From positions 434,001-498,000 of the forward strand of contig NZ_JAMTCH010000005.1 of NCBI RefSeq assembly GCF_024171735.1: a stretch of 64,000 bases of DNA, given 5' to 3'. This stretch comes from Prauserella alba (GTDB lineage: Bacteria; Actinomycetota; Actinomycetes; Mycobacteriales; Pseudonocardiaceae). The notes beneath the pieces were generated by a model, which ran no database searches, was not told the origin of the DNA, and saw only the letters and a program-made list of their open reading frames with translations. The translations under genes were made by a program, and so were the position numbers. Shown one piece after another: positions 1 to 64,000 of this stretch (the stretch's first letter is position 1; every line of letters starts with the position of its first letter).

Positions 1-1874
1 CTGTCTGCCGACAATGCGGTTGCCGTGAGCCCGCTGTCATCGAGCAGGGCGGGAAGGGCGGACAGCCGCAGCTCCAGCAACCCCTGCAGTGTGGTGTCCA
101 GCCTTGTCCGTTTGTTACGCAGCGCCAAGAGATCTTCAGTATGTAGGAAGGTGATTCCGCAGTGGTATCCAAACGACCGAATGGCGCCCACGACATCGTC
201 ACTAGCTCCGGCCAACTGCGCTCCGACACGTGCCGGGAACTCGAACATGGTTCCGAAGAGTGCAGTGCCGCTGGCGACCACCTGACCAGGCTGGCAGGCA
301 CGGGCGCGTAGCGACGTCAGCTCATCCAGCCACTCGGCGAACACCCCGGACAGCGCGGGCCTGTGGTGGGCGATGATCGCCGCAGCCTGCGCGAGGAGGA
401 AGTCACCCGCCATGATGGCTGTCGCTGCGGGCCAGTCGACGCCGCGCTGTTCCGAGCTTTGGGATGCGGGGCCGAGTAGGGCGAGAGCGCCGAGCATGGC
501 CAGCTCGATGGCCGTCGCGACAAGGGCGTGTTCATTGTCCGGTGGTTGCCCGTTGACCATCGTCGCGGCAGCGAAGAGTATTGCTGGCCGGAGGTCGTGG
601 TTGGTCCCGGATTGGCCGGATACGAGCAGAGACGTGATGAACGGCCAGTCGTCGCGCACCGTCCTGACTGCGATCTCGTTGCAAGCGAGAAGGAAAGGGA
701 CGAGAAGTCGGCTCGTGTCATCCTGAAGACCCAGCCGTTGCTGCGGCCCGAGTCCGCCGATCCCCTCCGGCAGCAGGATCGCTCTACGCCCCTTGACAAA
801 GAACGGGTTCTCGCTGCTCGAACTGTCAGCCAGCATGCGCCAGGCAAGGTGATAACGGCGAGCAGCGTGACGTGCTGTACCGAAGTATCCGATGAAGGCG
901 CGGGTGAGCTCACGTGTGTAGGCTCGCTCAGCAGCGTCGTTCTCAGCGAAATGAGCCGCGATTGCACGACCTGCAAGTACTCCGCTCCGGATGGCGTGTC
1001 CGAGACCGTCACCGGTGAACGGGTTCACAAGACCTGCAGCATCCCCGACCAGCAGGATCCCATCTCGCGCGCAGCCCTCGGGCTCGAAGCTGGTGTTGAT
1101 GAGCCCCGAAATGACCGGGGTTATTGGCCGCAATGAGAAGTTGCGCTCTCGGGAACGCAGACTCTCGACAGCAAGGTCAAGCAGTTCGCACGCTGGCGCG
1201 TGCCGGTCCGAGGTGAGCGCAGTCACTGCGACGGTGGCGACGCTCGGAAACACCGGTGAGGGCAGCACCCGGGCCGCGGTGGGGCGAGCTTGAGGATTCG
1301 TCGGCGGTGGAGGTACCAACTCCAGGGACGTTGGCGTGCCTTCGGGAAAGCCCTCATATCGTCGTGCGTAGGTGATACCTGTGGGCTGGCCCGCGTGAGT
1401 GAGGAGACGGCTTGCCTGGTGGCTGCCGGCCGCCAACACTACGTACCGAACGTTGATGGTGTCGTCGGACTCGAGAGTTGCCAACCAGCGATCGCCGACA
1501 CGCTCGAGCTGGCGAACAGGAGAGTCGATGAAACGTACGCTGGCGTCTCGAGCCGATCTGCGCAATTCACCTAATAGCGCATTACGGGTGCACAGAACGA
1601 GGCCGGGTTCGTCGTAAGTGACGTCACGTTGGCCGTCGAACCGTACTGCGAGCCTGTCCACTGGGGCGCTCTTGAGGGTATAACTCGCTCGTGGTGCTGG
1701 AGGGAGCTCGTTGCTGCTGAGGGCTACTTCGTGATCGACCGGCAATCCACGGGGCGGTCGGTCGGCAAGCACAACGTTTATGCCCTGCAGCGCGAGCTCG
1801 CGTGCCGCGGTGGAACCCGCCGGGCCGGCGCCGACGACCAGTACGTCGATTGCCGCTGAGTTGGTCAGGTCCAC
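1..1874 (-). CDS. Geranylgeranyl-reductase-family flavoprotein fused to an inactive polyprenyl-synthase-like domain (3' end beyond window)
   Basis: The reading frame is open from a GTG at 1874 to the left edge, about 624 codons, so the C-terminus is missing. Residues 1-390 look like an FAD-dependent geranylgeranyl reductase: a dinucleotide-binding GAGPAG motif at 15-20 and the second flavin motif, beginning GDAAGLVNPFTGDG, near 276. From about 420 the protein aligns with trans-prenyl synthases (LRPAILFAAA near 426, GDFLLAQAA near 490). The first aspartate-rich motif is absent, and the second is degraded to TEDLL near 580, so prenyl transfer by this domain is unlikely. The GTG overlaps the upstream synthase stop by 10 bp, which suggests translational coupling. 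Inference: the pair forms a hetero-oligomeric synthase whose product the reductase domain hydrogenates. GC is lower than on the right side of the window. Confidence 0.8.
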   Translation of the reverse strand, partial: MDLTNSAAIDVLVVGAGPAGSTAARELALQGINVVLADRPPRGLPVDHEVALSSNELPPAPRASYTLKSAPVDRLAVRFDGQRDVTYDEPGLVLCTRNALLGELRRSARDASVRFIDSPVRQLERVGDRWLATLESDDTINVRYVVLAAGSHQASRLLTHAGQPTGITYARRYEGFPEGTPTSLELVPPPPTNPQARPTAARVLPSPVFPSVATVAVTALTSDRHAPACELLDLAVESLRSRERNFSLRPITPVISGLINTSFEPEGCARDGILLVGDAAGLVNPFTGDGLGHAIRSGVLAGRAIAAHFAENDAAERAYTRELTRAFIGYFGTARHAARRYHLAWRMLADSSSSENPFFVKGRRAILLPEGIGGLGPQQRLGLQDDTSRLLVPFLLACNEIAVRTVRDDWPFITSLLVSGQSGTNHDLRPAILFAAATMVNGQPPDNEHALVATAIELAMLGALALLGPASQSSEQRGVDWPAATAIMAGDFLLAQAAAIIAHHRPALSGVFAEWLDELTSLRARACQPGQVVASGTALFGTMFEFPARVGAQLAGASDDVVGAIRSFGYHCGITFLHTEDLLALRNKRTRLDTTLQGLLELRLSALPALLDDSGLTATALSAD

Positions 1875-2854
1875 TGTCGCCGCCACATGGTCTCTGCCGT
1901 TACCAATAACGCTTCGCCAGCCGGCAATTTTGTGAGCGGTCCCAGCACGGATACAGCGTCGTCGTAGTGTCGCTCTGCGATTGTCATGGCTTGCTCCACA
2001 CCCCCGGTCGCATGCACAAGCTTACGGACGCTCGTTAGAGCAGTGGCGTCGATGGAAGGCGACATCAGCACCTCTGTGAGCTCAGTGGAAGCGGGTCCCG
2101 AAAGGGCGCACAGCGTCGGTAGGCCGAACAGCCCGAGCAGATGATCGGTTCCTACTGGCTTATCGTCGGCGTCGATGCGCAGATCCAGGCAGTCATCCAC
2201 GATCTGGAAGGCGATTCCCATGTTGCTGCCGAACTGGTCGAGGCGCCTAACATCCTGTGTCGCGACCTGTGCCTCCTGTGCGCCGAGTACGCAACACAAT
2301 CGGAACAGCTCTCCGGTTTTACTGCGCGCGAGCTCGACGTAGTCAGCCGTCGTAACCGTGGGGTCAAAAGCTCGCTGCACGTCGAGAAGTTCGCCACGAG
2401 ACAGTTCAGCGACCGCGTCGCTCACTGCGCCACTTACCACGCCTCCCAGATCGGCGGATTCTGCTCCGACCTGGGCGAAACAGGCAGTACCAGTCAGAAC
2501 TGCCAGCTCTGGGCCGGCCACCTTGTGGGCGGTAGGGGCGCCGCGTCGCGTTGCTGCTCTATCTATGACGTCATCATGTAGGAGCGACGCGCAGTGCAGC
2601 AGCTCGACAATGGCTCCCAAACGTACCAACCGTGTGTAGTTCGGGTTTCCGAAACGGGAACACACCTCGAGTAGATGAGATCGAAGGTACTTTCCCGGAC
2701 GCGTGATCAGTGCCTCGAGCAGCGGCCGAAGAGGTTCGCTCAACGTGCCAGCGCACAGATTCATGTGACTGCGTACACCTTGGACGAAATCTTCGTCCCG
2801 AGGTAGCTCACTGATCATGACGGCAAGCCGACCTTGGTGATCACCGGGGGCCAT
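1865..2854 (-). CDS. Trans-polyprenyl diphosphate synthase
   Basis: This 329-residue protein belongs to the isoprenyl diphosphate synthase family, which condenses isopentenyl diphosphate onto allylic diphosphates. Both aspartate-rich Mg-binding motifs are present: HDDVID at about 93-98 and DDCLD at about 220-224. The usual GKRLRP is GKYLRS, and the usual GDYLL segment is replaced by TGTACFA, so it is a divergent member. I chose the ATG at 2854 because GAAGGT precedes it by about 8 bases and it overlaps the protease stop by 14 bp; a start 28 codons upstream would run deep into that gene. The next gene carries a catalytically dead copy of the same fold, so this one probably supplies the active site. 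Chain length cannot be read from the sequence. Confidence 0.88.
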   Translation of the reverse strand: MAPGDHQGRLAVMISELPRDEDFVQGVRSHMNLCAGTLSEPLRPLLEALITRPGKYLRSHLLEVCSRFGNPNYTRLVRLGAIVELLHCASLLHDDVIDRAATRRGAPTAHKVAGPELAVLTGTACFAQVGAESADLGGVVSGAVSDAVAELSRGELLDVQRAFDPTVTTADYVELARSKTGELFRLCCVLGAQEAQVATQDVRRLDQFGSNMGIAFQIVDDCLDLRIDADDKPVGTDHLLGLFGLPTLCALSGPASTELTEVLMSPSIDATALTSVRKLVHATGGVEQAMTIAERHYDDAVSVLGPLTKLPAGEALLVTAETMWRRQWT

Positions 2855-4406
2855 CCGCACCTTCAATGGGGCCAACTGCCTGCAGGGTAGGTACGGCAGC
2901 GACGATGTCCCACAAACGCCGGAATCGGTTTGTGTCATTCATGTACTGGATGATCTGTTGATTGTTCATTCCCAGTGTTGGTTTCAGCATCTCGTTGTAG
3001 AGTGAGTCTCCCGCGTTTGCTTCCTCCGTCGTCATATTGACCTTTAAACCGCTCAGTGCGAAGGCTGCATCGTCGAGGTGCTCTTGAGTGACAACGAGTC
3101 CCGGACGGTCAGGATTGGCGAGTGCGTTGACTAAGAAGTCGTGATACTTGTCGTACAGGCTTGCGGCACCGGCCTTTTCTTCCGGCGTGGCCTCTACGCC
3201 TTCTGTCCGACTGAGGATCACGTCCGAGTTCACGTAGAACATACGGGAAAGGTAGTTTCCGATTTGACTCCGTGCGAAGAACTCGTCGCGCGCGCGATCA
3301 GCGTGCTCGTGGTCGTTCTGTAAGGGTAAATCGTACATGTCGCCAACACTGTCCATGAACGGACACAGGTTCTGCGCAATCTCGATGGGTGTATGTGTCA
3401 TTCCATCCCCGCCCATGCAGACAACCGATCCTGAATCGCCTGGCCAGCCGAACTGGCGGGTCATGATTAAGTCATGGAACCAATACGGTCGCGTGCCACT
3501 GCTGTCATCGATATATACGACCGCTACGAAATTCACTGCATAAATCGTGCTGGAAGTGTATCCAGTGCGGTACCCCACTTTTTCGATAGGCTGATCCAGG
3601 TCTCCCCCTCCTGGGATGTATAGACCGTTTGGTGCGGTCAGTAGGTCGCAGTTGATGCTGGACAACACCGAATCGATCTTCGTGATAAAGCCAAAAAAAT
3701 GCGTCGGGTCCCCGGCGAAGTATAGCCCGATAGCCGGGTGATTGTCAGAAATTTCTGACATGCGGTTTCCCGGAAATTCTGGCGTCAATTCAGTTGCGTC
3801 GTCCGTCAATTGGGCGAGCGCAACATCAACCGTGTTAGAATTATGAACACCGGGCGTCAGGGGAACGAACCGCTTGAGGTGGCCGATGACGTCAGAGCCC
3901 CCGCCGCCCCCAGGTTGAACGATCTCGTCGCCTATTTGACCGGAGTTATCCCGGACCAATACATGATTGTTTGACAAGATACCACTGGAGTCGTCGGTAA
4001 GATCGCGAACGAAGACGCTCAGTGTTCCGACTGGGTTCTTGTTTCGGTTGCCAACGACGGATCCTTGGCGCAGGGGACGAAAACGATCCGGTAGAACCGG
4101 GTCGTTGAGGCCAGGTTGAAACTCGGGATCACCCCTCGTAGAGAATGGGCCGGCCTCGATGACATCAACTCCGTAGTTGCCACCGTCCACCTGCACTGAC
4201 CGGGGCAGCAGCTTCTCGGTGGAGACATAACCGGCTGGGCGCTTCTTCGTCACGGCTGCAACGACGGTCGGCTCACCGGTCTGCGCTCCGTTCTTAACGC
4301 GAAACCCGATGCCAGCACCATGGAAATCTCGTTGGCCCCGATGCTGACGCAGGACCTGGTCTCGAGCCCGGTTGAGTTTCGCTTCCAAGCGTGTGTCAAT
4401 ACGCAT
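2841..4406 (-). CDS. Nal1-like trypsin-fold serine protease with C-terminal extension
   Basis: The predicted product has 521 residues. A trypsin-type catalytic triad is visible: His148 in GILSNNHVLV, Asp194 in NTVDVALAQL and Ser325 in GWPGDSGSVV. The N-terminal 60 residues carry a GAGIGFRVKNG segment like the start of Nal1-type peptidases. About 150 residues after the serine form an extension I do not recognise. No signal peptide is evident, so the protein may be cytoplasmic or associated with the exported product of the gene just upstream. The ATG at 4406 is preferred because TGGAG lies about 8 bases upstream and it falls 15 bp after the preceding stop; a longer start at 4463 would overlap that gene by 43 bp. 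It shares an operon with prenyl synthase genes, an unusual pairing. Confidence 0.82.
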   Translation of the reverse strand: MRIDTRLEAKLNRARDQVLRQHRGQRDFHGAGIGFRVKNGAQTGEPTVVAAVTKKRPAGYVSTEKLLPRSVQVDGGNYGVDVIEAGPFSTRGDPEFQPGLNDPVLPDRFRPLRQGSVVGNRNKNPVGTLSVFVRDLTDDSSGILSNNHVLVRDNSGQIGDEIVQPGGGGGSDVIGHLKRFVPLTPGVHNSNTVDVALAQLTDDATELTPEFPGNRMSEISDNHPAIGLYFAGDPTHFFGFITKIDSVLSSINCDLLTAPNGLYIPGGGDLDQPIEKVGYRTGYTSSTIYAVNFVAVVYIDDSSGTRPYWFHDLIMTRQFGWPGDSGSVVCMGGDGMTHTPIEIAQNLCPFMDSVGDMYDLPLQNDHEHADRARDEFFARSQIGNYLSRMFYVNSDVILSRTEGVEATPEEKAGAASLYDKYHDFLVNALANPDRPGLVVTQEHLDDAAFALSGLKVNMTTEEANAGDSLYNEMLKPTLGMNNQQIIQYMNDTNRFRRLWDIVAAVPTLQAVGPIEGADGPR

Positions 4407-4420
4407 TGCTGCACTCCAGG

Positions 4421-4954
4421 TCAGCTGGTCTTTTCGGAAAGGCGCCGCGACATATCGAGCCATAGATCGGCTGCCGTATTGGAATTTGGGTCGAAATGTG
4501 AAGACACGGCCGCGATTGCAAGTCCGGTTGTTGCCCTCAGCTGCAATAAAGACTGATGGTCGCTCTGCGCGGCCAACTCGCCGACTTTCCTGGCGAGATG
4601 ACTAACGTCCGATTCCAAAAGCTGCGCCGCTACCATTGCCCGCGCGCCGGCTTTGGCGAACGCAAGTCGACCAGTTGTCAACCTGGCTATTGCAGTATCC
4701 AGGCCCTGCGCTGTCACACTTGGTGGTGGGTCGCCATTAGGAGGACCAAATCGGGGAAACGGAACCGGTACATCGGAGACCGTCTCGGCCAGCCGGGTCA
4801 CCATAGCCCTCTGTTGCGGCGGCAGCGTGTGTTGTTGTGCGGCGTTGGCGTAGGAAGAACCGGAAACTCCAATGGCTAGACTAGCTGCGCTAGCCGTTGC
4901 AATGTATAAGACAGTGCGCCGATCAAGTTCACGGCGCTGGTCGCCGATTGACAC
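4421..4954 (-). CDS. Small exported protein with Tat-like signal, unknown function
   Basis: This 177-residue protein starts with arginine pairs (RRELDRRTVLYI) followed by a hydrophobic Ala/Ser-rich stretch that ends near ANAA at about 38, which looks like a twin-arginine or Sec signal peptide. The mature part is helical in character, rich in Ala, Leu and Gln, with a proline-rich segment near 60-78 (VPFPRFGPPNGDPPP). I recognise no domain. It is the first gene of the leftward operon leading into the protease and prenyl synthase genes, 15 bp upstream of the protease start. A role as partner or substrate of that protease is possible but unsupported beyond position. Confidence 0.7.
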   Translation of the reverse strand: MSIGDQRRELDRRTVLYIATASAASLAIGVSGSSYANAAQQHTLPPQQRAMVTRLAETVSDVPVPFPRFGPPNGDPPPSVTAQGLDTAIARLTTGRLAFAKAGARAMVAAQLLESDVSHLARKVGELAAQSDHQSLLQLRATTGLAIAAVSSHFDPNSNTAADLWLDMSRRLSEKTS

Positions 4955-5229
4955 GCGGACCCCCTTTGGTGCTTGCGTCGTTGCCCCAGTGAATCGGATT
5001 CTGTTAATACCGTCATGCCTGACGGGACGTCAACACGAAACGCTTGGATTCGCTCATCTAGATCAACACTCACTCGGGCTTCGCCATGTAAGGCAGTTAG
5101 TGAATTACCAACGCATTGGTCGTTTCAGTTGATTTGCTTGCCGCGGTCTAGCGTGGGGCGCAAGTCGTGAGTAGTGTGCCGCTATAGCATCTGGGGAAAG
5201 GCGCCCTAGTCGGCGATTCAGGGGTTTTT
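4955..5229. promoter_or_regulatory. Divergent promoter region between the protease/prenyl operon and the FG-GAP gene
   Basis: The 275 bp separate two divergently transcribed genes, so they must hold both promoters. A TATAGC hexamer at about 5182-5187 lies some 43 bp before the rightward start and could be its -10 element; I see no matching -35. No clear operator palindrome was found. The stretch is more AT-rich than the chromosome farther right. Confidence 0.4.
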
Positions 5230-6309
5230 ATGTCGGAACGACGGTGGACGCAGAAGAATATTCTCAAACTGGCGAGCTTGGCACTCGTCGTGGGCTTCAT
5301 CGGGTCGAATACTATGGATGAGAACGCAAACGATTATCCGTTAGAATTCTCGGATATTTATCTCGTGGATCAAGAGGAAGAAATCCCCAACGGTCCGGAT
5401 ATCCGTGCCGTGGGACCGTACTGGCAGGGAGAGCGCGAAGCTGCTCCTAAGGCTGTGCCGTTCTCGGCTAGTGGTGGTCGTGCCGGCGACTTCACCGGCG
5501 ATGGCATCGCTGACCTAATGGCGCGAAACGCAGATACAGGTAATCTGCTCATTTATCCCGGTAGTGGTTCTCTGGAGGGCACGGCAACCTATGGCGAAGC
5601 GGTTAAGGTTTTCGGCGACACTAGCGGTTTCGACTGGATGGGCCAAGGAGACTTCAACGGCGATGGCCTTGCCGACTTCATCGGAACTGACCCCTCTGGT
5701 CAGCTCGGCATTGCCTACAATTCCGGAGGGCTCAACGGCGAGAACACGTTCGACACCGTTTTCGTCGTCGGGGGAGGCTGGCAGGATTACGACCTTAGAA
5801 CTACGGGAGACTTCAACGGCGATGGTATTGACGACCTGCTCGTCCGACGTACCGGAACTGGCGATGTCTATGTGGCGACGGCGTCGTCGACCGGAAGCGG
5901 TGACGTAACCCTCGAACCCCCGGTACGGATTGTCACGGGCCTGGATAGTGCGGTCAATATGCAGTACATCGACGTAACCGGTGATGACGCGCCAGACCTG
6001 CTTTTTCAGTGGGAGCCAAACGGATACCTGTACTTGTATGATTTTTATGCCGATCAAGACTCCAGCGGAAACTTCATAGCTAAACTGTATGCGCTGTCTA
6101 GCGGGTGGGAGGAAAGTAACGCGACAATTTTCGCCGATATGAATATGGACCGCAGTCCCGACCTTATTGTTCGTAGCGTAGAGAATGGCAATCTTGTCGG
6201 AATACCGCACAGTGGAAACTGGAACTTCGCTAGACCTCAGGACCTATTTACGCTCGACGGGTCCCAGATAATCGGTGCAGACTGGAATAGAAACGATATA
6301 GTTACGTGA
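5230..6309 (+). CDS. Secreted or membrane-anchored FG-GAP/VCBS-type calcium-binding repeat protein
   Basis: The 359-residue product has an N-terminal hydrophobic segment (about 11-27) behind a basic start, then a repeat region. Calcium-loop sequences recur roughly every 53 residues: DFTGDGIAD at 87-95, DFNGDGLAD at 141-149, DFNGDGIDD at 194-202, DVTGDDAPD near 248-256 and DMNMDRSPD near 303-311. Spacing and motif match FG-GAP/VCBS repeats that build beta-propeller blades. The last two loops have lost the canonical NGDG, so calcium binding there may be weaker. It lacks a catalytic domain, and adhesion or ligand binding outside the cell is the usual role of such repeats. It is transcribed away from the protease/prenyl operon and may be functionally linked to it. 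Confidence 0.78.
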   Translation: MSERRWTQKNILKLASLALVVGFIGSNTMDENANDYPLEFSDIYLVDQEEEIPNGPDIRAVGPYWQGEREAAPKAVPFSASGGRAGDFTGDGIADLMARNADTGNLLIYPGSGSLEGTATYGEAVKVFGDTSGFDWMGQGDFNGDGLADFIGTDPSGQLGIAYNSGGLNGENTFDTVFVVGGGWQDYDLRTTGDFNGDGIDDLLVRRTGTGDVYVATASSTGSGDVTLEPPVRIVTGLDSAVNMQYIDVTGDDAPDLLFQWEPNGYLYLYDFYADQDSSGNFIAKLYALSSGWEESNATIFADMNMDRSPDLIVRSVENGNLVGIPHSGNWNFARPQDLFTLDGSQIIGADWNRNDIVT

Positions 6310-6313
6310 CGGA

Positions 6314-6691
6314 TTAGTCAGCGGAAAATGGGCCGCCTCGGTTGTAACGAACTGGTACATTCTCAAAACAACTGGGTAGGTCTCTTATCGATGCGTTCGT
6401 CAGGGTAATAACCGATAGAATGTATCTGTCTCCCTGTTGGCCGATGCCAACGCCCTGGATTTCGGAGCCCGGGTTGCCGCGCGCTATATACTCTTCCACA
6501 AAATGTATCCGTGCTGTTTCGGCCTGATCGAATTCGACCGGCTCGCAATGGGACTCCTCATGTCGAGGGCCTAGTGCAAGCCAGGCTACAGTGACGGCTG
6601 CGCCTCCTGCAACGAAGACGGCGAGCAAGAAGCCGGTGCGGCGGGTTCCAAGCACAACAGCTATTGTTGAGCAGCGGCGCGCAGTGTGCAA
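6314..6691 (-). CDS. Small single-pass membrane protein, unknown function
   Basis: The 125-residue reading frame has one hydrophobic helix at about 20-40 (FLLAVFVAGGAAVTVAWLAL) after an arginine-rich start, followed by an acidic extracytoplasmic part with two cysteines (SHCEPVEF, SCFENVPVRY). The segment IQGVGIGQQGDRYILSV resembles the N-terminal GVGIG segment of Nal1-type peptidases such as the one encoded at 2841-4406; the resemblance is short. It converges on the FG-GAP gene with only 4 bp between stops. It could be a regulator or inhibitor of the neighbouring protease, but that is speculation. Confidence 0.5.
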   Translation of the reverse strand: MHTARRCSTIAVVLGTRRTGFLLAVFVAGGAAVTVAWLALGPRHEESHCEPVEFDQAETARIHFVEEYIARGNPGSEIQGVGIGQQGDRYILSVITLTNASIRDLPSCFENVPVRYNRGGPFSAD

Positions 6692-7231
6692 CCACCACGA
6701 CGTGGTTCAAGGGTGGGTGCGGCACCAACGCCGCGACTCGCAGCATCGAGCAGATCTGTCGTCCATCGTGGGTGATCGCCGATCTGGGCACCGATGGCGA
6801 GCACCCACGTTGCGATGAGACCCACCCCGAGGCTGTCGTGCCCCTGTTCAGAGGAGGCCCCTCGAGGATTCCCTCCCGCAGGGAGCGGTGAAGAACGCTA
6901 ATGGGGTTGTGGTGGTCCAGTGTCAGCTGTTGCCATCTCGGAGGAGACAAATCCGGATGTGACTGATCATGCTGACATCGTGGTAGTACGTCCCCGATAA
7001 ATGTAGGTCAGATATAATCGACATGTCCAAACAATTCGGAACCTATTCAGGGCGAGAGTGAGTTCTACCGGATCAGGCCGCTCCGGTTGCACGCCGGGAA
7101 GAGCGTGGGCACCGCCCGGTGTTCTGATAACAGTTTGCCAACTCATGAAACGATTGATCTCGTCCCGGCGATCTTGGTGATGCCATCCTAGGAGTGGCGT
7201 GTGTAGGGAAAGATGAGTCGTCAGCTGCGAG
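6692..7231. other. Intergenic stretch upstream of the ABC-3C system; possible promoter
   Basis: These 540 bp contain no convincing gene. A perfect TATAAT hexamer occurs at 7013-7018, in a locally AT-rich patch, about 214 bp before the first defence gene; no good -35 is seen at 16-18 bp spacing. A short palindrome, CCACGACGTGG, lies near 6696-6706. The rest is featureless to me. Confidence 0.35.
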
Positions 7232-8350
7232 ATGGAGGCGGGGCACAGCGTGACAGCAAGGGAGCCGCAGGTTGACAGGCGTGTGACGGTCAGCGAAGTA
7301 CCCCTACCTGCTGACCCGACGTCGTCGGTGACCTTGGACGGACCACCTGTCCCGCCGGCTGCGCGTATACGCTTGTACACGCCGGATGAGTGGGAAGATT
7401 TCATTCGCGAGTGGGTTACCGCGTTGAAGGAGTCCTACGTCCAGATCAAGCGTCTCGGTGGGGCCGGTGACAAGGGTGCGGACATCGCCGCATTCAAGAC
7501 GGACCGGCAGTTCGAGGGGGCGTGGGACTGTTTTCAGGCAAAGCATTATAGCGAGCCGCTCGGTTTCGCTGCTGCCGCCTCCGAGATCCTCAAGGTTTTC
7601 GTATCTGTGCTCGAAGGGGCGTACACGCTGCCCGACAGCTACCAGTTCCTGGCCCCCAGAGGGTTGTCGACCCAGTTCAATATGCTGGTAAGCAAGCCGA
7701 CTGCCCTGCGCGAAAGATTCTTGGTGCGGTTGGTTGAAGGCGACACGTTGGTGAAGGGGCTGGATGCAGGCACGACCGATGCGGTGCGGTCGGCGGCAGA
7801 GAGAACCGACTTCGCTATGTTCAGGTCGGTGGAGGTGCTCGACGCATTAACCACACACAGCCACACGAGGTGGCATGCGGCCCGGTTCGCCACCTCGCTT
7901 CCCGCTCGCGGCGACAGCGAGATCCCGCCGGGGGAGTACACGCCGGATGAGGCGCGCTATCTGCAGCAGCTCCTGGCTGTGTATGCGGAGCGCCGCCCGG
8001 ACAAGATCACCACTCTCGACTCCGTGGCCAACGTCCCGAAGTTGAGTAGTCACTTGCAGCAGCAGCGGGTGAGGTTCTTTCGAGCGGAGTCGCTCAAGGC
8101 CTACTCAGCCGCCGCGGTACCCCCAGGCACCTTCGAGGAGCTTCAGGAAGACATCCACGCCGGGGTGATCGATGTCGCTGAGGGCGACCACGCGGACGGA
8201 TACGCGAGGTTGGGCCAGGTGCTGACGCAGGTGGGCAGCCTTGACCTCAACCGGCACAAGCTCATCGGCGTGACCGACATCGACGACCGCAAGGGTGTCT
8301 GCCACCAGCTGGCGAATGAGGACCGCCTGATCTGGGTGGAGGAGGCGTGA
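7232..8350 (+). CDS. ABC-3C system effector: Mrr-like nuclease domain plus ABC-3C C-terminal domain
   Basis: The 372-residue protein has two recognisable parts. Residues about 45-115 resemble Mrr-type PD-(D/E)xK nucleases, with GAGDKGADIAAF and, after a short loop, FQAKHY supplying the Asp and Q-x-K residues. Residues from about 235 to the end match the C-terminal domain that defines ABC three-component systems, including PPGTFEELQEDIHAGVIDV and the distinctive GVCHQLANEDRLIWV. In this family that domain links a variable effector to the ATPase machinery. It is the first gene of a tightly overlapped trio. The start is uncertain: the ATG at 7232 has no good ribosome site, whereas GTG at 7250 follows GGAGGCGGGG. 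Expected role: nucleic-acid cleavage on sensing invasion. Confidence 0.85.
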   Translation: MEAGHSVTAREPQVDRRVTVSEVPLPADPTSSVTLDGPPVPPAARIRLYTPDEWEDFIREWVTALKESYVQIKRLGGAGDKGADIAAFKTDRQFEGAWDCFQAKHYSEPLGFAAAASEILKVFVSVLEGAYTLPDSYQFLAPRGLSTQFNMLVSKPTALRERFLVRLVEGDTLVKGLDAGTTDAVRSAAERTDFAMFRSVEVLDALTTHSHTRWHAARFATSLPARGDSEIPPGEYTPDEARYLQQLLAVYAERRPDKITTLDSVANVPKLSSHLQQQRVRFFRAESLKAYSAAAVPPGTFEELQEDIHAGVIDVAEGDHADGYARLGQVLTQVGSLDLNRHKLIGVTDIDDRKGVCHQLANEDRLIWVEEA

Positions 8351-8835
8351 GAAGTCCTCTCAACGGCCCACTGGAGTACGGGATCCGCGTGTTGGTGTTG
8401 CTGACCGAAGCCTATCCGGACCAGTTGGACATCAATCATCTGGTCTTGCTCGACCACAGCGTGCTGCACACCGCGGACCTCGGAGGGCCGCCCAACATCC
8501 ACCCCTTCCACTCCCTGCACGCCGGCGAGCTGGGGGTGCGGCGCGTGAACGTGGAAGAAGGGCTACGGGTGATGCTGCGCGCCGGGTTGGTCGACATGCG
8601 TGCGCTGAACGTCGGCATCCGCTACCAGGCCGGGAATGAGGCGTACAGCTTTGTCAGCGGGCTCGCGACGCGGTATATCGCCGCGCTGCGTGACCGCAGC
8701 CAGTGGGTGGTCACGCAGCTCGGGACGTTGTCCGAGGAGGAGATCAGGCAACAGACCGTGGCGATCTTCGGTAACCGTACGAGCGAAGGCCACAACAGGC
8801 ACCGAGTGAGGGAGTCAGGAACGTGGAACGGCTAA
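8347..8835 (+). CDS. ABC-3C system middle component
   Basis: The 162-residue protein matches the small middle component of ABC three-component systems: a conserved YPDQLDINHLVLLDHS segment near 20-35 followed by a glycine-proline turn, GGPPNIHPFHSLH. The later part looks like a winged-helix fold. It starts with GTG at 8347, overlaps the effector stop by 4 bp (GTGA), and has an excellent site, GGAGGAGG, immediately upstream. Its stop overlaps the ATPase start by 13 bp. In this family it is thought to bridge effector and ATPase. Confidence 0.85.
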   Translation: MRSPLNGPLEYGIRVLVLLTEAYPDQLDINHLVLLDHSVLHTADLGGPPNIHPFHSLHAGELGVRRVNVEEGLRVMLRAGLVDMRALNVGIRYQAGNEAYSFVSGLATRYIAALRDRSQWVVTQLGTLSEEEIRQQTVAIFGNRTSEGHNRHRVRESGTWNG

Positions 8836-10718
8836 CCCTGCTGCACCTGACCTTCATCGGCCCGACGGTCAGCCCCGCCACCGTCGAGTTCGGGCCCAAA
8901 CTCACCTTGGTCCGCGGGCCGTCGGACACGGGGAAGTCCTACATCGCCGACACCATCGACTTCATGCTGGGCAGCAAGACGCTGGAGGATATTCCGGAGC
9001 GGGACGGTTACGACACCGTGCTGCTCGGCCTCCGTCTGCCCGACGGGGAGCCCGTTACGTTGGCCCGGAGTACGCAAGGCGGTGGCTTCCGCCTCTTCCG
9101 TGGTGACCACCGCGCCTACCCTCTGCCTGTCGACAGCACCTCCAAGTCGGCGAAGCACAGTCCCAAGAACACCACGAACCTCTCGCACTACCTTCTGGAC
9201 AAGATCGGCCTCGGACGGAAGGTTATCCGCAAGAACGGACGTGGGCAGACGATTTCGTTGAGCCTGCGCGCGCTAGCCCCCTTGTTCCTGGTGGGCGAAA
9301 CCAAGATCCAAGCGAAGACCCCACCGGCCGTGACGGGGCAGCACACTCAGCGGACCGGGGAGATCTCCACGTTTCGCCTGCTTCTGCAGGGCGAGGATGA
9401 CTCCGCGGTCGAACCGGGTGAATCGGAGACCGAGCGGCACACGTCCGAGGCAGCCAAGAACGACGTCATCGACACGCTGCTGACCGAACTTTACGAGCAG
9501 CTCCAAACTGACGAGACGCTCCAGCAGGTCAACGAACGTCTCCAGCGCTTGCAGGCGACGATCACCGAGTCGACAGGGGGCATCGAGGAGACTGCGGCAG
9601 CGAGGCAGCAGTGGGGGAAGGCCCTGTCCAACAGTGAGCGGCTTGCCGCCGCCGCGCGGCGCAGCCTGACCGAGCTGGACACGCTCGACGCGCGCTTCAA
9701 GCTGCTCCACGAGCAGTACACCTCCGATCTGGACCGGCTGGAAGCTGTGGCCGAGGCTGGGACGCTGCTGGGCTACTTCACCCCGGGACGCTGCGTGTTC
9801 TGCGGCGCCGAACCCGAGCACCAGCACCTCAACGAGGATTGCGCCGACGACACGACCGCCCTCGGCGAGTCCGTACGCGAGGAACAGCGCAAAACGACCG
9901 CGCTCCGCGACGACCTGCTTCAGGCCATCGCCGGGCTGCGCGCCGAACGTGACGAGAAGGCTCAGCGACTCCAGGGTTACACCGACGACGCGGCACAAGC
10001 GCGAACGACGATCGCACGGCTGGACGATATCCTCAACCCCCAGGAACGCGAGCTGAACGACCTGCTCACCTTGTCCTCCCAGCTTGAACGAGACGCCGAG
10101 AGCATCCGCCATATTCAGCGGCTCGAAGCCCTCCGCCCCGACATCGAGGCCGGGCCGAAGCCAGAGGTGATGGCCCCTACGGCAGGCCTGCAGCGCAGCG
10201 CTGTCGACGACCTGTCCCGCATGATCGCGGTCCGATTGCGGGCCTGGGGCTTCCACGACGGCGACAGCACCAGCTACAGCTTCGACGATCAAGACCTCGT
10301 TTCCGGAAACCAACCGCGCTCGGCCCACGGTAAAGGTGTCCGCGCCATCCTGCACGCCGCGTTCACCATCTCGCTCGCCCAGTACTGCTTCGACCGCGAT
10401 CTTCCCCACCCTGGCTTCGTCGTGCTCGACTCACCCCTGGTCGTCTACCGCCCCCCGGACCCCAACGACGAACCCGACAATAGCGACGACGTCCTCGACA
10501 CTGCCAACCTCGCCGACCGGTTCTTCGCCGATGTCCAAACAAATTTCTCCGGCCAAATCATCATCTTGGAAAACGAAGACCCGCCGAACGCCCTGGAGCC
10601 CGAGACGCGCGACATCTCGTTCACCAAGAACGCAGACCATGGCCGGTACGGCTTGTTCCCCCACAACCAAGCCAACGACACGGGGGGAGGAAATACGACC
10701 GGCGGCGATGGGCGGTAG
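8823..10718 (+). CDS. ABC-3C system SMC/Rad50-like ATPase
   Basis: The 631-residue protein is an ABC ATPase of the SMC/Rad50 type. The Walker A loop is GPSDTGKS at 32-39. A long charged, Gln/Glu-rich coiled coil fills about 200-310 and 345-460, broken by a cysteine hairpin with CVFC near 323 and a third cysteine near 339, which resembles a zinc hook. Walker B is FVVLDSPLVVY near 530. It starts with GTG at 8823 after AGGA and is translationally coupled to the middle component. It should sense or clamp nucleic acid and drive the effector encoded at 7232-8350. GC is higher than in the genes to its left, so the three-gene cassette may have a separate origin from the 1-6.7 kb block. Confidence 0.88.
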   Translation: MERLTLLHLTFIGPTVSPATVEFGPKLTLVRGPSDTGKSYIADTIDFMLGSKTLEDIPERDGYDTVLLGLRLPDGEPVTLARSTQGGGFRLFRGDHRAYPLPVDSTSKSAKHSPKNTTNLSHYLLDKIGLGRKVIRKNGRGQTISLSLRALAPLFLVGETKIQAKTPPAVTGQHTQRTGEISTFRLLLQGEDDSAVEPGESETERHTSEAAKNDVIDTLLTELYEQLQTDETLQQVNERLQRLQATITESTGGIEETAAARQQWGKALSNSERLAAAARRSLTELDTLDARFKLLHEQYTSDLDRLEAVAEAGTLLGYFTPGRCVFCGAEPEHQHLNEDCADDTTALGESVREEQRKTTALRDDLLQAIAGLRAERDEKAQRLQGYTDDAAQARTTIARLDDILNPQERELNDLLTLSSQLERDAESIRHIQRLEALRPDIEAGPKPEVMAPTAGLQRSAVDDLSRMIAVRLRAWGFHDGDSTSYSFDDQDLVSGNQPRSAHGKGVRAILHAAFTISLAQYCFDRDLPHPGFVVLDSPLVVYRPPDPNDEPDNSDDVLDTANLADRFFADVQTNFSGQIIILENEDPPNALEPETRDISFTKNADHGRYGLFPHNQANDTGGGNTTGGDGR

Positions 10719-11187
10719 GGCGAGCTTGGGCAGTGTCGGCGCCCGCCACGATGCTAATGACGCCGCCGGGCCCGTGGTGAAGCCACTGCAAGCCATGCTG
10801 CGTGCGGGAGTGACGCAGGAGGGGACGGTGCGCCATGCGGTGTCCGGCCCCACAGGCTGCCCCGGCATTCGTCGCTGCTTTGCAACGTGTACCTGCACCG
10901 GCTGGACTGGGAGTGCACGGCTCGTGGCGACATGTGTTCTGTCCCGTGGGTGAGAACGTGGTCTGAACATCAGTGCGTTTGCGTGCATGGGTGGAACGCT
11001 TATGGCCTGGTGGCTCATCAAGAGGAATGCACATGCTGTGGTCTCCGATTGGGCTCCGTTGCCGACGTAGAGCCCGACACAGGACGGCACTCGCAGGCAT
11101 CGAAGTCCGGCGGAGGTGCTTTATGATCTGCACTTTCCGACCCGTTTAGGCAGTCGGCGTCACTTGGCGGTAGAGGTCCCACCCGGT
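10719..11187. other. Non-coding stretch between the defence cassette and the tRNA fragment
   Basis: No credible gene is visible in these 469 bp. The last bases, 11165-11187, belong to a direct repeat shared with 13084-13104 and may be the island-side arm of an attachment site. Confidence 0.4.
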
Positions 11188-11232
11188 CTACGGATCAGAA
11201 GGTTTGGGGTTCGAATCCCTACAGGCGCGCCA
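11165..11232 (+). repeat. tRNA-Arg(ACG) 3' fragment within direct repeat copy 1 (probable att site)
   Basis: Bases 11188-11232 reproduce the 3' part of a tRNA-Arg gene from the anticodon loop onward: CTACGGA, half of the anticodon stem, a T arm with TTCGAAT loop and TGGGG/CCCTA stem, acceptor strand CAGGCGC, discriminator G and encoded CCA. The matching 5' half (acceptor GCGCCTG and D arm) is absent; the preceding bases, GGCGGTAGAGGTCCC, do not fold as a tRNA. Those upstream bases recur before the second copy at 13084-13146. A tRNA 3' end without its 5' half is the classic product of site-specific integration into a tRNA gene. Confidence 0.75.
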
Positions 11233-11237
11233 CCAAG

Positions 11238-11261
11238 AAACCCCCTGTACGCAGGGGGTTT
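11238..11261 (+). terminator. Intrinsic-type terminator hairpin after the tRNA-Arg fragment
   Basis: A perfect 10-bp stem (AAACCCCCTG paired with CAGGGGGTTT) with a 4-base loop lies 5 bp after the CCA end and runs into TTTCTTGCTTTT. This is the normal arrangement downstream of actinobacterial tRNA genes, which suggests that the chromosome flanking the original tRNA begins here. Confidence 0.75.
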
Positions 11262-11646
11262 CTTGCTTTTCAAGATCATACTGCTGATCACTGAAGTGGG
11301 CTGGAGAGCTCCGTTACGTCTCCGAGTGCTCCGCTGTGCCGAATGCGTGGTGAGGGATCGGCTGGCTGCAGGGGTGAGGCTTCGTCCGGAACGATTCGCC
11401 GCTGTTCTGTTGCGTGGCGCGTACGGGGCGCGCAGTTGGGGCGGCCGTTGGCGCGCCGATGTTGGGGTCGTTCCTTGGCCTGCGCTCGGATTTGCGGCCC
11501 GGATGCATCGGCGGTTGCGCCCACCGGGCACGTCACCAGAACGGAGCGAGGCTGTCGCCGCCTGCCCTTGGGCGGTGCAAACCACGGCGGCCGCGGGTTC
11601 GCCCGCACGTGTGTATGGGCGAGGCCGAATCGACTACTCTCGGCCT
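11262..11646. other. Gap with probable leaderless promoter for the methyltransferase
   Basis: No gene is evident in 385 bp. A TACTCT hexamer at 11635-11640 sits 6 bp before the ATG of the next gene, where no ribosome site exists. This fits a -10 element giving a leaderless transcript, common in actinobacteria. Confidence 0.35.
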
Positions 11647-12471
11647 ATGCCCGAGGAACGTGCAGCCATCGACACCGACCGCCCGAGCGCCGGCCGCATC
11701 TACGACTACGTGCTGGGAGGCCGCCACAACTACGCGGTCGATCGAGTATTCGCCGACCAGCAGCTGCGGGAAACCCCGAAGATGCGCGGGGGGATGGTGG
11801 CCAATCGCGAGTTTCTGCGCAGGGCCGTGCGGTATGCGGTCGAGTCGGGTATCCGGCAGTTCGTCGACATCGGGAGCGGACTGCCGACACAGGGCAACGT
11901 CCACGAAGTGGCCGACGAGGTAGCCCCTGGCGAATGCCGCGTGGTCTATATCGACAACGAACCGGTCGCCCACGCGCACGCGCAGATCCTGCTCGAAGAC
12001 ACCGCCGATCCCGAACGGCATTACGCGATCTGCGGCGACTACTTCGACGGGCCCGCACTCTGGCAACAGGTACTCGACGAGGGCGCCATCGACCCGGACG
12101 AGCCGATCTGCCTGCTGATCGTCGCGCTGCTGCATTTCATGCCCGACGAGCACCAGCCGGAAGCGCCGCTGGCCTACTACCGCGACCAGCTGCCGCCCGG
12201 CAGCCTGCTGGCACTGACCCACATCAGCCTGAACGACGAAGACGACGAGGTGCAGAGTGCCTTCAAGACGATCGCCGGGCAATACACCGACCGCGCCACC
12301 CTGCCACTGACCCAGCGCAGCCGGCACGAGATCGCCGCATTCGTCGGCGATTTCGAGTTCGTCGAACCCGGCCTTGTATGGCTACCCGACTGGCGCCCGG
12401 ACACCACCAGCACAACCGACGCTGCCGAGTCGAACATCGTCGGCGGCGTCGCACGCAAAACCAAGAAGTGA
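11647..12471 (+). CDS. SAV2177-family (Methyltransf_19/DUF574) SAM-dependent methyltransferase
   Basis: The 274-residue protein matches the actinomycete SAV2177 methyltransferase family. Family hallmarks are IYDYVLGGRHNYAVDR near 19-34, the SAM-binding FVDIGSGLPTQGNVHEVA near 73-90, VVYIDNEPVAHAHA near 99-112 and the C-terminal EPGLVWLPDWRPD. Substrates of the family are not established; many members cluster with regulators or secondary metabolism. The start ATG at 11647 has no Shine-Dalgarno sequence. The gene lies between tRNA-Arg fragments, so it may have come with a small integrated element. A paralogue is at 46807-47649. Confidence 0.9.
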   Translation: MPEERAAIDTDRPSAGRIYDYVLGGRHNYAVDRVFADQQLRETPKMRGGMVANREFLRRAVRYAVESGIRQFVDIGSGLPTQGNVHEVADEVAPGECRVVYIDNEPVAHAHAQILLEDTADPERHYAICGDYFDGPALWQQVLDEGAIDPDEPICLLIVALLHFMPDEHQPEAPLAYYRDQLPPGSLLALTHISLNDEDDEVQSAFKTIAGQYTDRATLPLTQRSRHEIAAFVGDFEFVEPGLVWLPDWRPDTTSTTDAAESNIVGGVARKTKK

Positions 12472-12678
12472 ACGACACGGTCGTCTACAACCGCCAGCGA
12501 CACACAGCAGCCTCGGCTACCGCATTCCGGTCGGAAGCTCTGCAAGACCACGCGCTGCCGCAGCATCGGCTTAACCAAAGGAAATCAGAGGGACTGTCCA
12601 AAATCTTGGACACAGCCCCTGCCGGTCGTTGCGGACTCATTGCACATGAGAGCAGCAGAGGGTGGTGATCAACGACAG

Positions 12679-12705
12679 TCCCTACAGGCGCGCCACCGAG
12701 AAACC
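12679..12705 (+). repeat. Third tRNA-Arg 3'-end fragment
   Basis: TCCCTACAGGCGCGCCACC followed by GAGAAACC matches 11216-11242 at 26 of 27 positions: the end of the T arm, acceptor strand, CCA and first bases of the 3' flank. It is shorter than the copies at 11165 and 13084 and is followed by the C9G8 palindrome where the original terminator would be. Confidence 0.6.
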
Positions 12706-12706
12706 T

Positions 12707-12723
12707 CCCCCCCCCGGGGGGGG
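12707..12723. repeat. C9G8 homopolymer palindrome
   Basis: Nine C are followed directly by eight G. It stands where the tRNA terminator stem (CCCCC...GGGGG) would be expected after the fragment at 12679, so it may be a collapsed or rearranged terminator. Such a run is also prone to sequencing or assembly error. Confidence 0.6.
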
Positions 12724-13083
12724 CGTTGGCCGGTGCCAGCTGCGCGAAACCGTTGAAGGTCAGCAGTAGTGCGGCCAGTAGGTCCGAGCTGCGCAGGGCC
12801 GAGGAGGCCAGCATGAGCAGACCGATCAGGACGACAGCGCACGGCCGGACCCGGACCATGCCGCGGTCGGCTGCGTGGGTACGAGTGTGCTGGCGACCAT
12901 CGTCGATATGCCGACGAGCATGCCCGCCGCGGGCACCATCGCGGTGGCGGCGCCCGCGACGATCACGAGTCCGAGCGCCCAGTCCGGCAGGGCGTCGCGC
13001 GCCATCGTGAGTAGCGCTGCGCGGGGGCCGCCGGACTGTTCGATCGCCAGGGCGGTGAAGCCCAGGATGTAGTCGGCGCCACC
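12724..13083 (-). pseudogene. Frameshifted internal remnant of a sodium:solute symporter (SSS family)
   Basis: Read leftward from 13083, one frame gives LPDWALGLVIVAGAATAMVPAAGM and a threonine/serine membrane stretch, then continues in another frame (around 12850-12870) as VVLIGLLMLASSALRSSDLL and TFNGFAQLAPANA. These are consecutive transmembrane segments typical of SSS monocarboxylate-type permeases. The normal gene exceeds 500 codons; only about 120 remain, bounded on both sides by tRNA-Arg fragments. It is a dead fragment left by rearrangement at the integration site. Confidence 0.65.
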
Positions 13084-13146
13084 CGGCGGTAGAGGTCCCC
13101 CGGTCTAGGAATCAGAAGGCTCGGGGTTCGAATCCCTACAGGCGCG
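13084..13146 (+). repeat. tRNA-Arg 3' fragment within direct repeat copy 2
   Basis: This copy parallels 11165-11229 over about 63 bp, including the non-tRNA lead GGCGGTAGAGGTCCC, with one deletion and a handful of substitutions (CTAGGAATCAG for CTACGGATCAG). It keeps the T arm and CAGGCGC but loses the CCA (GCGGAG follows). The chromosome to its right has uniformly high GC, so it may mark an older integration boundary. Confidence 0.7.
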
Positions 13147-13209
13147 GAGAAACCGCAGTTCGTCGGCCTGGGGTCCGCTTTCGCGCGGTGCAGATCCAGA
13201 CGCAACGTT

Positions 13210-13821
13210 TCAGGCCGATTCAGTTCTGTTTGGAACGTGGCGCACGCGCAGCACCCCGGGCACGTTCTCCGCAAGAACCGTGGCGACATGCCGGTCGGTC
13301 GCGTCGTCTCGAGAGTCGACGAGTGTGACGACACCGTCCGTGACGTCGATGCTCCACCGGTCCGGAGTGCTGATCATGGCGAGCCGATTGTGCACGTCTC
13401 GCGCGAGGCGTCGGTCATCGCGCGCGAGCACCCGCACGAGGTCACGCCGGCTGACGATGCCCACGACGCGGTCGCCCTCCACGACAGGCACGCTGCGCAC
13501 TCCCTCGTCCAGCATGGCGCGCACGACGTCGACCACGTCCAGCACGGAACCGACCGTCACGACCGGGGCGGTCATGACCTGTCCGACCGTCGAACCCGCG
13601 GCGGCCCCCGGTACGTCGCCCAGACGTGCTGTGCGGATGTCCCGGGGGAACCGATCGCGGACCACGTCGGCTTCGGTGACGATACCGAGCAGCCGGTCCT
13701 CGTCGTCCACGACAGGCAGTGCGGTGAAGCCCCGGTCAGCCAGCGTCGCTGCCGCCTTCCTGACGGGTGTATCCGGTGCCACCGTCACGGCTGGTGCGCA
13801 CATGACATCGCGTGCAAGCAT
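13210..13821 (-). CDS. CBS-domain pair plus BON domain protein (Hrp1-like)
   Basis: The 203-residue protein has two CBS motifs: MCAPAVTVAPDTPVRKAA with LLGIVTEADVV (about 6-58), and MTAPVVTVGSVLDVVDVV with VVGIVSRRDLVRVL (about 85-138). They are followed by a BON-like segment with WSIDVTDGVVTL and GVLRVRHV. CBS pairs bind adenosyl ligands; the M. tuberculosis analogue Hrp1 (Rv2626c) is a DosR-regulated hypoxia protein. ATG at 13821 is chosen because AGGAG lies 7 bp upstream; the GTG at 13827 would be too close to it. It lies 24 bp after the Acg gene, so the two probably form an operon. Confidence 0.88.
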   Translation of the reverse strand: MLARDVMCAPAVTVAPDTPVRKAAATLADRGFTALPVVDDEDRLLGIVTEADVVRDRFPRDIRTARLGDVPGAAAGSTVGQVMTAPVVTVGSVLDVVDVVRAMLDEGVRSVPVVEGDRVVGIVSRRDLVRVLARDDRRLARDVHNRLAMISTPDRWSIDVTDGVVTLVDSRDDATDRHVATVLAENVPGVLRVRHVPNRTESA

Positions 13822-13845
13822 CTCCACACTCCTCTCGTGGTCGTG

Positions 13846-14823
13846 TCAACCGTGCAGCAGTTCGAACGCACTGCGGCGGGGACTTACCGGCGCTGGTCCC
13901 GCCGAGTAACCCACGCGCATCAGCAGCTGTGGTGAGCCGGGTAGCGCAAGCGCCTCGACGAGCTGTTCCCGTACTTGTGTCAGATGCAAGGGTTGCGTTT
14001 GCACAGCGGCGACGAGGCCCGCTGAGACGAAGCCGAGCCATACGCGTTGCATGGCCATCCCGGCGCGCAGGTGGTCGAGTCTCGTGTCATCAGCGGTGTG
14101 GAACAGCAGTACCGTCTCCCGCGACAGCCATCGCGCCAGCGTCACCCGGTCGGGCACTGTGGTGAGGCGGTTCACGGTTCCGGCCCACGGCAGAGTGGCG
14201 GAAGAGGGTAGCGCCGTGCGAGGGAGCCCCACGCCGTGTCGGTGATATTGCAGGTCCTGAATGGTCCACACCGCGAGCTCACGCTGGCGGTCGCCATCGT
14301 GTTGTTGGGCCAACGCGGCGTATTCCAGTGCCGCAGCCAGCGCGTCAACCTCGCGCACATGTCTCACCGAAACGCCGTCGACGGCAGCGTGCCGAAGGAC
14401 CGTGGTTACCAGTTCGGCCGGCACCTCGGCTTCGGCGAACGGCAGCCGATGGCTTCGCCTGCGCGTGATCGCAGAGTATGTCCGCCAGTCGTCGGTATCC
14501 GGTTCGTGCGGGGTACCAGCGGCGACTCGTGCGACGAGCTCCGGCCTGCCGGGATCCGGCAGTAGCGCGGTCGCGGTCTCGAAACCCAGTACTCGGACGG
14601 CGAGCTCCAGGTTCGGGACAGCCGCACCGCAGGAAATGGTCCTGTCCCGACCGTACGGGTCATTGAAAGGCAACCACGTGTCGCGTCGTTCGACCAGCGA
14701 CGCCTCGCCGCGGTCGAGTTCCAGCAACCAAGGCTGGGTGTTGAGCACTGACGGGGCGTTGAGGACGGCGGTGGCCAGTGCTTCGGCCTCGGAAGGCGAC
14801 CAGTCCGTTGATCCACGTCTCAT
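13846..14823 (-). CDS. acg: Acg-family FMN-binding nitroreductase-like protein
   Basis: The 325-residue product matches the Acg (Rv2032) family of nitroreductase-fold proteins: NAPSVLNTQPWLLEL near 22-36, ISCGAAVPNLELAVRVLGF near 64-82 and a C-terminal RAGMAMQRVWLGFVSAGL. Family members bind FMN but have a lid over the flavin site and may act in flavin storage under dormancy. ATG at 14823 follows GGAGGAGGACGGT, a strong ribosome site; an ATG ten codons upstream lacks one. The CBS-domain gene follows in the same direction. A truncated paralogue is at 18517-19071. Confidence 0.88.
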   Translation of the reverse strand: MRRGSTDWSPSEAEALATAVLNAPSVLNTQPWLLELDRGEASLVERRDTWLPFNDPYGRDRTISCGAAVPNLELAVRVLGFETATALLPDPGRPELVARVAAGTPHEPDTDDWRTYSAITRRRSHRLPFAEAEVPAELVTTVLRHAAVDGVSVRHVREVDALAAALEYAALAQQHDGDRQRELAVWTIQDLQYHRHGVGLPRTALPSSATLPWAGTVNRLTTVPDRVTLARWLSRETVLLFHTADDTRLDHLRAGMAMQRVWLGFVSAGLVAAVQTQPLHLTQVREQLVEALALPGSPQLLMRVGYSAGPAPVSPRRSAFELLHG

Positions 14824-15308
14824 ACCGTCCTCCTCCAGGGTCAGATCCTCCATGGCAGGCGCAGATCGGCTGCGGGCTGCTCTCGCCGTGCGGGGTCAGG
14901 CCCACGATTGCGCCCGCGCAAGACCGGTCGGCACGTCGGGGCGAGATCACCTCCGGACAGCAGCTGATCAACAGTCGAACTCGCCATCCGTGCTTCGCAG
15001 GCAGTGGCTCGTCGAACCGCGCCGACCGGCGCCGCTCACTACCGACAGCCGGTCCGAGGTAGGTCGTCGAACTCCTGCACGATCCACCGTCGCGAGGTGG
15101 ACCACGTGGGTTCCGGCCCGGATCATGCCTGCGGTGTTCGCAGCCGAGTGTTCTCCGGTCAGAGCCATGGGCTCAGCATGGGCATCCTCCGGTCGCCGCG
15201 CGACGGCCACGGGGCCTCGGTCGTGGGGTCCTACGTCCCCACGTTGTCGACCCGGCCGAGGGCCGTTCGCCGCCGGAACCCGGCCTTGCTCGTATGTGCG
15301 CTGCACAG
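14824..15308. other. Gap upstream of the Acg gene
   Basis: No gene is supported in these 485 bp; frames on both strands give arginine-rich, low-quality translations. GGGGTCAGGCCC at about 14892-14903 weakly resembles the cluster's DevR-like motif and lies some 70-80 bp upstream of the Acg start. Confidence 0.35.
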
Positions 15309-15467
15309 TCAGGACCGGCTGTAGCGTCGTGTGTTGGCACCGAGAGCGCCGATGAGGTCGATGGACAGACACACGAAAAGCGCGATGCCCCAGTTGTTCC
15401 ACGGGCCCCAGGAAGCCACCTCGGGGGTGCCCGCGACGAGCCACACGATCAGCCAGATGAAGGTCAT
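15309..15467 (-). CDS. 52-residue hydrophobic membrane protein
   Basis: A short frame encodes MTFIWLIVWLVAGTPEVASW, a WNNWG turn and IALFVCLSIDLIGALGA, then a basic tail: two membrane segments in 52 residues. ATG at 15467 has GGGAGGGG about 6 bp upstream. Short two-helix proteins of this look are common in this order, with no known function. It lies inside the dormancy-type gene cluster, oriented like its neighbours. Confidence 0.6.
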   Translation of the reverse strand: MTFIWLIVWLVAGTPEVASWGPWNNWGIALFVCLSIDLIGALGANTRRYSRS

Positions 15468-15600
15468 CGGGCCCCTCCCTTCGCCAGCCCCGCCGTCCGC
15501 ATGGCCGAATCGATGTCTCTCTGCCGCGGTTGACGCCGACGAGAATGGTGCCGTTACCCGTGACGGCCAGGAGTTTCTCTGGTCCGCGTGGCCGTCGCGT

Positions 15601-15870
15601 TCATCGCGTCAGGTGAGTCGGCTGATGGGTGACGGCCTCGATGTCGCCTGCCGTCACCTCGATCAGCTGGTGCGAGAGGTCGGCCATCGCCCGCGCTACG
15701 GCCAGTTCGTCCCCGATCTCGGGAATGTTGACATCGCGCGGGTTGCGGCGGGCGTGTCCGACGGCCGTACGTTCGACCCTGGCACTCGTCCGTAGTCGGG
15801 CCTCGGCCCTCGTCCTGTCCTCGTGCTCGTCGATCGAGATTTCGACGGTCCATTTCGTCGTGTTGGCCAC
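15601..15870 (-). CDS. DUF1876 protein (Rv1738-like)
   Basis: The 89-residue protein carries the DUF1876 pattern: [38 protein letters not shown] and [17 protein letters not shown]. The family includes Rv1738, a strongly hypoxia-induced member of the DosR regulon with a fold like ribosome hibernation factors. It starts with GTG at 15870 after GGAGGAGGTCACC. Two candidate DevR-like boxes lie 61-98 bp upstream. Confidence 0.9.
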
Positions 15871-15930
15871 GGTGACCTCCTCCGCTGTCCCGTTCTATGT
15901 CGATGCTCGTATCGCGCAGGGCGCGTGCGA

Positions 15931-15968
15931 AGGGCCTATCGGTCCTCCCCGCAGGGCCGATAGGCCGT
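15931..15968. promoter_or_regulatory. Paired DevR/DosR-like boxes upstream of the DUF1876 gene
   Basis: On the minus strand 15931-15946 reads AGGACCGATAGGCCCT; on the plus strand 15953-15968 reads AGGGCCGATAGGCCGT. Together they form a 14-base inverted repeat with 12 matches. Each is itself a GGNCC-N4-GGCC half-palindrome, similar in layout to DosR boxes. They lie 61-98 bp before the gene. Operator identity is inferred, not shown. Confidence 0.5.
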
Positions 15969-16087
15969 CCGCCGCACCGGACTCGGGTCTTCGGCTGTCG
16001 GTGCGAGTTCGATCAGTACTGCGCTGCTGAACTGCACAGTGGTGAGTTTCGATGTTGGTTCGAGTTCATGAATCCCGGCGTTGCGGC

Positions 16088-17566
16088 CTAGCGTTCGATG
16101 TAAGCCATGGCCTGAGTCAGCGAGTCCGCGATCGTGCCTGCGGTGAACACTCGGTGGGCGGCCGGCCATGGGTTGACGCGTTGCGCCATGCGCGCGGCAA
16201 TGCCGGGGGTCGCGTCGGATGCCGAGTCGGTCCTGCCGGCGAGGCGGGCGCTGGTGATGGCCTCGGGCGCCTGACATTCGAGTTGCACGAGTGTGCTGTG
16301 CGTATGGCTGGCCAGTTCCGTCGCGGATGCCCGTTGGCTCGCTGACGTCCACGATGCGTCCAGCACCACCGTTTCACCCAGCTCGAGTCGTTCTCGGGCG
16401 CGCTGCAGCAGCTCCGTGTACGCGCGCTCGGTGTGCGCACGGTCGTAGATGCCTGACTCGAACGAGGCGGTCCCCCGTTGCAGGGGACTGAGGCCGGCGA
16501 GTTCCTTGCGTACGCGGTCGCTGCTGAACACGGTGGCACCGAGTTGCTCGCCGAGTGCCCGGCTCAGTGAGGTCTTGCCTGTCCCGGGGAGTCCACCCAC
16601 AAGGATCAGCCGTACCTCGCCGGCTTGTAGCTGCCGTAACGTGAGAAGCCCGTGCTGCTGCGCGAGTGCGGCAGCCTCACTGTCTCCCTGTGCGTATCGC
16701 AGACAAGCGACTTTGGCCCGGACGAACGCCCGGTAAGCGACGAAATGGCGCCACAGCGGTACCGGAGCGGGGTCGTGTGCCTGCTCTGCGTAGGTGTTGA
16801 GCAGCAGCTCCGCCAGCTGTGGCGCGCCGAGTCGCTCCAAGTCCATCGCGAGGAACGCGACGTCGTCGAGCCCGTCCACGGCGCGCAGTCGCGCATCGAA
16901 CTCGAGACAGTCCAGGATCCGAGGGCCGTCGTCGAGGCAGAAGATGTCCTCCGTCAACAGGTCTGCGTGACCGTCGACGATGCGTCCTTCGGCGATCCTC
17001 CGATCGAACAACGCCGCTCGGCCGTCGAGGAATTCACCGGTGAGCCGCTCGATCCGCTCGACCGTATCGGCGCCGAGCAGGTGCCGGTGTGACTGGATCT
17101 GGTCGAAACTGGTCTGCCAGCGCGCGCGTATCGCATCGCGGGTGCCTTCCCGTTCGATCGTGGGACCGCGCGCCGCAGTCCGATGGAAGCGCGCGATTAT
17201 TCCGGCGACGGCCCGGATGGTGTCCTCCAGCGGTGCGTCTTGACGCACGAGCGTCGCCAGGCGGCGCTCCTCGGGCATCCGGCGCATCACCACGAGGTGT
17301 TCGCACGGCTTACCATCCGGTCCGATGACGTCCGCGACTCCCTCGTACACATCCGGGGTGAGCCTGCGGTTGAGCGCTACCTCCTCATGACATGCACGCC
17401 GGCGCGCAGCCAACGTCCGGAAGTCGAGAAAGCCGAGGTCGACGGGTTTCTTCAGCTTGTAGGCGGTGTCTCCCACGAGGAAGACCACGCCGATGTGTGT
17501 TTCGTGCACGGCCACCCAGTCGCCCGGGAGGGGAGCAGGGACGGGGAACGTTGCAAGAGCAGACAT
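16088..17566 (-). CDS. Bifunctional phosphotransferase/P-loop kinase (Rv2004c-like)
   Basis: The 492-residue protein has an aminoglycoside-phosphotransferase-like N-terminal half (YKLKKPVDLGFLDF near 38-51 and HADLLTEDIFCLDDGPRILD near 200) and a C-terminal AAA/zeta-toxin-like P-loop kinase (LVGGLPGTGKTSLSRAL near 320, then FSSDRVRKELAG and VVLDASWTS). This two-domain layout equals Rv2004c, a DosR-regulon protein of unknown substrate. The open frame extends about 215 codons upstream of ATG 17566, but that part is arginine-rich, antisense-like and overlaps the next gene, so I exclude it. A possible box is at 17602-17617. Confidence 0.88.
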   Translation of the reverse strand: MSALATFPVPAPLPGDWVAVHETHIGVVFLVGDTAYKLKKPVDLGFLDFRTLAARRRACHEEVALNRRLTPDVYEGVADVIGPDGKPCEHLVVMRRMPEERRLATLVRQDAPLEDTIRAVAGIIARFHRTAARGPTIEREGTRDAIRARWQTSFDQIQSHRHLLGADTVERIERLTGEFLDGRAALFDRRIAEGRIVDGHADLLTEDIFCLDDGPRILDCLEFDARLRAVDGLDDVAFLAMDLERLGAPQLAELLLNTYAEQAHDPAPVPLWRHFVAYRAFVRAKVACLRYAQGDSEAAALAQQHGLLTLRQLQAGEVRLILVGGLPGTGKTSLSRALGEQLGATVFSSDRVRKELAGLSPLQRGTASFESGIYDRAHTERAYTELLQRARERLELGETVVLDASWTSASQRASATELASHTHSTLVQLECQAPEAITSARLAGRTDSASDATPGIAARMAQRVNPWPAAHRVFTAGTIADSLTQAMAYIER

Positions 17567-17601
17567 GGACACAACGTCGCGGTTCGCCGATGCCGCCCGA
17601 C

Positions 17602-17617
17602 AGGGCCGTATGTCACC
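17602..17617 (+). promoter_or_regulatory. Possible DevR-like box upstream of the kinase gene
   Basis: AGGGCCGTATGTCACC resembles AGGGACCTACGTCACG at 22631-22646 and lies 36-51 bp upstream of the kinase ATG. The match is imperfect and the call is tentative. Confidence 0.3.
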
Positions 17618-17775
17618 GCGACCGGTTCTGTTCGGACACTCGACGTTTCCGGACTCTGCGCGTACGCGGCACAGCGCCCGCAGCGGCTGCGCGGTGCTGA
17701 TCTGCTCCGGGCACGCGGCCGGGCGGCTCGAGCCGAGGCACGGCTTTGGCGCTCGCAGTGGCCTCCCGCTCGCCC

Positions 17776-18405
17776 TCAGCCGTGGTGCCGCCGGGTGGCC
17801 AGAACTGCGGCCTGGGTTCGGCGCTCCACGCAGAGTTTCGCGAGTAGCCGGGAAACGTAGTTCTTCACGGTTTTCTCGGCCAACAACATTCGTTCGGAGA
17901 TCTGCCGGTTGGTGAGTCCCTCGCCGATGAGGTCGAGCAGGGTGTGTTCCCGGTCGCTCAGGGAATCGACAGGGTCGGCAGGCCTCGCCTTCGCATGACG
18001 GGCGACGATGAGCCTGGCGGCGCTGTCGTCGAGCAGGGACCGGCCGTTGGCGATGGTGTGCACTGTCGCGGTCAGCTCCTGCCCGTTCAGGTCTTTGAGC
18101 GCGTAGCCGCTGGCCCCGGCTTCGACGGCGTCGAGTGGGGCGTCCTCGTCGCTGAATGCGGTGAGCATCAGGCAGCACACCTCGGTCAGCTCCGAGCGCA
18201 ACTCGCGACACACGTCAATGCCGTTGCGGTCGGGCAGTCGCACGTCGAGTACCGCCACGTCGGGTCGCAGCGCTCGAATCTCCTCCAACGCCTCTGCCGC
18301 CGTTCCTGCTTGGCCGACGACCGTGATCTCGGCGTCGCTCTCGAGAAGATCAGTGATGCCGCGTCGTACGAGCTCGTGATCGTCGGCGATGAAGGCACTG
18401 ATCAT
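17776..18405 (-). CDS. devR: NarL/LuxR-family response regulator, DevR/DosR-like
   Basis: With the start at ATG 18405 the 209-residue protein has Asp8, Asp9, phospho-acceptor Asp54 (LDVRLPDRNG), Thr82 (LTAFSDED) and Lys104 (LKDL), the same numbering as M. tuberculosis DosR. The C-terminal helix-turn-helix (LSDREHTLLDLIGEGLTNRQIS and KTVKNYVSRLLAKL) is of the LuxR type. The start is supported by GAGGGG 9 bp upstream; upstream ATGs are too close to this site or lack one. No partner sensor kinase gene lies in the window. Its position among dormancy-type genes makes it the likely regulator of the cluster. Confidence 0.88.
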   Translation of the reverse strand: MISAFIADDHELVRRGITDLLESDAEITVVGQAGTAAEALEEIRALRPDVAVLDVRLPDRNGIDVCRELRSELTEVCCLMLTAFSDEDAPLDAVEAGASGYALKDLNGQELTATVHTIANGRSLLDDSAARLIVARHAKARPADPVDSLSDREHTLLDLIGEGLTNRQISERMLLAEKTVKNYVSRLLAKLCVERRTQAAVLATRRHHG

Positions 18406-18516
18406 CCGCGTCATCCCCTCAGCCGTCGCGTCAGGGCCAGAATACGAGGGGTGCGATACCTGCGCAGCGGTGAACACTCGTGACGACTGGGGACGCGAGC
18501 GCAACGACGGACACGT

Positions 18517-19071
18517 TCACGGCGTGGCGTGCTCGGTGAGTGGCCGGACGACGTCGGTGACGGCTCGGCGTGGGGTTGCGGGAAGCGGGTCGGCGTTGAT
18601 GGGCGCCCACCCGACGCGCAGCAGCATGTGCGGCGCGCTGCCGTCGGTCACCTTCTCGCGCAACCGCTCACGGGCCGAGCCCACCTCGAGAGGCTCGGTC
18701 AGCGGGCAGCAAGCGAGGCCGGCGGAGGTGGCGGTCAGCAGCACGGCGCTGGTGGCCTCACCTGCTCGCAGGCGTGAGAGTCGATCATCGGAGGCGGTTC
18801 CCAGCACGAGGAGGGTGGCTTCGTCGCCCTCGGATTCGGCTCCTGGGGATTGGGCGAGTCGAGGATCGGAGAACACTCGGGTAACCACGTCCTCGCTGCT
18901 TCGGGGCAGCGGGGCCGATGCGGCGGGAACGCCGTCGGCGGAAATTCGGCGTCCGCTCCAGGTCGCAAGCTCGGTCCGGTATTCGGGATCGTCTGCGTGC
19001 ACGCGCGCCGCTTCGGCGAGAGCACGCACCAGCTGCCGCGACCCGGGCTTGTTCCTGACCGTTTTGAGCAC
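18517..19071 (-). pseudogene. 5'-truncated Acg-family nitroreductase gene
   Basis: The 184-residue frame matches only the C-terminal half of the Acg family: LVRALAEAARVHADDPEYRTELATW, LLVLGTASDDRLSRLRAGEATSAVLL and MLLRVGWAPI. Family members have about 330 residues. In frame upstream there is only a short extension to a TAG near 19165, so the flavin-binding N-terminal half (the NTQPW region) is gone. The GTG at 19071 could still drive a short protein, but function is doubtful. It is probably a duplicate of 13846-14823 that has decayed. Confidence 0.65.
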
Positions 19072-19463
19072 GGTTCCGTTGGAGGCCGCACGCTCTGCGA
19101 TGGTGATGAGGTACCGGTCAGGTATCGGCCAGGAGCTGTAGCGACGCCGGTCGGTACGGCGGCGAGGGATCTACCGTGTCGTCGTCCGGATATCGAACAG
19201 TCATGCGCCGACGATGGCAACGCGTCGGCGCGGCTGGGCAGTGCCGGAAGCCTTCAGGGTTGAGGACTTTCGTGCCCCTTGCCCGCGATACCGGCGTTCT
19301 CGGCTCAGCGTTCCTGGCACGGTTACTGCGTGGCCGGTTGCGTCGCGTCCGCCGATCATGGCCGTGAAGTGACGGAGGTCTGCGACGGTGACGCTGAGGC
19401 CGCTCAGGTGGCTCTGCCTGCGGTTCTTCGTCGAAGGCATTCGGGAGGAAGGATTCCATAATG
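19072..19463. other. Gap between the truncated Acg gene and the Rv1733c-like gene
   Basis: No gene is supported in 392 bp. A 28-codon minus-strand frame at about 19118-19204 (starting MTVRYPDDDTVDPS) precedes the truncated Acg gene and may be a vestige of its lost 5' region or of another gene. Confidence 0.35.
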
Positions 19464-19479
19464 AGGGACCAACGGCTCT
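19464..19479 (+). promoter_or_regulatory. DevR-like box upstream of the Rv1733c-like gene
   Basis: AGGGACCAACGGCTCT has GGGACC and GGCTCT arms around a 4-bp centre shared with 20902-20917 and 22714-22729. It ends 60 bp before the GTG at 19540, nearly the same distance as the box before the UspA gene. Confidence 0.5.
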
Positions 19480-19539
19480 GAAACACGACCTCTCCGGCGA
19501 GGGATGTTGGACGCGAACGACCTCCGAGGAGGGATCGTC

Positions 19540-20145
19540 GTGGAGCCCGAACAGCGCGTCGTGCGGCAGAGGCGGTTCTTCCGCAGGCTCTGGCCTGGCC
19601 GGAACCCGCTTGCCCGGAGCTGGGACCGTGTGGAAGGCGTGGTACTGCTGCTGGCGATCCTGGCTCCGCTGGTGATGCTGCCGTTCGCTGCGGCGGCGGG
19701 TTCGGAGACCTATGCGCGTGACCAGCGGGCTAGCGCTGTCCAAGCTCGCGGTCTCTATCGCGCAGAGGCGACGCTGCTCGCCGACGCACCGTCGCTGACA
19801 CCGCTACCGGCCCGGGCAGGCACCAGCGCGGACGAGGTCGCGGTGCGAGCCGAGTGGAGGCTGGCCGATGGCTCGCGCAAGGTCGGCACGGTACGTGCGG
19901 AGGCAGGATCGCTCTCGGGGAGCACGGTTCCCGTCTGGCTCGATCAGCGTGGTGACCCAACGCAGCGGCCACAGCCTTCGGCCCATGCGATGGCGTCCGC
20001 CATCGGTGCGGCAACGGCCCTCTGGCTGGGCACGGTGACAGTATGCGTGGGCGGATACTGGTTGGTGCGCAAGCTCCTCGACCGTCGTAGGTTCGATCAA
20101 TGGGAGCGAGAGTGGACGGACATCGGTCCCCGATCCCGTTACTGA
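19540..20145 (+). CDS. Rv1733c-family two-helix membrane protein
   Basis: The 201-residue protein has a basic N-terminus with NPLARSWDRVE, two membrane helices (about 36-54, VVLLLAILAPLVMLPFAAA; about 152-174, AIGAATALWLGTVTVCVGGYW) and a 95-residue loop between them containing AEWRLADGSRKVGTV. This matches the Rv1733c family, strongly induced in the M. tuberculosis DosR regulon. GTG at 19540 is preferred over ATG 19504 because CGAGGAGGG lies 7 bp upstream. Confidence 0.82.
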   Translation: MEPEQRVVRQRRFFRRLWPGRNPLARSWDRVEGVVLLLAILAPLVMLPFAAAAGSETYARDQRASAVQARGLYRAEATLLADAPSLTPLPARAGTSADEVAVRAEWRLADGSRKVGTVRAEAGSLSGSTVPVWLDQRGDPTQRPQPSAHAMASAIGAATALWLGTVTVCVGGYWLVRKLLDRRRFDQWEREWTDIGPRSRY

Positions 20146-20541
20146 ACCGCCGTCCCTGTTACGGCGCCGAATACCGGTGACCGTCGTCGAACGGAGACGC
20201 CGTGTCCGACGGGGCCGGCTTCAGGAACCGCCGGCCGGGCCGACGGATGTCGCGTCCGGCCGTGCTGGCGGCGAGTGTGCGCGGCTGGACGAGAACGTCG
20301 CCATAGCCGCCACAGCTCGTCAGCACCCTGGCGGCTTCCCTTGCCGAGAGGCCGTTCGGCTAGCTCCGCAAGTCCCGCAGCAGCACCGATGCAGGCTCAC
20401 GGGGATCGGTTGTGTGCGCGTTTACCTCCGCGGCAGGCGGGATGCGGCGTTGGTCCCAGTTCCTGGGGTCGAACGTCGGCAGCCTTGCGGCCGGAGTGCC
20501 CGTAACGTCCAAGTCAGAGGCGACCCCGTTGGAGGTGCGAT
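20146..20541. other. Gap before the DUF1918 gene
   Basis: I see no gene, repeat or convincing DevR-like box in these 396 bp. The only clear element is the ribosome site GGAGG just before 20542. Confidence 0.4.
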
Positions 20542-20820
20542 ATGCAGGCACAGGCGGGAGACTGGCTGCTGGTCAAGAGTGCCGCAGTGGGTAGCGGCGA
20601 CGAGCTGGGTCTGATTCTCGAGACACGGGGACCCGGCGGCACGCCGCCGTTTCAGGTCAGGTGGCTACGCGATGACCGCGAGGGCCTGGTGTTTCCGGGC
20701 CCGGATGCGGTCGTTCTGACCGCGAGGGAAAAGGCGGCGGCCGACGAACGTCAGCGCCGCCGGCTCGAGCGAGTTCAAGGGGAGATCCGGGCCAGACTCG
20801 TGCGGGTCTCGTCACGTTGA
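20542..20820 (+). CDS. DUF1918 domain protein
   Basis: The 92-residue protein opens with the DUF1918 pattern: AGDWLLVKSAAVGSGDELGLILE, then PPFQVRWLRDDREGLVFPGPDAVVL, ending in a basic helix. The fold is a small beta-barrel; its function is unknown and it often neighbours stress genes in actinobacteria. ATG 20542 has GGAGG 7 bp upstream. Confidence 0.85.
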   Translation: MQAQAGDWLLVKSAAVGSGDELGLILETRGPGGTPPFQVRWLRDDREGLVFPGPDAVVLTAREKAAADERQRRRLERVQGEIRARLVRVSSR

Positions 20821-20901
20821 GGCTCGGGCGTCGCGGAGGATTGTGCCCAGCCCATGCCGTTGCGACGCGGACTCGCTGATGGCGATCGCGTCGCCGGAAG
20901 T

Positions 20902-20917
20902 GTGGCCGTTGGTCCTT
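20902..20917 (-). promoter_or_regulatory. DevR-like box upstream of hsp20
   Basis: On the minus strand it reads AAGGACCAACGGCCAC, sharing GGACCAACGGC with the box at 19464-19479. It lies 88-103 bp before the Hsp20 ATG. Confidence 0.45.
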
Positions 20918-21004
20918 CAGCGCGGAGCAAGGAGGCCCTGCACGGAATCGGGTGTGCAGGCGTTTGCTGGAGGCGACACCCACACCAGTCGAGAAGAGGT
21001 TCCC

Positions 21005-21412
21005 ATGACGTCGTTGGTTCCGCGCAGTTCCCTGTTGCCCGACATGTTCCGCTGGCTCGAATCGGAGGTCCCGTTCGGATCGGTTGCAGAGCGGCGGTGG
21101 ATGCGTTTGGAGGACCGCCTCAGCGAGGAGGAGTACGTGGTGCGGGCTGAGCTGCCCGGATTGGACCCTGAACACGACATCACCATCACCGTTGAGAAGG
21201 ACGAGTTGTCCATCGCAGCGCAGCGCAGCGAAGAGAAGACCGAAAAGGGCCGCAGCGAGTTTCACTACGGTTCGTTCTCACGCACGGTCCGGTTGCCCGC
21301 CGGGGCGGCCACGGACCGGATCGCAGCCCGTTACGACAAGGGCATCCTCGAGGTGACGATCCCGCTCGAAAAAACCGCCGAGGCGCACCAGATTCCGGTG
21401 AAGGGTTCGTAG
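21005..21412 (+). CDS. Small heat shock protein, Hsp20/alpha-crystallin family
   Basis: The 135-residue protein has an alpha-crystallin domain (about 40-130): YVVRAELPGLDPEHDITITVEKDELSI, FHYGSFSRTVRLPAGA and the signature YDKGILEVTIPL. Such holdases form oligomers; the M. tuberculosis analogue HspX is a DosR-regulon hallmark. ATG at 21005 after AGAGG is chosen; the open frame begins 54 codons earlier, but that stretch lacks family similarity and contains the DevR-like box. Confidence 0.93.
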   Translation: MTSLVPRSSLLPDMFRWLESEVPFGSVAERRWMRLEDRLSEEEYVVRAELPGLDPEHDITITVEKDELSIAAQRSEEKTEKGRSEFHYGSFSRTVRLPAGAATDRIAARYDKGILEVTIPLEKTAEAHQIPVKGS

Positions 21413-21459
21413 TCGACGCGGCTGAACGGCCAATCTCCGGTGGGCCGTTCAGCCGGTCA

Positions 21460-22091
21460 TCAGGGTGTTTCCGGGTTGGGGTGCTCCGCGTTGGCCTTGA
21501 CAGTTCGCAGGGTGGCGCGCTGGATCGCGGCGACGAACGTGAGACCGTTCGCCAATAGAGCATGAAGAGCGTGCTGGACATCGTGTCGTTGATCGTGACG
21601 CGCACGTCGTAGCTGACCAGCGACATCACTCCGTACGCAAGTACGGAGAACGACATCACGACCTTCCCGAAACCCGGCTCGTCGAACTCGGTGAACTCGG
21701 CCGGGTCGACGTGGTGCCACTCGACGACCGGTTTCCAGAACCGGCCTGCGACCCCGGCCGTGATCTCGGAGCCGGGGTTTTCGCCGAGGATGACCCAGTC
21801 CGACCCGTGCTCCATGTCGTCCAACGTCTGCGGGTCGGCTTACGGGGCGGTCCGTGCTTACGGTTGTGCCAGCGTTCGGGCAGGCTCCGGACCCAGGTCG
21901 CGGCGCCGACGATCGCGCCCCGCAGGTCCGTGAAGTCCAGTTCTCGCATTGCGCGGTAGGTCTGTGCGGTTTCGGCATTCACGACGATGTGCTGGGCCTG
22001 CACCACCGTGGGCTCAGGAGCGAACTGGTCGGCCAGTAACGGGCCGGTGCCGCTCGGTCTCGGCTCCTGCTTTCGATCGGGTCTCGGCCAC
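21460..22091 (-). pseudogene. Frameshifted SRPBCC-like protein gene
   Basis: A protein of about 200 residues can be assembled only by joining frames. A GTG start at 22091 after GAGGAGG is followed by a frame shift into GPLLADQFAPEP and ELDFTDLRGAIVGAATWVRSL. A second shift near 21840 leads to GSDWVILGENPGSEITAGVAG and FWKPVVEWHHVDPAEFTEFDE. A third near 21555 leads to FVAAIQRATLRTVKANAEH. The pieces resemble actinobacterial SRPBCC-like hypothetical proteins. Three disruptions argue for decay rather than one sequencing error. Confidence 0.7.
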
Positions 22092-22113
22092 GGTGCCGTC
22101 CTCCTCAGTCGGA

Positions 22114-22572
22114 TCAGCGGATGAGAGTCGTGGGGATGACCACCACGGGGCATTGCGCGTGCCGCACGCATTCGGCCGACGTGCTCCCCAGCAGTACTTC
22201 GGCGAACCGGCCGTGGTGATGGCTGGCGACGACCAGCATGTCTGCGCTCGCCGAGGCCTTGATCAGCTCGGTCGCCGGATCGCCTGCGCGGACGGTTTCG
22301 ACGACGGGCACGTCCGTCGTCACGGCGTTCACCGCGGTGTGCAGATAGGCCCGCGCACCTTCGTCGTCGGCTACCGGGCGACGACCGTATGGCTGAAATG
22401 TGTACGAGGTGCCGGGCAGCAGATCCTCCTGCTCGCGGACTGCGATCGCCTCGATCTCGTCACCATGAAGGGATGCTTCCCACACGGCCCACCGAAGGGC
22501 GTGTTCGGCTGCGGCCGAACCGTCGACGCCGACCACGATCTTTCGCCTTCGGGTGCTGTCGCTGTCTGCCAC
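22114..22572 (-). CDS. Universal stress protein (UspA family)
   Basis: The 152-residue protein has a UspA fold: KIVVGVDGSAAAEHALRWAVWEA at the N-terminus, MLVVASHHHGRF near 112-123 and the ATP-binding loop region EVLLGSTSAECVRHAQCPVVVI. ATP-binding Usp proteins are prominent in the mycobacterial DosR regulon. A box at 22631-22646 lies 59 bp upstream, with the adh gene divergent beyond it. Confidence 0.92.
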   Translation of the reverse strand: MADSDSTRRRKIVVGVDGSAAAEHALRWAVWEASLHGDEIEAIAVREQEDLLPGTSYTFQPYGRRPVADDEGARAYLHTAVNAVTTDVPVVETVRAGDPATELIKASASADMLVVASHHHGRFAEVLLGSTSAECVRHAQCPVVVIPTTLIR

Positions 22573-22630
22573 CGCGCCCTCCCAACTCCTGGCTGCCCTC
22601 GATACTCACGCCGGAAGGCGAGTCCGTCCC

Positions 22631-22646
22631 AGGGACCTACGTCACG
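22631..22646 (+). promoter_or_regulatory. DevR-like box upstream of the UspA gene
   Basis: AGGGACCTACGTCACG lies in the divergent usp/adh region, 59-74 bp upstream of the UspA ATG. It shares AGGGACC and the 4-bp spacing with the other boxes. Confidence 0.45.
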
Positions 22647-22713
22647 AGTCCGGGGTCGGAGGTAACCGATCGGCCTGCCGCGGCCCGCTGACGGGCGAAG
22701 GTCACCGCCGGAG

Positions 22714-22729
22714 AGGGACCAACGACCGC
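22714..22729 (+). promoter_or_regulatory. DevR-like box in the usp/adh divergent region
   Basis: AGGGACCAACGACCGC shares AGGGACCAACG exactly with 19464-19474. It is 175 bp upstream of the adh start and 142 bp from the UspA start, so it could serve either. Confidence 0.45.
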
Positions 22730-22903
22730 TTCGACGTCGGTGTGAGCGCCCGTAGGTTCGGTGTGGGAACCGAGAAGCCGGGTCACTCGAAGAACAGCCT
22801 TCCCGGTATGGGCGAGGCCCCGGGGCGGGCCGGATGTATGCCGGCCAGGCGCGCAGTTCAGCGGCCCTGACGAGCCGTGCGGGACTGGGAGGGGACGACA
22901 CCG

Positions 22904-23950
22904 ATGAAAGCCATCCGTCTACTCGAGTGGAAATCCGAGCCGGTGCTTGCGGACATCGCCGAGCCGCGTCCGGGGCCGGGCGAGGTGGTCGTGCGTATCG
23001 GCGGCGCCGGTGCCTGTCACTCGGACCTGCACCTCATGCACGACTTCACAGCCGGACAGCTGGCGTGGGGACCGCCGTTCACCCTCGGCCACGAGAACGC
23101 CGGCTGGGTCCACGCGCTCGGCGAGGGAGTCCGGGGACTGCAACCCGAGCAGGCTGTCGCCGTCTACGGGCCGTGGGGATGCGGTACCTGTCAACGCTGC
23201 CTGGCCGGTGTGGACACCTACTGCGAGAACCTCGCGGCGGCGCCGGTGCCGGGCGGTGGTGGCGGCCTCGGACTCGACGGTGGCATGGCCGAGTTCATGC
23301 TCGTGCCCAACGCCCGTCACATCGTGCCGCTCCCGCCGGGAGTGGACCCCGTTGATGCGGCACCGCTGACGGATGCCGCGTTGACCCCGTATCACGCAGT
23401 GCGCCGGGCCTGGCCGAAGTTGTCACCGGGAGCGACGTCAGTTGTGATCGGTATCGGCGGGCTGGGCCACATGGCGGTGCAACTCCTCAAGGCCACCACC
23501 GCGGCGCGGATCGTTGCCGTGGACATGCGCGCCGAGGCACGTGCACTCGCGACCGATGAGGGAGCCGACCTGGCTCTCGCCCCCGACGAGGACGCTGCGG
23601 AGCGTATTCGTCACTACACCGGCGGACGGGGTGCCGATGTGGTGCTCGACTGCGTCGGTAACGACGACACCTTGGCACTCGGTGCCGCGTGCGCGCGCTC
23701 GTTGGGGGAGTTGACCATCATCGGCCTGGGCGGAGGAACGCTGCCTGTCTCGTTCTTCGGTCTTCCGTTCGAGCTGTCGGTGCAGACGACGTACTGGGGT
23801 ACTCGTCCCGAGCTGGTCGAGGTGCTGGAACTGGCCTCGCGGAAGCTGGTGCGGGCGTCCATCACGACGTTTCCGTTGTCCGAGGCGCCGAAGGCATATC
23901 GCAAGCTCGCCGCAGGCGAGTTGATCGGCCGCGCCGTCATCACACCGTGA
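22904..23950 (+). CDS. Zinc-dependent NAD(P) alcohol dehydrogenase
   Basis: The 348-residue protein is a medium-chain zinc dehydrogenase. Catalytic zinc ligands are Cys in GACHSDLH and His in GHENAG; the structural zinc segment is CGTCQRCLAGVDTYC near 90-104. The Rossmann motif is GIGGLGHMAVQLLK near 177-190. ATG at 22904 follows GGGAGGGG; a start nine codons upstream lacks this site. It reversibly oxidises alcohols to aldehydes; the substrate is unknown. Position and the shared box suggest use as a redox outlet under low oxygen. Confidence 0.9.
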   Translation: MKAIRLLEWKSEPVLADIAEPRPGPGEVVVRIGGAGACHSDLHLMHDFTAGQLAWGPPFTLGHENAGWVHALGEGVRGLQPEQAVAVYGPWGCGTCQRCLAGVDTYCENLAAAPVPGGGGGLGLDGGMAEFMLVPNARHIVPLPPGVDPVDAAPLTDAALTPYHAVRRAWPKLSPGATSVVIGIGGLGHMAVQLLKATTAARIVAVDMRAEARALATDEGADLALAPDEDAAERIRHYTGGRGADVVLDCVGNDDTLALGAACARSLGELTIIGLGGGTLPVSFFGLPFELSVQTTYWGTRPELVEVLELASRKLVRASITTFPLSEAPKAYRKLAAGELIGRAVITP

Positions 23951-24013
23951 CGTCTCACCCGGTGTCTCTCGTGGCCGCGGGGCGATCGTTACCTTCGAAA
24001 GAGGCGAAGCGGG

Positions 24014-25231
24014 TCAGGACCGGGGCTGGTCGTTGCGACCCGGGATCGGGTCCTTGCCGAGGTCGAGGGAGTGGAGCGCGGTGGCGAGCTCGGCGACGTC
24101 GAACGGCTGGGCCAGCGACCGGCCCGTGAGCTCGTTGATGCGGCGCAGCCGGTAGCGGACCGTGTTCGGGTGGCAGTAGAGCTGCTTGGCGGCCTGCTCG
24201 GCGGAGCCGGCCTGGTCGAACCAGGCACGCAGGGTGTCCAACAGGCTGGTGCGGTCATCGGCGGGGAGCTCGAGTACCGCGCCCAGCACCTGGTAGGCGA
24301 CACGTTCGCTCTCGTCCGGGTCGCAGGCGACGAGCGCGGCGAGCGGGCTGGTGCCGAACGTGCGGACCTCCGCCTTTCCCGCGGGGATCCCTGCCAGCGC
24401 AACGCTGGCCAGATGCAGTGCCCGCGGGGTGTCCCGGAGTGATTGGTACGGGGGACTGACGCCGGTGCGCGTGGTCGCCGCCTCGCGCAGGACGGCGAAC
24501 AGCTCGTCGCGTTGACCGGGACGCAGCGAGACGACACCGGTGTGCAGCGTCGGAGTGAGCCGCCAGGCGGAGACGATGCCCCTGTCGGCGAGTCGTTGTT
24601 CGACGCGGGGGAGCCCGGCGTCGGCGAGAGCGCTGTTCTCCGCGGCGACGACGACCAGGTCGACGTTCGGCTGCAGGTCGAGGAGCTTGGCGATCTCCCA
24701 CGGGCTCGCGTCGGGCCCGACCTGACCGGTGAACAGCGCCTCGACGAGGGCGGCGCGGCGCTGGTGCTGTTCGGTGAGCAGCTCCGCGGTCGCGGCCCGG
24801 TAGGCCTCGGTGAGCTCGATGGCGTGTTCGTCGGCGAGCTGCCAGAGGAGGGTGCCTGCGCCGATGAGTGTGGTGCGGGTGGGTTCGTGGCCATCGCGCG
24901 CGTGGCGGATGAGCACGTCCCAGACGGCGGTGAAGGTCAGCCGGTAGGCGCGCAGCACCTCGGGCAACGGCGCGCCCTGATACGCGCGGCGCCGCCCCGT
25001 CTCCCGCGGCGCACTGAGATCGCGTGAGCCACCGGGGTCACGGAGGGCGGCGACGATGTAGCGGAGGTTGTGCTCGATGGAACGGCGCAGGTCGTCGCGT
25101 GGAACGACCGTGCGGTACACGTCCATCCGGTCGACGCAGTCGGCGACGACGTCGTCGGCCAGCTCGGCCAGGCGCGTGGCCGCCAGGTCGGCGAGCTCGG
25201 CGAGGGCGTCCTCACGTGGTTCATCGATCAT
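24014..25231 (-). CDS. PucR/CdaR-family transcriptional regulator
   Basis: The 405-residue protein ends in the PucR helix-turn-helix: QAAKQLYCHPNTVRYRLRRINELTGRSL near 355-382, after a GGDEF-like linker domain. The N-terminal half contains a RsbRD-like sensor segment with QGAPLPEVLRAYRLTFTAVWDVLI. ATG 25231 is chosen over one 14 codons upstream on family length; ribosome sites are weak for both. It is divergent from the molybdopterin oxidoreductase gene, which it may control. Confidence 0.85.
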   Translation of the reverse strand: MIDEPREDALAELADLAATRLAELADDVVADCVDRMDVYRTVVPRDDLRRSIEHNLRYIVAALRDPGGSRDLSAPRETGRRRAYQGAPLPEVLRAYRLTFTAVWDVLIRHARDGHEPTRTTLIGAGTLLWQLADEHAIELTEAYRAATAELLTEQHQRRAALVEALFTGQVGPDASPWEIAKLLDLQPNVDLVVVAAENSALADAGLPRVEQRLADRGIVSAWRLTPTLHTGVVSLRPGQRDELFAVLREAATTRTGVSPPYQSLRDTPRALHLASVALAGIPAGKAEVRTFGTSPLAALVACDPDESERVAYQVLGAVLELPADDRTSLLDTLRAWFDQAGSAEQAAKQLYCHPNTVRYRLRRINELTGRSLAQPFDVAELATALHSLDLGKDPIPGRNDQPRS

Positions 25232-25559
25232 CGTTTCGTTCCAGCCCGACGTCGTGGTGGGAGATTGTCGCATCGGACGGCACCGCCTCGACGTGCTGCG
25301 TCACAACGAGCTTTGTCTGCGTCGACAACCACCGCCACAGTACCGTCGACGTCGCCGACCCGGACGCAGGAAAGGTGCGGATCGACAGGGTCGTCGTGGA
25401 CCGCGACCGGTTCCTCGTCGATGCGACGAGCGGCGCCGCAGCCGCATAGCGCCGCAGCCGGATAGCGCCGCAGCCCACGGCGATCACGCCACCGCCCGCA
25501 TCGAACAGCGGTCGCACCACGGTGACGACCACGAGGACATCGACGAAACAGGAGCCGGC
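25232..25559. other. Divergent intergenic region with a 16-bp triple repeat
   Basis: The 328 bp between the PucR and FdhF-like genes carry three tandem 16-bp units starting GCGCCGCAGCC at 25433, 25449 and 25465; the third is degenerate. Promoters for both genes must lie here, but no clear -10/-35 pair was recognised. Confidence 0.45.
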
Positions 25560-27998
25560 ATGGGCAGCGACGACACGGCGGACACGGTCGAAGGGGACGA
25601 GGGCACCGTCGAACACGGGCCGCGTCCGGAGGCGGCGTCCGACCGGAGTGCCCCGACGTCGGAGCGGCAGTCCGTCCCCGGGCTGATGTCGGACACGCCC
25701 CGCCAGGGCGGTACGGGCCCGGCGACCGACGGTCGCTGGTCGCAGCGGCCGTATCACCACCCGGCCGCCGGATGGGGCGCTGCGGCGTCGGTCATGCGGG
25801 TACTGGCTCGTGAACGTGCACCGGTCAAGGGCACCCGCGCGATGTTCGACATGAACCACGCGGAGCGGAGTTACGACTGCCCCGGGTGCGCCTGGCCCGA
25901 CGACACCAAGGGCCTCAAGCTCGACATCTGCGAGAACGGCATCAAGCACGTCACCTGGGAGATGACGGGAAAGCGGGTCGACCGGGAGTTCTTCGCCGCC
26001 CACTCGGTTTCCGAACTGGCCGAGTGGACCGACTTCGACCTCGAGAATCAGGGACGGCTCACCGAGCCGATGGTCTACGACGCCGCCACCGATCACTACG
26101 TGCCGATCAGCTGGGCGGACGCGTTCGAACTCGTCGGCACGGAACTGCGCGGGCTGGACGATCCCGGTCAGGCGTCGTTCTACACCTCGGGCAGGCTCGG
26201 CAACGAGGCGACGTTCCTCTACCAGCTGATGGTCCGCGAGTACGGCACGAACAACCTGCCGGACTGTTCCAACATGTGCCACGAGGCCTCCGGCCGGGCG
26301 CTGCGGGCCTCGATCGGGACCGGTAAGGGCACCGTCGACCTGCACGACTGGGAGCAGTGTGACGCGCTGTTCGTTCTCGGGGTCAACGCCGCGTCGAACG
26401 CGCCGCGGATGCTGACGGCGCTGGCCGAGGCGCACGAGCGTGGCGCCGACGTCGTCCACGTCAACCCGCTGGTCGAGGCGGGTTCCACCCGCACGATCGT
26501 GCCCCACGAGTTCGTCGACATGGCGCGGTTCAAGTCGACCCCGACCAGCACCATGAACCTGCAGGTCCGTCCAGGAGGCGACCTGGCCCTGATGCGCGGC
26601 ATCGCCAAGGTGGTGTTCGAGCGGGCACGCGAGACTCCCGACGTCCTCGACCACGAGTTCCTCGAATCGTCCACCCACGGTTTCGAGGAGTACCGCGAGC
26701 TGGTCGAGGCCACGAGCTGGGACGAGCTCGTGGCCCAGTCCGGGCTCAGCGAGGCCGACATCCGGCGTGCCGCCGAGGTCTACCTGCGCTCCGAACGCGC
26801 ACTGATCAGCTGGTGCCTCGGCGTCAGCCAGCACGAACACGGCGTGGACACGGTCAGGGAGATCGTGAACCTGCTGTTGCTCCGCGGGAACATCGGGCGC
26901 GAGGGCGCAGGCCCGTCACCGGTGCGCGGCCACAGCAACGTGCAGGGCAACCGCACCTGCGGCATCGACCACCGGCCGGGGACCGAGTTCCTGGACCGGC
27001 TGGCCGAGGTGTGCCGGATCGATCCGCCGCGCGAGCACGGCCTCGACACCGTCCGTTCGATCGAGGCGATGCATGCCGGCGAGCTCAAGGTGTTCGTCGG
27101 CATGGGCGGCAACTTCGTGCGAGCCGCGCCGGACACCGAGTACACCGCCGAGGGGTTGCGACGGTGCGAGCTGACCGTGCAGATCAGCACCAAGCTGAAC
27201 CGCAGCCACCTGGTGCACGGCACCAAGGCGTTGATCCTGCCGTGTCTGGGCCGCACCGAGCTGGACGAGCAACGTGGCGGCAAGCAGAGCACGAGCGTCG
27301 AGGACGCGATGAGCATGGTCCACCTCTCGTCCGGCAGGAAGCGGCCTGCGTCGCCGCTGTTGCTGTCCGAACCGGCCATCATCGCCGGCATGGCGCGGGC
27401 GACGCTGCCCGACAGTGCAACTCCGTGGGAGTGGTACGTCGAGGACTACGACCGCATCCGCGACGTCATGGCGCAGGTTCTGCCGGGCTTCGAGGACTTC
27501 AACACGCGTGTGCGGCAGCCCTCGGGGTTCCGGATCCCGCAGCCGGCCCGTGAGCGCACCTTCCACACGGGTTCCGGTAAGGCCGAGTTCTGCCACGCGA
27601 ACCTGCCGGACGTCATCCCGGACTCCGCCGATGTGCTCGTCCTGCAAACGATGCGTTCGCACGATCAGTGGAACACCACGATCTACTCGAACAACGACCG
27701 GTACCGCGGGGTGCGCAACCTGCGCGAGCTGATCTTCTTGAACGCCGACGACATGCGTGCACGCGGAATCGAGGAGGGAACCCCGGTCGACATCGTCGCC
27801 ACCTCCAAGGACGGATCGCAGCGATCGCTGCACGAGTACCGCGCCATCTCCTACGACCTGCCCCGTGGCAGCGCCGCGGGATACATGCCCGAGATGAACG
27901 GACTCATCGGCGCTGCCGACTACAGCGTCCAAAGTGACCAGCCGCTGATGAAGAGCATCCGCGTCCGGGTGGAACCGTCCACTTCGGCCGGCATGTAG
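25560..27998 (+). CDS. FdhF/YdeP-like molybdopterin oxidoreductase
   Basis: The 812-residue protein belongs to the formate-dehydrogenase-alpha-like (FdhF/YdeP) group. Family signatures include SYDCPGCAWPDD near 103, SFYTSGRLGNEATFLYQL near 205, NLPDCSNMCHEASGRAL near 235, RGNIGREGAGPSPVRGHSNVQGNR near 445 and the C-terminal NNDRYRGVRNLREL. There is no in-frame TGA, so no selenocysteine is needed, and no N-terminal CxxCxxxC [4Fe-4S] cluster typical of true formate dehydrogenases is seen. About 85 residues at the N-terminus are low-complexity and acidic. ATG 25560 follows AGGAG. The electron partner is unknown; YdeP is linked to acid resistance in E. coli. Confidence 0.88.
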   Translation: MGSDDTADTVEGDEGTVEHGPRPEAASDRSAPTSERQSVPGLMSDTPRQGGTGPATDGRWSQRPYHHPAAGWGAAASVMRVLARERAPVKGTRAMFDMNHAERSYDCPGCAWPDDTKGLKLDICENGIKHVTWEMTGKRVDREFFAAHSVSELAEWTDFDLENQGRLTEPMVYDAATDHYVPISWADAFELVGTELRGLDDPGQASFYTSGRLGNEATFLYQLMVREYGTNNLPDCSNMCHEASGRALRASIGTGKGTVDLHDWEQCDALFVLGVNAASNAPRMLTALAEAHERGADVVHVNPLVEAGSTRTIVPHEFVDMARFKSTPTSTMNLQVRPGGDLALMRGIAKVVFERARETPDVLDHEFLESSTHGFEEYRELVEATSWDELVAQSGLSEADIRRAAEVYLRSERALISWCLGVSQHEHGVDTVREIVNLLLLRGNIGREGAGPSPVRGHSNVQGNRTCGIDHRPGTEFLDRLAEVCRIDPPREHGLDTVRSIEAMHAGELKVFVGMGGNFVRAAPDTEYTAEGLRRCELTVQISTKLNRSHLVHGTKALILPCLGRTELDEQRGGKQSTSVEDAMSMVHLSSGRKRPASPLLLSEPAIIAGMARATLPDSATPWEWYVEDYDRIRDVMAQVLPGFEDFNTRVRQPSGFRIPQPARERTFHTGSGKAEFCHANLPDVIPDSADVLVLQTMRSHDQWNTTIYSNNDRYRGVRNLRELIFLNADDMRARGIEEGTPVDIVATSKDGSQRSLHEYRAISYDLPRGSAAGYMPEMNGLIGAADYSVQSDQPLMKSIRVRVEPSTSAGM

Positions 27999-28118
27999 CT
28001 CGACGAGCCCGACGCGGACCCCGAGTCCTGTTCGGTGCGACGCCGGTTCGGCGGGCCGGTGGCGTACTCGTGCGGTGTCAGCTGCTGGGCGTCCACTGCA
28101 ACCCTCGGGTGAGACCGG

Positions 28119-28598
28119 TCAGCGACGGTGGTCCTCGGCGGCCGCGATCATCCGCGTGATCCGAGCGGTCAACTGTTCTCGTTCGGGTTCGTCGATGTCG
28201 CCGAGGAGTTCTCCGAGTCGAGCGATCACGCCGTCGTGCGTGGCGGTGCCCACCTGGAGGCCGTCGCTGGTCAGCGAGATCTGGTAGACGCGCCGGTCCG
28301 TGTTGCTGCGGGTCCGGACGACGAGGCCACGTTTCTCGGCTCGGTCGACCAGGCCGGTGAGGCTGGACTTCTCCAGGTCGAGCATCCGACCCAGGTCCGC
28401 CATCCCGACGGGACCGTCCACGAGGCGGCACAGCAACTGTGCCTGCTGCGCGGTGAGGTCGTGGTCGCGGCTGACCTCACCGAAGACCCGCTGCACCACA
28501 TGCGACAGGCGCACCAGCGCCGTTTCGAGTCCGATCTCATCGGTCAGCCGCGGGCCGGGTGCCGTGACCGCCCGGGCCGACTCGGTGGTGTGGGTCAT
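28119..28598 (-). CDS. MarR-family transcriptional regulator
   Basis: The 159-residue protein has the MarR winged helix: DLTAQQAQLLCRLVDGPVGMADLGRMLDLEKSSLTGLVDRAEKRGLVVR followed by the wing DRRVYQISLT. These dimeric repressors usually control a divergent gene. Here the 28631-28673 palindrome lies between it and a flavoprotein gene, which fits autoregulation plus control of 28765-30763. Confidence 0.92.
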   Translation of the reverse strand: MTHTTESARAVTAPGPRLTDEIGLETALVRLSHVVQRVFGEVSRDHDLTAQQAQLLCRLVDGPVGMADLGRMLDLEKSSLTGLVDRAEKRGLVVRTRSNTDRRVYQISLTSDGLQVGTATHDGVIARLGELLGDIDEPEREQLTARITRMIAAAEDHRR

Positions 28599-28630
28599 GA
28601 GCTCCTCCTACGGCCCCAGCGTAGTTGACG

Positions 28631-28673
28631 ACTGTTCATAGTGCGAACTAATATAGTTCGTGTTATGAACAGT
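28631..28673. promoter_or_regulatory. Nested 43-bp palindrome, probable MarR operator
   Basis: Outer arms ACTGTTCATA (28631-28640) and TATGAACAGT (28664-28673) are perfectly inverted. Inner arms CGAACTA (28644-28650) and TAGTTCG (28654-28660) are also perfect. Both share the centre 28652. The AT-rich core probably overlaps the divergent promoters. Two concentric dyads suggest two dimers or alternate occupancy. Confidence 0.75.
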
Positions 28674-28764
28674 ACGTGATAAGAACTACCTGTCAGTGGT
28701 GCTGTGCCGGCGGCGTTGTGAGAACGGTGTCGTGAGAACCAGGCAGTTGGAACGAGGAGGTGCG

Positions 28765-29847
28765 ATGAGTCCTGGCGTCGTGGTGGCCGGTGGTGGATAC
28801 GCCGGCGTGGCGGCTGCGCAAGCACTCGACGACGTGGCCGACGTCGTCCTGGTGGAGCCACGGGACCGGTTCGTGCACAACGTGGCCGCCTTGCGGGCAC
28901 TGGTCGATCCGGCGTGGACCGAAGCGATCTTCTTTCCCTATGACCGGCTGCTCAGTCGTGGGCGTGTGGTGCGCGACCGGGTGACCCATGCCGACGGCGA
29001 CACGGTGGTGCTGAGTTCGGGCGAGCGGCTGAACCCGGAGTACCTGGTGCTCGCCACCGGGTCGAGTTACCCGTTCCCGGCGAAGATCGCGGCCGACGAC
29101 AGTGCGGACGCGGTCGCCGGGCTGCGTGCCACCCGTGCCTCGCTCGCAGCGGCGAAGCGGGTCCTGCTGCTGGGAGCCGGGCCCGTGGGACTGGAGCTCG
29201 CCGGTGAGATCAAGGCGGCCTGGCCGGAGAAGGACGTCACGCTCGTGGACCCGGCCGGCGAGATCGTCAGCGGTGGTTACCCTGACGAGCTCCGGACCGA
29301 GCTACGCGGCCAACTCGACGATCTCGGTATCGAGCTGCTCATCGGCACCTCGCTGGATGGCCGACCACCGACCGAGCCGGGTGAGCTCGCCGCGTTCACG
29401 GTACGCACGCACGCAGGCCGGGACATCGACGCCGATCTCTGGTTCCGTTGCTACGGCGTCACGCCCCACAGTGACTACCTGGCGGGCAGCCTTGCCGCGG
29501 CACGGCGCGACAACGGCCACGTCGAGGTCAGCGAGGATCTCCGAGTCGCCGGTCACGACCGGGTCTTCGCCCTCGGCGACCTGACCGACCTGCCCGAAGC
29601 CAAGATGGCCAAGGCCGCCGGAGAGCACGCCGAGGTGGCGGCGGCCAACATTCGCGCGCTGATTGCGGGCCACCCCGGGTCGGCGACCTATCAGCCCGCT
29701 CCCGCGGCCATCTCCTTGCCGCTGGGGCCCGCCGGCGGTGCCTCGTATGCGGCCGGCGTCGGTGTTCTCGGCCCCGAGCGGACCTCTCATCTGAAGGGCA
29801 CCCACCTGCGGATGGACACCTACACGACACTCTTCGGCCTCGCCTGA
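28765..29847 (+). CDS. AIF/NDH-2-like FAD-dependent pyridine nucleotide oxidoreductase
   Basis: The 360-residue protein has an N-terminal FAD motif (VVVAGGGYAGVAAAQAL at 5-21), a second NAD(P) Rossmann motif (VLLLGAGPVGLELAGEI near 134-150) and the flavin motif VFALGDLTDLPEAKMAKAAGEH near 268-289. This matches the single-chain AIF/FSP1/NDH-2-like group that reduces quinones. ATG 28765 follows GAGGAGG; the longer open frame lacks a site. It is divergent from the MarR gene and likely cotranscribed with the NmrA-type gene 58 bp downstream. Confidence 0.88.
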   Translation: MSPGVVVAGGGYAGVAAAQALDDVADVVLVEPRDRFVHNVAALRALVDPAWTEAIFFPYDRLLSRGRVVRDRVTHADGDTVVLSSGERLNPEYLVLATGSSYPFPAKIAADDSADAVAGLRATRASLAAAKRVLLLGAGPVGLELAGEIKAAWPEKDVTLVDPAGEIVSGGYPDELRTELRGQLDDLGIELLIGTSLDGRPPTEPGELAAFTVRTHAGRDIDADLWFRCYGVTPHSDYLAGSLAAARRDNGHVEVSEDLRVAGHDRVFALGDLTDLPEAKMAKAAGEHAEVAAANIRALIAGHPGSATYQPAPAAISLPLGPAGGASYAAGVGVLGPERTSHLKGTHLRMDTYTTLFGLA

Positions 29848-29905
29848 CCCCGACATGAGCCCCACACCCACTGTCCTTTCCGGAACGTATCGAAAGGATG
29901 CGCCG

Positions 29906-30763
29906 ATGATCCTGGTGACCGGTGCGACCGGCCATGTCGGCCGCGCACTCGTGGACGAGCTGACCGCGACCTCGACACCGCTCCGGGCGCTGACTCGGAC
30001 GCCGCCCCGGGCCGGATTCCCGCCCCGGGTCGAGACCGCCGAGGGCGACCTGTCCCGCACGGACGCACTGCGTGCCGCAATGGAAGGGGTCGAGTCGCTG
30101 TTCCTCGTCCTTCCCGACGGGCAGTTGCCGGCCGAGGTCCTGCCCACCGTGCGCCGGGCGGGGGTGCGCCGCGTCGTTCTGGTTTCGAGTCTGCTCGCCC
30201 AGACGCACCCGTCCTCGGTCATCGGAGCCGCAATGCTGACCGCCGAAACGGCCGTACGCGAGAGCGGTCTGGATTGGACGCTGTTGCGGCCGTGGGAGTT
30301 CGCTTCCAATACCCTCGCCTGGGCCTCCCAGATCCGCGGCGGGGACACCGTACGCCTGCCGGCAGCGGGGTTGGCCTCTCCGGTGATCCACCCCGCCGAC
30401 ATCGCCGCCGTCGCCGCCAGAGCGCTGACCGAAGACGGCCATGAGGCCAGGGTCTATCCGCTCACCGGGCCCGAGGCCCTGACCGTCGAGCAGAAGGTGA
30501 CCGCGATCGGCACGGCCCTGGGACGCGAGCTGCACGTCGAGGTCCACGCCGATCCGCAGCCCGCCGACCACGTCGCCCGACAGGATCAGGGCGCAGTCAC
30601 CGAGGACCCCATGATCCCGGGCGTGGCCACGCAGGAGAGCCCCGGTGTGCTGCCCACCGTGGAAGAGGTGACAGGAAACCCTGCCCGCGGCTTCCACTTG
30701 TGGGCCACCGAGAACAGCGATGCCTTCGGACCGCGCACGTGTCCCTCGGCGAACGATGCCTGA
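29906..30763 (+). CDS. NmrA-type atypical SDR NAD(P)-binding protein
   Basis: The 285-residue protein starts with MILVTGATGHVGRALVDEL, a canonical GxxGxxG NAD(P) motif, followed by SLFLVLPDGQ and RVVLVSSLLAQ. The YxxxK catalytic pair of classical SDRs is absent, as expected for NmrA-like redox sensors and quinone reductases. ATG 29906 follows AAAGGA. The downstream part ends in a longer C-terminal tail than usual. Confidence 0.82.
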   Translation: MILVTGATGHVGRALVDELTATSTPLRALTRTPPRAGFPPRVETAEGDLSRTDALRAAMEGVESLFLVLPDGQLPAEVLPTVRRAGVRRVVLVSSLLAQTHPSSVIGAAMLTAETAVRESGLDWTLLRPWEFASNTLAWASQIRGGDTVRLPAAGLASPVIHPADIAAVAARALTEDGHEARVYPLTGPEALTVEQKVTAIGTALGRELHVEVHADPQPADHVARQDQGAVTEDPMIPGVATQESPGVLPTVEEVTGNPARGFHLWATENSDAFGPRTCPSANDA

Positions 30764-30830
30764 CGCCGGCCGCGGCATCGCCGGCATGCTGCTCCTTGCC
30801 CTGCGGGTGGCGCCGGTGCAGGGCTAAACA

Positions 30831-30866
30831 TGAATCCGAATTCGGAAAATCTTGAACCCGGGTTCA
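30831..30866. promoter_or_regulatory. Two palindromes upstream of the quinone oxidoreductase, probable TetR operators
   Basis: CCGAATTCGG (30836-30845, within TGAATCCGAATTCGG) and TGAACCCGGGTTCA (30853-30866) are perfect dyads 144-179 bp before the quinone oxidoreductase ATG. A related palindrome occurs at 33116-33141. The TetR gene at 32090 is the obvious candidate binder. Confidence 0.6.
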
Positions 30867-31009
30867 CATTCGCGTAGCGTGCACCCCCACTCCCGGGCCG
30901 GTGATCTCGGACGGAAGGGGCGAGCAGGTACCGAGGACCTGCGCTGCCTGACCCGGGCGTGAACACGTCGTGGCACACGGAGTCATCGTCGAAAGGGTGT
31001 GACCCATCA

Positions 31010-31960
31010 ATGCGCGCCATTCACATCAGCAGTCTCGACGGCCCTTCTGCGGTCGAAGTGGTCGATGTCCCGGCCCCGGCCGATGAGGAGCAGGTCACCG
31101 TCGATGTGAGGGCCGCAGGGGTGGCGTTCCCCGAGTTGCTGCAGACGCGGGGCCTCTACCAGGTCAAGCCGGAGCTCCCGTTCATTCCGGGTGCGGAGGT
31201 GGCAGGGGTGGTGACCGCGGCGCCCGAGTCGTCCGGGCTGGCCGTCGGAGACCGGGTCGCCTCCCTGTCGCTGCTGGGCGGTTTCGCCGACCGGGTACTG
31301 GCTCGCCCGGACCTGACCTTTCGCCTGCCCGACAGTGTGTCCTTCGAGGAGGGCGCCTCCTTCCTCTTCAACTACTGCACGTCCTACTTCGCCCTCCTCG
31401 AACGCGGGCACCTCGCCGAGGGGGAGACCGTGCTCGTGCACGGTGGCGCCGGAGGTATCGGCACCAGCGCGATCCAGGTGGCCAAGGCGTTCGGGGCCGG
31501 CCGCGTGATCGCGGTGGTCTCGGCCAAGGAAAAAGGCGATGTCGCCATGGCAGCCGGGGCGGACGAATTCGTCCTCGCCGAGAATTTCAAGGACGAGGTC
31601 GGCCGGGCTGTCGACGTCGTCCTCGACCCGGTGGGCGGTGACCGGTTCACCGACTCGCTCCGGACGCTGCGCGAGCACGGCCGCCTCCTCGTGGTCGGAT
31701 TCGCCGCGGGCGACATCCCCACGGTCAAGGTCAACCGGCTGCTGCTCAACAACATCTCCGTGACCGGCGTGGGCTGGGGCGCCTACTCGATGCCGCGGCC
31801 AGGGCACGTGGCCACCCAGTGGGCAGCGATGGAACCGCACCTGCGCAGCGGTGCGCTGAAACCCGTGCTCGGACCGTCCTTCCCGCTCGAGCAGGCCGCT
31901 GACGCCCTGCAATGCCTCGAGCGGCGAGCCGCCACGGGGAAGGTGGTTCTCACGTTGTGA
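31010..31960 (+). CDS. NADPH:quinone oxidoreductase-like zinc-independent MDR
   Basis: The 316-residue protein is a medium-chain dehydrogenase/reductase of the quinone oxidoreductase group: FIPGAEVAGVV near 58-68, VLVHGGAGGIGTSAIQVAKAFGAGRVIAV near 142-170 and LDPVGGDRF near 205. Zinc ligands are missing. ATG 31010 has GAAAGGGTG upstream with longer spacing. It precedes the TetR gene by 129 bp, in the same direction. Its family members can act on acryloyl-CoA-type or quinone substrates; the acyl-CoA genes nearby suggest lipid catabolism. Confidence 0.87.
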   Translation: MRAIHISSLDGPSAVEVVDVPAPADEEQVTVDVRAAGVAFPELLQTRGLYQVKPELPFIPGAEVAGVVTAAPESSGLAVGDRVASLSLLGGFADRVLARPDLTFRLPDSVSFEEGASFLFNYCTSYFALLERGHLAEGETVLVHGGAGGIGTSAIQVAKAFGAGRVIAVVSAKEKGDVAMAAGADEFVLAENFKDEVGRAVDVVLDPVGGDRFTDSLRTLREHGRLLVVGFAAGDIPTVKVNRLLLNNISVTGVGWGAYSMPRPGHVATQWAAMEPHLRSGALKPVLGPSFPLEQAADALQCLERRAATGKVVLTL

Positions 31961-32089
31961 GCGGAGCCCGTGCCGGCCGCATCGGTGGCTGCCCACGCCG
32001 GACCGCACGCCGGTGTGGGCAGCGTCGGCGTGGGCGACCAGGATGGCTGCCGGGGTGTGGCACCATGCAGCTGCATCCAAGGAGGGCAG

Positions 32090-32761
32090 ATGAGCAGCAA
32101 GAGCAGCGCGCGCGGCGAGTCGGCCGTGCCTCCGCTCGCCGACACGTCTGCGTTCCGTGCTCCGCCGGTGACGGCGCGGGGTGCCCGCACTCGTGCCGCT
32201 CTCGTTGCGGCCGCGCGCGTGGTCTTCGAACGTGACGGCTACCTCGACGCCAGGCTGACCGACATCACCGCCGAGGCGAAATGCTCCACGGGGAGCTTCT
32301 ACACCTACTTCTCCAGCAAGGAAGAGGTCTTTCTTGCGGTCGTGGAAGAAGCTCAGCACGACATGCTGCACCCCGGCGCCCCGCACCTCGACGAGGACGA
32401 GGCCTCCCCTGCCGCGGTCATCGAAGCGTCGAACCGCGCATATCTCGAGGCCTACAAGCGCAACGCCAAGCTGATGCTGATCCTCGAACAGGTGGCCGTG
32501 GTCGACCCGAAGTTCCGAGAGGTGCGCCGCACCCGCAGCCGGACGTTCGCGGCCCGGAATGCGCGAGCCATCGCGAGGCTGCAGGAACAGGGTCTCGTCG
32601 ACCCCGGCATCGACCCCAAGATGGCCGCGATGGCCTTGTCCGGCATGGTCTCGCGCCTCGCCTACAACGTCTTCTGCCTCGGGGACAAGGCGAGCATGAA
32701 ACAGCTGGTCGACACCACGACGCGGCTCTGGGTCAACGCACTCAAGCTCGACGAGAGCTGA
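32090..32761 (+). CDS. TetR-family transcriptional regulator
   Basis: The 223-residue protein has a TetR helix-turn-helix near 28-75: TRAALVAAARVVFERDGYLDARLTDITAEAKCSTGSFYTYFSSKEEVF. The C-terminal domain is helical, as in ligand-binding TetR members. ATG 32090 follows GGAGGG. Palindromes at 30831-30866 and 33116-33141 flank it, suggesting it represses both the quinone oxidoreductase and the acyl-CoA operon, probably in response to an acyl-CoA. Confidence 0.92.
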   Translation: MSSKSSARGESAVPPLADTSAFRAPPVTARGARTRAALVAAARVVFERDGYLDARLTDITAEAKCSTGSFYTYFSSKEEVFLAVVEEAQHDMLHPGAPHLDEDEASPAAVIEASNRAYLEAYKRNAKLMLILEQVAVVDPKFREVRRTRSRTFAARNARAIARLQEQGLVDPGIDPKMAAMALSGMVSRLAYNVFCLGDKASMKQLVDTTTRLWVNALKLDES

Positions 32762-33386
32762 GGGAGCGGCGGCTGCGCGGGCCGCGCCCGCGCAGGCTGC
32801 GGGCCGGTGCCTGAGGGCCGGTGTTTGAGGGCTGGTGCCTGCGCGACTGTCCGTGCGGAAGTGCGGCATGGCGTGCCCGGTCGGTTCCGGTGCCGAAGGG
32901 AACTACGTTCTCGCCGACGCCGCCGAGGCGGCCGACGGGCGCTGTGGCCACGATCGACTCAACGCGCTCGCCTCGAATCCCGATGGAGTCGACGGCGAGT
33001 TCAAGTACGTGGTCGGCTCGATGTCTGCTGTGCCGCCGGTGTGCCCACTTCAGCCCAGTCCCCCGGGGTGGTGCGGGCAGTGGACTCGGCCCTCGGCTCC
33101 GGCGCTACCCGAAGATTGAATACGAATCCGGATTCAAGTATCGTGCGGCACCAGTCGAGACCGAGGAGTCGCGTATGGCGAACCCGTCGCTCCCTTCGTT
33201 TCCGGGGACGGTCCGTGGAATCCGCTCGAACTCGCGGGGAACGACTGCGACGCCGGGTTCGGCTGGTCCGGGATGTTCGATGCCGTGACGATCTCCGCCC
33301 GAGACCGGCGTGCGCAAGCCTTCGCGCGAGGCCTACCGAAGACAACTGACCACAGTGGCCGTTCGGCCACCGATGGAGGAGCGACG
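32762..33386. other. Intergenic region with promoter of the acyl-CoA operon
   Basis: The 625 bp contain no supported gene; frames here are low in family-like content. The informative part is the palindrome at 33116-33141. The ribosome site GGAGGAG before 33387 closes the region. Confidence 0.4.
33116..33141. promoter_or_regulatory. Palindrome upstream of the acyl-CoA dehydrogenase, probable TetR operator
   Basis: TTGAATACGAATCCGGATTC continuing into AAGTAT contains the perfect dyad GAATCCGGATTC (33124-33135). It resembles the two palindromes at 30831-30866 in its TGAAYCCG half-site. It lies about 250 bp before the ATG, so the transcript would have a long leader. Confidence 0.55.
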
Positions 33387-34607
33387 ATGCTGGAGCTGAG
33401 CGAACGGGGCCGCGACTATCGGGAGCAGCTGCTCGACTTCATGGACGAGCACATCTACCCGGCCGAGGCGACCTACCGGACGCAGATGGAGGAGGCACGC
33501 GACCCGCACTTCCAGCCGCCGATCCTCGAGGAACTCAAGGTGAAGGCGAAGCAGCGCGGCCTGTGGAACCTCTTCCACCCGGACGGGGAGTGGGGCTCCG
33601 GCCTGACCAACCTCGAATACGCCCATCTCGCCGAGATCATGGGCCGCAGCCCGGAACTGGCGCCCGAGGCGATGAACTGCAACGCCCCTGACACCGGGAA
33701 CATGGAGGTACTGACCCAGTTCGGCACCGACGAGCACAAGGAGAAGTGGCTCAAGCCGCTGCTGGACGGCGAGATCGCCTCGGCGTTCGCGATGACCGAG
33801 CCGGCCGTGGCGAGCTCCGACGCCACGAACGTCGAGCTGCGCATGGTCCGGGACGGCGATGCGTACGTGCTCAACGGGCGAAAGTGGTGGACGTCGAACG
33901 CGCTGCACAAGAACTGCAAGGTGCTCATCGTCATGGGCAAGACCGATCCGGACGCGCCCAAACACCGCCAGCAGAGCATGATGGTGGTCCCGTTGGACAC
34001 CCCTGGCATCAGGGTCCTGCGGAACTTGCCGGTCTTCGGGTATGCGGATCGTGAGGGACACGCCGAGGTCGTCTTCGAGAACGTGCGAGTGCCGGTCACG
34101 GCTCTGCTCGCCGGCGAGGGCGACGGCTTCATGATCAGCCAGGCACGGCTGGGGCCCGGCCGCATCCATCACTGCATGCGCTCGATCGGCATGGCCGAGC
34201 GCGCCCTCGACATGATGATCGACCGGGCACAGTCCAGGGTCACCTTCGGTGCCCCGGTCGCCGACCGGGCGAACATCCAGGACTGGATCGCCGAGGCGCG
34301 CATCGAGATCGAGATGGCGCGCCTGCTGACGCTCAAGACGGCCTGGCTGATGGACACCGTCGGCAACCAGCAGGCCCGAGTCGAGATCGCCGGCATCAAG
34401 ATCGCAGCACCCGAGGTCGCGCTGAAAGTCGTTGACCGGGCGATCCAGGTGCACGGCGGCGGTGGCGTCTCGGACGACTTCCCGCTGGCCTGGCTGTACG
34501 CCCATCTGCGCACGCTGCGTCTCGCGGATGGGCCGGACGAAGTCCACAAACGCACCATCGCCATGACGGAGCTGCGTCGCCGCGACCCGGCGTGGAAGAA
34601 GGCCTGA
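33387..34607 (+). CDS. Acyl-CoA dehydrogenase
   Basis: The 406-residue flavoprotein shows acyl-CoA dehydrogenase motifs: [15 protein letters not shown] near 139-153, [13 protein letters not shown] near 167-179, [22 protein letters not shown] near 254-275 and [34 protein letters not shown] near the C-terminus. It catalyses alpha,beta-desaturation of an acyl-CoA with FAD. ATG 33387 follows GGAGGAG; an upstream ATG extends 38 codons without family similarity. The ligase gene follows after 36 bp. Confidence 0.93.
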
Positions 34608-34643
34608 CCGGCCAACCGCAACACGACCACGAGGAGCGGCCCC

Positions 34644-36167
34644 GTGACGAACGTTGTAGCGAACATCTGGAAACACGCCGACCAGCGCCCTGACGCCGCC
34701 GCGCTGCGGGAGGGCGACCGGCGCTGGACCTGGGAGGAGTTGCGGGCGCAGGTGTCCGGCGCTGCCGCCCTGCTCAGGGACCGAGGCGTGGCAGCCGGCG
34801 ACCGGGTGCTGATGGTGGTGCCGACGAGCGCCGAGTTCGTCTTCGCTTACCACGGGGTGCTGGCCCTGGGGGCAACGGCTGTGACCGTCAACCCGGTCTC
34901 CGCCCCGCGTGAGCTGGAGTACTTCCTCGCCGACGCCGAGTGCAGCCTGGCCATCGGGTGGGACGGAGCGGCCGAGGCGCTGGTCACGGCGGGTGACTCG
35001 GCCGGGGTGCCCCGGTGGCTGCTCGCTCCCGACGCCATCGCCCCGGAGCGCGTCCCCTCCGACATCGCCGACGTCGGAGGGGAAGAGACCGCTGTCCTGC
35101 TCTACACCTCCGGTACCACCGGCAAGCCCAAGGGCGCCGTGCTGACGCACGAGAACCTGCTGTCCTGCGGGCGGATGCTCTCCGAGGCGCTCGACACCAC
35201 CTCGGACGACCGGATGGGTACGGCGCTGCCACTGTTCCACGTGTTCGGCCAGGCCTCCGTGATGGCCGCTGTCTTCACCGTCGGCGCTTCGCTGTCCTTG
35301 CTACGGCCGTTCAGCGGCCGGGCCATGCTCGAGATGGCTGCGGAGCATCGGCTCACCGGGCTGGCGGGCGTTCCGACGATGTGGAACGAGATGCTGCACG
35401 CCGAGACCGAGTTGACGGCCGACGATTTCGCCGACCTCCGGCTGGCCTGTTCGGGAGGCGCGGCGCTCCCCGTCGAGGTGTCCAAGGCGTTCCACCGGCG
35501 TTTCGGTGCGTGGGTGCTCGACGGTTACGGGCTGAGTGAGACGACCGGCGCCGCGACGTTCAATTCCCTGGACATGCCCCGTAAGGAGGGCAGCGTCGGT
35601 CGTGCGCTGCCGGGGTGCAGGTTGACGATCCTCGACGAGTCACAGGAGCCGCTTCCGGTCGGTGAGGTCGGCGAGGTCGCGATCCAGGGCCCGGTCGTCA
35701 TGCGGGAGTACTGGAACCGGCCCGATGCGACCGCGACGGTCCGGCACGGCTCGTGGTTCCTCACCGGCGACCTCGGCCGAATGGATTCCGACGGCGACCT
35801 CTTCATCGTCGACCGCAAGAAGGACCTCGTGATCCGCGGCGGCTACAACGTATACCCGCGCGAAGTCGAGGAGGTGCTCTACGGCCACCCCGACATCCTC
35901 GAAGCTGCGGTGATCGGCATCCCCGACGAACGACTGGGGGAGGAGATCGGCGTTGTCATCGCACCGCACGAGGGGCGGGCGGTCGACGCCGCCGATCTGC
36001 GTGCATGGCTGGAGCAGCGGCTGGCGGCTTACAAGATCCCGCGCATCTACCAGGTCGTCGACGCGCTGCCGAAGGGAAGCACCGGAAAGATCTTGAAGCG
36101 CCAGATCGACCGCGGCGACGTGCTCGCCACGGGCACCCGGCCGAGCCGGACCGCGCCCACGCGCTGA
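34644..36167 (+). CDS. AMP-dependent acyl-CoA synthetase/ligase
   Basis: The 507-residue protein is an ANL-superfamily adenylating enzyme: P-loop LLYTSGTTGKPKGAVLTHENL near 152-172, LDGYGLSETTG near 292, GDLGRMDSDGDLFIVDRKKDL near 374-394, and the C-terminal catalytic lysine in GSTGKILKRQ near 483. It activates a carboxylic acid to its CoA ester. GTG 34644 follows GAGGAG. With the preceding dehydrogenase it forms an activation-desaturation pair; the acid is not identifiable. Confidence 0.93.
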   Translation: MTNVVANIWKHADQRPDAAALREGDRRWTWEELRAQVSGAAALLRDRGVAAGDRVLMVVPTSAEFVFAYHGVLALGATAVTVNPVSAPRELEYFLADAECSLAIGWDGAAEALVTAGDSAGVPRWLLAPDAIAPERVPSDIADVGGEETAVLLYTSGTTGKPKGAVLTHENLLSCGRMLSEALDTTSDDRMGTALPLFHVFGQASVMAAVFTVGASLSLLRPFSGRAMLEMAAEHRLTGLAGVPTMWNEMLHAETELTADDFADLRLACSGGAALPVEVSKAFHRRFGAWVLDGYGLSETTGAATFNSLDMPRKEGSVGRALPGCRLTILDESQEPLPVGEVGEVAIQGPVVMREYWNRPDATATVRHGSWFLTGDLGRMDSDGDLFIVDRKKDLVIRGGYNVYPREVEEVLYGHPDILEAAVIGIPDERLGEEIGVVIAPHEGRAVDAADLRAWLEQRLAAYKIPRIYQVVDALPKGSTGKILKRQIDRGDVLATGTRPSRTAPTR

Positions 36168-36187
36168 CCCGGCTCGGCCGACCGCGC

Positions 36188-37462
36188 TCAGGTGTGTGCC
36201 CGGTTCTTGAAGTCGTCGAACTCGAGTAGCAGGGAAACGCCCAGGCCGGCGAGGAGCGCCCAGAACGGGCTGGAGATGCCGAAGATCGTCACGTCGCCCA
36301 TGGCTACGACGAGGGCGACCAGTGCGCCGAGCTTGTATCGGCCCTCGGAGAACGCGCCCCGGAAGGCGATGATGAGGACGCCGAACATCGCCAGTCCGGC
36401 GACGGTGGAGATGAGTTCGCCCGGGAGCGCACTGACCAGGCCGACGGCGATGCTGGCGAAGAAACCGAACGTGATGAAGATGATGCCGTTCACGACGGCC
36501 GCGGCATAGCGCCGGTTGTGATGGGGGCCGGCCTGGTCGGAGCCGCAGATGGCGGTCATCGGACCGGCGATGCTGGCATTGTGACCGCCGAACCCGGAGA
36601 CGAGGAGACTGGCGGCTCCGCTGACCACGGTGATGTTGTTGACTGGGGGACGGTACTTCTCGGCGATGAGGACACCCATGGACTGGATGTTCTCCGCCTG
36701 GATCACCAGTGCGAGTGGGATTCCCACGCCCAGCATGGTCAGCGGGTCGAAGTCCACGCCGACCCAGGTCGGCAGGGTGAGGTCGGCGCCGATGTGGGCC
36801 GATGCGAACGAGTCGGTGAGCACGGCCGCGACGATGCCGAAGGCCAGGGCTCCGATCACGCCCGGGACCGCCTTGACGAACCGGCTCAGCACCAGGAACC
36901 CGACGACCGCGGCGGCGACCAGGAACGGCCGCGTCTCGGCGGCGCCGACGATGTTGAGCGCGTATTTGAACAGGACCCCGCCGATCATGGCCATCAGGAT
37001 GGGCATGGGTAGCCAACGCACCAGCGTGCGGACGAAACCGGACAGTCCGAGGAGTAACACGAGGACACTGGCCGTGAAATAGGCGCCGACCATCTCCGGG
37101 AGCGAATGGTCGGACAGGCTGGAGACGACCAGCGCCGCGGCGGGAATGCTCCACGCGCCGACGATGGGCTGCTTGTAGTACAGCGCCATGATCAGCGAGA
37201 TGAAACCGCCGACCAGGTAGACCGTGCTGACCCAGGACACCGTCTGCGCGGTGGTGAGTCCGGCGTCGGTGGCGCCGTTGACGACGATCAGTGCCGGGCC
37301 GGTGCAGCCGAAGACCGCGGCGACGACACCGGCGCCGATCGTCGAGATGTCGAGGGAACGTCGGAGGCCCCGGAGCCCGGCGCGGTAGCCCGGGCCGGGT
37401 TCGATGAGCCGGTCGGACTCGTCGGAGCCGCCGATCTCGTGGTCCTCGATGCTCTGGGACAT
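36188..37462 (-). CDS. benE: BenE-family benzoate/H+ symporter-like transporter
   Basis: The 424-residue protein has about 11-12 hydrophobic helices and BenE family segments: AGVVAAVFGCTGPALIVVNGA near 44-64, YYKQPIVGAWSIPAAALV near 94 and SGFGGHNASIAGPMTAICG near 283. BenE members import benzoate or related aromatic acids with protons. It is the last gene of the leftward catabolic cluster, 105 bp after the flavin reductase gene, and converges with the acyl-CoA ligase gene. Confidence 0.9.
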   Translation of the reverse strand: MSQSIEDHEIGGSDESDRLIEPGPGYRAGLRGLRRSLDISTIGAGVVAAVFGCTGPALIVVNGATDAGLTTAQTVSWVSTVYLVGGFISLIMALYYKQPIVGAWSIPAAALVVSSLSDHSLPEMVGAYFTASVLVLLLGLSGFVRTLVRWLPMPILMAMIGGVLFKYALNIVGAAETRPFLVAAAVVGFLVLSRFVKAVPGVIGALAFGIVAAVLTDSFASAHIGADLTLPTWVGVDFDPLTMLGVGIPLALVIQAENIQSMGVLIAEKYRPPVNNITVVSGAASLLVSGFGGHNASIAGPMTAICGSDQAGPHHNRRYAAAVVNGIIFITFGFFASIAVGLVSALPGELISTVAGLAMFGVLIIAFRGAFSEGRYKLGALVALVVAMGDVTIFGISSPFWALLAGLGVSLLLEFDDFKNRAHT

Positions 37463-37567
37463 ACGTGATCCATTTCGTCAGGCCGCATCCCGCAGGTGCG
37501 GCTCGGCTGATTCGGTCCCCGGCCGCCCCGGGCCGCGGCGTCGGCGCCCGGCCCGGGGCGAGGGTGA

Positions 37568-38089
37568 TCAGAAGAACCAGTGCTCGGGTTCGGCGCCGTG
37601 GGGCGTGATGTCGCTGAAGCGACCCTGATAGAAGCCGAGCGGCTCTCCTTCCCGGGCGCACACGTCGGTGACCCTGCCGAAGACGACCGTGTGGTCACCG
37701 GCTTCGACGATGCGGTCGACGTCGCAATCGAGGTGTGCCAAGGCGTTCGGCACCACCGGAACGCGGTGGTCGCCGTACTCGAGGCCGAGGCCGCCGAAAT
37801 GGTCCTCGCCGCGCTTCGCGAAGCGCATCGCGATCGGTTGTTGCCGCTGCGAGAGGAGGTTGACGACGAAGCGTCCCGAGTCGGTGACCGCGTCGGCACT
37901 GCGCGCGCCGTGGTTGAAGCACACCAGCAGCAACGGCGGGTCCAGCGAGACGGAGGTCAACGAGTTCATGGTCATGCCGTGGGGCTCGCCGTCGGCCTCG
38001 GTGGTGATGACGGCGACGCCGGTGGCGAACCGCCCCATGGTCTGCCGCATCGTGGTGGGGTCGACCAGTTGCGCAGTCATGGCGGGCAT
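37568..38089 (-). CDS. HpaC-like flavin reductase component
   Basis: The 173-residue protein matches the flavin reductase-like domain: MGRFATGVAVITTEADGEPHGMTMNSLTSVSLDPPLLLVCF near 18-58, then SGRFVVNLLS and the GDHTVVFGRV segment. Such proteins supply reduced FAD/FMN to a partner monooxygenase. It begins one base after the cupin stop and lies downstream of an HpaB-type monooxygenase, its likely partner. Confidence 0.9.
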   Translation of the reverse strand: MPAMTAQLVDPTTMRQTMGRFATGVAVITTEADGEPHGMTMNSLTSVSLDPPLLLVCFNHGARSADAVTDSGRFVVNLLSQRQQPIAMRFAKRGEDHFGGLGLEYGDHRVPVVPNALAHLDCDVDRIVEAGDHTVVFGRVTDVCAREGEPLGFYQGRFSDITPHGAEPEHWFF

Positions 38090-38090
38090 C

Positions 38091-38447
38091 TCACTGCTCC
38101 GCCGGGGCGGGGTACCGGACCTCGTAGGTGGTCACGCCCTCCTCGGAGCGCCACGGTCCGTGGGGCATGCCCGGCGGGCGGCAGGCGAACTGGCCCGCGT
38201 GGAAGGTCTGACCCAGCGTCAGGTCGGTGAAGGACCCTTCGATGATGTAGACCTCTTCCCAGAACTCGTGCTTCTGCACTCCGATCGGTGTCGAGTCGGC
38301 ACCCGGTTCGTAGCGCAGGATCCGCGTGGCGACGCCGGTCGCCGGGTCGGTGGCGAGGATCCGCTCCTTGATCAACGGGTCGTCCCCGGGACACAGCGTG
38401 TATTCGATGTCGGTGATGTCGGTGAACTCGATCGCGGGCTTGCTCAT
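38091..38447 (-). CDS. Single-domain cupin protein
   Basis: The 118-residue protein has the two cupin motifs: GVQKHEFWEEVYIIEGSF (metal-binding His and Glu) and FACRPPGMPHGPWRSEEG (second-motif His). It may be a small dioxygenase, isomerase or decarboxylase of the pathway. ATG 38447 overlaps the monooxygenase stop by 4 bp, so it is tightly coupled. The open frame continues upstream but only as the antisense-like shadow of the monooxygenase. Confidence 0.87.
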   Translation of the reverse strand: MSKPAIEFTDITDIEYTLCPGDDPLIKERILATDPATGVATRILRYEPGADSTPIGVQKHEFWEEVYIIEGSFTDLTLGQTFHAGQFACRPPGMPHGPWRSEEGVTTYEVRYPAPAEQ

Positions 38448-39916
38448 CGCGGTGTCTCCGTTCCGGCGGTGCTGTAGCTCGCGAGGAACTCGTCGACCTC
38501 GGCGAGCGGTTGGTCGTAGCCGTAGTTGCGGTAGGCGTAGCCCTTCACGACGAAGGGAGCGCCTGCGTAGAAGAGTTCGTACTGCTGGTGCCGGCCGGCG
38601 AATTCGGAACCGATGGCGTCCCAGACAAGCTTGAACAGTTTGATCCGCTCCTCGGCGGGAGTGCCGGGGCTGCTGACGTAGCGGTCCATGTGGGCTCGCG
38701 TCGCCTCGCCCCGCAACTCCTCGACACTCGCGGGCAGTTGCAGTACGCCGCCGCCTGCGAGGTCGCGCAGGATCCCGATCACCCGCGGGTGGATCTCGGA
38801 CTGCAGCCCCATGGCCCCGTACAACGCGCGTGCCCCGGGGCGGCACAGCCCCTGGTCGTCGCTGTCGGCGGTGTGCTCGGCGGCGAGCACACCCGATTCG
38901 ACGATGGAGACCAGGCTGGCCAGCTCGCCGAGTTTCTCCACGACTCCGGGGAACTTGTCGACACCGTTGACCTCGGCGACCTTGCGGGCCAGCCCTGCCA
39001 GGAAACGCAGCTTGGTGGCGAATCGGATCTGCGCCTGCCAGTTCCCGAGCACGTGGGCTCCGGTGCCGAAGAACTGCTGGCGGAGGCCGGGCACGTCCTT
39101 GTAGACGAAGACGTTCTCCCAGGGGATGAAGACTTCGTCGAACACCAGGAGCGCGTCGGTCTCGTCGTAGCGCGACGTGAGCGGGTAGTCGTACTCGCTG
39201 CTGGCTCCCGGCGCGTACGGCCGCCTGCAGTACAGCGTCAGCCCTTCGGCGTTGACCGGGACGGTGAAGCTGACCGCGAAGTCCTCGTCCTCGGCCTGCA
39301 GGGGCTTGATGCAGGAGACCAGGATCTCGTCGGCGACGGCGCCGCCGGTGGCGAGCATCTGCGCGCCCTGCACGACGATGCCGTCGGGGCGTTCCTCCTT
39401 CACCCCCACCTGGATGAAGTCGCCTTCCCAGGCATGCGCCGTGGTGGCGCGGGAGACCTGCGGCGGGATGATCGCGTACGAGACGTACAGGTCGTCGTCG
39501 ACAACGCGGCGATGGAAGGCGCGGACGTTCTCGGCCAGGTTCTTGCCGGGGCCCCGGTCGTCGGCGAATGCCTCCGGGTGGCTGGAGAACGCGGCCAGGA
39601 ACGCGCCGACGTGGTCGGGAGAACGCCCCACGAAGCCGTGCGTCTCGGTGGCCCAGACCTGAGCGGCCTCCCGGTAGGCCGCCAACTCCCCGGCGTCCCG
39701 TGGCGGAAGGAAGAGCCGGTTGACAGCCCGTCCGGTCTCGGGGTCCTCGGTCTGCATGTCGTTGGCGGGGTCGGCCGCCAGATCGAAGAGGCGTCCGATC
39801 GTCCGGGCGATCGGCGCGAAGGCGGGGTGTTCGGCGACGTCCTTGACCGGCTCGCCGTCCACGACGACGCGACGGCCGTCGCCGAGCGAAGCCAGGTAGT
39901 CGGTGCTGGTGCGCAT
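38444..39916 (-). CDS. HpaB-type FADH2-dependent aromatic monooxygenase
   Basis: The 490-residue protein matches 4-hydroxyphenylacetate 3-monooxygenase large subunits: MRTSTDYLASLGDGRRVVVDG at the start, IIPPQVSR near 151, FDEVFIPWENVFVYKDV near 266 and HPRVIGILRDLAGGGVLQLPAS near 380. HpaB enzymes hydroxylate phenols or act on heteroaromatics with reduced flavin from an HpaC. ATG 39916 follows GAGGAAG and overlaps the preceding stop by one base. The substrate cannot be read from sequence. Confidence 0.92.
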   Translation of the reverse strand: MRTSTDYLASLGDGRRVVVDGEPVKDVAEHPAFAPIARTIGRLFDLAADPANDMQTEDPETGRAVNRLFLPPRDAGELAAYREAAQVWATETHGFVGRSPDHVGAFLAAFSSHPEAFADDRGPGKNLAENVRAFHRRVVDDDLYVSYAIIPPQVSRATTAHAWEGDFIQVGVKEERPDGIVVQGAQMLATGGAVADEILVSCIKPLQAEDEDFAVSFTVPVNAEGLTLYCRRPYAPGASSEYDYPLTSRYDETDALLVFDEVFIPWENVFVYKDVPGLRQQFFGTGAHVLGNWQAQIRFATKLRFLAGLARKVAEVNGVDKFPGVVEKLGELASLVSIVESGVLAAEHTADSDDQGLCRPGARALYGAMGLQSEIHPRVIGILRDLAGGGVLQLPASVEELRGEATRAHMDRYVSSPGTPAEERIKLFKLVWDAIGSEFAGRHQQYELFYAGAPFVVKGYAYRNYGYDQPLAEVDEFLASYSTAGTETPR

Positions 39917-40593
39917 CAGTTCTTCCTCACGGCAGTGGTGTAGGTGCATTCGAGGGCGGGCTGTCCGGGAACGTGGAGGCGCATCCGCCATTCCCGGCCG
40001 AAGCGGAACTGGCCGTCGAGCAGCGGCATCGTCCCTCCGAAAAGGACCATCGAGGCGCTGTCGGAGCCGAACGAGTCCCATTCGGCGAGAACTTTGGTGA
40101 TGGGGAGCAGCTGGGCGAGGGTGCCGTCCTGGTAGAGCTCGTCGTCCAGCCAGCAAGTGGCCGTGATCTCGTCCCACGGCAGCGATTCGGGCCGGGTGCC
40201 CAGGTCGATGACGGTGCCGGCCACGGGCTTCGGGCACGCACCCTTGGACGCCTTGATGTCGTGACGTTCCAGCGCCCGGTCGGTGTGGTCGCTGCCCACC
40301 GTCAGGTAGTGGTGCCCGTTGCTGCGAACGAGGACGGGTTCGACCTCGCCAGAGGTCTGCTCCCCGGCGACCTCGACGTCCCCGGCCACGCTCAACAGGC
40401 CGGTGTCCAACTCGTAGAAGGCCGGGATGCTGTCCGGCTCGGGGACGCCGATGGCTGCGAGTTCGACGATGTGGTGCCGGACCGCCTCGCGGTCTCGTCC
40501 GGTGTAGCCGGCGACGACGAGGCGGCCGGGCGTCACGTCGACCTGCTCGCCCTCGACGGTTCGTAGCCGGAGCGCGGTGGCTGTGCTGGCCAT
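39916..40593 (-). CDS. DUF2848 family protein
   Basis: The 225-residue protein matches DUF2848, a fumarylacetoacetate-hydrolase-like fold: VVAGYTGRDREAVRHHIVELAAIGVPEPDSIPAFYEL near 26-62, HYLTVGSDHTDRALERHDIKASKGACPKP near 94-122 and VLFGGTMPLLDGQFRFG near 183-199. The family is poorly characterised and often sits beside amidases. Tight coupling to the HpaB gene implies a step on the same substrate. Confidence 0.82.
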   Translation of the reverse strand: MASTATALRLRTVEGEQVDVTPGRLVVAGYTGRDREAVRHHIVELAAIGVPEPDSIPAFYELDTGLLSVAGDVEVAGEQTSGEVEPVLVRSNGHHYLTVGSDHTDRALERHDIKASKGACPKPVAGTVIDLGTRPESLPWDEITATCWLDDELYQDGTLAQLLPITKVLAEWDSFGSDSASMVLFGGTMPLLDGQFRFGREWRMRLHVPGQPALECTYTTAVRKN

Positions 40594-40734
40594 GACTCTC
40601 CTTGACTGTTCGGGGATGGGTGGGAGGGACGGTCGCTGTTCCGGAACCGGCCCGGGACGGTGCGAATGAGATGGCGCAGGGGTGTGGTGCAGGTGGGGTC
40701 GAAGCGGCGCACCGGTGGCGGGCGCCGAAGCGGG

Positions 40735-41532
40735 CTACGAGATGGGCACCGGCCAGCGGCGGTCGGCGAGCGCGGAGAATTCGGCGCGCATCGCCGGTGG
40801 GAGTTCGGAATCGACCTCGGCGTAGGTGAAGCCTTCTTCCGTGCCCGCTTCCACCAGGACTTCGCCGGTGGGCGCGACCACGCGACTGTGACCGCCGAGC
40901 GCGACGTCGTGTTGCCGGCCGACGGCGTTGCAGGCGATCAGGGTGGCCTGCTGTTCGACGGCGCGGACCGAGGTGAACAACCGCCAGTGCTCCAGCCTGG
41001 CCGCAGGCCAGGCCGCGCACACGATCAGCTGTTCGGCGCCTTCGTCGACGAGGCTGCGAAACAGCTCGGGGAATCGCAGGTCGTAACACGTGGTGATGCC
41101 CGAGGTGGGGCCGGCGACGTGACCCACGCCGAGCTGGTCACCGGGGGTGAGCAGCTCCGATTCCCGCGAGCCGTAGCCGAACAGGTGCACCTTGCGATAG
41201 GCCGTGACGACGGCCCCGTCGGGGGCGATGACGGCCGAGGTGTTGTGGAGTCGGCCGTCGGCACCGGCCTCCACGAAGCTGCCGAGGTGGACGAACAGGT
41301 CGAAGGCACGTGCCCACGTGCGCGCTGCCGTCAGCGTGGGGCCTTCGAACGGCTCGGCGCGGGAGGCGTACTGCTCGAACGAGAAGTACCCGGCCGTCCA
41401 CATCTCCGGAAGGACGAGCAGATCGGTGCCGGCCAGGTCGTGCTCGGCGTCGATCATGCCGGTCACGCGGGCGATCCGGTCCTCGACGGACTCCTCGGCC
41501 GGGCTGGCGAGTTGAAGGAGGGCGACATGCAT
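40735..41532 (-). CDS. Carbon-nitrogen hydrolase (nitrilase superfamily)
   Basis: The 265-residue protein has the nitrilase-superfamily triad: Glu in LLVLPEMWTAGYF near 39, Lys in AYRKVHLFGYGS near 110 and Cys in ITTCYDLRFPELF near 144. Members hydrolyse amides or nitriles. ATG 41532 follows GGTGGAG; a start ten codons upstream lacks one. It is the first enzyme gene after the AraC regulator, 141 bp ahead of the DUF2848 gene, suggesting the pathway substrate carries an amide or nitrile. Confidence 0.9.
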   Translation of the reverse strand: MHVALLQLASPAEESVEDRIARVTGMIDAEHDLAGTDLLVLPEMWTAGYFSFEQYASRAEPFEGPTLTAARTWARAFDLFVHLGSFVEAGADGRLHNTSAVIAPDGAVVTAYRKVHLFGYGSRESELLTPGDQLGVGHVAGPTSGITTCYDLRFPELFRSLVDEGAEQLIVCAAWPAARLEHWRLFTSVRAVEQQATLIACNAVGRQHDVALGGHSRVVAPTGEVLVEAGTEEGFTYAEVDSELPPAMRAEFSALADRRWPVPIS

Positions 41533-41637
41533 GGCTCCACCCTCGCGTGATGCACGGCACACGGATATCGGATGGACGCCGAGCCGTACTCGGAATCGCG
41601 CAGTGACACCGTGCCGGGAAGGGCCCGGTGCGGGAGG

Positions 41638-42621
41638 TCAGCGCCGTGTCGTCAGCAGTTTCGAGGGTGTCGTGCCGTACCGGCGGCGGAACGCGGTGCC
41701 GAACTCGCCCAGGTGGAAGAAGCCGCAGCGATAGGCGACGTCGGTCACCGACAGCCCGGGCGCTCCGGCGGTCAACAGTGCGTGTGCGCGTTCCAGCCGC
41801 TGCTCCCTGAGCCACTGCAGCGGTGAGGACCCGACTTCGCGCCGGAACGTCTGCTGCAGGGTCCGGACACTCGTGCCGCACGCCTCCGCGACGGTCGTGA
41901 CGGTCAGCGGTTCGCTCAGCCGATCCAGCATGAACTCCATCGCCTGCCGGACGCGTGGTGAGTCGGGCCCGCACCGACCGGTGCCGGTCATGGCCGCCCG
42001 GTTGTTCGGCTGAGTCATGAGCAGTGTCTCGAGGATCAGCTGCTCGAACTGCCACACCAGTCGCGGGCGCCGGTCGGTGATCTCGGACCCGGCCAGACCC
42101 AGGGCCGATTCCAGCAGACCGTCGAGAGTCGCCACTCCCGGCGCGAGAGCGAGATCGAAGTCGACGGGCCCGACGTCGCCGGTCAACGCCGCCGCGGCCG
42201 ACTCGACTCGCTCGCGGTCGAGCCGGACGACCAGCTGGTCCCAGGTCGGGTCGAAGTCGAACGCGAACTCGCGATGGGGCCCGATGATGACTCCGCGGTC
42301 GGGTGTGGCGGTGGCGACGTCGTTGCCGTAGCGGAAGGTGGCGTGGCCCGACAGGGGGAGCGTGAGCAGGTAGTCGTCGAGTGCACCGTCGCCGGAACTG
42401 ACGGTGACCTCGGTGCCGTAGCGAAGCCGGTTGACCGACGTGTCCTGCAGCCGGACATGCACCAACCTGGTGGACAGGTGGGAATCCCCTGCCTTCACGG
42501 TGAGGGAGTGCGGCCGCAGCGTGCCGGTACAGGCGTCGACCGTCCGCCCGGCATCGCCGGTACCGGACAGGATGGTGCGGCCGCGATGCTCCGCGAGCCG
42601 TGCCAGCGACGGGGCACTCAT
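41638..42621 (-). CDS. AraC-family transcriptional regulator
   Basis: The 327-residue protein ends in the two AraC helix-turn-helix motifs: LTVTTVAEACGTSVRTLQQTFRREVGSSPLQWL near 238-270 and LSVTDVAYRCGFFHLGEFGTAFRRRYGTTPSKLL near 289-322. The N-terminal part is an AraC-binding-like cupin sensor (LTLPLSGHATFRYG). It lies at the upstream end of the catabolic cluster in the same orientation and probably activates it. Confidence 0.92.
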   Translation of the reverse strand: MSAPSLARLAEHRGRTILSGTGDAGRTVDACTGTLRPHSLTVKAGDSHLSTRLVHVRLQDTSVNRLRYGTEVTVSSGDGALDDYLLTLPLSGHATFRYGNDVATATPDRGVIIGPHREFAFDFDPTWDQLVVRLDRERVESAAAALTGDVGPVDFDLALAPGVATLDGLLESALGLAGSEITDRRPRLVWQFEQLILETLLMTQPNNRAAMTGTGRCGPDSPRVRQAMEFMLDRLSEPLTVTTVAEACGTSVRTLQQTFRREVGSSPLQWLREQRLERAHALLTAGAPGLSVTDVAYRCGFFHLGEFGTAFRRRYGTTPSKLLTTRR

Positions 42622-42932
42622 ATCATCACCCCATGACAGGTGAGTCGTCCGGATTCGGTGCTTCCTCGATCGGGACGTTCATCCTGTGCGATGTCGTGCG
42701 CTGCGTCAACGGTGAAGCTCCGGCGTCGTCAACGGTGGCTCGGCGGCGGCGTGCGTTTCACCGGTGGTCGTCGACCCAGTTCCGGCGCCCGCTCGGCCGG
42801 CCCGTTCTCGCGCGCGATCGATGCCACCGGCCGGGCCGGCTCGACCACCATTTCCTCCTCGTCTGAGACGTCACTCCATTGTGCAATGGTGTGTTCGTAC
42901 ACCAGTTCGATAGCGTGGGTGTTGTGGATGAC
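42622..42932. other. Divergent region between the AraC and DUF222 genes
   Basis: The 311 bp hold promoters for both genes, but I recognise no clear -10/-35 or operator. An in-frame TTG at 42879 and GTG codons could give the DUF222 protein up to 18 more residues. Confidence 0.4.
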
Positions 42933-44303
42933 ATGGGGGACGGCAGAGTTGGTGACGGCGGTGTTGGTGGCAGGATCGAGCAGTTGCGGGGCTTGCGGGT
43001 TTGGCGGGCGGGTCTCGATGCTGAAGAGCTGGCGTTGCTGGCCGACCTCTCGGCGGCGGTGGGTGACGATCGTGGGTTGGCGGAGGAGTTGACCCCGGTG
43101 TTGCGCGTGTCGACGCGGGAGGTCGAACGTCGTATCGCCGAGGGGAGGTCGTTGACGCGGCGGATGCCGCGGCTGCTCGCATCGATGCGCGCCGGCGAAC
43201 TCGGGGCGCACGGGGCGCGGCGGGTGTTGACCGTGGTCGATCCCCTCGACGACGACGCGGCCCGGCAGGTCGACGGTCTGCTGGCCGACAAGCTGGTGGA
43301 GGCGCCGGAGACGGCGTGGCAGCCGGGAAACCTGGCCCAGCGCGCACGCCGACTCGTGGAAAAGGTGGACCCCGGCGGGCACACCCACCGTGCACGGCGG
43401 GCACGCGCGGAGCGTCGGGTCGAACTCACGCCGGGCGAGCACGCGATGTCTACGTTGGAGGCGAGCCTGCCCGCGGAGGTTGCGGCGGCCTGCTATTCGC
43501 GGGTCGATGGGATGGCACGGTCACTGCGCCGCGGTGGCGAGCAGCGCACCCTGGAACAACTACGTGCCGACGTGACCGCCGACCTAATACTGGGGCGCGA
43601 TGTCGGCGTGACGGCGCCGGAGGCGGCGGCCATGGTCTATCTGCACGTCCCGATGGATACGGCCCTGACGATGTCTGATGAGGGGTGCGAGCTGGACGGC
43701 TACGGACCGATTCCGGCGCCGATCGCGCGGGAGATCATGACCAACGCCCGCAGCACCTGGCGGGCCGTGCTGTGCGATCCCGGCACGGGCGAGCCGGTCG
43801 ATCTGGGTCGTACTCGGCGGCGGCCCAGTGCGGTGATCCGTGACCTGGTGCGGGTGCGGGACCGGGAATGCGTCATGCCCTGGTGCCACCGGCCCGCCCG
43901 ACACTGCGACCACGACCACCAACACCCCTGGGCCGTGGCGGGCGGCACCGCCGGCGCCGGTGGTGGGTCCACGTCGGTGGCCAACGGCGGCCCCCGCTGC
44001 CGACGACACCACCGCCTGAAAGACCAACCCGGCTGGAACACCCGTTACAACCCGACTCACGGCATCACCCGCGTCACGACCCCACACGGAGCGACCTACA
44101 CCAGCCGCCGCGAACCCGTCCTCACCCCCACACGACGAGCCCCGGCACGCGACACCCAGGCACACCACGCCCAAGCACGCGGTACCCAGGCACGCCACGG
44201 CCAGGCGCCCGGCGCCCCGGCAGGCCGTCGAACCGCCCCGGCCAAAACCGCACGAGGAACCACCGACCCGAAACGGCAGAACGACGACAACCCACCCTTC
44301 TAG
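42933..44303 (+). CDS. DUF222 (13E12-type) protein with C-terminal HNH nuclease motif
   Basis: The product has about 456 residues. The DUF222 part is residues about 15-280 (LADLSAAVGDDRGLAEELTPVLRVSTREVERRI and MPRLLASMRAGELGAHGARRVL). The HNH part is RDRECVMPWCHRPARHCDHDHQHPWA, GGPRCRRHHRLKDQPGW near 310-370, with Cys and His zinc ligands. The last 70 residues are a low-complexity Ala/Arg/Thr/His tail with degenerate AHHAQARGTQARHGQ repeats. Such genes are multicopy in actinomycetes, and a mobile-DNA link is suspected. ATG 42933 is a working choice. Confidence 0.85.
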   Translation: MGDGRVGDGGVGGRIEQLRGLRVWRAGLDAEELALLADLSAAVGDDRGLAEELTPVLRVSTREVERRIAEGRSLTRRMPRLLASMRAGELGAHGARRVLTVVDPLDDDAARQVDGLLADKLVEAPETAWQPGNLAQRARRLVEKVDPGGHTHRARRARAERRVELTPGEHAMSTLEASLPAEVAAACYSRVDGMARSLRRGGEQRTLEQLRADVTADLILGRDVGVTAPEAAAMVYLHVPMDTALTMSDEGCELDGYGPIPAPIAREIMTNARSTWRAVLCDPGTGEPVDLGRTRRRPSAVIRDLVRVRDRECVMPWCHRPARHCDHDHQHPWAVAGGTAGAGGGSTSVANGGPRCRRHHRLKDQPGWNTRYNPTHGITRVTTPHGATYTSRREPVLTPTRRAPARDTQAHHAQARGTQARHGQAPGAPAGRRTAPAKTARGTTDPKRQNDDNPPF

Positions 44304-44834
44304 GACGTGACGTGTTGTCGAACCCGCCGCGATCTCCACTGACTCACGGGCGCCACTGACTCACGGGCGCCACTGACTCACGGGCTCCACGACTCAGCGG
44401 TCGCCCTCGCGGCGTGCCCTGAGTGTCGTTGCTTGCACGCACGGAGGAGGTGCCCCGCGGGAAGGCGTCCGGTCCGTTCCGGCATCGGCTCTTGTCGGAG
44501 ATCTCGCAGTGTCGCCGTCTGTTTCGGCCGCGTGGGCAGGGTTCCGGACTTCGCTGCGACAGCTCGGACAAACCGGTCGCACGACGTCCGAAAGTCGGTA
44601 GTTTCCGCCCCGCGTGACGTTGCACGCTTGAGGCGTGAGCGCGACGCACGGCGGGTGCGGTGCCGGTTTTCGCTGCCCGGTCGGGGAGTGAATTCGCTGA
44701 ACGGCGGTGCACGTTCCGTGGCGTTTCCTGGGGGAGACGGCGATGCCTCGAGCTCACACGGAAAACGAGAACTCTACTGGGGAGAGGTCCGTGCGCGTTG
44801 CGCGCCGTGACCTCGTGAAAATCTGGAGAAATGA
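44304..44834. other. Non-coding stretch before the lysozyme-SpaA gene
   Basis: The 531 bp lack a convincing gene. It contains the 17-bp triple repeat at 44336-44386 and ends with the ribosome site GGAG a few bases before ATG 44835. Confidence 0.4.
44336..44386. repeat. Tandem repeat, three 17-bp units
   Basis: CCACTGACTCACGGGCG is repeated at 44336, 44353 and 44370, the last with one change, followed by a decayed fourth unit (CCACGACTCAGCGG). It lies 33 bp after the DUF222 stop. Confidence 0.85.
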
Positions 44835-45782
44835 ATGCCAAATGAATATTCGCGGGCGCGGAGATCGCCGCGTGGTCTGCTCCGGGCTGTTGCCACGGCG
44901 GCGGGACTGCTGATGGCGTCCGGCACCATCGTCACCGGCCCCGCGCAGGCGCAGGAAACCTCGGACGTCGAAGCAGGTGGCATGAGCCCGAACCAGGGAA
45001 TCGCGCCGACCGTCATCCGGGAGAACGAGCGGCGGGCGTTCGAATTCTTCACGGCCAAGGGCTTGACGGACCGGCAGGCAGCGGGCGTGGTCGGTAATCT
45101 GCGACAGGAATCCGGTGTCGACCCTCGCGCGATTCAGGATCCCGGCCCCGGAAGGGGAATCGCACAGTGGAGCGTCGGTGGGCGCTGGGACACCGACCCC
45201 ACGAACCTCATCGCATTCGCGAACAACCGTGACAAGAGCCGCTGGGGACTGAACATCCAGTTGAAATTCATCTGGCACGAGCTGAACGTGAATTCCCGGT
45301 TCGGCAAGTCCGACCTGCTCTCGGCAACCACGATCCGCGAGGCGACCGAGGTGTTCGCCGAGAAATACGAAGTGTGCGGCCACTGCCTGACGGACCAGCG
45401 GGTGGAGTACGCCAAGGATGCCTTCGACCGATACGCCGGCGGTGGCGGCGGTTCGGGCAACCCCTACACGCCCGGCGAGGTGTGCGGATCCGGGTTCAAG
45501 GTCATCAACCAGCACGGGCTCAACGGCAACGGCCGGGTCTACCTGATGTACAACGGCGCCACCGGCAAGAACTGCGTCACCACGATCAAGAACACCAAGA
45601 TCGGGAAGAAGAGCCCGACGTCGGCGTTCCTCAAGGTGCAGAACGGCACCCGTGGCGAGGACAAGGGCAACTTCGGCTACTACGCGGGCCCGGTGAAGAA
45701 GTACGCGGCGGGCCAGTGCGTCAAGTGGGGCGGATCGGTCGGCGACAAGTCGTATGCCAGCGGGTTCGAACACTGCGGATAG
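44835..45782 (+). CDS. Secreted phage-tail-tip-type lysozyme fused to a spore-associated protein A domain
   Basis: The 315-residue protein has a signal peptide (basic start, hydrophobic 14-38, cleavage after AQA near 40). Residues about 60-190 match the phage-tail lysozyme domain: AFEFFTAKGLTDRQAAGVVGNLRQESGVDPRAIQDPGPGRGIAQW, with the catalytic Glu in QESG. After a glycine-rich linker (GGGGGSG), residues about 210-315 match spore-associated protein A: CGSGFKVINQHGL, VYLMYNGATGKNCVTTI, FGYYAGPVKKYAAGQCVKWGGSVG and a terminal FEHCG. The combination suggests a cell-wall enzyme displayed on aerial hyphae or spores. Confidence 0.88.
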   Translation: MPNEYSRARRSPRGLLRAVATAAGLLMASGTIVTGPAQAQETSDVEAGGMSPNQGIAPTVIRENERRAFEFFTAKGLTDRQAAGVVGNLRQESGVDPRAIQDPGPGRGIAQWSVGGRWDTDPTNLIAFANNRDKSRWGLNIQLKFIWHELNVNSRFGKSDLLSATTIREATEVFAEKYEVCGHCLTDQRVEYAKDAFDRYAGGGGGSGNPYTPGEVCGSGFKVINQHGLNGNGRVYLMYNGATGKNCVTTIKNTKIGKKSPTSAFLKVQNGTRGEDKGNFGYYAGPVKKYAAGQCVKWGGSVGDKSYASGFEHCG

Positions 45783-45925
45783 GATCCCGTGTTGCGGCCT
45801 CCGGGGACCGTGTCGCGTTCTCCGGAGGCCGTGTTGCTCCGCCTGCTTCCCGACGCCCACCACCGCGAGGGCGGTGTCCGCGGGTCGGGGGCGATTCCCG
45901 GGCCGTGTGGCTGGACAATGGCACC

Positions 45926-46543
45926 GTGGTGGAAACGAGCCTCTGGATGCAGAAGGTGGCCGAGAACCCGGGCCACTCCGACTGGTACATCGAGCGGATG
46001 CGCGGGCTGGCGCGCGCGGGTGACGATCTCGCAGGTGAGGCGCGGCTGGTGGACGCGCTGGCCCCGCGTGGTGCGCGCATCCTCGACGCCGGATGCGGAC
46101 CGGGCCGGGTCGGGGCGGCGCTGGCTGCCGCAGGGCACGATGTCGTGGGAGTGGACGTCGACCCGGCGCTGATCGCCGCGGCCGAGCAGGACTATCCCGG
46201 GCCGCAATGGCTGGTCGGCGACCTGGCCGAGCTGGACCTGCCCGCAAGGGAGATCCCGGCGCCCTTCGACGTGATCGTGTGTGCCGGGAACGTGATGCCG
46301 TTCGCCGCGCCGAGCACCCGCGGCACCGTTCTGCGGCGGTTCCGCGACCATGTCGCGCCCGATGGCAGGGTCGCCGTGGGCTTCGGAACCGACCGCGGAT
46401 ACTCGGCGGACGACTTCTTCGCCGACTCCGCCGAAGCCGGATTCGACACCGACCACGCGCTGTCCACATGGGACCTCAGGCCGTTCGGCCCGGAGTCCGC
46501 GTTTCTCGTGGCCGTCCTGAGCCCCCGATCCGCCGCCGCGTGA
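45926..46543 (+). CDS. Class I SAM-dependent methyltransferase
   Basis: The 205-residue protein has motif I ARILDAGCGPGRVGAALAAAGHDVVGVDVDPALI near 43-76 and FDVIVCAGNVMPF near 106. The N-terminus LWMQKVAENPGHSDWYIERM is typical of a conserved actinobacterial methyltransferase group of unknown substrate. GTG at 45926 or 45929 fits family length; another in-frame GTG is at 45905. No ribosome site is convincing. Confidence 0.83.
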   Translation: MVETSLWMQKVAENPGHSDWYIERMRGLARAGDDLAGEARLVDALAPRGARILDAGCGPGRVGAALAAAGHDVVGVDVDPALIAAAEQDYPGPQWLVGDLAELDLPAREIPAPFDVIVCAGNVMPFAAPSTRGTVLRRFRDHVAPDGRVAVGFGTDRGYSADDFFADSAEAGFDTDHALSTWDLRPFGPESAFLVAVLSPRSAAA

Positions 46544-46570
46544 TGCCCGGCGGTGCGGGCCGGAACGAGA

Positions 46571-46610
46571 CGGCGTGAGGCAGCGTGGGCCGGCGTGAGG
46601 CAGCGTGGGC
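46571..46610. repeat. Two identical 20-bp tandem units
   Basis: CGGCGTGAGGCAGCGTGGGC occurs twice in a row directly after the methyltransferase gene, followed by a related CGGCGCGGGACGGCGCGG stretch. Confidence 0.85.
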
Positions 46611-46806
46611 CGGCGCGGGACGGCGCGGAGTGGGACCGAATGACGTGGAGCGGAGCGCTGGTGTGCTGCGGACCGCGGTGCAGGTGCCAGCCGACCAGGG
46701 CAGACGCCCGCTTGCCGGAAGGCCGAGCCACCGTGATCGTCGGTGAGCTACGCTGCGCGGGCGAGGTTCCCGCCGTTGTGATGTCCGTGTAGCGAGGTCG
46801 GTCCGA

Positions 46807-47649
46807 ATGTCTGCTTCCCGTTCCGAGTCCTTCTCGTCCGACGTGGTGCACATCGACACCACGACGCCGAGTATCGCCCGCGCCTACGACTTCGCCATCG
46901 GCGGGAAGACGAACTACGAGGTCGACCGTGAGCTGATCCACCGGATGGACGAGGCCGTGCCGGAGGTGCGGCAGATCGCGATCAGCAACCGGATGTTCCT
47001 CATCCGTGCGGCGCGGTTCCTCGCCGCGAAGGTGGGTCTCGACCAGTTCCTCGACTGCGGCTCCGGCCTGCCGACCGCGGAGAACACGCACGAGGTCGTG
47101 CAACGGCTCAACGACGAGGCCCGGGTGGTCTACGTCGACAACGACCCCGTGGTCCTCGCACACGGCCGCGCGATCCTCGAGGAGAACGAGCACACCCGCC
47201 TCCTCGGCGCCGACATCTTCCGGCCCGAGCAGGTCCTCGACAACGAGCTGGTCCGCGAGTTCCTCGACTTCTCCCGGCCGATGGGGCTGTTGCAGGTCGC
47301 CACCCTGCACCACCACGACGCCGAGTTCGGCCTCCCGCCCGTCGACGTCATGCGCGCCTACATCGACGCGCTGCCGTCGGGTTCCTACGTCGCGTTCACG
47401 CACTTCCTCGACCCGGAGAACGAGCACACCGAGACCGCCATGCGCGTCCAGGAGATCATGCGGGGCGCCGGCGGCACCGGCCGTGGTTACTGGCGCACGC
47501 GAGCGGAGATCATGGAGCTGCTCGAAGGTCTCGACCTGATCGAGCCCGGCCTGGTCATCAACGACGACTGGTGGCCCGACGGTCCCAGGGTGGGTGAACT
47601 GTCGTCCGCGGCTCAGTGCATCGCCGCCGCCGTCGGCCGCAAACCTTAG
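46807..47649 (+). CDS. SAV2177-family (Methyltransf_19) SAM-dependent methyltransferase, paralogue
   Basis: The 280-residue protein shares the family pattern with 11647-12471: SIARAYDFAIGGKTNYEVDRELI near 23-45, QFLDCGSGLPTAENTHEVVQ near 80-99, VVYVDNDPVVLAHGRAIL near 107-124 and the C-terminal EPGLVINDDWWPDG. ATG 46807 has GAGG about 10 bp upstream. Substrate unknown. Unlike its paralogue it lies in ordinary high-GC chromosome. Confidence 0.9.
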   Translation: MSASRSESFSSDVVHIDTTTPSIARAYDFAIGGKTNYEVDRELIHRMDEAVPEVRQIAISNRMFLIRAARFLAAKVGLDQFLDCGSGLPTAENTHEVVQRLNDEARVVYVDNDPVVLAHGRAILEENEHTRLLGADIFRPEQVLDNELVREFLDFSRPMGLLQVATLHHHDAEFGLPPVDVMRAYIDALPSGSYVAFTHFLDPENEHTETAMRVQEIMRGAGGTGRGYWRTRAEIMELLEGLDLIEPGLVINDDWWPDGPRVGELSSAAQCIAAAVGRKP

Positions 47650-47810
47650 ACGCCGCCCGTACCCGCGCCGCGCACCGTGGCCGACCCGTCGTTCGACGGG
47701 CGGCCCGGTACTGTTCACCCGCCCTCGGACGGTCTCGAACCTTCGTAGGTGCCGCCTGAGTTGTCCGATTTGTAGCGTGACGATCGTTACCGGCCACGAA
47801 GGGCAGCGAC

Positions 47811-48785
47811 ATGTGTGAACAGTGTGAAGTGCCGGACGGCAGCCCGGACGTCGACCCCGACCAGCGGCGGGGAGTGTCGCGAAGGGCCATACTGTCCGGC
47901 ACGGCGATGGGAGCCGGAGCACTGGCCTTCGGGCTGTTGGGTGCGACCGGCACGGCGTCGGCCGCGTCGCTCAAGAACGGCGCCTGGCGCAACCCCGCCC
48001 AGGGCTACTTCCCGACGGGTGGGCATTTCGGGGCCGACCGCGGCGGCGTGCCCCACGCCGGTCAGGACGTCACCAATTCGACGGGAACTGCCGTCTACGC
48101 GGCCTCGGGCGGTCGCGCCTACCGGGTCGGCTGGGGCGTGCTCTCCGGCCGCACCGGGAACGGCATCATCCTCTTCCACGGCAACAGCACCTACACCTAC
48201 TACGGCCACCTGAGCCGCTTCCGGGTCAGCGAGGGCTCCTGGGTGTCGGCAGGGGAGTGGATCGGCGACATGGGCACGACCGGCAACGTGACCGGTCCCC
48301 ATCTGCACTTCGAAACCCATCGCGGCGGCCTGAACGGCATCGTCGACCCGGTGTCGTTCATGCGCGCACGTGGTGTGGACCTCGGCGGCGGCTGGTCGGC
48401 CATCGACCCCGGAGCGTCGGGCGAGGTGGTCGAGGTGATCCAGTACCTCATGCGCTACCACGGCACGAACCTGGTGATCGACGGCGACTACGGCCCCGTG
48501 TCGGTCTCCGCCGTGAAGTCGTTCCAGTCGTCGCAGGGGCTGTACGTCGACGGTCAGGTCGGCCCGAAGACGTGGGCGGAACTCGTCGCCACGGCACGTT
48601 CCGGTTCGGGCGGCAACCACGTGAAGGCAGCCCAGACGGCGCTGAACATGCGCAGCGCCGGCCTGGCCGTCGACGGCGACTGTGGCCCGGTCACGGTGTC
48701 GGCGATCCGTTCGTTCCAGAGTGTCAACCGGCTCTACGTCGACGGTGTGTGCGGGCCGGTGACCTGGCAGGCCCTCGTCGGCTGA
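47811..48785 (+). CDS. Tat-exported M23 peptidase with two peptidoglycan-binding domains
   Basis: The 324-residue protein begins with a long n-region containing CEQC, then RRGVSRRAILSG and a hydrophobic stretch ending ASA near 52, a twin-arginine signal. The M23/LytM metalloendopeptidase domain (about 60-185) has the zinc motifs HAGQD near 84 and GPHLHFE near 163. Two peptidoglycan-binding repeats follow (IDGDYGPVSVSAVKSFQSSQGLYVDGQVGPKTW and a second ending VDGVCGPVTWQALVG). It should cleave peptide cross-links in the wall. ATG 47811. Confidence 0.92.
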   Translation: MCEQCEVPDGSPDVDPDQRRGVSRRAILSGTAMGAGALAFGLLGATGTASAASLKNGAWRNPAQGYFPTGGHFGADRGGVPHAGQDVTNSTGTAVYAASGGRAYRVGWGVLSGRTGNGIILFHGNSTYTYYGHLSRFRVSEGSWVSAGEWIGDMGTTGNVTGPHLHFETHRGGLNGIVDPVSFMRARGVDLGGGWSAIDPGASGEVVEVIQYLMRYHGTNLVIDGDYGPVSVSAVKSFQSSQGLYVDGQVGPKTWAELVATARSGSGGNHVKAAQTALNMRSAGLAVDGDCGPVTVSAIRSFQSVNRLYVDGVCGPVTWQALVG

Positions 48786-48818
48786 ACCGCCGGCATCGCC
48801 TGCGGAGCGCAGGGGTCG

Positions 48819-50318
48819 TCAGAGGCTCACGCCGAACACGAGGGGCACGAGCGTCAGCATCGTCAGCATGATCAGGGCGGTGCCCGCGAGGTTGATCCAC
48901 ACCCCGGCCCGGATCATGTGCTTGATCGGCAGCTCTCCCGTGGCGAACGCGACCGCGTTCGACGGCGTGGCGACCGGCAGCATGAACGCGCAGGACACGG
49001 CCATCGCCACCGCGATGGTCATCAGCAGCGGGTCCATGCCGACGCCGACGGCGACCGATCCCATGATCGGGAAGAAGGCGGCGGCGGTGGCGGTGTTGCT
49101 GGTCAGCTCGGTCAACAGGATCACCGTGACGACGGCGATCAGCAGTAGCACCACCGAAGGAACCGGCACGCCGGCCACCTGGTTGCCGAGCCATTCGCTG
49201 AATCCGGTTTCGGAGAACGCCGTCGACAGGCTGAGGCCACCGCCGAAGAGCAGCAGTACACCCCACGGGACCTCGCTCGTCGCGCTCCATTCCAGCAACG
49301 GTCCGTTGTGCTGCCTCCCGGCAGGGATCAGGCAGAGTGCGATCGCCGCCGCCATCGCGACGACGGTGTCGGAGATGCTGCCCAGCCAGGTCCACGAGGC
49401 CAGCAGGGGAAGTTCGGCCAAGGTCGGCACCACGACCCAGCAGCAGGCCGCCGCGGCGAACACGAGCAACACGCTGCGTTCCGGGCCGCTGAGCGGACCC
49501 AGCTTGTCCAATTCGGACCGGATCAGTCCGCGGCCGCCCGGGATCTCGTCCAGTTCCGAACGGAAGACCAGTTTGGTGAGCACCAGCCACGACACACCGA
49601 GCATGACCGCACCGAACGGCACCCCGACGAGCATCCACTGTCCGAAGCCGAGGTCGAAACCGTGCGTCGTGCCGAGGTAGGCCTTCATGAGTGCCATGGG
49701 AGGCTGGCCGATCGGTGTCGCCATCGAACCGATGGTGACGGCGTACGCGACGCCGAGCAGCATCGCCGAACCGAGTTTCCCGGTTGCGGCGCGCTGGTCG
49801 AGGCTGGACACCAGCTGCAGGATGGACAGTCCGATCGGAACCATGATGACGGCTGTCGCGGTGTTGCTGACCCACATCGAGATGAATGCACTGGCCAGCA
49901 TGAGGCCGAACACCAGCCGTGACGGTCTGGTTCCCATCAGCAGCACGGTGCGCAGCGCAATCCGCCGGTGCAGGTTCCAGCGCTGCGTGGCGAGGCCGAG
50001 CAGAACGCCGCCGAGGACCAGGAAGATCACGGGGTTGGCGTACGGGGCGGCTGCGGCGCCCGTTTCCAGCACACCCAGTGTCGGGAACAGCACCAACGGC
50101 AGGAGGGCGGTGACAGGGATCGGCACCGCCTCGGTCATCCACCACGTGGCCATCAGCACGCCGACGCCGGCGGCGGCGCGAGCCGGTGCCGCCAGCTCGG
50201 CGGGCAACAGCAGATAGCAGGCGACACCCAGTATCGGGCCTGCGGCCAGCGCCACCTTCTTGGTGGTCGTGAGTGCGTGCACCGGACGGTCGTCGGTGCG
50301 TTCCTGGCCAACAGTCAT
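48819..50318 (-). CDS. SLC13/DASS-family anion (dicarboxylate) transporter
   Basis: The 499-residue protein has about 11-12 membrane segments and the two family SNT signatures: FISMWVSNTATAVIMVPIG near 140 and LTELTSNTATAAAFFPIMG near 410, each marking a sodium/substrate site. DASS members move succinate, citrate or related anions with sodium. ATG 50318 follows GAGGAA; the frame extends 27 codons farther without a site. It stands alone, convergent with the peptidase gene. Confidence 0.9.
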   Translation of the reverse strand: MTVGQERTDDRPVHALTTTKKVALAAGPILGVACYLLLPAELAAPARAAAGVGVLMATWWMTEAVPIPVTALLPLVLFPTLGVLETGAAAAPYANPVIFLVLGGVLLGLATQRWNLHRRIALRTVLLMGTRPSRLVFGLMLASAFISMWVSNTATAVIMVPIGLSILQLVSSLDQRAATGKLGSAMLLGVAYAVTIGSMATPIGQPPMALMKAYLGTTHGFDLGFGQWMLVGVPFGAVMLGVSWLVLTKLVFRSELDEIPGGRGLIRSELDKLGPLSGPERSVLLVFAAAACCWVVVPTLAELPLLASWTWLGSISDTVVAMAAAIALCLIPAGRQHNGPLLEWSATSEVPWGVLLLFGGGLSLSTAFSETGFSEWLGNQVAGVPVPSVVLLLIAVVTVILLTELTSNTATAAAFFPIMGSVAVGVGMDPLLMTIAVAMAVSCAFMLPVATPSNAVAFATGELPIKHMIRAGVWINLAGTALIMLTMLTLVPLVFGVSL

Positions 50319-50645
50319 GGGCGGTTCCTCGGTCGTGGGCAGGGTCCTCGCCGACCCCGTCGTCCGGAAAACGCTAAGCGTGGTGAAATATCGACACAAA
50401 TACTAATTATGTGCCTATTGAGACATTTCGGCGATCAATCCCGTTCCGACGATCGATCCGAGGTGCCGCGGTGTGCGCAGGCTCCGGCATCGGACAAGAC
50501 GGTGTCATCGGAGGGGCGGCGTCATCGGGGTGGCGGCATCAACGGGTGTGGCGGCGTCAACGGGTGTGGCGGTGTCAACGGGCGTGGCGGCCGGTGGCGA
50601 AAAACCCGCATGCGCGGCCTGCCCTGTGCGTGACAGGGTGCGGAC
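50319..50645. other. Divergent region with an 18-bp triple repeat
   Basis: The 327 bp between the transporter and SGNH genes contain an AT-rich stretch near 50385-50415 (AAATATCGACACAAATACTAATTATG), probably the transporter promoter zone, and the repeat at 50537-50590. No gene is supported. Confidence 0.4.
50537..50590. repeat. Tandem repeat, three 18-bp units
   Basis: The unit NRTCAACGGGYGTGGCGG occurs at 50537, 50555 and 50573, about 56 bp before the SGNH hydrolase start. Units differ at one to three positions. Confidence 0.85.
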
Positions 50646-51812
50646 ATGACGTCCGCACCGGTCGGTGTCCCCATCGCCGACGAACTCGTCCTCGGCGCCC
50701 TCGAACTCGAACGCACCGAACGCGGCGTGCTGCCGCACCGGCTGCCCGCGTGGGCGCGTGCGCAGTGCTTCGACGGCCAGGGCGAGGGTGCCCAGCTGGC
50801 CCAGGCGGAGGTCCAGCCCGCCGGGGTGCGCCTCGCATTGCGGACCTCCGCGACCCGGATCGAGCTCGACGTGCTCCGCACCCGCAAGATGATCCGCGGG
50901 GTGCCGCCGCGGCCCGACGGCGTCTACGACCTGCTCGTCGACGGGGAGCTCACCGCGCAGGCCACGGCGACCGGCGGCGACGTCATCACTGTCGACATGA
51001 CGACCGGCGAAACGCACGTCGAACGGGGCGCCCCCGGCACTCTCGCGTTCGCCGGTCTGCCCGCGGGCGTCAAGGACGTCGAACTGTGGCTGCCCCACAA
51101 CGAACAGGCCGAGCTCGTCGAGCTGCGCGCCGACGCGCCCGCCCGGCCGGTGCCCCGTGACGGCCGCCGCGTGTGGCTGCACCACGGCAGCTCGATCAGC
51201 CAGGGGTCCAACGCGGCGAGCGCGTCGAGCACGTGGGCGGCGCTCGCGGCGATCTCCGGCGGAGTCGACCTGGTCAACCTCGGCTACAGCGGCGCCATGA
51301 TGCTCGACCCGTTCGCCGCCCGCGTCATGCGCGACACCCCCGCGGACGTGATGAGCGTCGAGATCGGCATCAACCTCGTCAACGCCGACGTCATGCGCAC
51401 ACGTGCGTTCACCCCGGCCGTGCACGGCTTCCTCGACACGGTCCGCGACGGTCACCCTGAGACGCCGCTGGTGGTGGTCTCACCGCTGTACTGCCCCATC
51501 CACGAGGACACGCCGGGCCCCGGAACGTTCGACATCGACGCGCTCCGCGAAGGCCGGATCCGATTCGCGGCCACGGGCGATCCGGACGACGTCAAGGCAG
51601 GGCGGCTGACGTTGACGGTGGTGCGCGACGCGCTGCGGCGGATCGTCGAACAACGGGCCGCCCACGATCGGAACCTGTTCTATGTGGATGGTCTCGACCT
51701 GTACGGCCCCGGCGACCACGACGAACTGCCGCTCGCCGACGCGCTCCACCCCGACGACGCGGCACACCATCGCATCGGGCAGCGGTTCGCGAAGCACCTC
51801 GTCACAGGGTGA
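50646..51812 (+). CDS. SGNH/GDSL-type hydrolase
   Basis: The 388-residue protein has an N-terminal beta-sandwich-like region (about 1-170) and an SGNH hydrolase domain: VWLHHGSSISQGSNA near 177 (nucleophile Ser), VNLGYSGAMMLDPF near 216 (block II Gly), EIGINLVNAD near 239 (block III Asn) and DALHPDDAAHHRIG near 365 (Asp and His). Members are esterases or lipases. No signal peptide, so probably cytoplasmic. ATG 50646. Confidence 0.88.
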   Translation: MTSAPVGVPIADELVLGALELERTERGVLPHRLPAWARAQCFDGQGEGAQLAQAEVQPAGVRLALRTSATRIELDVLRTRKMIRGVPPRPDGVYDLLVDGELTAQATATGGDVITVDMTTGETHVERGAPGTLAFAGLPAGVKDVELWLPHNEQAELVELRADAPARPVPRDGRRVWLHHGSSISQGSNAASASSTWAALAAISGGVDLVNLGYSGAMMLDPFAARVMRDTPADVMSVEIGINLVNADVMRTRAFTPAVHGFLDTVRDGHPETPLVVVSPLYCPIHEDTPGPGTFDIDALREGRIRFAATGDPDDVKAGRLTLTVVRDALRRIVEQRAAHDRNLFYVDGLDLYGPGDHDELPLADALHPDDAAHHRIGQRFAKHLVTG

Positions 51813-51842
51813 GCCGGCTCCGGCCACGGCGGGTCGCCGGGG

Positions 51843-52331
51843 TCACAGGTCGATGTACATGATGTGCAGGCCCACACGGCCCTGCACCGGATGATCAAAC
51901 CCGCCGGGCACCGTGCCGATGATGCGGAACCCCAGCCGCTCGTACAGCTTCACCGCGGACGTGTTCGTCTCGACGACCGCGTTGAACTGCATCCCGGCGT
52001 AGCCGTCCGCGCGCGCCCGGTCCAGCACGTGGCGCACCAGCGCCTCACCGACACCTTTGCCGCGCGCGGCGCTCGACACCATGAAACTCGCGTTCGCGAT
52101 GTGACTCCCGCGCGCGGGGCGGACCGGGCTCATGTGGGCGGTGCCGAGGATGCCGGTGTCGTCGACCGCCACGACCGTGTGCTGGCCCGCCACCCAGAAC
52201 TCGTACGCCTGCGCCTCCGTCAGGTCGGGCTCGACGGCGTAGGTGTCCTCTGCCTTGACGACCTCCTGGATGATCGGCCATACGGCGTCCCAGTCGGCAT
52301 CGGTGAACTCGCGAATCTGCACCCGTCCCAC
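51843..52331 (-). CDS. GNAT-family N-acetyltransferase
   Basis: The 162-residue protein has the GNAT fold: IREFTDADWDAVWPIIQEVV at the start, the acetyl-CoA pyrophosphate loop SSAARGKGVGEALVRHVLDRA near 86-106 and NTSAVKLYERLGFRIIGTVPGGF near 124-146. It resembles phosphinothricin-acetyltransferase-like members; the substrate is unknown. Confidence 0.92.
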   Translation of the reverse strand: MGRVQIREFTDADWDAVWPIIQEVVKAEDTYAVEPDLTEAQAYEFWVAGQHTVVAVDDTGILGTAHMSPVRPARGSHIANASFMVSSAARGKGVGEALVRHVLDRARADGYAGMQFNAVVETNTSAVKLYERLGFRIIGTVPGGFDHPVQGRVGLHIMYIDL

Positions 52332-52395
52332 GGTACCCAGGCGGTGCGGGCCCGCGCCGACGTCACCGGCGCGGGCCCTGCCGCGGTGAGCGGGT

Positions 52396-53640
52396 TCACC
52401 TCACCCGGAAACCGCCGTCCCGCCAGACCAGGTCGCCGGTGATCGGACGTCGCGTGCCGTTCTTCCGCTTGAGCCAGTGCCAGACCACGTGGTTGCTGCC
52501 GTCCGCGGTCTTGAACACGTCCATGCCGCCCGGGCCTGCGTGGTTGCCCGGCAGCCCGCGCCACGGGTTGATGCCGGCCTTGCCCTTGAAACCGAAGTAC
52601 GGCCGTTGCACCCCGCGGCGCATGGGTGCGCACCCGTTCTGCGGGATGGGGTTCGTGCCGCACCGCGCGATACCGGTGGAGTAGCGCGCGGTCTGCCACC
52701 GGTTCGCCGAGTAGGCGATGAACCAGCGGCCGTTCCACTTGAACATCGCCGGGTTCTCGATGACGTGGCTGTGCTCGGGGCCGGTGCCCTTGGTGTCCCA
52801 GTCGATGTCCTTGCTGGTGATCACGGTCCGGCGGCCCGCGAAGCCCTTGCGTGCCCAGCCGTGCTTACCCGCCCGCACCGCGGAGATGCCGGTCTCCTTG
52901 CCGCGGGTAACGGCGTCGTCGCGGTAGGTGACATAGAGCCTGCCGCCCGCGACGTACGGGTTGGCGTCGATCACCCAGCGGCCGCTCCGCGGACACGCCC
53001 ACGGGTGGTCCTGCCTCTTCGCCTTCCGCAGCGTCTCGCCGTAGGGGCGGAACTCGGAGCGGGCACCCTTGGCCCATGCGAGGCCGACGCACCGCTGCCC
53101 GGTACCGGCCTTCTGTGCCGTGTAGTACATCAGGTACTTGCCGTTGTACTTGACCACGCCGGGTGCCCAGATGCCCTTGTTCTTGTTGACCCAGTTGGGC
53201 AGGTTTCGCCTGGGTAGCGCGTCACCCTTCGCGCAGTTCGACATGCCGACCCGCTTGCCGTGCCCGTGCACCAGGTACGGCACCTTGAGGCCGCGCGTGG
53301 CGCCGTCGCACATCTTGGCGTTGCCGCGGCTGGTGCCGTAGGTGATGAAATGACCGGTGTTCGCCCGTACCGTGTCCGGGTCGGCGAGCTTGAACGTCGA
53401 CTCGGTGGCCGTGCTGCCGATCGCCCTGTTGTCGAGGGCCGTGCTGTCGAGGGCCGTGTTGTCGAGGGCCGTGCTGTCCACGGTCCTGCTGCCGACGGCG
53501 GTGGTCCCGGCCTGAGCGGCGCCGGTGCTGGCCCGTGGTGCGGGCGACGCGGCCGATGTGGCTCCGGTGGCGAGCGTCGCCGACACCGCCAGCACGGTTA
53601 TCAGGCCCGCAGCCGCCGACCTGGTTTTTCGTTTGTGCAT
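52396..53640 (-). CDS. Secreted GH43-like glycoside hydrolase
   Basis: The 414-residue protein has a signal peptide (KRKTRSAAAGLITVLAVSATLATGATSAASP) and a Thr/Ser/Ala linker (about 40-82) built from TALDN/TALDS repeats. The beta-propeller domain has GIWAPGVVKYNGKYLMYYTA near 156 (catalytic region Asp), WVIDANPYVAGGRLYVTYRDD near 222 and HVIENPAMFKWNGRWFIAYSANRW near 300 (catalytic Glu), matching GH43 arabinanase/xylosidase folds. It probably acts on plant polysaccharide outside the cell. Confidence 0.87.
   Translation of the reverse strand: MHKRKTRSAAAGLITVLAVSATLATGATSAASPAPRASTGAAQAGTTAVGSRTVDSTALDNTALDSTALDNRAIGSTATESTFKLADPDTVRANTGHFITYGTSRGNAKMCDGATRGLKVPYLVHGHGKRVGMSNCAKGDALPRRNLPNWVNKNKGIWAPGVVKYNGKYLMYYTAQKAGTGQRCVGLAWAKGARSEFRPYGETLRKAKRQDHPWACPRSGRWVIDANPYVAGGRLYVTYRDDAVTRGKETGISAVRAGKHGWARKGFAGRRTVITSKDIDWDTKGTGPEHSHVIENPAMFKWNGRWFIAYSANRWQTARYSTGIARCGTNPIPQNGCAPMRRGVQRPYFGFKGKAGINPWRGLPGNHAGPGGMDVFKTADGSNHVVWHWLKRKNGTRRPITGDLVWRDGGFRVR
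53431..53490. repeat. 15-bp tandem repeat inside the GH43 gene
   Basis: GTCGAGGGCCGTGYT is repeated at 53431, 53446 and 53461, with a degenerate fourth at 53476. It encodes the TALDN/TALDS pentapeptides of the linker and could expand or contract in frame. Confidence 0.85.
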
Positions 53641-53898
53641 GATTCACCCCAGTTGTGTTGATCAACGCGCCGTTGCCGGCCGGAGCGTGTCGCGGTGGCG
53701 TGACCGGGCGCATGACGGGAGGAAAATAAACGACATCGGGGACGAAATGCAGACGAATGCCGCGATCGGCGCCGATCGGGCACCGTCATGGGGGTGAGTC
53801 CGCGGCCCAGGGGCGCCGTCGCCGACGAACACCGGCAGGGCAGCAGGAGCGGATAGCCTGGCCCGCGCCGCGTGGCCGCAGCCGGACTGGAGGAACGA

Positions 53899-54831
53899 AT
53901 GGGCGAACGGGTCGTGGTCGTCGGGGGCGGCGTGATCGGGCTGAGCTGTGCTGTGCGGTTGGCCGAACGCGGCCGGCGCGTGACGGTGGTGACCGACCGG
54001 GAGCCAGGGGAGACGACGTCGGTGGTCGCGGGCGGGCTGATCTACCCGCGTCACGCCGAGCCCGCTGACCGGTGCGCCGGGTGGACGGCCGTGACCGTCG
54101 AGGAGTTCCGTCGGCTGGCCGAGGTGCCGGGAACGGGCGTGCGGTTCGTGCCGGGGCGATTGCTGCGCCGCGTCGAACGCCCCGTGCCGGCATGGGCCGC
54201 CGCTGTCGGCGGCATGACCAGGCGCAGCGACCTCGGCGAGCCGTGGACCGACGCGCTGCAGTTCACCACGCCGCTCGTCGACACCGGCAGGTACGTCGCG
54301 TGGCTGGCGCAGGTCGCGGCAGGCTCCGGGGTTCGCATCGAGCACCGTCGCGTGCGTGATCTCGGCGATGTGGGTGAGGCCGACCTGGTCGTCAACGCCG
54401 CTGGGCTGGGCGCACGGGATCTCGTGGCCGACCGGGCGGTGACCCCGGCCCGCGGGCAGGTCGTGCACGTCGCCGATCCGGGACTGCCCGAATGGGTCGT
54501 CGACGAGGACGACTTCAGTTACGTCCTGCCCCACGGCGACCACGTGGTGTGCGGCGGTACGGAGGAACACGGCGAGGAGTCGCTCGACCCCGACGACGCC
54601 ACCACCGGTGACATCCTCCGCCGGTGCCGCGCACTCGTGCCCGCGCTGGCCACGGCGGAGGTGCTCGACGTGCGCGTCGGGCTGCGCCCGGCGAGACCCG
54701 AGGTGCGGCTGGAGCGGGCCGAGCCCGACGGCGCCTCCCCGGTGCCGGTGATCCACTGCTACGGCCACGGCGGCGTGGGCGTCACCGTGTCCTGGGGGTG
54801 CGCCGACGAGGTCGCCGCGCTGGCGGGGTGA
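53899..54831 (+). CDS. FAD-dependent D-amino-acid oxidase-family protein
   Basis: The 310-residue protein is of the DAAO fold: GERVVVVGGGVIGLSCAVRLAERG at 2-25, AGGLIYPRHAEPADRCAGWT near 46-65 and the C-terminal LRPARPEVRLE with HCYGHGGVGVTVSWGCADEVAAL. These match residues around the DAAO active-site Arg and flavin tail. It oxidises D-amino acids to keto acids with hydrogen peroxide. ATG 53899 follows GGAGGAACGA. Confidence 0.9.
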   Translation: MGERVVVVGGGVIGLSCAVRLAERGRRVTVVTDREPGETTSVVAGGLIYPRHAEPADRCAGWTAVTVEEFRRLAEVPGTGVRFVPGRLLRRVERPVPAWAAAVGGMTRRSDLGEPWTDALQFTTPLVDTGRYVAWLAQVAAGSGVRIEHRRVRDLGDVGEADLVVNAAGLGARDLVADRAVTPARGQVVHVADPGLPEWVVDEDDFSYVLPHGDHVVCGGTEEHGEESLDPDDATTGDILRRCRALVPALATAEVLDVRVGLRPARPEVRLERAEPDGASPVPVIHCYGHGGVGVTVSWGCADEVAALAG

Positions 54832-54890
54832 GACCTGCCGCGGCCGCCGGGCTCTCGCCGTGGCGCGGGCCGGGCGGCACAATCGTGGAC

Positions 54891-55340
54891 ATGACCACGC
54901 CGAGCCCGTACGTCGTCACCGCACAGCGGACGGTCGCCGCCGACGCCGAGCGGATCTTCGACCTCATCGCCGACCCGTCGCTCCAGCCGCGCTGGGACGG
55001 CAACGACAACCTCGCCGAGGCGCCCGCCGGGCAGCGGGTGCGTGAGGTGGGCGAGGTGTTCATCATGACGCTGACCAATGGCGGCATCCGGGAGAACCGG
55101 GTGGTCGAGTTCGCGGAGGGGCGGCTGATCGCGTGGCTGCCCTCGGAACCCGGTGACGCACCGCCGGGGCACCTGTGGCGCTGGGAACTCGAGCCGGTCG
55201 ACGCCGCCACCACGCTGGTCACCCACACCTACGACTGGTCACAGCTCACCGACGAGAACCGGATCGTGCGGGCGCGCGGCACGACCAGCGCCGAGTTGCA
55301 GGCCTCCGTCGACCGGCTCGCCCGGCTCGCCGAGTCCTGA
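54891..55340 (+). CDS. SRPBCC-family (polyketide cyclase/START-like) protein
   Basis: The 149-residue protein starts with TVAADAERIFDLIADPSLQPRWDGNDNL, the usual SRPBCC opening, and ends with WRWELEPVDAATTLVTHTYDWSQL and a C-terminal helix. Such folds bind hydrophobic ligands in a deep pocket. ATG 54891; only a weak ribosome site is present. Confidence 0.88.
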   Translation: MTTPSPYVVTAQRTVAADAERIFDLIADPSLQPRWDGNDNLAEAPAGQRVREVGEVFIMTLTNGGIRENRVVEFAEGRLIAWLPSEPGDAPPGHLWRWELEPVDAATTLVTHTYDWSQLTDENRIVRARGTTSAELQASVDRLARLAES

Positions 55341-55398
55341 CCCGCCTTCCGGCCGTGCGCTCGGGCGGTGAGTGCGGACGTGAGGTGCCGGGCCGGTT

Positions 55399-55762
55399 TC
55401 ACGCCACGGGTTCGCCGGTGGCCCTGCGGACGTGTATTCCGGGGTTGTCCTCGTCCAACCCCCAGCTGCCGATCCACAGTGGAGTGATGCGGAGGATGTC
55501 GCGGCTCGTCGCGGGCGACCGCGGGTCCACCGAGGCCAGGTCGTCGACGACCAGGCAGACGTGCGGATTACCGCGCACGTTCCGAAACTTGCGGGTCCTG
55601 GCCAGGTTGTAGCCGCCGATGTCGATCGTGCCCCTGTTCCGGTCGATCCGGTATCCCACCGGGTTGTTCTGCGGCGCGCCGCCGGAATCGACTCCTCGCC
55701 AGCCTTCCGATGCGCTGCGAGCGGAGGTAGTCCACTTCGGCCGTTGTCAAAGTGAGTGTCAT
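55399..55762 (-). pseudogene. Frameshifted PPOX-class F420/FMN-binding protein gene
   Basis: The 5' part reads LTTAEVDYLRSQRIGRLA, then the frame breaks near 55690; the continuation in another frame is MGYRIDRNRGTIDIGGYNLARTRKFRNVRGNPHVCLVVDDLASVDP, followed by SRDILRITPLWIGSWGLDEDNPGIHVRRATGEPV. Together they match PPOX-class F420-dependent family proteins. About 20 residues expected between SVDP and SRDI (the RGxEIRG region) also appear to be missing, so this is decay and not a single miscall. Confidence 0.75.
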
Positions 55763-55915
55763 GGGCCGAACGTAAGATCTCGACCAAGGTTGAGGTCAAC
55801 GGCTCGGTCTTCTCGGCAGGCGCGCACGCCGTCCATCACCGACCATGGAGGGCAGCAGTACGAACAGTGACGGTGCCCGATCCGGTGGCGTCGTCGCAGG
55901 TGGAAGGACGAGCCC

Positions 55916-56827
55916 GTGGCCGACACGAAGCAGACCGGCGCCACGAACGCCGAGGCGGGCGCCGCGACCGTGGCCTTCCTCGGCGCAGGTGGACTGATGG
56001 GCCTGCCCATGGCGCGCAACCTCACGCACGCGGGCTTCGCGGTGCGCGCGTGGAACCGTTCGCGTGAGAAGACGGAGCCGTTGTCAGCGGACGACGGTGT
56101 GGTCGTGACCGACGACGTGGCCGCCGCGGTGACCGGCGCCGACGTGGTCGTGACGATGCTCGCCGACACCGGCGCCGTCATCGAGGCGCTGGGCGGCGAG
56201 CTGGACGCCCTTGCCGACGACGCGCTGTGGCTGCAGACCAGCACGGTCGGTGTCGACGGCACCCGACGACTCGCCGAACTGGCCGCAGCGCACGACGTGA
56301 CGTTCGTCGACGCCCCGGTGCTCGGGACGAAGGCGCCCGCGGAAAGCGGCGACCTCGTCGTGCTCGCCTCGGGGCCGGACGACGTGCATGAACGCGCCGA
56401 CGCCGTGTTCGACGCGATCGGGAAGAAGACGATCTGGGTCGGTGAGGCAGGCGCGGGCAGCAGGCTGAAACTCGTCGCCAATGCCTGGGTGATGTCGCTC
56501 GTCGAGGCGACGGCCGAAACGGTCGCGCTCGCCGAAGGCCTCGACGTGGACCCGCAGCTGTTCCTCGACTCCGTCGCCGGCGGCCCGCTCGACCTGCCGT
56601 ACCTGCAGGCCAAGGGCGCCATGATGATCGCCCGCAACTTCGAGCCGTCGATGAAACTCGCACTGGCGGCCAAGGACGCGCGCCTCATCGACGACGCAGC
56701 CGACGAGGCCGGACTCGACCTGCCGATGCTGCGCACCATCCGGCATCGCTTCGGCGAAGGCGTCGCCGACCACGGCGACGAGGACATGGCCGCCACCTAC
56801 CTCACCAGCAGCCCGGCCGAGGGCTGA
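55916..56827 (+). CDS. 3-hydroxyisobutyrate dehydrogenase-like NAD(P)-dependent oxidoreductase
   Basis: The 303-residue protein is a beta-hydroxyacid dehydrogenase: ATVAFLGAGGLMGLPMARNLTHAGFAVRAWNR near 17-48, LWLQTSTVGVDGTRRLAELA near 104, DAPVLGTKAPAESGDLVVLASG near 132-153 and the catalytic lysine region GSRLKLVANAWVMSLVEATAE near 181-201. Substrate unassigned. GTG 55916 is used, with GGAAGGACG upstream. Confidence 0.9.
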   Translation: MADTKQTGATNAEAGAATVAFLGAGGLMGLPMARNLTHAGFAVRAWNRSREKTEPLSADDGVVVTDDVAAAVTGADVVVTMLADTGAVIEALGGELDALADDALWLQTSTVGVDGTRRLAELAAAHDVTFVDAPVLGTKAPAESGDLVVLASGPDDVHERADAVFDAIGKKTIWVGEAGAGSRLKLVANAWVMSLVEATAETVALAEGLDVDPQLFLDSVAGGPLDLPYLQAKGAMMIARNFEPSMKLALAAKDARLIDDAADEAGLDLPMLRTIRHRFGEGVADHGDEDMAATYLTSSPAEG

Positions 56828-56857
56828 GACGACACCGCGACGGCTACGGTCCGACAG

Positions 56858-57385
56858 CTACGGCTCGATCCAGCCCGCACGGCCGAGGATCTCCCGGATG
56901 ACCGGGCCTTTCGCCTCGGCGTAGTAGTTCATGTCCGCCCACTCGCGGCGCGCCAGTTCGCGCTTGACGGCGGCGTAGCGGTCACGGTCGTCGGGGTGAT
57001 TGCGCAGGTGGTCGCGTAGCACCAGGTAACGGCGGGTCTCGACGTCGTCGGGCGCGTAGCAGTGCAGGTTCACCGGCTCGTCCGGCTCACCGGCCCGTAG
57101 TGCGCGGTGGCCCGGCTCGGGCAGGTAGGCGGGCTCGTCGTCCGGGTCGTCGATGCCGACCACGATGTCCACCACCGGTTTGGCCGCGAGCCCCGGTACG
57201 GACGTCGACCCGATGTGCTCGACGAGCCGCGCCCGCTCACCCAGGAGCTCGCGTAGCTCGGCGGCCCTGCGCGCGAACCGCCGTGGCCATTCCGGGTGGT
57301 AGTCGACGATCTCCACACGGGCCGGTCTCGGTCCGTGGACCAGCATCGCGGCCAGCCTCGCCTCGTCGAGTGGTTCGCGCGCCAT
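56858..57385 (-). CDS. GrpB/UPF0157 family protein
   Basis: The 175-residue protein has the GrpB nucleotidyltransferase-like pattern: HIGSTSVPGLAAKPVVDIVVGIDD near 57-80, NLHCYAPDDVETRRYLVLRDHLRNHPDDRDRYAAVKRELA near 104-143. Function unknown. ATG 57385. Confidence 0.92.
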   Translation of the reverse strand: MAREPLDEARLAAMLVHGPRPARVEIVDYHPEWPRRFARRAAELRELLGERARLVEHIGSTSVPGLAAKPVVDIVVGIDDPDDEPAYLPEPGHRALRAGEPDEPVNLHCYAPDDVETRRYLVLRDHLRNHPDDRDRYAAVKRELARREWADMNYYAEAKGPVIREILGRAGWIEP

Positions 57386-57431
57386 ACCCTCACGGTAGGC
57401 CGTCCCGGCAGCCCAGCCTTGCGAACCGCCG

Positions 57432-57836
57432 TCAGGGCAGGGCTGCGACGCCGGCCTCGGCGACCTCCGTGTCCTGCTCGACGCTGCCGGCGCTGACGCC
57501 GATGGCGCCGATGACCTCGCCGTCGCGCTCCAGCGGGATGCCGCCGCCGAAGATCACCAGGCCGCCGTTGGTCACCTCGACGCCGTACAACGGCGCCCCG
57601 GGCGCGGCCGCCTCGCCGAGCTGAGCGGTCGTCATCCGCAGCAGCGCCGACGTGCGTGCCTTGCGGGTCGCGATGTCGATACTCGCCAGGATCGCGCCGT
57701 CCTGCCTGGCGAACGTCACCAGGTGTGCCCCCGCGTCGACCACGGCGACGTTCATCGGCTGGCCGATCTCCTCGGCCTTGACCAGTGCGGCCTCGAGCAC
57801 GGCCTTGGCGTCCGCGAGTGTCAATGCTGCGGCCAC
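57432..57836 (-). CDS. GlcG/HbpS-family protein of the diol dehydratase operon
   Basis: The 134-residue protein matches the GlcG/HbpS/PduO-C domain: LTLADAKAVLEAALVKAEEIGQPMNVAVVDAGAHLVTFARQDGA, then GGLVIFGGGIPLERDGEVIGAIGVSAGSVEQDTEVAEAGVAAL. In diol-utilisation operons this heme/cobalamin-associated fold is common, sometimes fused to adenosyltransferase PduO. GTG 57836 follows GGAGG and overlaps the small reactivase gene by 16 bp. No complete adenosyltransferase domain is present here. Confidence 0.87.
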   Translation of the reverse strand: MAAALTLADAKAVLEAALVKAEEIGQPMNVAVVDAGAHLVTFARQDGAILASIDIATRKARTSALLRMTTAQLGEAAAPGAPLYGVEVTNGGLVIFGGGIPLERDGEVIGAIGVSAGSVEQDTEVAEAGVAALP

Positions 57837-58252
57837 GTTTCCTCCAGTTGTTCGGGTGGTTCCTTCAACGGCAGTCCGACGACGAGCCGGGCGGCGTTGT
57901 GCCCGCACCATCGGGCGCGGGTGGCGTCCGTGGTGACCACGGGACGGTCGGCGGGGCGTTTCGCGTGGTGCACGCACACGCGGCCCTCGACGTCGATGCC
58001 CACGCCGACGTCCAGCGGGGATGCCCGTGCCGCGGCGTGTGCCAGTTCGACCGCCGTGGCCGCTTCCCCCGAATCCGCGGGGGACGTGGCGGCGCCGCCC
58101 GTGGGGGTGCCGGAGGCGAGGCGCACCGGCACGCCCTCCTCTTCGAGCCCGGCCAGCAGCTCGCGCACACCGCTTCCACCGGCGCACCGGGCGACGACGG
58201 CCGGTGGTGATCGGCGCTCGCGTTCGCCGCGGCGGTCGACGACCCCGCTCAT
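57821..58252 (-). CDS. ddrB: Diol dehydratase reactivase, small subunit
   Basis: The 143-residue protein matches the DdrB/PduH-type small subunit: LLAGLEEEGVPVRLAS near 33-48, ATAVELAHAAARASPLDVGVGIDVEGRVCVHHAKRP near 64-99 and the end NAARLVVGLPLKEP. It acts with DdrA to exchange damaged cobalamin from the dehydratase. ATG overlaps the large-subunit stop by 4 bp. Confidence 0.87.
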   Translation of the reverse strand: MSGVVDRRGERERRSPPAVVARCAGGSGVRELLAGLEEEGVPVRLASGTPTGGAATSPADSGEAATAVELAHAAARASPLDVGVGIDVEGRVCVHHAKRPADRPVVTTDATRARWCGHNAARLVVGLPLKEPPEQLEETWPQH

Positions 58253-60075
58253 CGGGTGCGTCCCGCGTGCTCGTCGACAAGGCCGGTCGCGACGGCGTTG
58301 CGCGGGCCCTCACTGCCGCGCACGTTGCCCGTGCCGCACACGACCCCGGCCGCGGCCACCGCCTCGGCGATCATGTCCGGGATCTCGAAGTCCAACGCGG
58401 AACCGCCGAGCACCACCACGAACCCGATCTCCCTCAGGTTGCCGCCCGGTGCGACCCGCTCCAGCGCACGTAGCGCGTTGACGACGAACACCTTGTGCTT
58501 GGCCGACCTGCGCACCCGGCGGACCTTCTCCAGCGGGTGCCGCGTCGGCACGGGCCGCATGCCTCCCTCGCCCAGCACGACCACGCGCGCGAACGCCTCC
58601 GCGGGCAGCGGTTCGTCGAAGAACCGCGCCGTGCCGTCCTCCATGCGCACGTGAAAGAAGCTCTCGGCCTTCGCGAGTGGGTTCTTCTTGATGTCCTCGG
58701 CGACGTCACGGTTGTCGAGCCCGAGTTCGGAGTCGATCAGTTTGGTGACCAGGTCGCCCGCGCCTGCCAGATGGACGGAGTGGACCTCGCCGTCGCCCGT
58801 GGCCAGTGCGGCGTCGGTGGAACCGCCGCCCAGGTCGAGCACCGCCAGTGGTCGCCGGGTTCCGGGCGTGGTCAGCGCGCCCAGCACGGCCATGTCCGCC
58901 TCGACCCCGCCGACGTGGACGTCGACGTCGAGCGCGGAGCGCAGCTGGCCGGCCAGTGCTTCCATCGGGGCCCGGCTCGTGCGCACCATCGCGGCCAGGG
59001 CCACCGCGTTCTCCAGCGCGAACTCACCCGCCAGCGCGCCGGTGACGCGCTGCGGGACGAAGGTGTCGACGGCCAGCACGTCCTGGATGGCCGCGTCCTG
59101 CTCACCGCCGGTGTCCGACAGCGTTTCCGCCATGGCGTCGCGCACCGTGGCCAGCATCCCGCCCACGTGGGTGCCCGCCTCGCCGGTCGCGTCGGCCAGC
59201 GGGGTCACGCGGCGCAGGGTCGCCATGATCTCCTCGGCGCCGGCGTCGACGCCCACCGGCAGGCGCGCGTGCTCGCCGATGAGCGTCAGCGTGCCGGCCG
59301 GGATGCGGCGGTCGGCGACGTCGCCCGAGGGGGTGCGCACCACGACGGCCGACCGGTTGCCCACCAGCGCCCTGGCCACGGGCGCGACGAGGCGCGTCTG
59401 GTCGGGGTCCAGGTCGAACAGTGTCGCGATGCCGTACGAGTTGGACAGCGTGCGCACCGTCCTGCCCGGTTCGGCCACCTCCACGGCGGCGGGCATACCG
59501 AGCGGCACCTTCTCGACCAGCGTCACCTCGTCGACCACCGGGATCGGGGTGGGCAGCCGGTTGACGATCAGGTTCGCGTCGTCGGCCTGCACCACGGCCC
59601 CGGTCACCTCGACACCGCGGTCACGGGCGGCGGCGATCCCGGCGGCCGCGTCCTCGAAGTCGACGCCCGCGCCGGCCACACAGATGACCCGCTCACCGGG
59701 CGCGCAGGCACCGAGCTCGGCGAACGCGACGGTCGTTCCGGTGCCGAGTCCCGCACCGGCGGGCGTGTCCGGGTTGTGCCCGATCATCGTCGACTCGGTG
59801 ATGACCGTCTCGGTGATCGTTTCCATGGCCAGCCCGCTGATCACCGGTGTCGCCTCGTTGACGAGCACCGCCGCCAGTTCGTGCTGGTCACGCCCCGCCG
59901 CCGACAGCGCCTCCTGCACCACCTTGACCACGCCGGGCACGTTGTCGGCCGTGCCCTTCACCCCGGACGTCGACGTCAGCGCCCCGCCCAGGTAGCGCGG
60001 GCCGTCCGGGCCGCACTCGGCCAGGCACGCCTCGGTGGTCGAGTTGCCGATGTCGACGCCGACCAGCAGTGTCAC
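58249..60075 (-). CDS. ddrA: Diol dehydratase reactivase, ATPase large subunit
   Basis: The 608-residue protein matches DdrA/PduG: LLVGVDIGNSTTEACLAE at 3-20 (actin-like phosphate-1 motif), TSTSGVKGTADNVPGVVKVVQEAL near 35-58, LAVLDLGGGSTDAALATGDGEVHSVHLAGAGDLVTKLIDSELG near 410-452. It is an ATP-dependent chaperone that releases inactive B12 from the dehydratase. GTG 60075 lies 4 bp after the medium-subunit stop and matches the family N-terminus. Confidence 0.93.
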   Translation of the reverse strand: MTLLVGVDIGNSTTEACLAECGPDGPRYLGGALTSTSGVKGTADNVPGVVKVVQEALSAAGRDQHELAAVLVNEATPVISGLAMETITETVITESTMIGHNPDTPAGAGLGTGTTVAFAELGACAPGERVICVAGAGVDFEDAAAGIAAARDRGVEVTGAVVQADDANLIVNRLPTPIPVVDEVTLVEKVPLGMPAAVEVAEPGRTVRTLSNSYGIATLFDLDPDQTRLVAPVARALVGNRSAVVVRTPSGDVADRRIPAGTLTLIGEHARLPVGVDAGAEEIMATLRRVTPLADATGEAGTHVGGMLATVRDAMAETLSDTGGEQDAAIQDVLAVDTFVPQRVTGALAGEFALENAVALAAMVRTSRAPMEALAGQLRSALDVDVHVGGVEADMAVLGALTTPGTRRPLAVLDLGGGSTDAALATGDGEVHSVHLAGAGDLVTKLIDSELGLDNRDVAEDIKKNPLAKAESFFHVRMEDGTARFFDEPLPAEAFARVVVLGEGGMRPVPTRHPLEKVRRVRRSAKHKVFVVNALRALERVAPGGNLREIGFVVVLGGSALDFEIPDMIAEAVAAAGVVCGTGNVRGSEGPRNAVATGLVDEHAGRTR

Positions 60076-60079
60076 GGCG

Positions 60080-60670
60080 TCAACCGGCGTCGGCCAGCCG
60101 GATCCGGACGTCCAGCTCGACCGGCGGTGCACCGGGCGTCACGAACTCGGTCTCCTTGATGTGCAACAGCGCCGCCTTGGCCTGCCAGCGGGGCCGGGCC
60201 ATGTAGTCGTTGCGTGCGGGCACCGGTTCGGGCGACTCGCCCTTGGCGTAGCGGGCCGCGTTGCGGCCGACCTTGCGGAACGTCTCCGGATCGAGCAGCG
60301 GCGCCTGCGGGAACAGCTCCAGATTGGACAGCCGGACGAGATCCTTCTGATGGATCATCGTCGTGCCGCGCGACAGCACGCCGACGCCGATGCCGGAGCC
60401 GGACAGCCGCGCCGCCGAGTGGGCGATCACGGCGAGGTCCGAACCGCCGCGGTACCGGACCACTCGTGCGAGCACGCCCTGCTCCTCGACGCCGGCGAGG
60501 AGTTCGCGCAGCACTTCGGCGTGCGGGATCTCGACGATGGTCTTGGTGAAGAAGTCCCCGAACGCAGGGGAGAGGCCGATGACGACCTCGTCCGGACGGG
60601 TACCCACCGCGGCCTCACCACGCTCGACCGCGTCGAGCAACCGCTCGGGTCGCGCTTCCGTGCTCGTCAT
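60080..60670 (-). CDS. pduD: Propanediol/glycerol dehydratase, medium subunit
   Basis: The 196-residue protein matches PduD/Gld[30 protein letters not shown] near 29-57, [42 protein letters not shown] near 70-111 and [30 protein letters not shown]. This subunit binds the adenosylcobalamin lower face. It lacks the short N-terminal targeting extension seen in microcompartment forms, so a free cytosolic enzyme is likely. Confidence 0.93.
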
Positions 60671-60686
60671 GGCAGGAGGTGTCCTT

Positions 60687-62393
60687 TCAGCCGATTTCCT
60701 CTTCGGGGTTGCTGGCGCTGACGACGTGGCGAAGGCGTTTCATCTCGCGCCAGCGTTCGCCGGCGGGGCGGTAGCCGCTGCCCGGACCCGCGTAGTCGTT
60801 GGCGTCGTTGACCGCCGACAGCGTCTCCAGGTCGGACGTGAGGATCGCCGACGTGTGCAGCAGGTCGCCGGAGACCCGGTGCCGCAGCACCGACAGCAGC
60901 GTCCTGGCCATGTCGCTGTAGCCGGACGTCTCGAGTGCCTTGATCACGTCGAGTCCGGTGATCCCCCGATCCATGACCGACTGGGCGGCCTTGAGGTCCT
61001 CCAGCACGTCCCGCATCGGCAGGTCCTGGCTGCCGTGGGCGTAGGTCGCCGCGTCGACCTCCTTGTCGGTGATGGTCGTCAGGCCGAGCTGAGCGAACAC
61101 GGCCTGCAACGCGCGTGCCGCCCTGCTGCGCGCGGCGAGCAGTTCCTCCTCGGGAACGTGTCGCAGCGCCCCGTCGACCTGCAGGTCGCGTTGGATGGTG
61201 TTCCAGTCGTCGTAGTCCGTGGAGTCCAGATTGGACCCGGCGAACATGTTGTCGTAGTTGGGAACCGCCGAATAGCCGGAGCACACGAAGTCCGTCCCCG
61301 AGAGCAGTTGCGGCAGCAGTCGCGCGGTGCGGCGCATGTCCGAGTGCGAGAACGACTGGTCGTTGCCGGATGCGCATTCGAGGTCGGCCGTGCTGGCGAG
61401 CAGGTTCTCCGCGAGCACCGCGCGGATACCGGCCGGTACCGCACCGGGGACGCCGATGCAGCTGATCGACCCGTTCTGCAGGCCCTGCACGCCCGCACCC
61501 TTCGCCACGAGGATGCACCGGATCTCCAGGTACAGCATCGAACGGCCCTCGGCGTTACCCATCTGCACCTCGGACCCGGTGCCGGACGTGAAGCGCATCT
61601 TGATGCCCCGCGAGGCGTAGGCCGACGCCAGGAACGCCTTCGACCACGGCGTGTCGTCCCCGTCGCAGAACACCGGCTCGGTGCCGTACACGGAGATCGT
61701 TTCGGCGTAGGCGGTGATACCGCGCATGCCCAGCTCCAGCTCGGTGGCCTCTTCGAGGGCGCACTGGGTGAGTGCGCCCGGTGTACCGGCCAGCGCTCCG
61801 ACCTGCAGTGCGATCGCCACGAGTGGCGCGTAGCGCACCACGCCCAGCGTCGTCTCCAGCTCCCGGAACCCCCGCAGCGACGCCTCGGCCGCCTCGGCGG
61901 CGACCTGCACCGGGTTGTCGCGTGCACTGGTGGAATGCGCCTGGTTGGCGGGGGTACGCCGCGCCCGCATCTTCTGCAGCGCCTGCATCATCTCGACGAC
62001 GTTCATCGTCTTGACGACCTCGAGCAGCGCGGCGGGCGTGAGACCGCCCGCGACCTCGACGACCTCCGACCGCGTCACCGTCGGGTCGACGAGCATGCGC
62101 GCCACCTCGACCGGTTCGAGCGACATGGCGCGTTCGGTCACCGACACGTCGATCGCGTGGTCGGCGATGAACTGGTCGAGGAAGTCGAACTCGGCGCGCG
62201 GCCTGCCGTCCATCTCCACGATGACGCCGCCGTCCACCCGCACGCTCGGTGCCGGGTCGTACGGACTGTCCATCGCCACCATGCCGACCTCGGGCCATTC
62301 CTCGACGAACCCGTCGAGGTTGACCGGCCGCTCCTCGAGCGCCTCGGTGCGGTGGGACTTCGGAGTCGATACCGCAAGCGGTTCCGCAGTCAT
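60687..62393 (-). CDS. pduC: Propanediol/glycerol dehydratase, large catalytic subunit
   Basis: The 568-residue protein matches PduC/GldA across its length: [42 protein letters not shown] near 23-64, [14 protein letters not shown] near 69, [27 protein letters not shown] near 263-289, and [21 protein letters not shown]. The radical enzyme dehydrates 1,2-diols or glycerol to aldehydes with adenosylcobalamin and potassium. ATG 62393 follows AAGGAG. The medium subunit gene follows after 16 bp. Confidence 0.95.
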
Positions 62394-62589
62394 CGTCGGA
62401 TCTCCTTGCTGCGCGTGCGGAGGTTGAGTTGTTCCGGGTGAGGTGTGCTGGGGCGAGCTGTCCCGGGAGTGGGCAGTTCCGGGGTCCAGGAGGTTCCGGG
62501 ACCGTGGTTCGTCCGTTCGCGGTGCTCCGCGGTTGTGGTGTTGTGCGGTTGTGGCTGTGCTGCTGTGGTGGCCGTCGCCGCCACGGTCG

Positions 62590-63027
62590 TCAGGCCAGGA
62601 TGTCGCGGCGTTCGTAGACGTCGGCGGCCTCGCGCACCAGTTCGGCGCACAGGGTCGCGGAATACTCGCGTTCGAGCCGGTCGGCGATGTCGGTGAGCTG
62701 CTGCTTCGTCGACGCGTTCGGCCGCAGTGAGTTGTAGATCGACAGGACGAGGTCGTCGGGCAGTGCGGTCAGCTCGGCGGCTCGGCGGAAGTTGCGTGCC
62801 AGCTGGGTGCGCCCCACCTGCTCGGCGATCCGTGCCTGCAACCGCAGCGTGTCCGGGGAGATGCGCAGATCCTCGGCGGCCACGTCGCCCGAGAGCACGG
62901 CCTCCATGGTCAGCTCGTCGATCGGCTTGCCGGTCGGAGTGCGGAGCAGCTCCGGCCGGTGGGCCGCGAGCGGATAGTCCCGCCGTGGGTCGAGTTCCAC
63001 CTGGTCGGGAAGCGTCACCGCCACCAC
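62590..63027 (-). CDS. pduE: Propanediol/glycerol dehydratase, small subunit
   Basis: The 145-residue protein matches PduE/GldC: DYPLAAHRPELLRTPTGKPIDELTMEAVLSGDVAAEDLRIS near 14-54, then LRLQARIAEQVGRTQLARNFRRAAELTALPDDLVLSIYNSLRPNAS. It completes the alpha-beta-gamma enzyme but precedes the large subunit gene, with 196 bp between; canonical operons order large, medium, small. The start is uncertain among GTG 63027, 63024 and 63018; upstream codons are not family-like. Confidence 0.88.
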   Translation of the reverse strand: MVAVTLPDQVELDPRRDYPLAAHRPELLRTPTGKPIDELTMEAVLSGDVAAEDLRISPDTLRLQARIAEQVGRTQLARNFRRAAELTALPDDLVLSIYNSLRPNASTKQQLTDIADRLEREYSATLCAELVREAADVYERRDILA

Positions 63028-63231
63028 CTGCCTTCGTCCGTGAAGCCGGTATCGGGTGTCGAATCTATGTGCAGCGAATCTAGAGCCGGGGACGTTGCAC
63101 CGACGTTGCAGTGACGTGGCAGGCGTCCCGCGTCGTACGCGGTGTCCGGTCGTGGATCGCCGACGGCGGCCGGTGATGACCGCCGTCGACCGTCGGCCCG
63201 CGGTGACCGTCATCGGGCACCGCGCGCCGTG

Positions 63232-64000
63232 TCAGTCATCGTCGTCGCTGTCGAGGAGCCAGGCCAGCCGGGCGTCCGCGACCGGGCGACGTGGGTCGCC
63301 CGCCGGAAGGACCCGCGTGAGGTGTTCGAACACCTCGACGTCGTCGCGGCCCGGTTCGCCCTCGGACAACGCCCACAGCGCATCGGGGTCGCGGCTGTCG
63401 AGCACGGCCGTGCGGAGGGCCACGGTCCGCTGTTCACGCTCGGCCCTGATCGTCGGCGATTCGGACCGGGACAGCAGCGGTGCGGTCGCGATCGAGGCCG
63501 CGCTCGCGACCTCACCCGCGGCGAGGGCGTCGCGCACGCGCAGGAAGTCGGCGTCGACGTCGGCGGCGAGCCGATACGGCTTGGCGAGCAGGGCCTCGCC
63601 GAGCTCGGTACGCAGGCGGTGCACCTCGGCGCGCACCGTCGTGGGATTGCCGGCGTCACCGTAGAGGTGCAACGCCAGCTGGTCCGCGGTCAGCCCGGCG
63701 GGATGCAGCGCCAGCAGGGCGAGGATCTCGGCGCGGCGCAGGGTCAACGGCACCGTGCGGCCGTCCAGCTGCGCCTCGGGCGCCGTGCCGAGGAACGACA
63801 GTCGCAGCGTCGGCGAGGCCGGGCGCGCGGAGATCGTCTTCCGGCCCCGGTGCGGCAGCCGGAGCAGGTAGCCGCCCGACAGCGGTTCGAGCAGCGCCTC
63901 GCGGCCGTCCAGGTCGATCCGGTCGCTGCCGGGGTCGACGGCGATGCGGTGGGGGAACGTCCCGAGCGGATTCGCCGCGACGACCCTGCCGGACGTCGTG
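63232..64000 (-). CDS. Transcriptional regulator with C-terminal winged-helix domain (5' end beyond window)
   Basis: About 256 codons are open from the right edge to the stop at 63232, so the N-terminus is missing. The visible part has LRLSFLGTAPEAQLDGRTVPLTLRRAEILALLALHPAGLTADQLALHLYGDAGNPTTVRAEVHRLRTELG, a winged-helix arrangement, and a helical C-terminal region ending in an acidic DSDDDD. Actinobacterial GAF-domain regulators next to aldehyde and diol metabolism genes have this C-terminal half; the GAF part would lie off the window. It is upstream of and codirectional with the dehydratase operon, which it probably controls. Confidence 0.72.
   Translation of the reverse strand, partial: TTSGRVVAANPLGTFPHRIAVDPGSDRIDLDGREALLEPLSGGYLLRLPHRGRKTISARPASPTLRLSFLGTAPEAQLDGRTVPLTLRRAEILALLALHPAGLTADQLALHLYGDAGNPTTVRAEVHRLRTELGEALLAKPYRLAADVDADFLRVRDALAAGEVASAASIATAPLLSRSESPTIRAEREQRTVALRTAVLDSRDPDALWALSEGEPGRDDVEVFEHLTRVLPAGDPRRPVADARLAWLLDSDDDD

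Follow-up and report, generated by a model that had tools for sequence, protein, structure and literature searches.

The analysed window comprises 64,000 nucleotides of Prauserella alba DNA (contig NZ_JAMTCH010000005.1, positions 434,001 to 498,000). Its left edge carries four leftward genes, as stated in the original prediction, which encode a small Tat-type protein, a Nal1-like protease, a prenyl synthase and a reductase-synthase fusion. The features of this region are listed below in window coordinates.

1..1886, minus strand: FAD reductase of GGR type, joined to a prenyl-synthase-like domain that lacks DDxxD motifs; continues 169 bp to the left
1865..2938, minus strand: trans-polyprenyl diphosphate synthase with both DDxxD motifs; likely start 2854 or 2818
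2841..4463, minus strand: Nal1-like trypsin-fold protease, His/Asp/Ser intact, with an extra C-terminal region
4421..4954, minus strand: small all-helical protein with a twin-arginine signal motif
5230..6309, plus strand: divergent FG-GAP repeat protein, with homologues next to the module in three Amycolatopsis loci
7232-8350, plus strand: Lamassu LmuA
8347-8835, plus strand: Lamassu LmuC
8823-10718, plus strand: Lamassu LmuB
11038..11233, plus strand: right end of the 15-kb stretch, 196-bp repeat (86%); partner copy at window -4090 to -3903 (C3:429910-430097)

The fusion protein comprises 684 aa and ends outside the window (L003:14832). The overlaps of 14 and 10 bp reported earlier between these genes hold for internal starts (Met 2854 for the synthase and 1874 for the fusion); with the first start codons they amount to 98 and 22 bp instead. 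A scripted start choice placed the synthase start at 2818, leaving a 22-bp gap instead of an overlap. The left side, where an ordinary carotenoid or menaquinone locus would have spoken against the original prediction, showed neither: a GH6-like lipoprotein gene lies 12 bp beyond the fusion, followed by two tyrosine recombinases. Homologues of the FG-GAP gene adjoin the module in four loci including the window, as the suspected association implied, and the GH6-like gene is likewise common to the window and the three Amycolatopsis loci. The FG-GAP and GH6-like genes extend the module in the window. Comparison with GH6 chains from the PDB revealed LSC and EPR at the positions of RDC and EPD, the motifs which we take to contain the two catalytic Asp residues of GH6. 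Judged from these residues, the lipoprotein is without the usual catalytic acids of an active GH6 glycosidase.

The module and the Lamassu system are located in a 15-kb stretch between repeats holding tRNA-Arg remnants. A 3' remnant of tRNA-Arg(ACG) occupies 11152-11229, the intact gene lying about 127 kb away, and GC content in the window is 54-61% over 2-8 kb compared with roughly 69% beyond 13 kb. The GC profile and the remnant agree with the earlier description of a lower-GC region that stops at a tRNA fragment, and the recombinase-bearing stretch between the repeats bears out the proposal of a mobile module at this site. The module probably arrived in the source genome on an integrative element at tRNA-Arg. 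The Lamassu genes are a co-carried neighbour outside the conserved module.

In genome scans, the same fusion of reductase and prenyl synthase was found at 38 loci. Of 65 loci from the main scan, 28 GGR-like proteins without the fused domain, the duplicates L027, L028 and L041 and the fragments L040 and L049 were dropped; the remaining 32 were counted together with L003, L009-L012 and L084, and L083, L085 and L086, which equal or closely resemble L026, L043 and L065, were not counted. The fusions elsewhere share about 28-48% identity with that of the window. A separate prenyl synthase gene was present in 36/38 loci; in 32 of these 36 it immediately preceded the fusion on the same strand, at gaps of -49 to +31 bp, and in four Actinomadura loci it was found nearby but on the opposite strand. 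The Nal1-like protease was present in 29/38 loci (codirectional with the synthase in 28), and the one-strand order Nal1-synthase-fusion was found in 24 of the 29. At L033 and L034 Nal1 was not found by tblastn despite the fusion, and L047 showed no Nal1 in the roughly 2 kb available upstream. In four further loci of the 38, an S8 (subtilisin) protease occupied the place of Nal1. The flanking families c6 and c11 recur at two Micromonospora loci that carry Nal1 and at two S8 loci, which indicates that the protease has been swapped within one setting.

The gene order is kept in many actinobacteria and some other bacteria, the synthase-fusion pair being found also in Myxococcota and Pseudomonadota. 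In a family-level sample of 150 genomes the fusion occurred in four, and full-length Nal1 in exactly the same four. The fusion profile matched 272/298 genomes of the order sample, nearly all with ordinary GGRs, and seven genomes scored above 410 bits; in the phylum sample the fusion was found in 1/396 genomes, the source genome itself. A plasmid search gave one fusion match and three weak Nal1 matches, two of which were inspected and had other gene settings. Moreover, the identity matrices of the three core proteins correlate (Mantel r 0.81-0.94, 27 loci, 0/2000 permutations), which partly reflects host relatedness. The co-conservation on which the original prediction depended was therefore found, and the three-gene core is kept together as a unit across lineages.

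The window synthase matched polyprenyl_synt at E 2.4e-50 and contains the Asp-rich motifs HDDVID and VDDCLDL. Among the 36 separate synthases, the first DDxxD was found in 35 and the second (DDxx[DE]) in 35, the L033 synthase being short and incomplete. The assignment of the separate synthase as active accords with these motifs and stands as a predicted activity. Residues -5/-4 of the separate synthases are small (AS in 34/35, AT in 1/35). Domain searches of the fusion gave FAD/GGR-type matches and a weak polyprenyl_synt match, and the fused domain carries DDxx[DE] at neither place in all 37 readable rows of the 38 (L047 is cut). On the reductase domain none of the GGR models listed reached its curated cut-off, GG-red-SF (TIGR02032) scoring 85.3 vs. 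a cut-off of 158.8 bits. The FAD-binding GxGxxG and the G-AGL-PFTG-type motif, which we take to be marks of the geranylgeranyl reductase superfamily, are present across the 38 rows. These features suggest that the synthase and the DDxxD-less fused domain are subunits of one heteromeric prenyl diphosphate synthase, probably of medium- or long-chain type, to which a flavin reductase is attached, and the enzyme families point to a reduced isoprenoid as the putative product.

PDB structures of NAL1 matched the window protease at E 3.7e-6, and the alignment to plant NAL1 covers the N-terminal domain and the start of the protease domain; NAL1_N scored 23.0 vs. the Pfam cut-off of 27 bits. The His-Asp-Ser triad, whose position we presume from plant NAL1, is intact in the window protease and in 24/28 rows with the region present; L019 (both copies), L029 and L037 have degenerate residues there. 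No signal peptide was seen by eye in the window protease. A stand-alone NAL1_N-like domain upstream (a 95-aa ORF in Micromonospora and ORF 6314-6691 in the window) was considered and rejected: the likeness was by eye only, and in HMM/profile tests these ORFs did not exceed 60 control ORFs. Upstream of S8, a free-standing relative of its pro-region has weak support (hhalign probability 89).

An RR-signal protein gene was found upstream of Nal1 in 26/28 assessable loci, directly upstream in 25 and two ORFs away in L019; L031, cut before the gene upstream of Nal1, was excluded from the 28. The partner belongs to the helical family of the window in 21 loci and to a second family in five. These families are not cleanly separate, as L017 of the second family matched the first at E 0.0014. 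The RR pair is invariant in 19/19 aligned homologues of the small window protein and present also in L024 and L121, which stand outside alignment A2. The small protein is thus a predicted Tat substrate, export being read from its RR motifs. Its fold model was good (pLDDT 83), with no convincing fold match (best Foldseek E 0.56, best Z 3.8). Assignment of the second family to DUF6801 was rejected: the one member scanned had no Pfam match, and it is neighbouring proteins that match DUF6801. In two Micromonospora loci with the same core no Tat partner was detected and other genes were found instead; therefore, anchoring of the Tat partner cannot be the whole story. No prenyl- or lipid-transferase family was among the matches listed for the module genes of the window. 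Exported proteins among the near neighbours showed no significant excess in a crude signal test (49/109 vs. 58/148, p 0.21).

No system known to us unites, as a conserved unit, a serine protease with a split prenyl synthase into which a reductase is incorporated. A literature search, conducted largely outside subscription journals, likewise found no description of the combination, in line with the earlier statement that no system with this content was known, and the module looks like a real, still undescribed system. Each part by itself comes from a known family. HexA/HexB and HepS/HepT are heterodimeric synthases in which, as here, one copy keeps the motifs and the other is without them, but in the module the motif-less partner shares one polypeptide with an FAD reductase and is linked to a protease. 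In the sections available of PMC7839719, HexB is the active subunit with two Asp-rich motifs and HexA may set the chain length. As cited in PMC12187845, a GGPP synthase-recruiting-protein heterodimer in rice is held with GGR; these plant components are separate proteins of chlorophyll synthesis, and the accessible part of that article mentions no protease. The window protease resembles plant NARROW LEAF 1 in the aligned N-terminal and early protease domains and in its triad residues. Unlike the plant protein it is bacterial, has a further C-terminal region and adjoins lipid genes. The NucA-trypsin conflict systems, which contain trypsin-like and S8 proteases in one type together with a NucA-type nuclease, share these two protease types with the module, and the accessible text mentions no isoprenoid genes (PMC7159879). 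The best NCBIfam match of the synthase was the polyprenyl transferase cargo of family 2 encapsulins, at 154 bits vs. a cut-off of 450. The module offers a compact, testable case in which proteolysis and isoprenoid saturation appear tied together, and it shows relatives of the plant NAL1 protease in a bacterial context. A natural synthase-reductase fusion might also be of use in making saturated isoprenoids.

We favor, at slightly under even confidence, a conserved core of three genes to which accessory genes are added, most often one for a twin-arginine-signal partner. Protease, synthase and fusion are kept as one unit across lineages. Quite probably the synthase pairs with the DDxxD-less fusion domain, as HexB with HexA, and the pair yields a trans-prenyl diphosphate with a defined chain length, probably medium or long. 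It is fairly likely that the attached FAD reductase then saturates some of the chain double bonds ahead of release. Tentatively, the protease may act on the Tat-type partner or travel with it, and the reduced isoprenoid may serve the same cell-envelope task as a membrane lipid, carrier or anchor. A further reading, a bacterial pathway that ties proteolysis to a custom hydrogenated isoprenoid, must be called improbable: the protease would trim or escort the Tat-exported partner and a saturated polyprenyl group, produced locally, would then hold it at the envelope, the partner and even the protease fold being exchangeable while the lipid factory stays.

Four other explanations were weighed against the core with accessory genes. 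Neighbour scans covered 126/137 listed proteins (six dropped for size, five as module proteins). The genes could form a cluster for making a terpenoid or lipid metabolite that is secreted, with the protease maturing or protecting a pathway protein. AMP-binding ligases account for 5/126 neighbours, and at L044 such a ligase lies directly downstream of the fusion, followed by an ORF resembling an ACP by eye; a regulator with BTAD and NB-ARC domains lies beside L037, and an inactive PPS subunit is nothing unusual in a terpenoid pathway. However, neither a terpene cyclase nor a P450 was among the 25 of 106 Pfam families listed for the 126 neighbours, and the Tat-type partner in nearly all assessable loci would be left unexplained, so that we regard such a cluster as somewhat unlikely. 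A locus tailoring modified quinones or polyprenyl phosphates by an extra, MenJ-like reduction of host lipids would combine just such a GGR-superfamily reductase and long-chain-type synthase. The MenJ model scored only 39.6 on the fusion vs. a cut-off of 700 bits and no menaquinone gene was recognised beside the window's core, and this reading appears rather unlikely.

The Lamassu neighbour, together with JetA/C/D (Wadjet III) and a type I-E cas operon further left in the genome, could instead point to a defence or conflict module in which a membrane lipid switches, or acts together with, an intracellular serine protease as the effector. Nal1 matched a PHROG annotated as protease, and trypsin-like peptidases occur in known conflict systems (PMC7159879, PMC8195603). 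The words "prenyl" and "isoprenoid" are found in the main text of neither article, however, and PADLOC matched none of the four leftward proteins and gave only four single-member rows (E 1e-8) for the 126 flanking proteins from 30/38 loci; a defence role is thus very doubtful. Finally, the window genes lie on a mobile stretch and six other listed genomes of the same genus are without the fusion, as would be expected of chance neighbours that form no functional unit. This is hardly credible and was rejected: the synthase-fusion and Nal1-synthase-fusion orders recur in diverged sequences, the synthase-fusion pair also in other phyla, and the conserved core order argues for a real system, not chance.

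Some flanking families gave minor results. Assignment of c14 to SCP2 was a guess and was rejected, with no Pfam or PDB match, and the structure model of c11 was unusable (pLDDT 39). The nuclease family NucA/NucB, distinct from the NucA type of the conflict systems, gave a weak match at two loci and none in the window. Several loci have secreted hydrolases nearby.

The window corresponds to positions 434001-498000 of contig C3 of the P. alba genome. The four leftward genes of the original prediction, encoding a small Tat-type protein (4421-4954), a Nal1-like protease (2841-4463), a separate prenyl synthase (1865-2938) and a reductase-synthase fusion (from 1886 leftward), were found as described. 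The overlaps of 14 and 10 bp claimed between them were reproduced with plausible internal starts, and their size depends on the choice of the start codon. As the genome record continues leftward, the fusion could be completed to a full length of 684 aa. A gene for a GH6-like lipoprotein lies 12 bp beyond it and is followed by two tyrosine recombinase genes.

The protease matched plant NAL1 structures and retains the His, Asp and Ser of the triad. The separate synthase matched long-chain and GGPP synthases and possesses both DDxxD motifs. Residues -5/-4 ahead of its first DDxxD are Ala-Ser in 34 of 35 loci and Ala-Thr in the remaining one; such small residues presumably fit medium or long products. 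FAD motifs typical of GGR superfamily proteins are retained in the fusion, which scored below the cut-off of each GGR model listed in the model scan. C-terminally, the fusion carries a synthase-like domain, in which DDxx[DE] is absent from both motif positions in all 37 readable rows. Comparison of the GH6-like protein with GH6 revealed the loss of the two catalytic Asp residues.

Co-conservation of the core genes was assessed with an alignment of five fusions as the query against one genome per species (84,980 species). After removal of ordinary reductases, duplicates and fragments, 38 true-fusion loci were obtained, including the window and targeted hits. Of these, 36 contain the synthase gene, and the other two start at a contig edge. 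In 32 loci the synthase gene is codirectional with the fusion and immediately ahead of it; four Actinomadura loci have it nearby on the opposite strand, together with Nal1. Nal1 was found in 29 of the 38 loci (24 of them with Nal1, synthase and fusion in this order on the same strand), it was not found in the sequence available for L033, L034 and L047, and L035 and L045 were not assessable. At the Nal1 position, an S8 protease is encoded in four loci, one each on a Rhodococcus plasmid, in a Myxococcota MAG, in Bradyrhizobium and in Massilia. Two flanking protein families, c11 and the shorter c6 (about 200 aa), are common to Micromonospora Nal1 loci and the Bradyrhizobium and Massilia S8 loci, which is the best evidence that Nal1 and S8 proteases serve the same role. 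For the three core proteins, identity matrices correlated strongly with one another, in part because of host relatedness. These results demonstrate that the module is real and conserved, placing the predicted association on firmer ground than reading of the sequence alone could provide; as far as our searches can tell, it is undescribed.

The sequence upstream of Nal1 is visible in 28 loci; in 26 of these it encodes a protein with a twin-arginine (RR) signal, directly before Nal1 in 25 and two ORFs away in L019. Twenty-one of these partners belong to the family of the small protein of the window, with RR invariant in all 19 aligned members and present also in the other two. For this helical family a confident structure model was obtained, and no known fold matching the model was found. 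The second partner family, beta-rich by eye, occurs in five Amycolatopsis and Kibdelosporangium loci (L010, L017, L026, L032 and L036), and the one member scanned had no Pfam match. One of its members matched the first family weakly (E 0.0014), perhaps because of the signal alone.

Based on the sequence and the known families, an enzyme composed of the separate synthase and the fusion domain that lacks DDxxD should build the chain, which would then pass to the attached reductase. The model for such paired subunits is HexA/HexB, as presented in PMC7839719. The synthase and the fusion with its reductase can also be likened to a comparable synthase-recruiter-reductase assembly in rice, cited in PMC12187845. 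We hypothesize that, at the cell envelope, the protease works together with the Tat-type partner and this product.

In the window and in three Amycolatopsis loci, the core is accompanied by FG-GAP and GH6-like genes. L019 and L037, in which the triad of Nal1 is degenerate, both have a gene for a secreted M4 protease nearby; an M4 protease gene also adjoins the intact Nal1 of L009. NucA/NucB-like nucleases, apparently secreted, are encoded upstream of the Tat-type partner at L011:14583-16052 and L024:2505-3974 (Pfam matches below cut-off). Judged by eye, family c11 is possibly lipid-binding; the structure model obtained for it was poor:

L043:3064-6825 and L046:2041-5799: c11 proteins of about 1250 aa with PKD domains, N-terminal half without assignment

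The genomic setting of the window locus comprises tRNA remnants and defence genes (negative coordinates lie left of the window):

-4090 to -3903 and 11038 to 11233: 196-bp repeat (86% identical) with a tRNA-Arg(ACG) 3' remnant
-3974 to -3907, 11152-11229 and, as the third, 13071-13146: tRNA-Arg(ACG) 3' remnants
C3:318270-318343: intact tRNA-Arg gene
7232-10718: Lamassu LmuA/LmuC/LmuB, within the 15-kb stretch that carries the module
L003:1479-9374 (window about -13521 to -5626) and L004:6804-14125: Wadjet III JetA, C and D (PADLOC) and a type I-E cas operon (Cas6e, 5e, 7e, 11e, 8e, 3), left of the module

The repeated remnants suggest successive integrations over about 127 kb. The 15-kb stretch between the repeats contains the module, both recombinase genes and the Lamassu genes; at the JetB position of the Wadjet III locus no PADLOC match was obtained. 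Since defence genes were rare near the other loci scanned (126 flanking proteins yielded four single-member rows at E 1e-8), those in the window and to its left are read as co-carried and not as the function of the module.

The fusion occurred in four of 150 sampled genomes of the same family, and in a phylum sample of 396 genomes it was detected at E 1e-50 in the P. alba genome only, so the module has a rare and patchy distribution. Nal1-like matches (E 1e-6) were found in 14 of the 150 family genomes, with full-length ones only in the four carrying the fusion. Two genomes of the same genus possess a shorter intact Nal1-like gene (339 aa) in an ordinary-looking setting, and P. alba itself carries a broken homologue of it:

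G000:C1:1351903-1352897 (L111): broken short Nal1-like gene in the P. alba genome

On a Rhizobium plasmid (L013:5312-8861), a Nal1 homologue adjoins a radical SAM protein and a HEXXH putative peptide-modification protein, perhaps reflecting another use of Nal1-like proteases.
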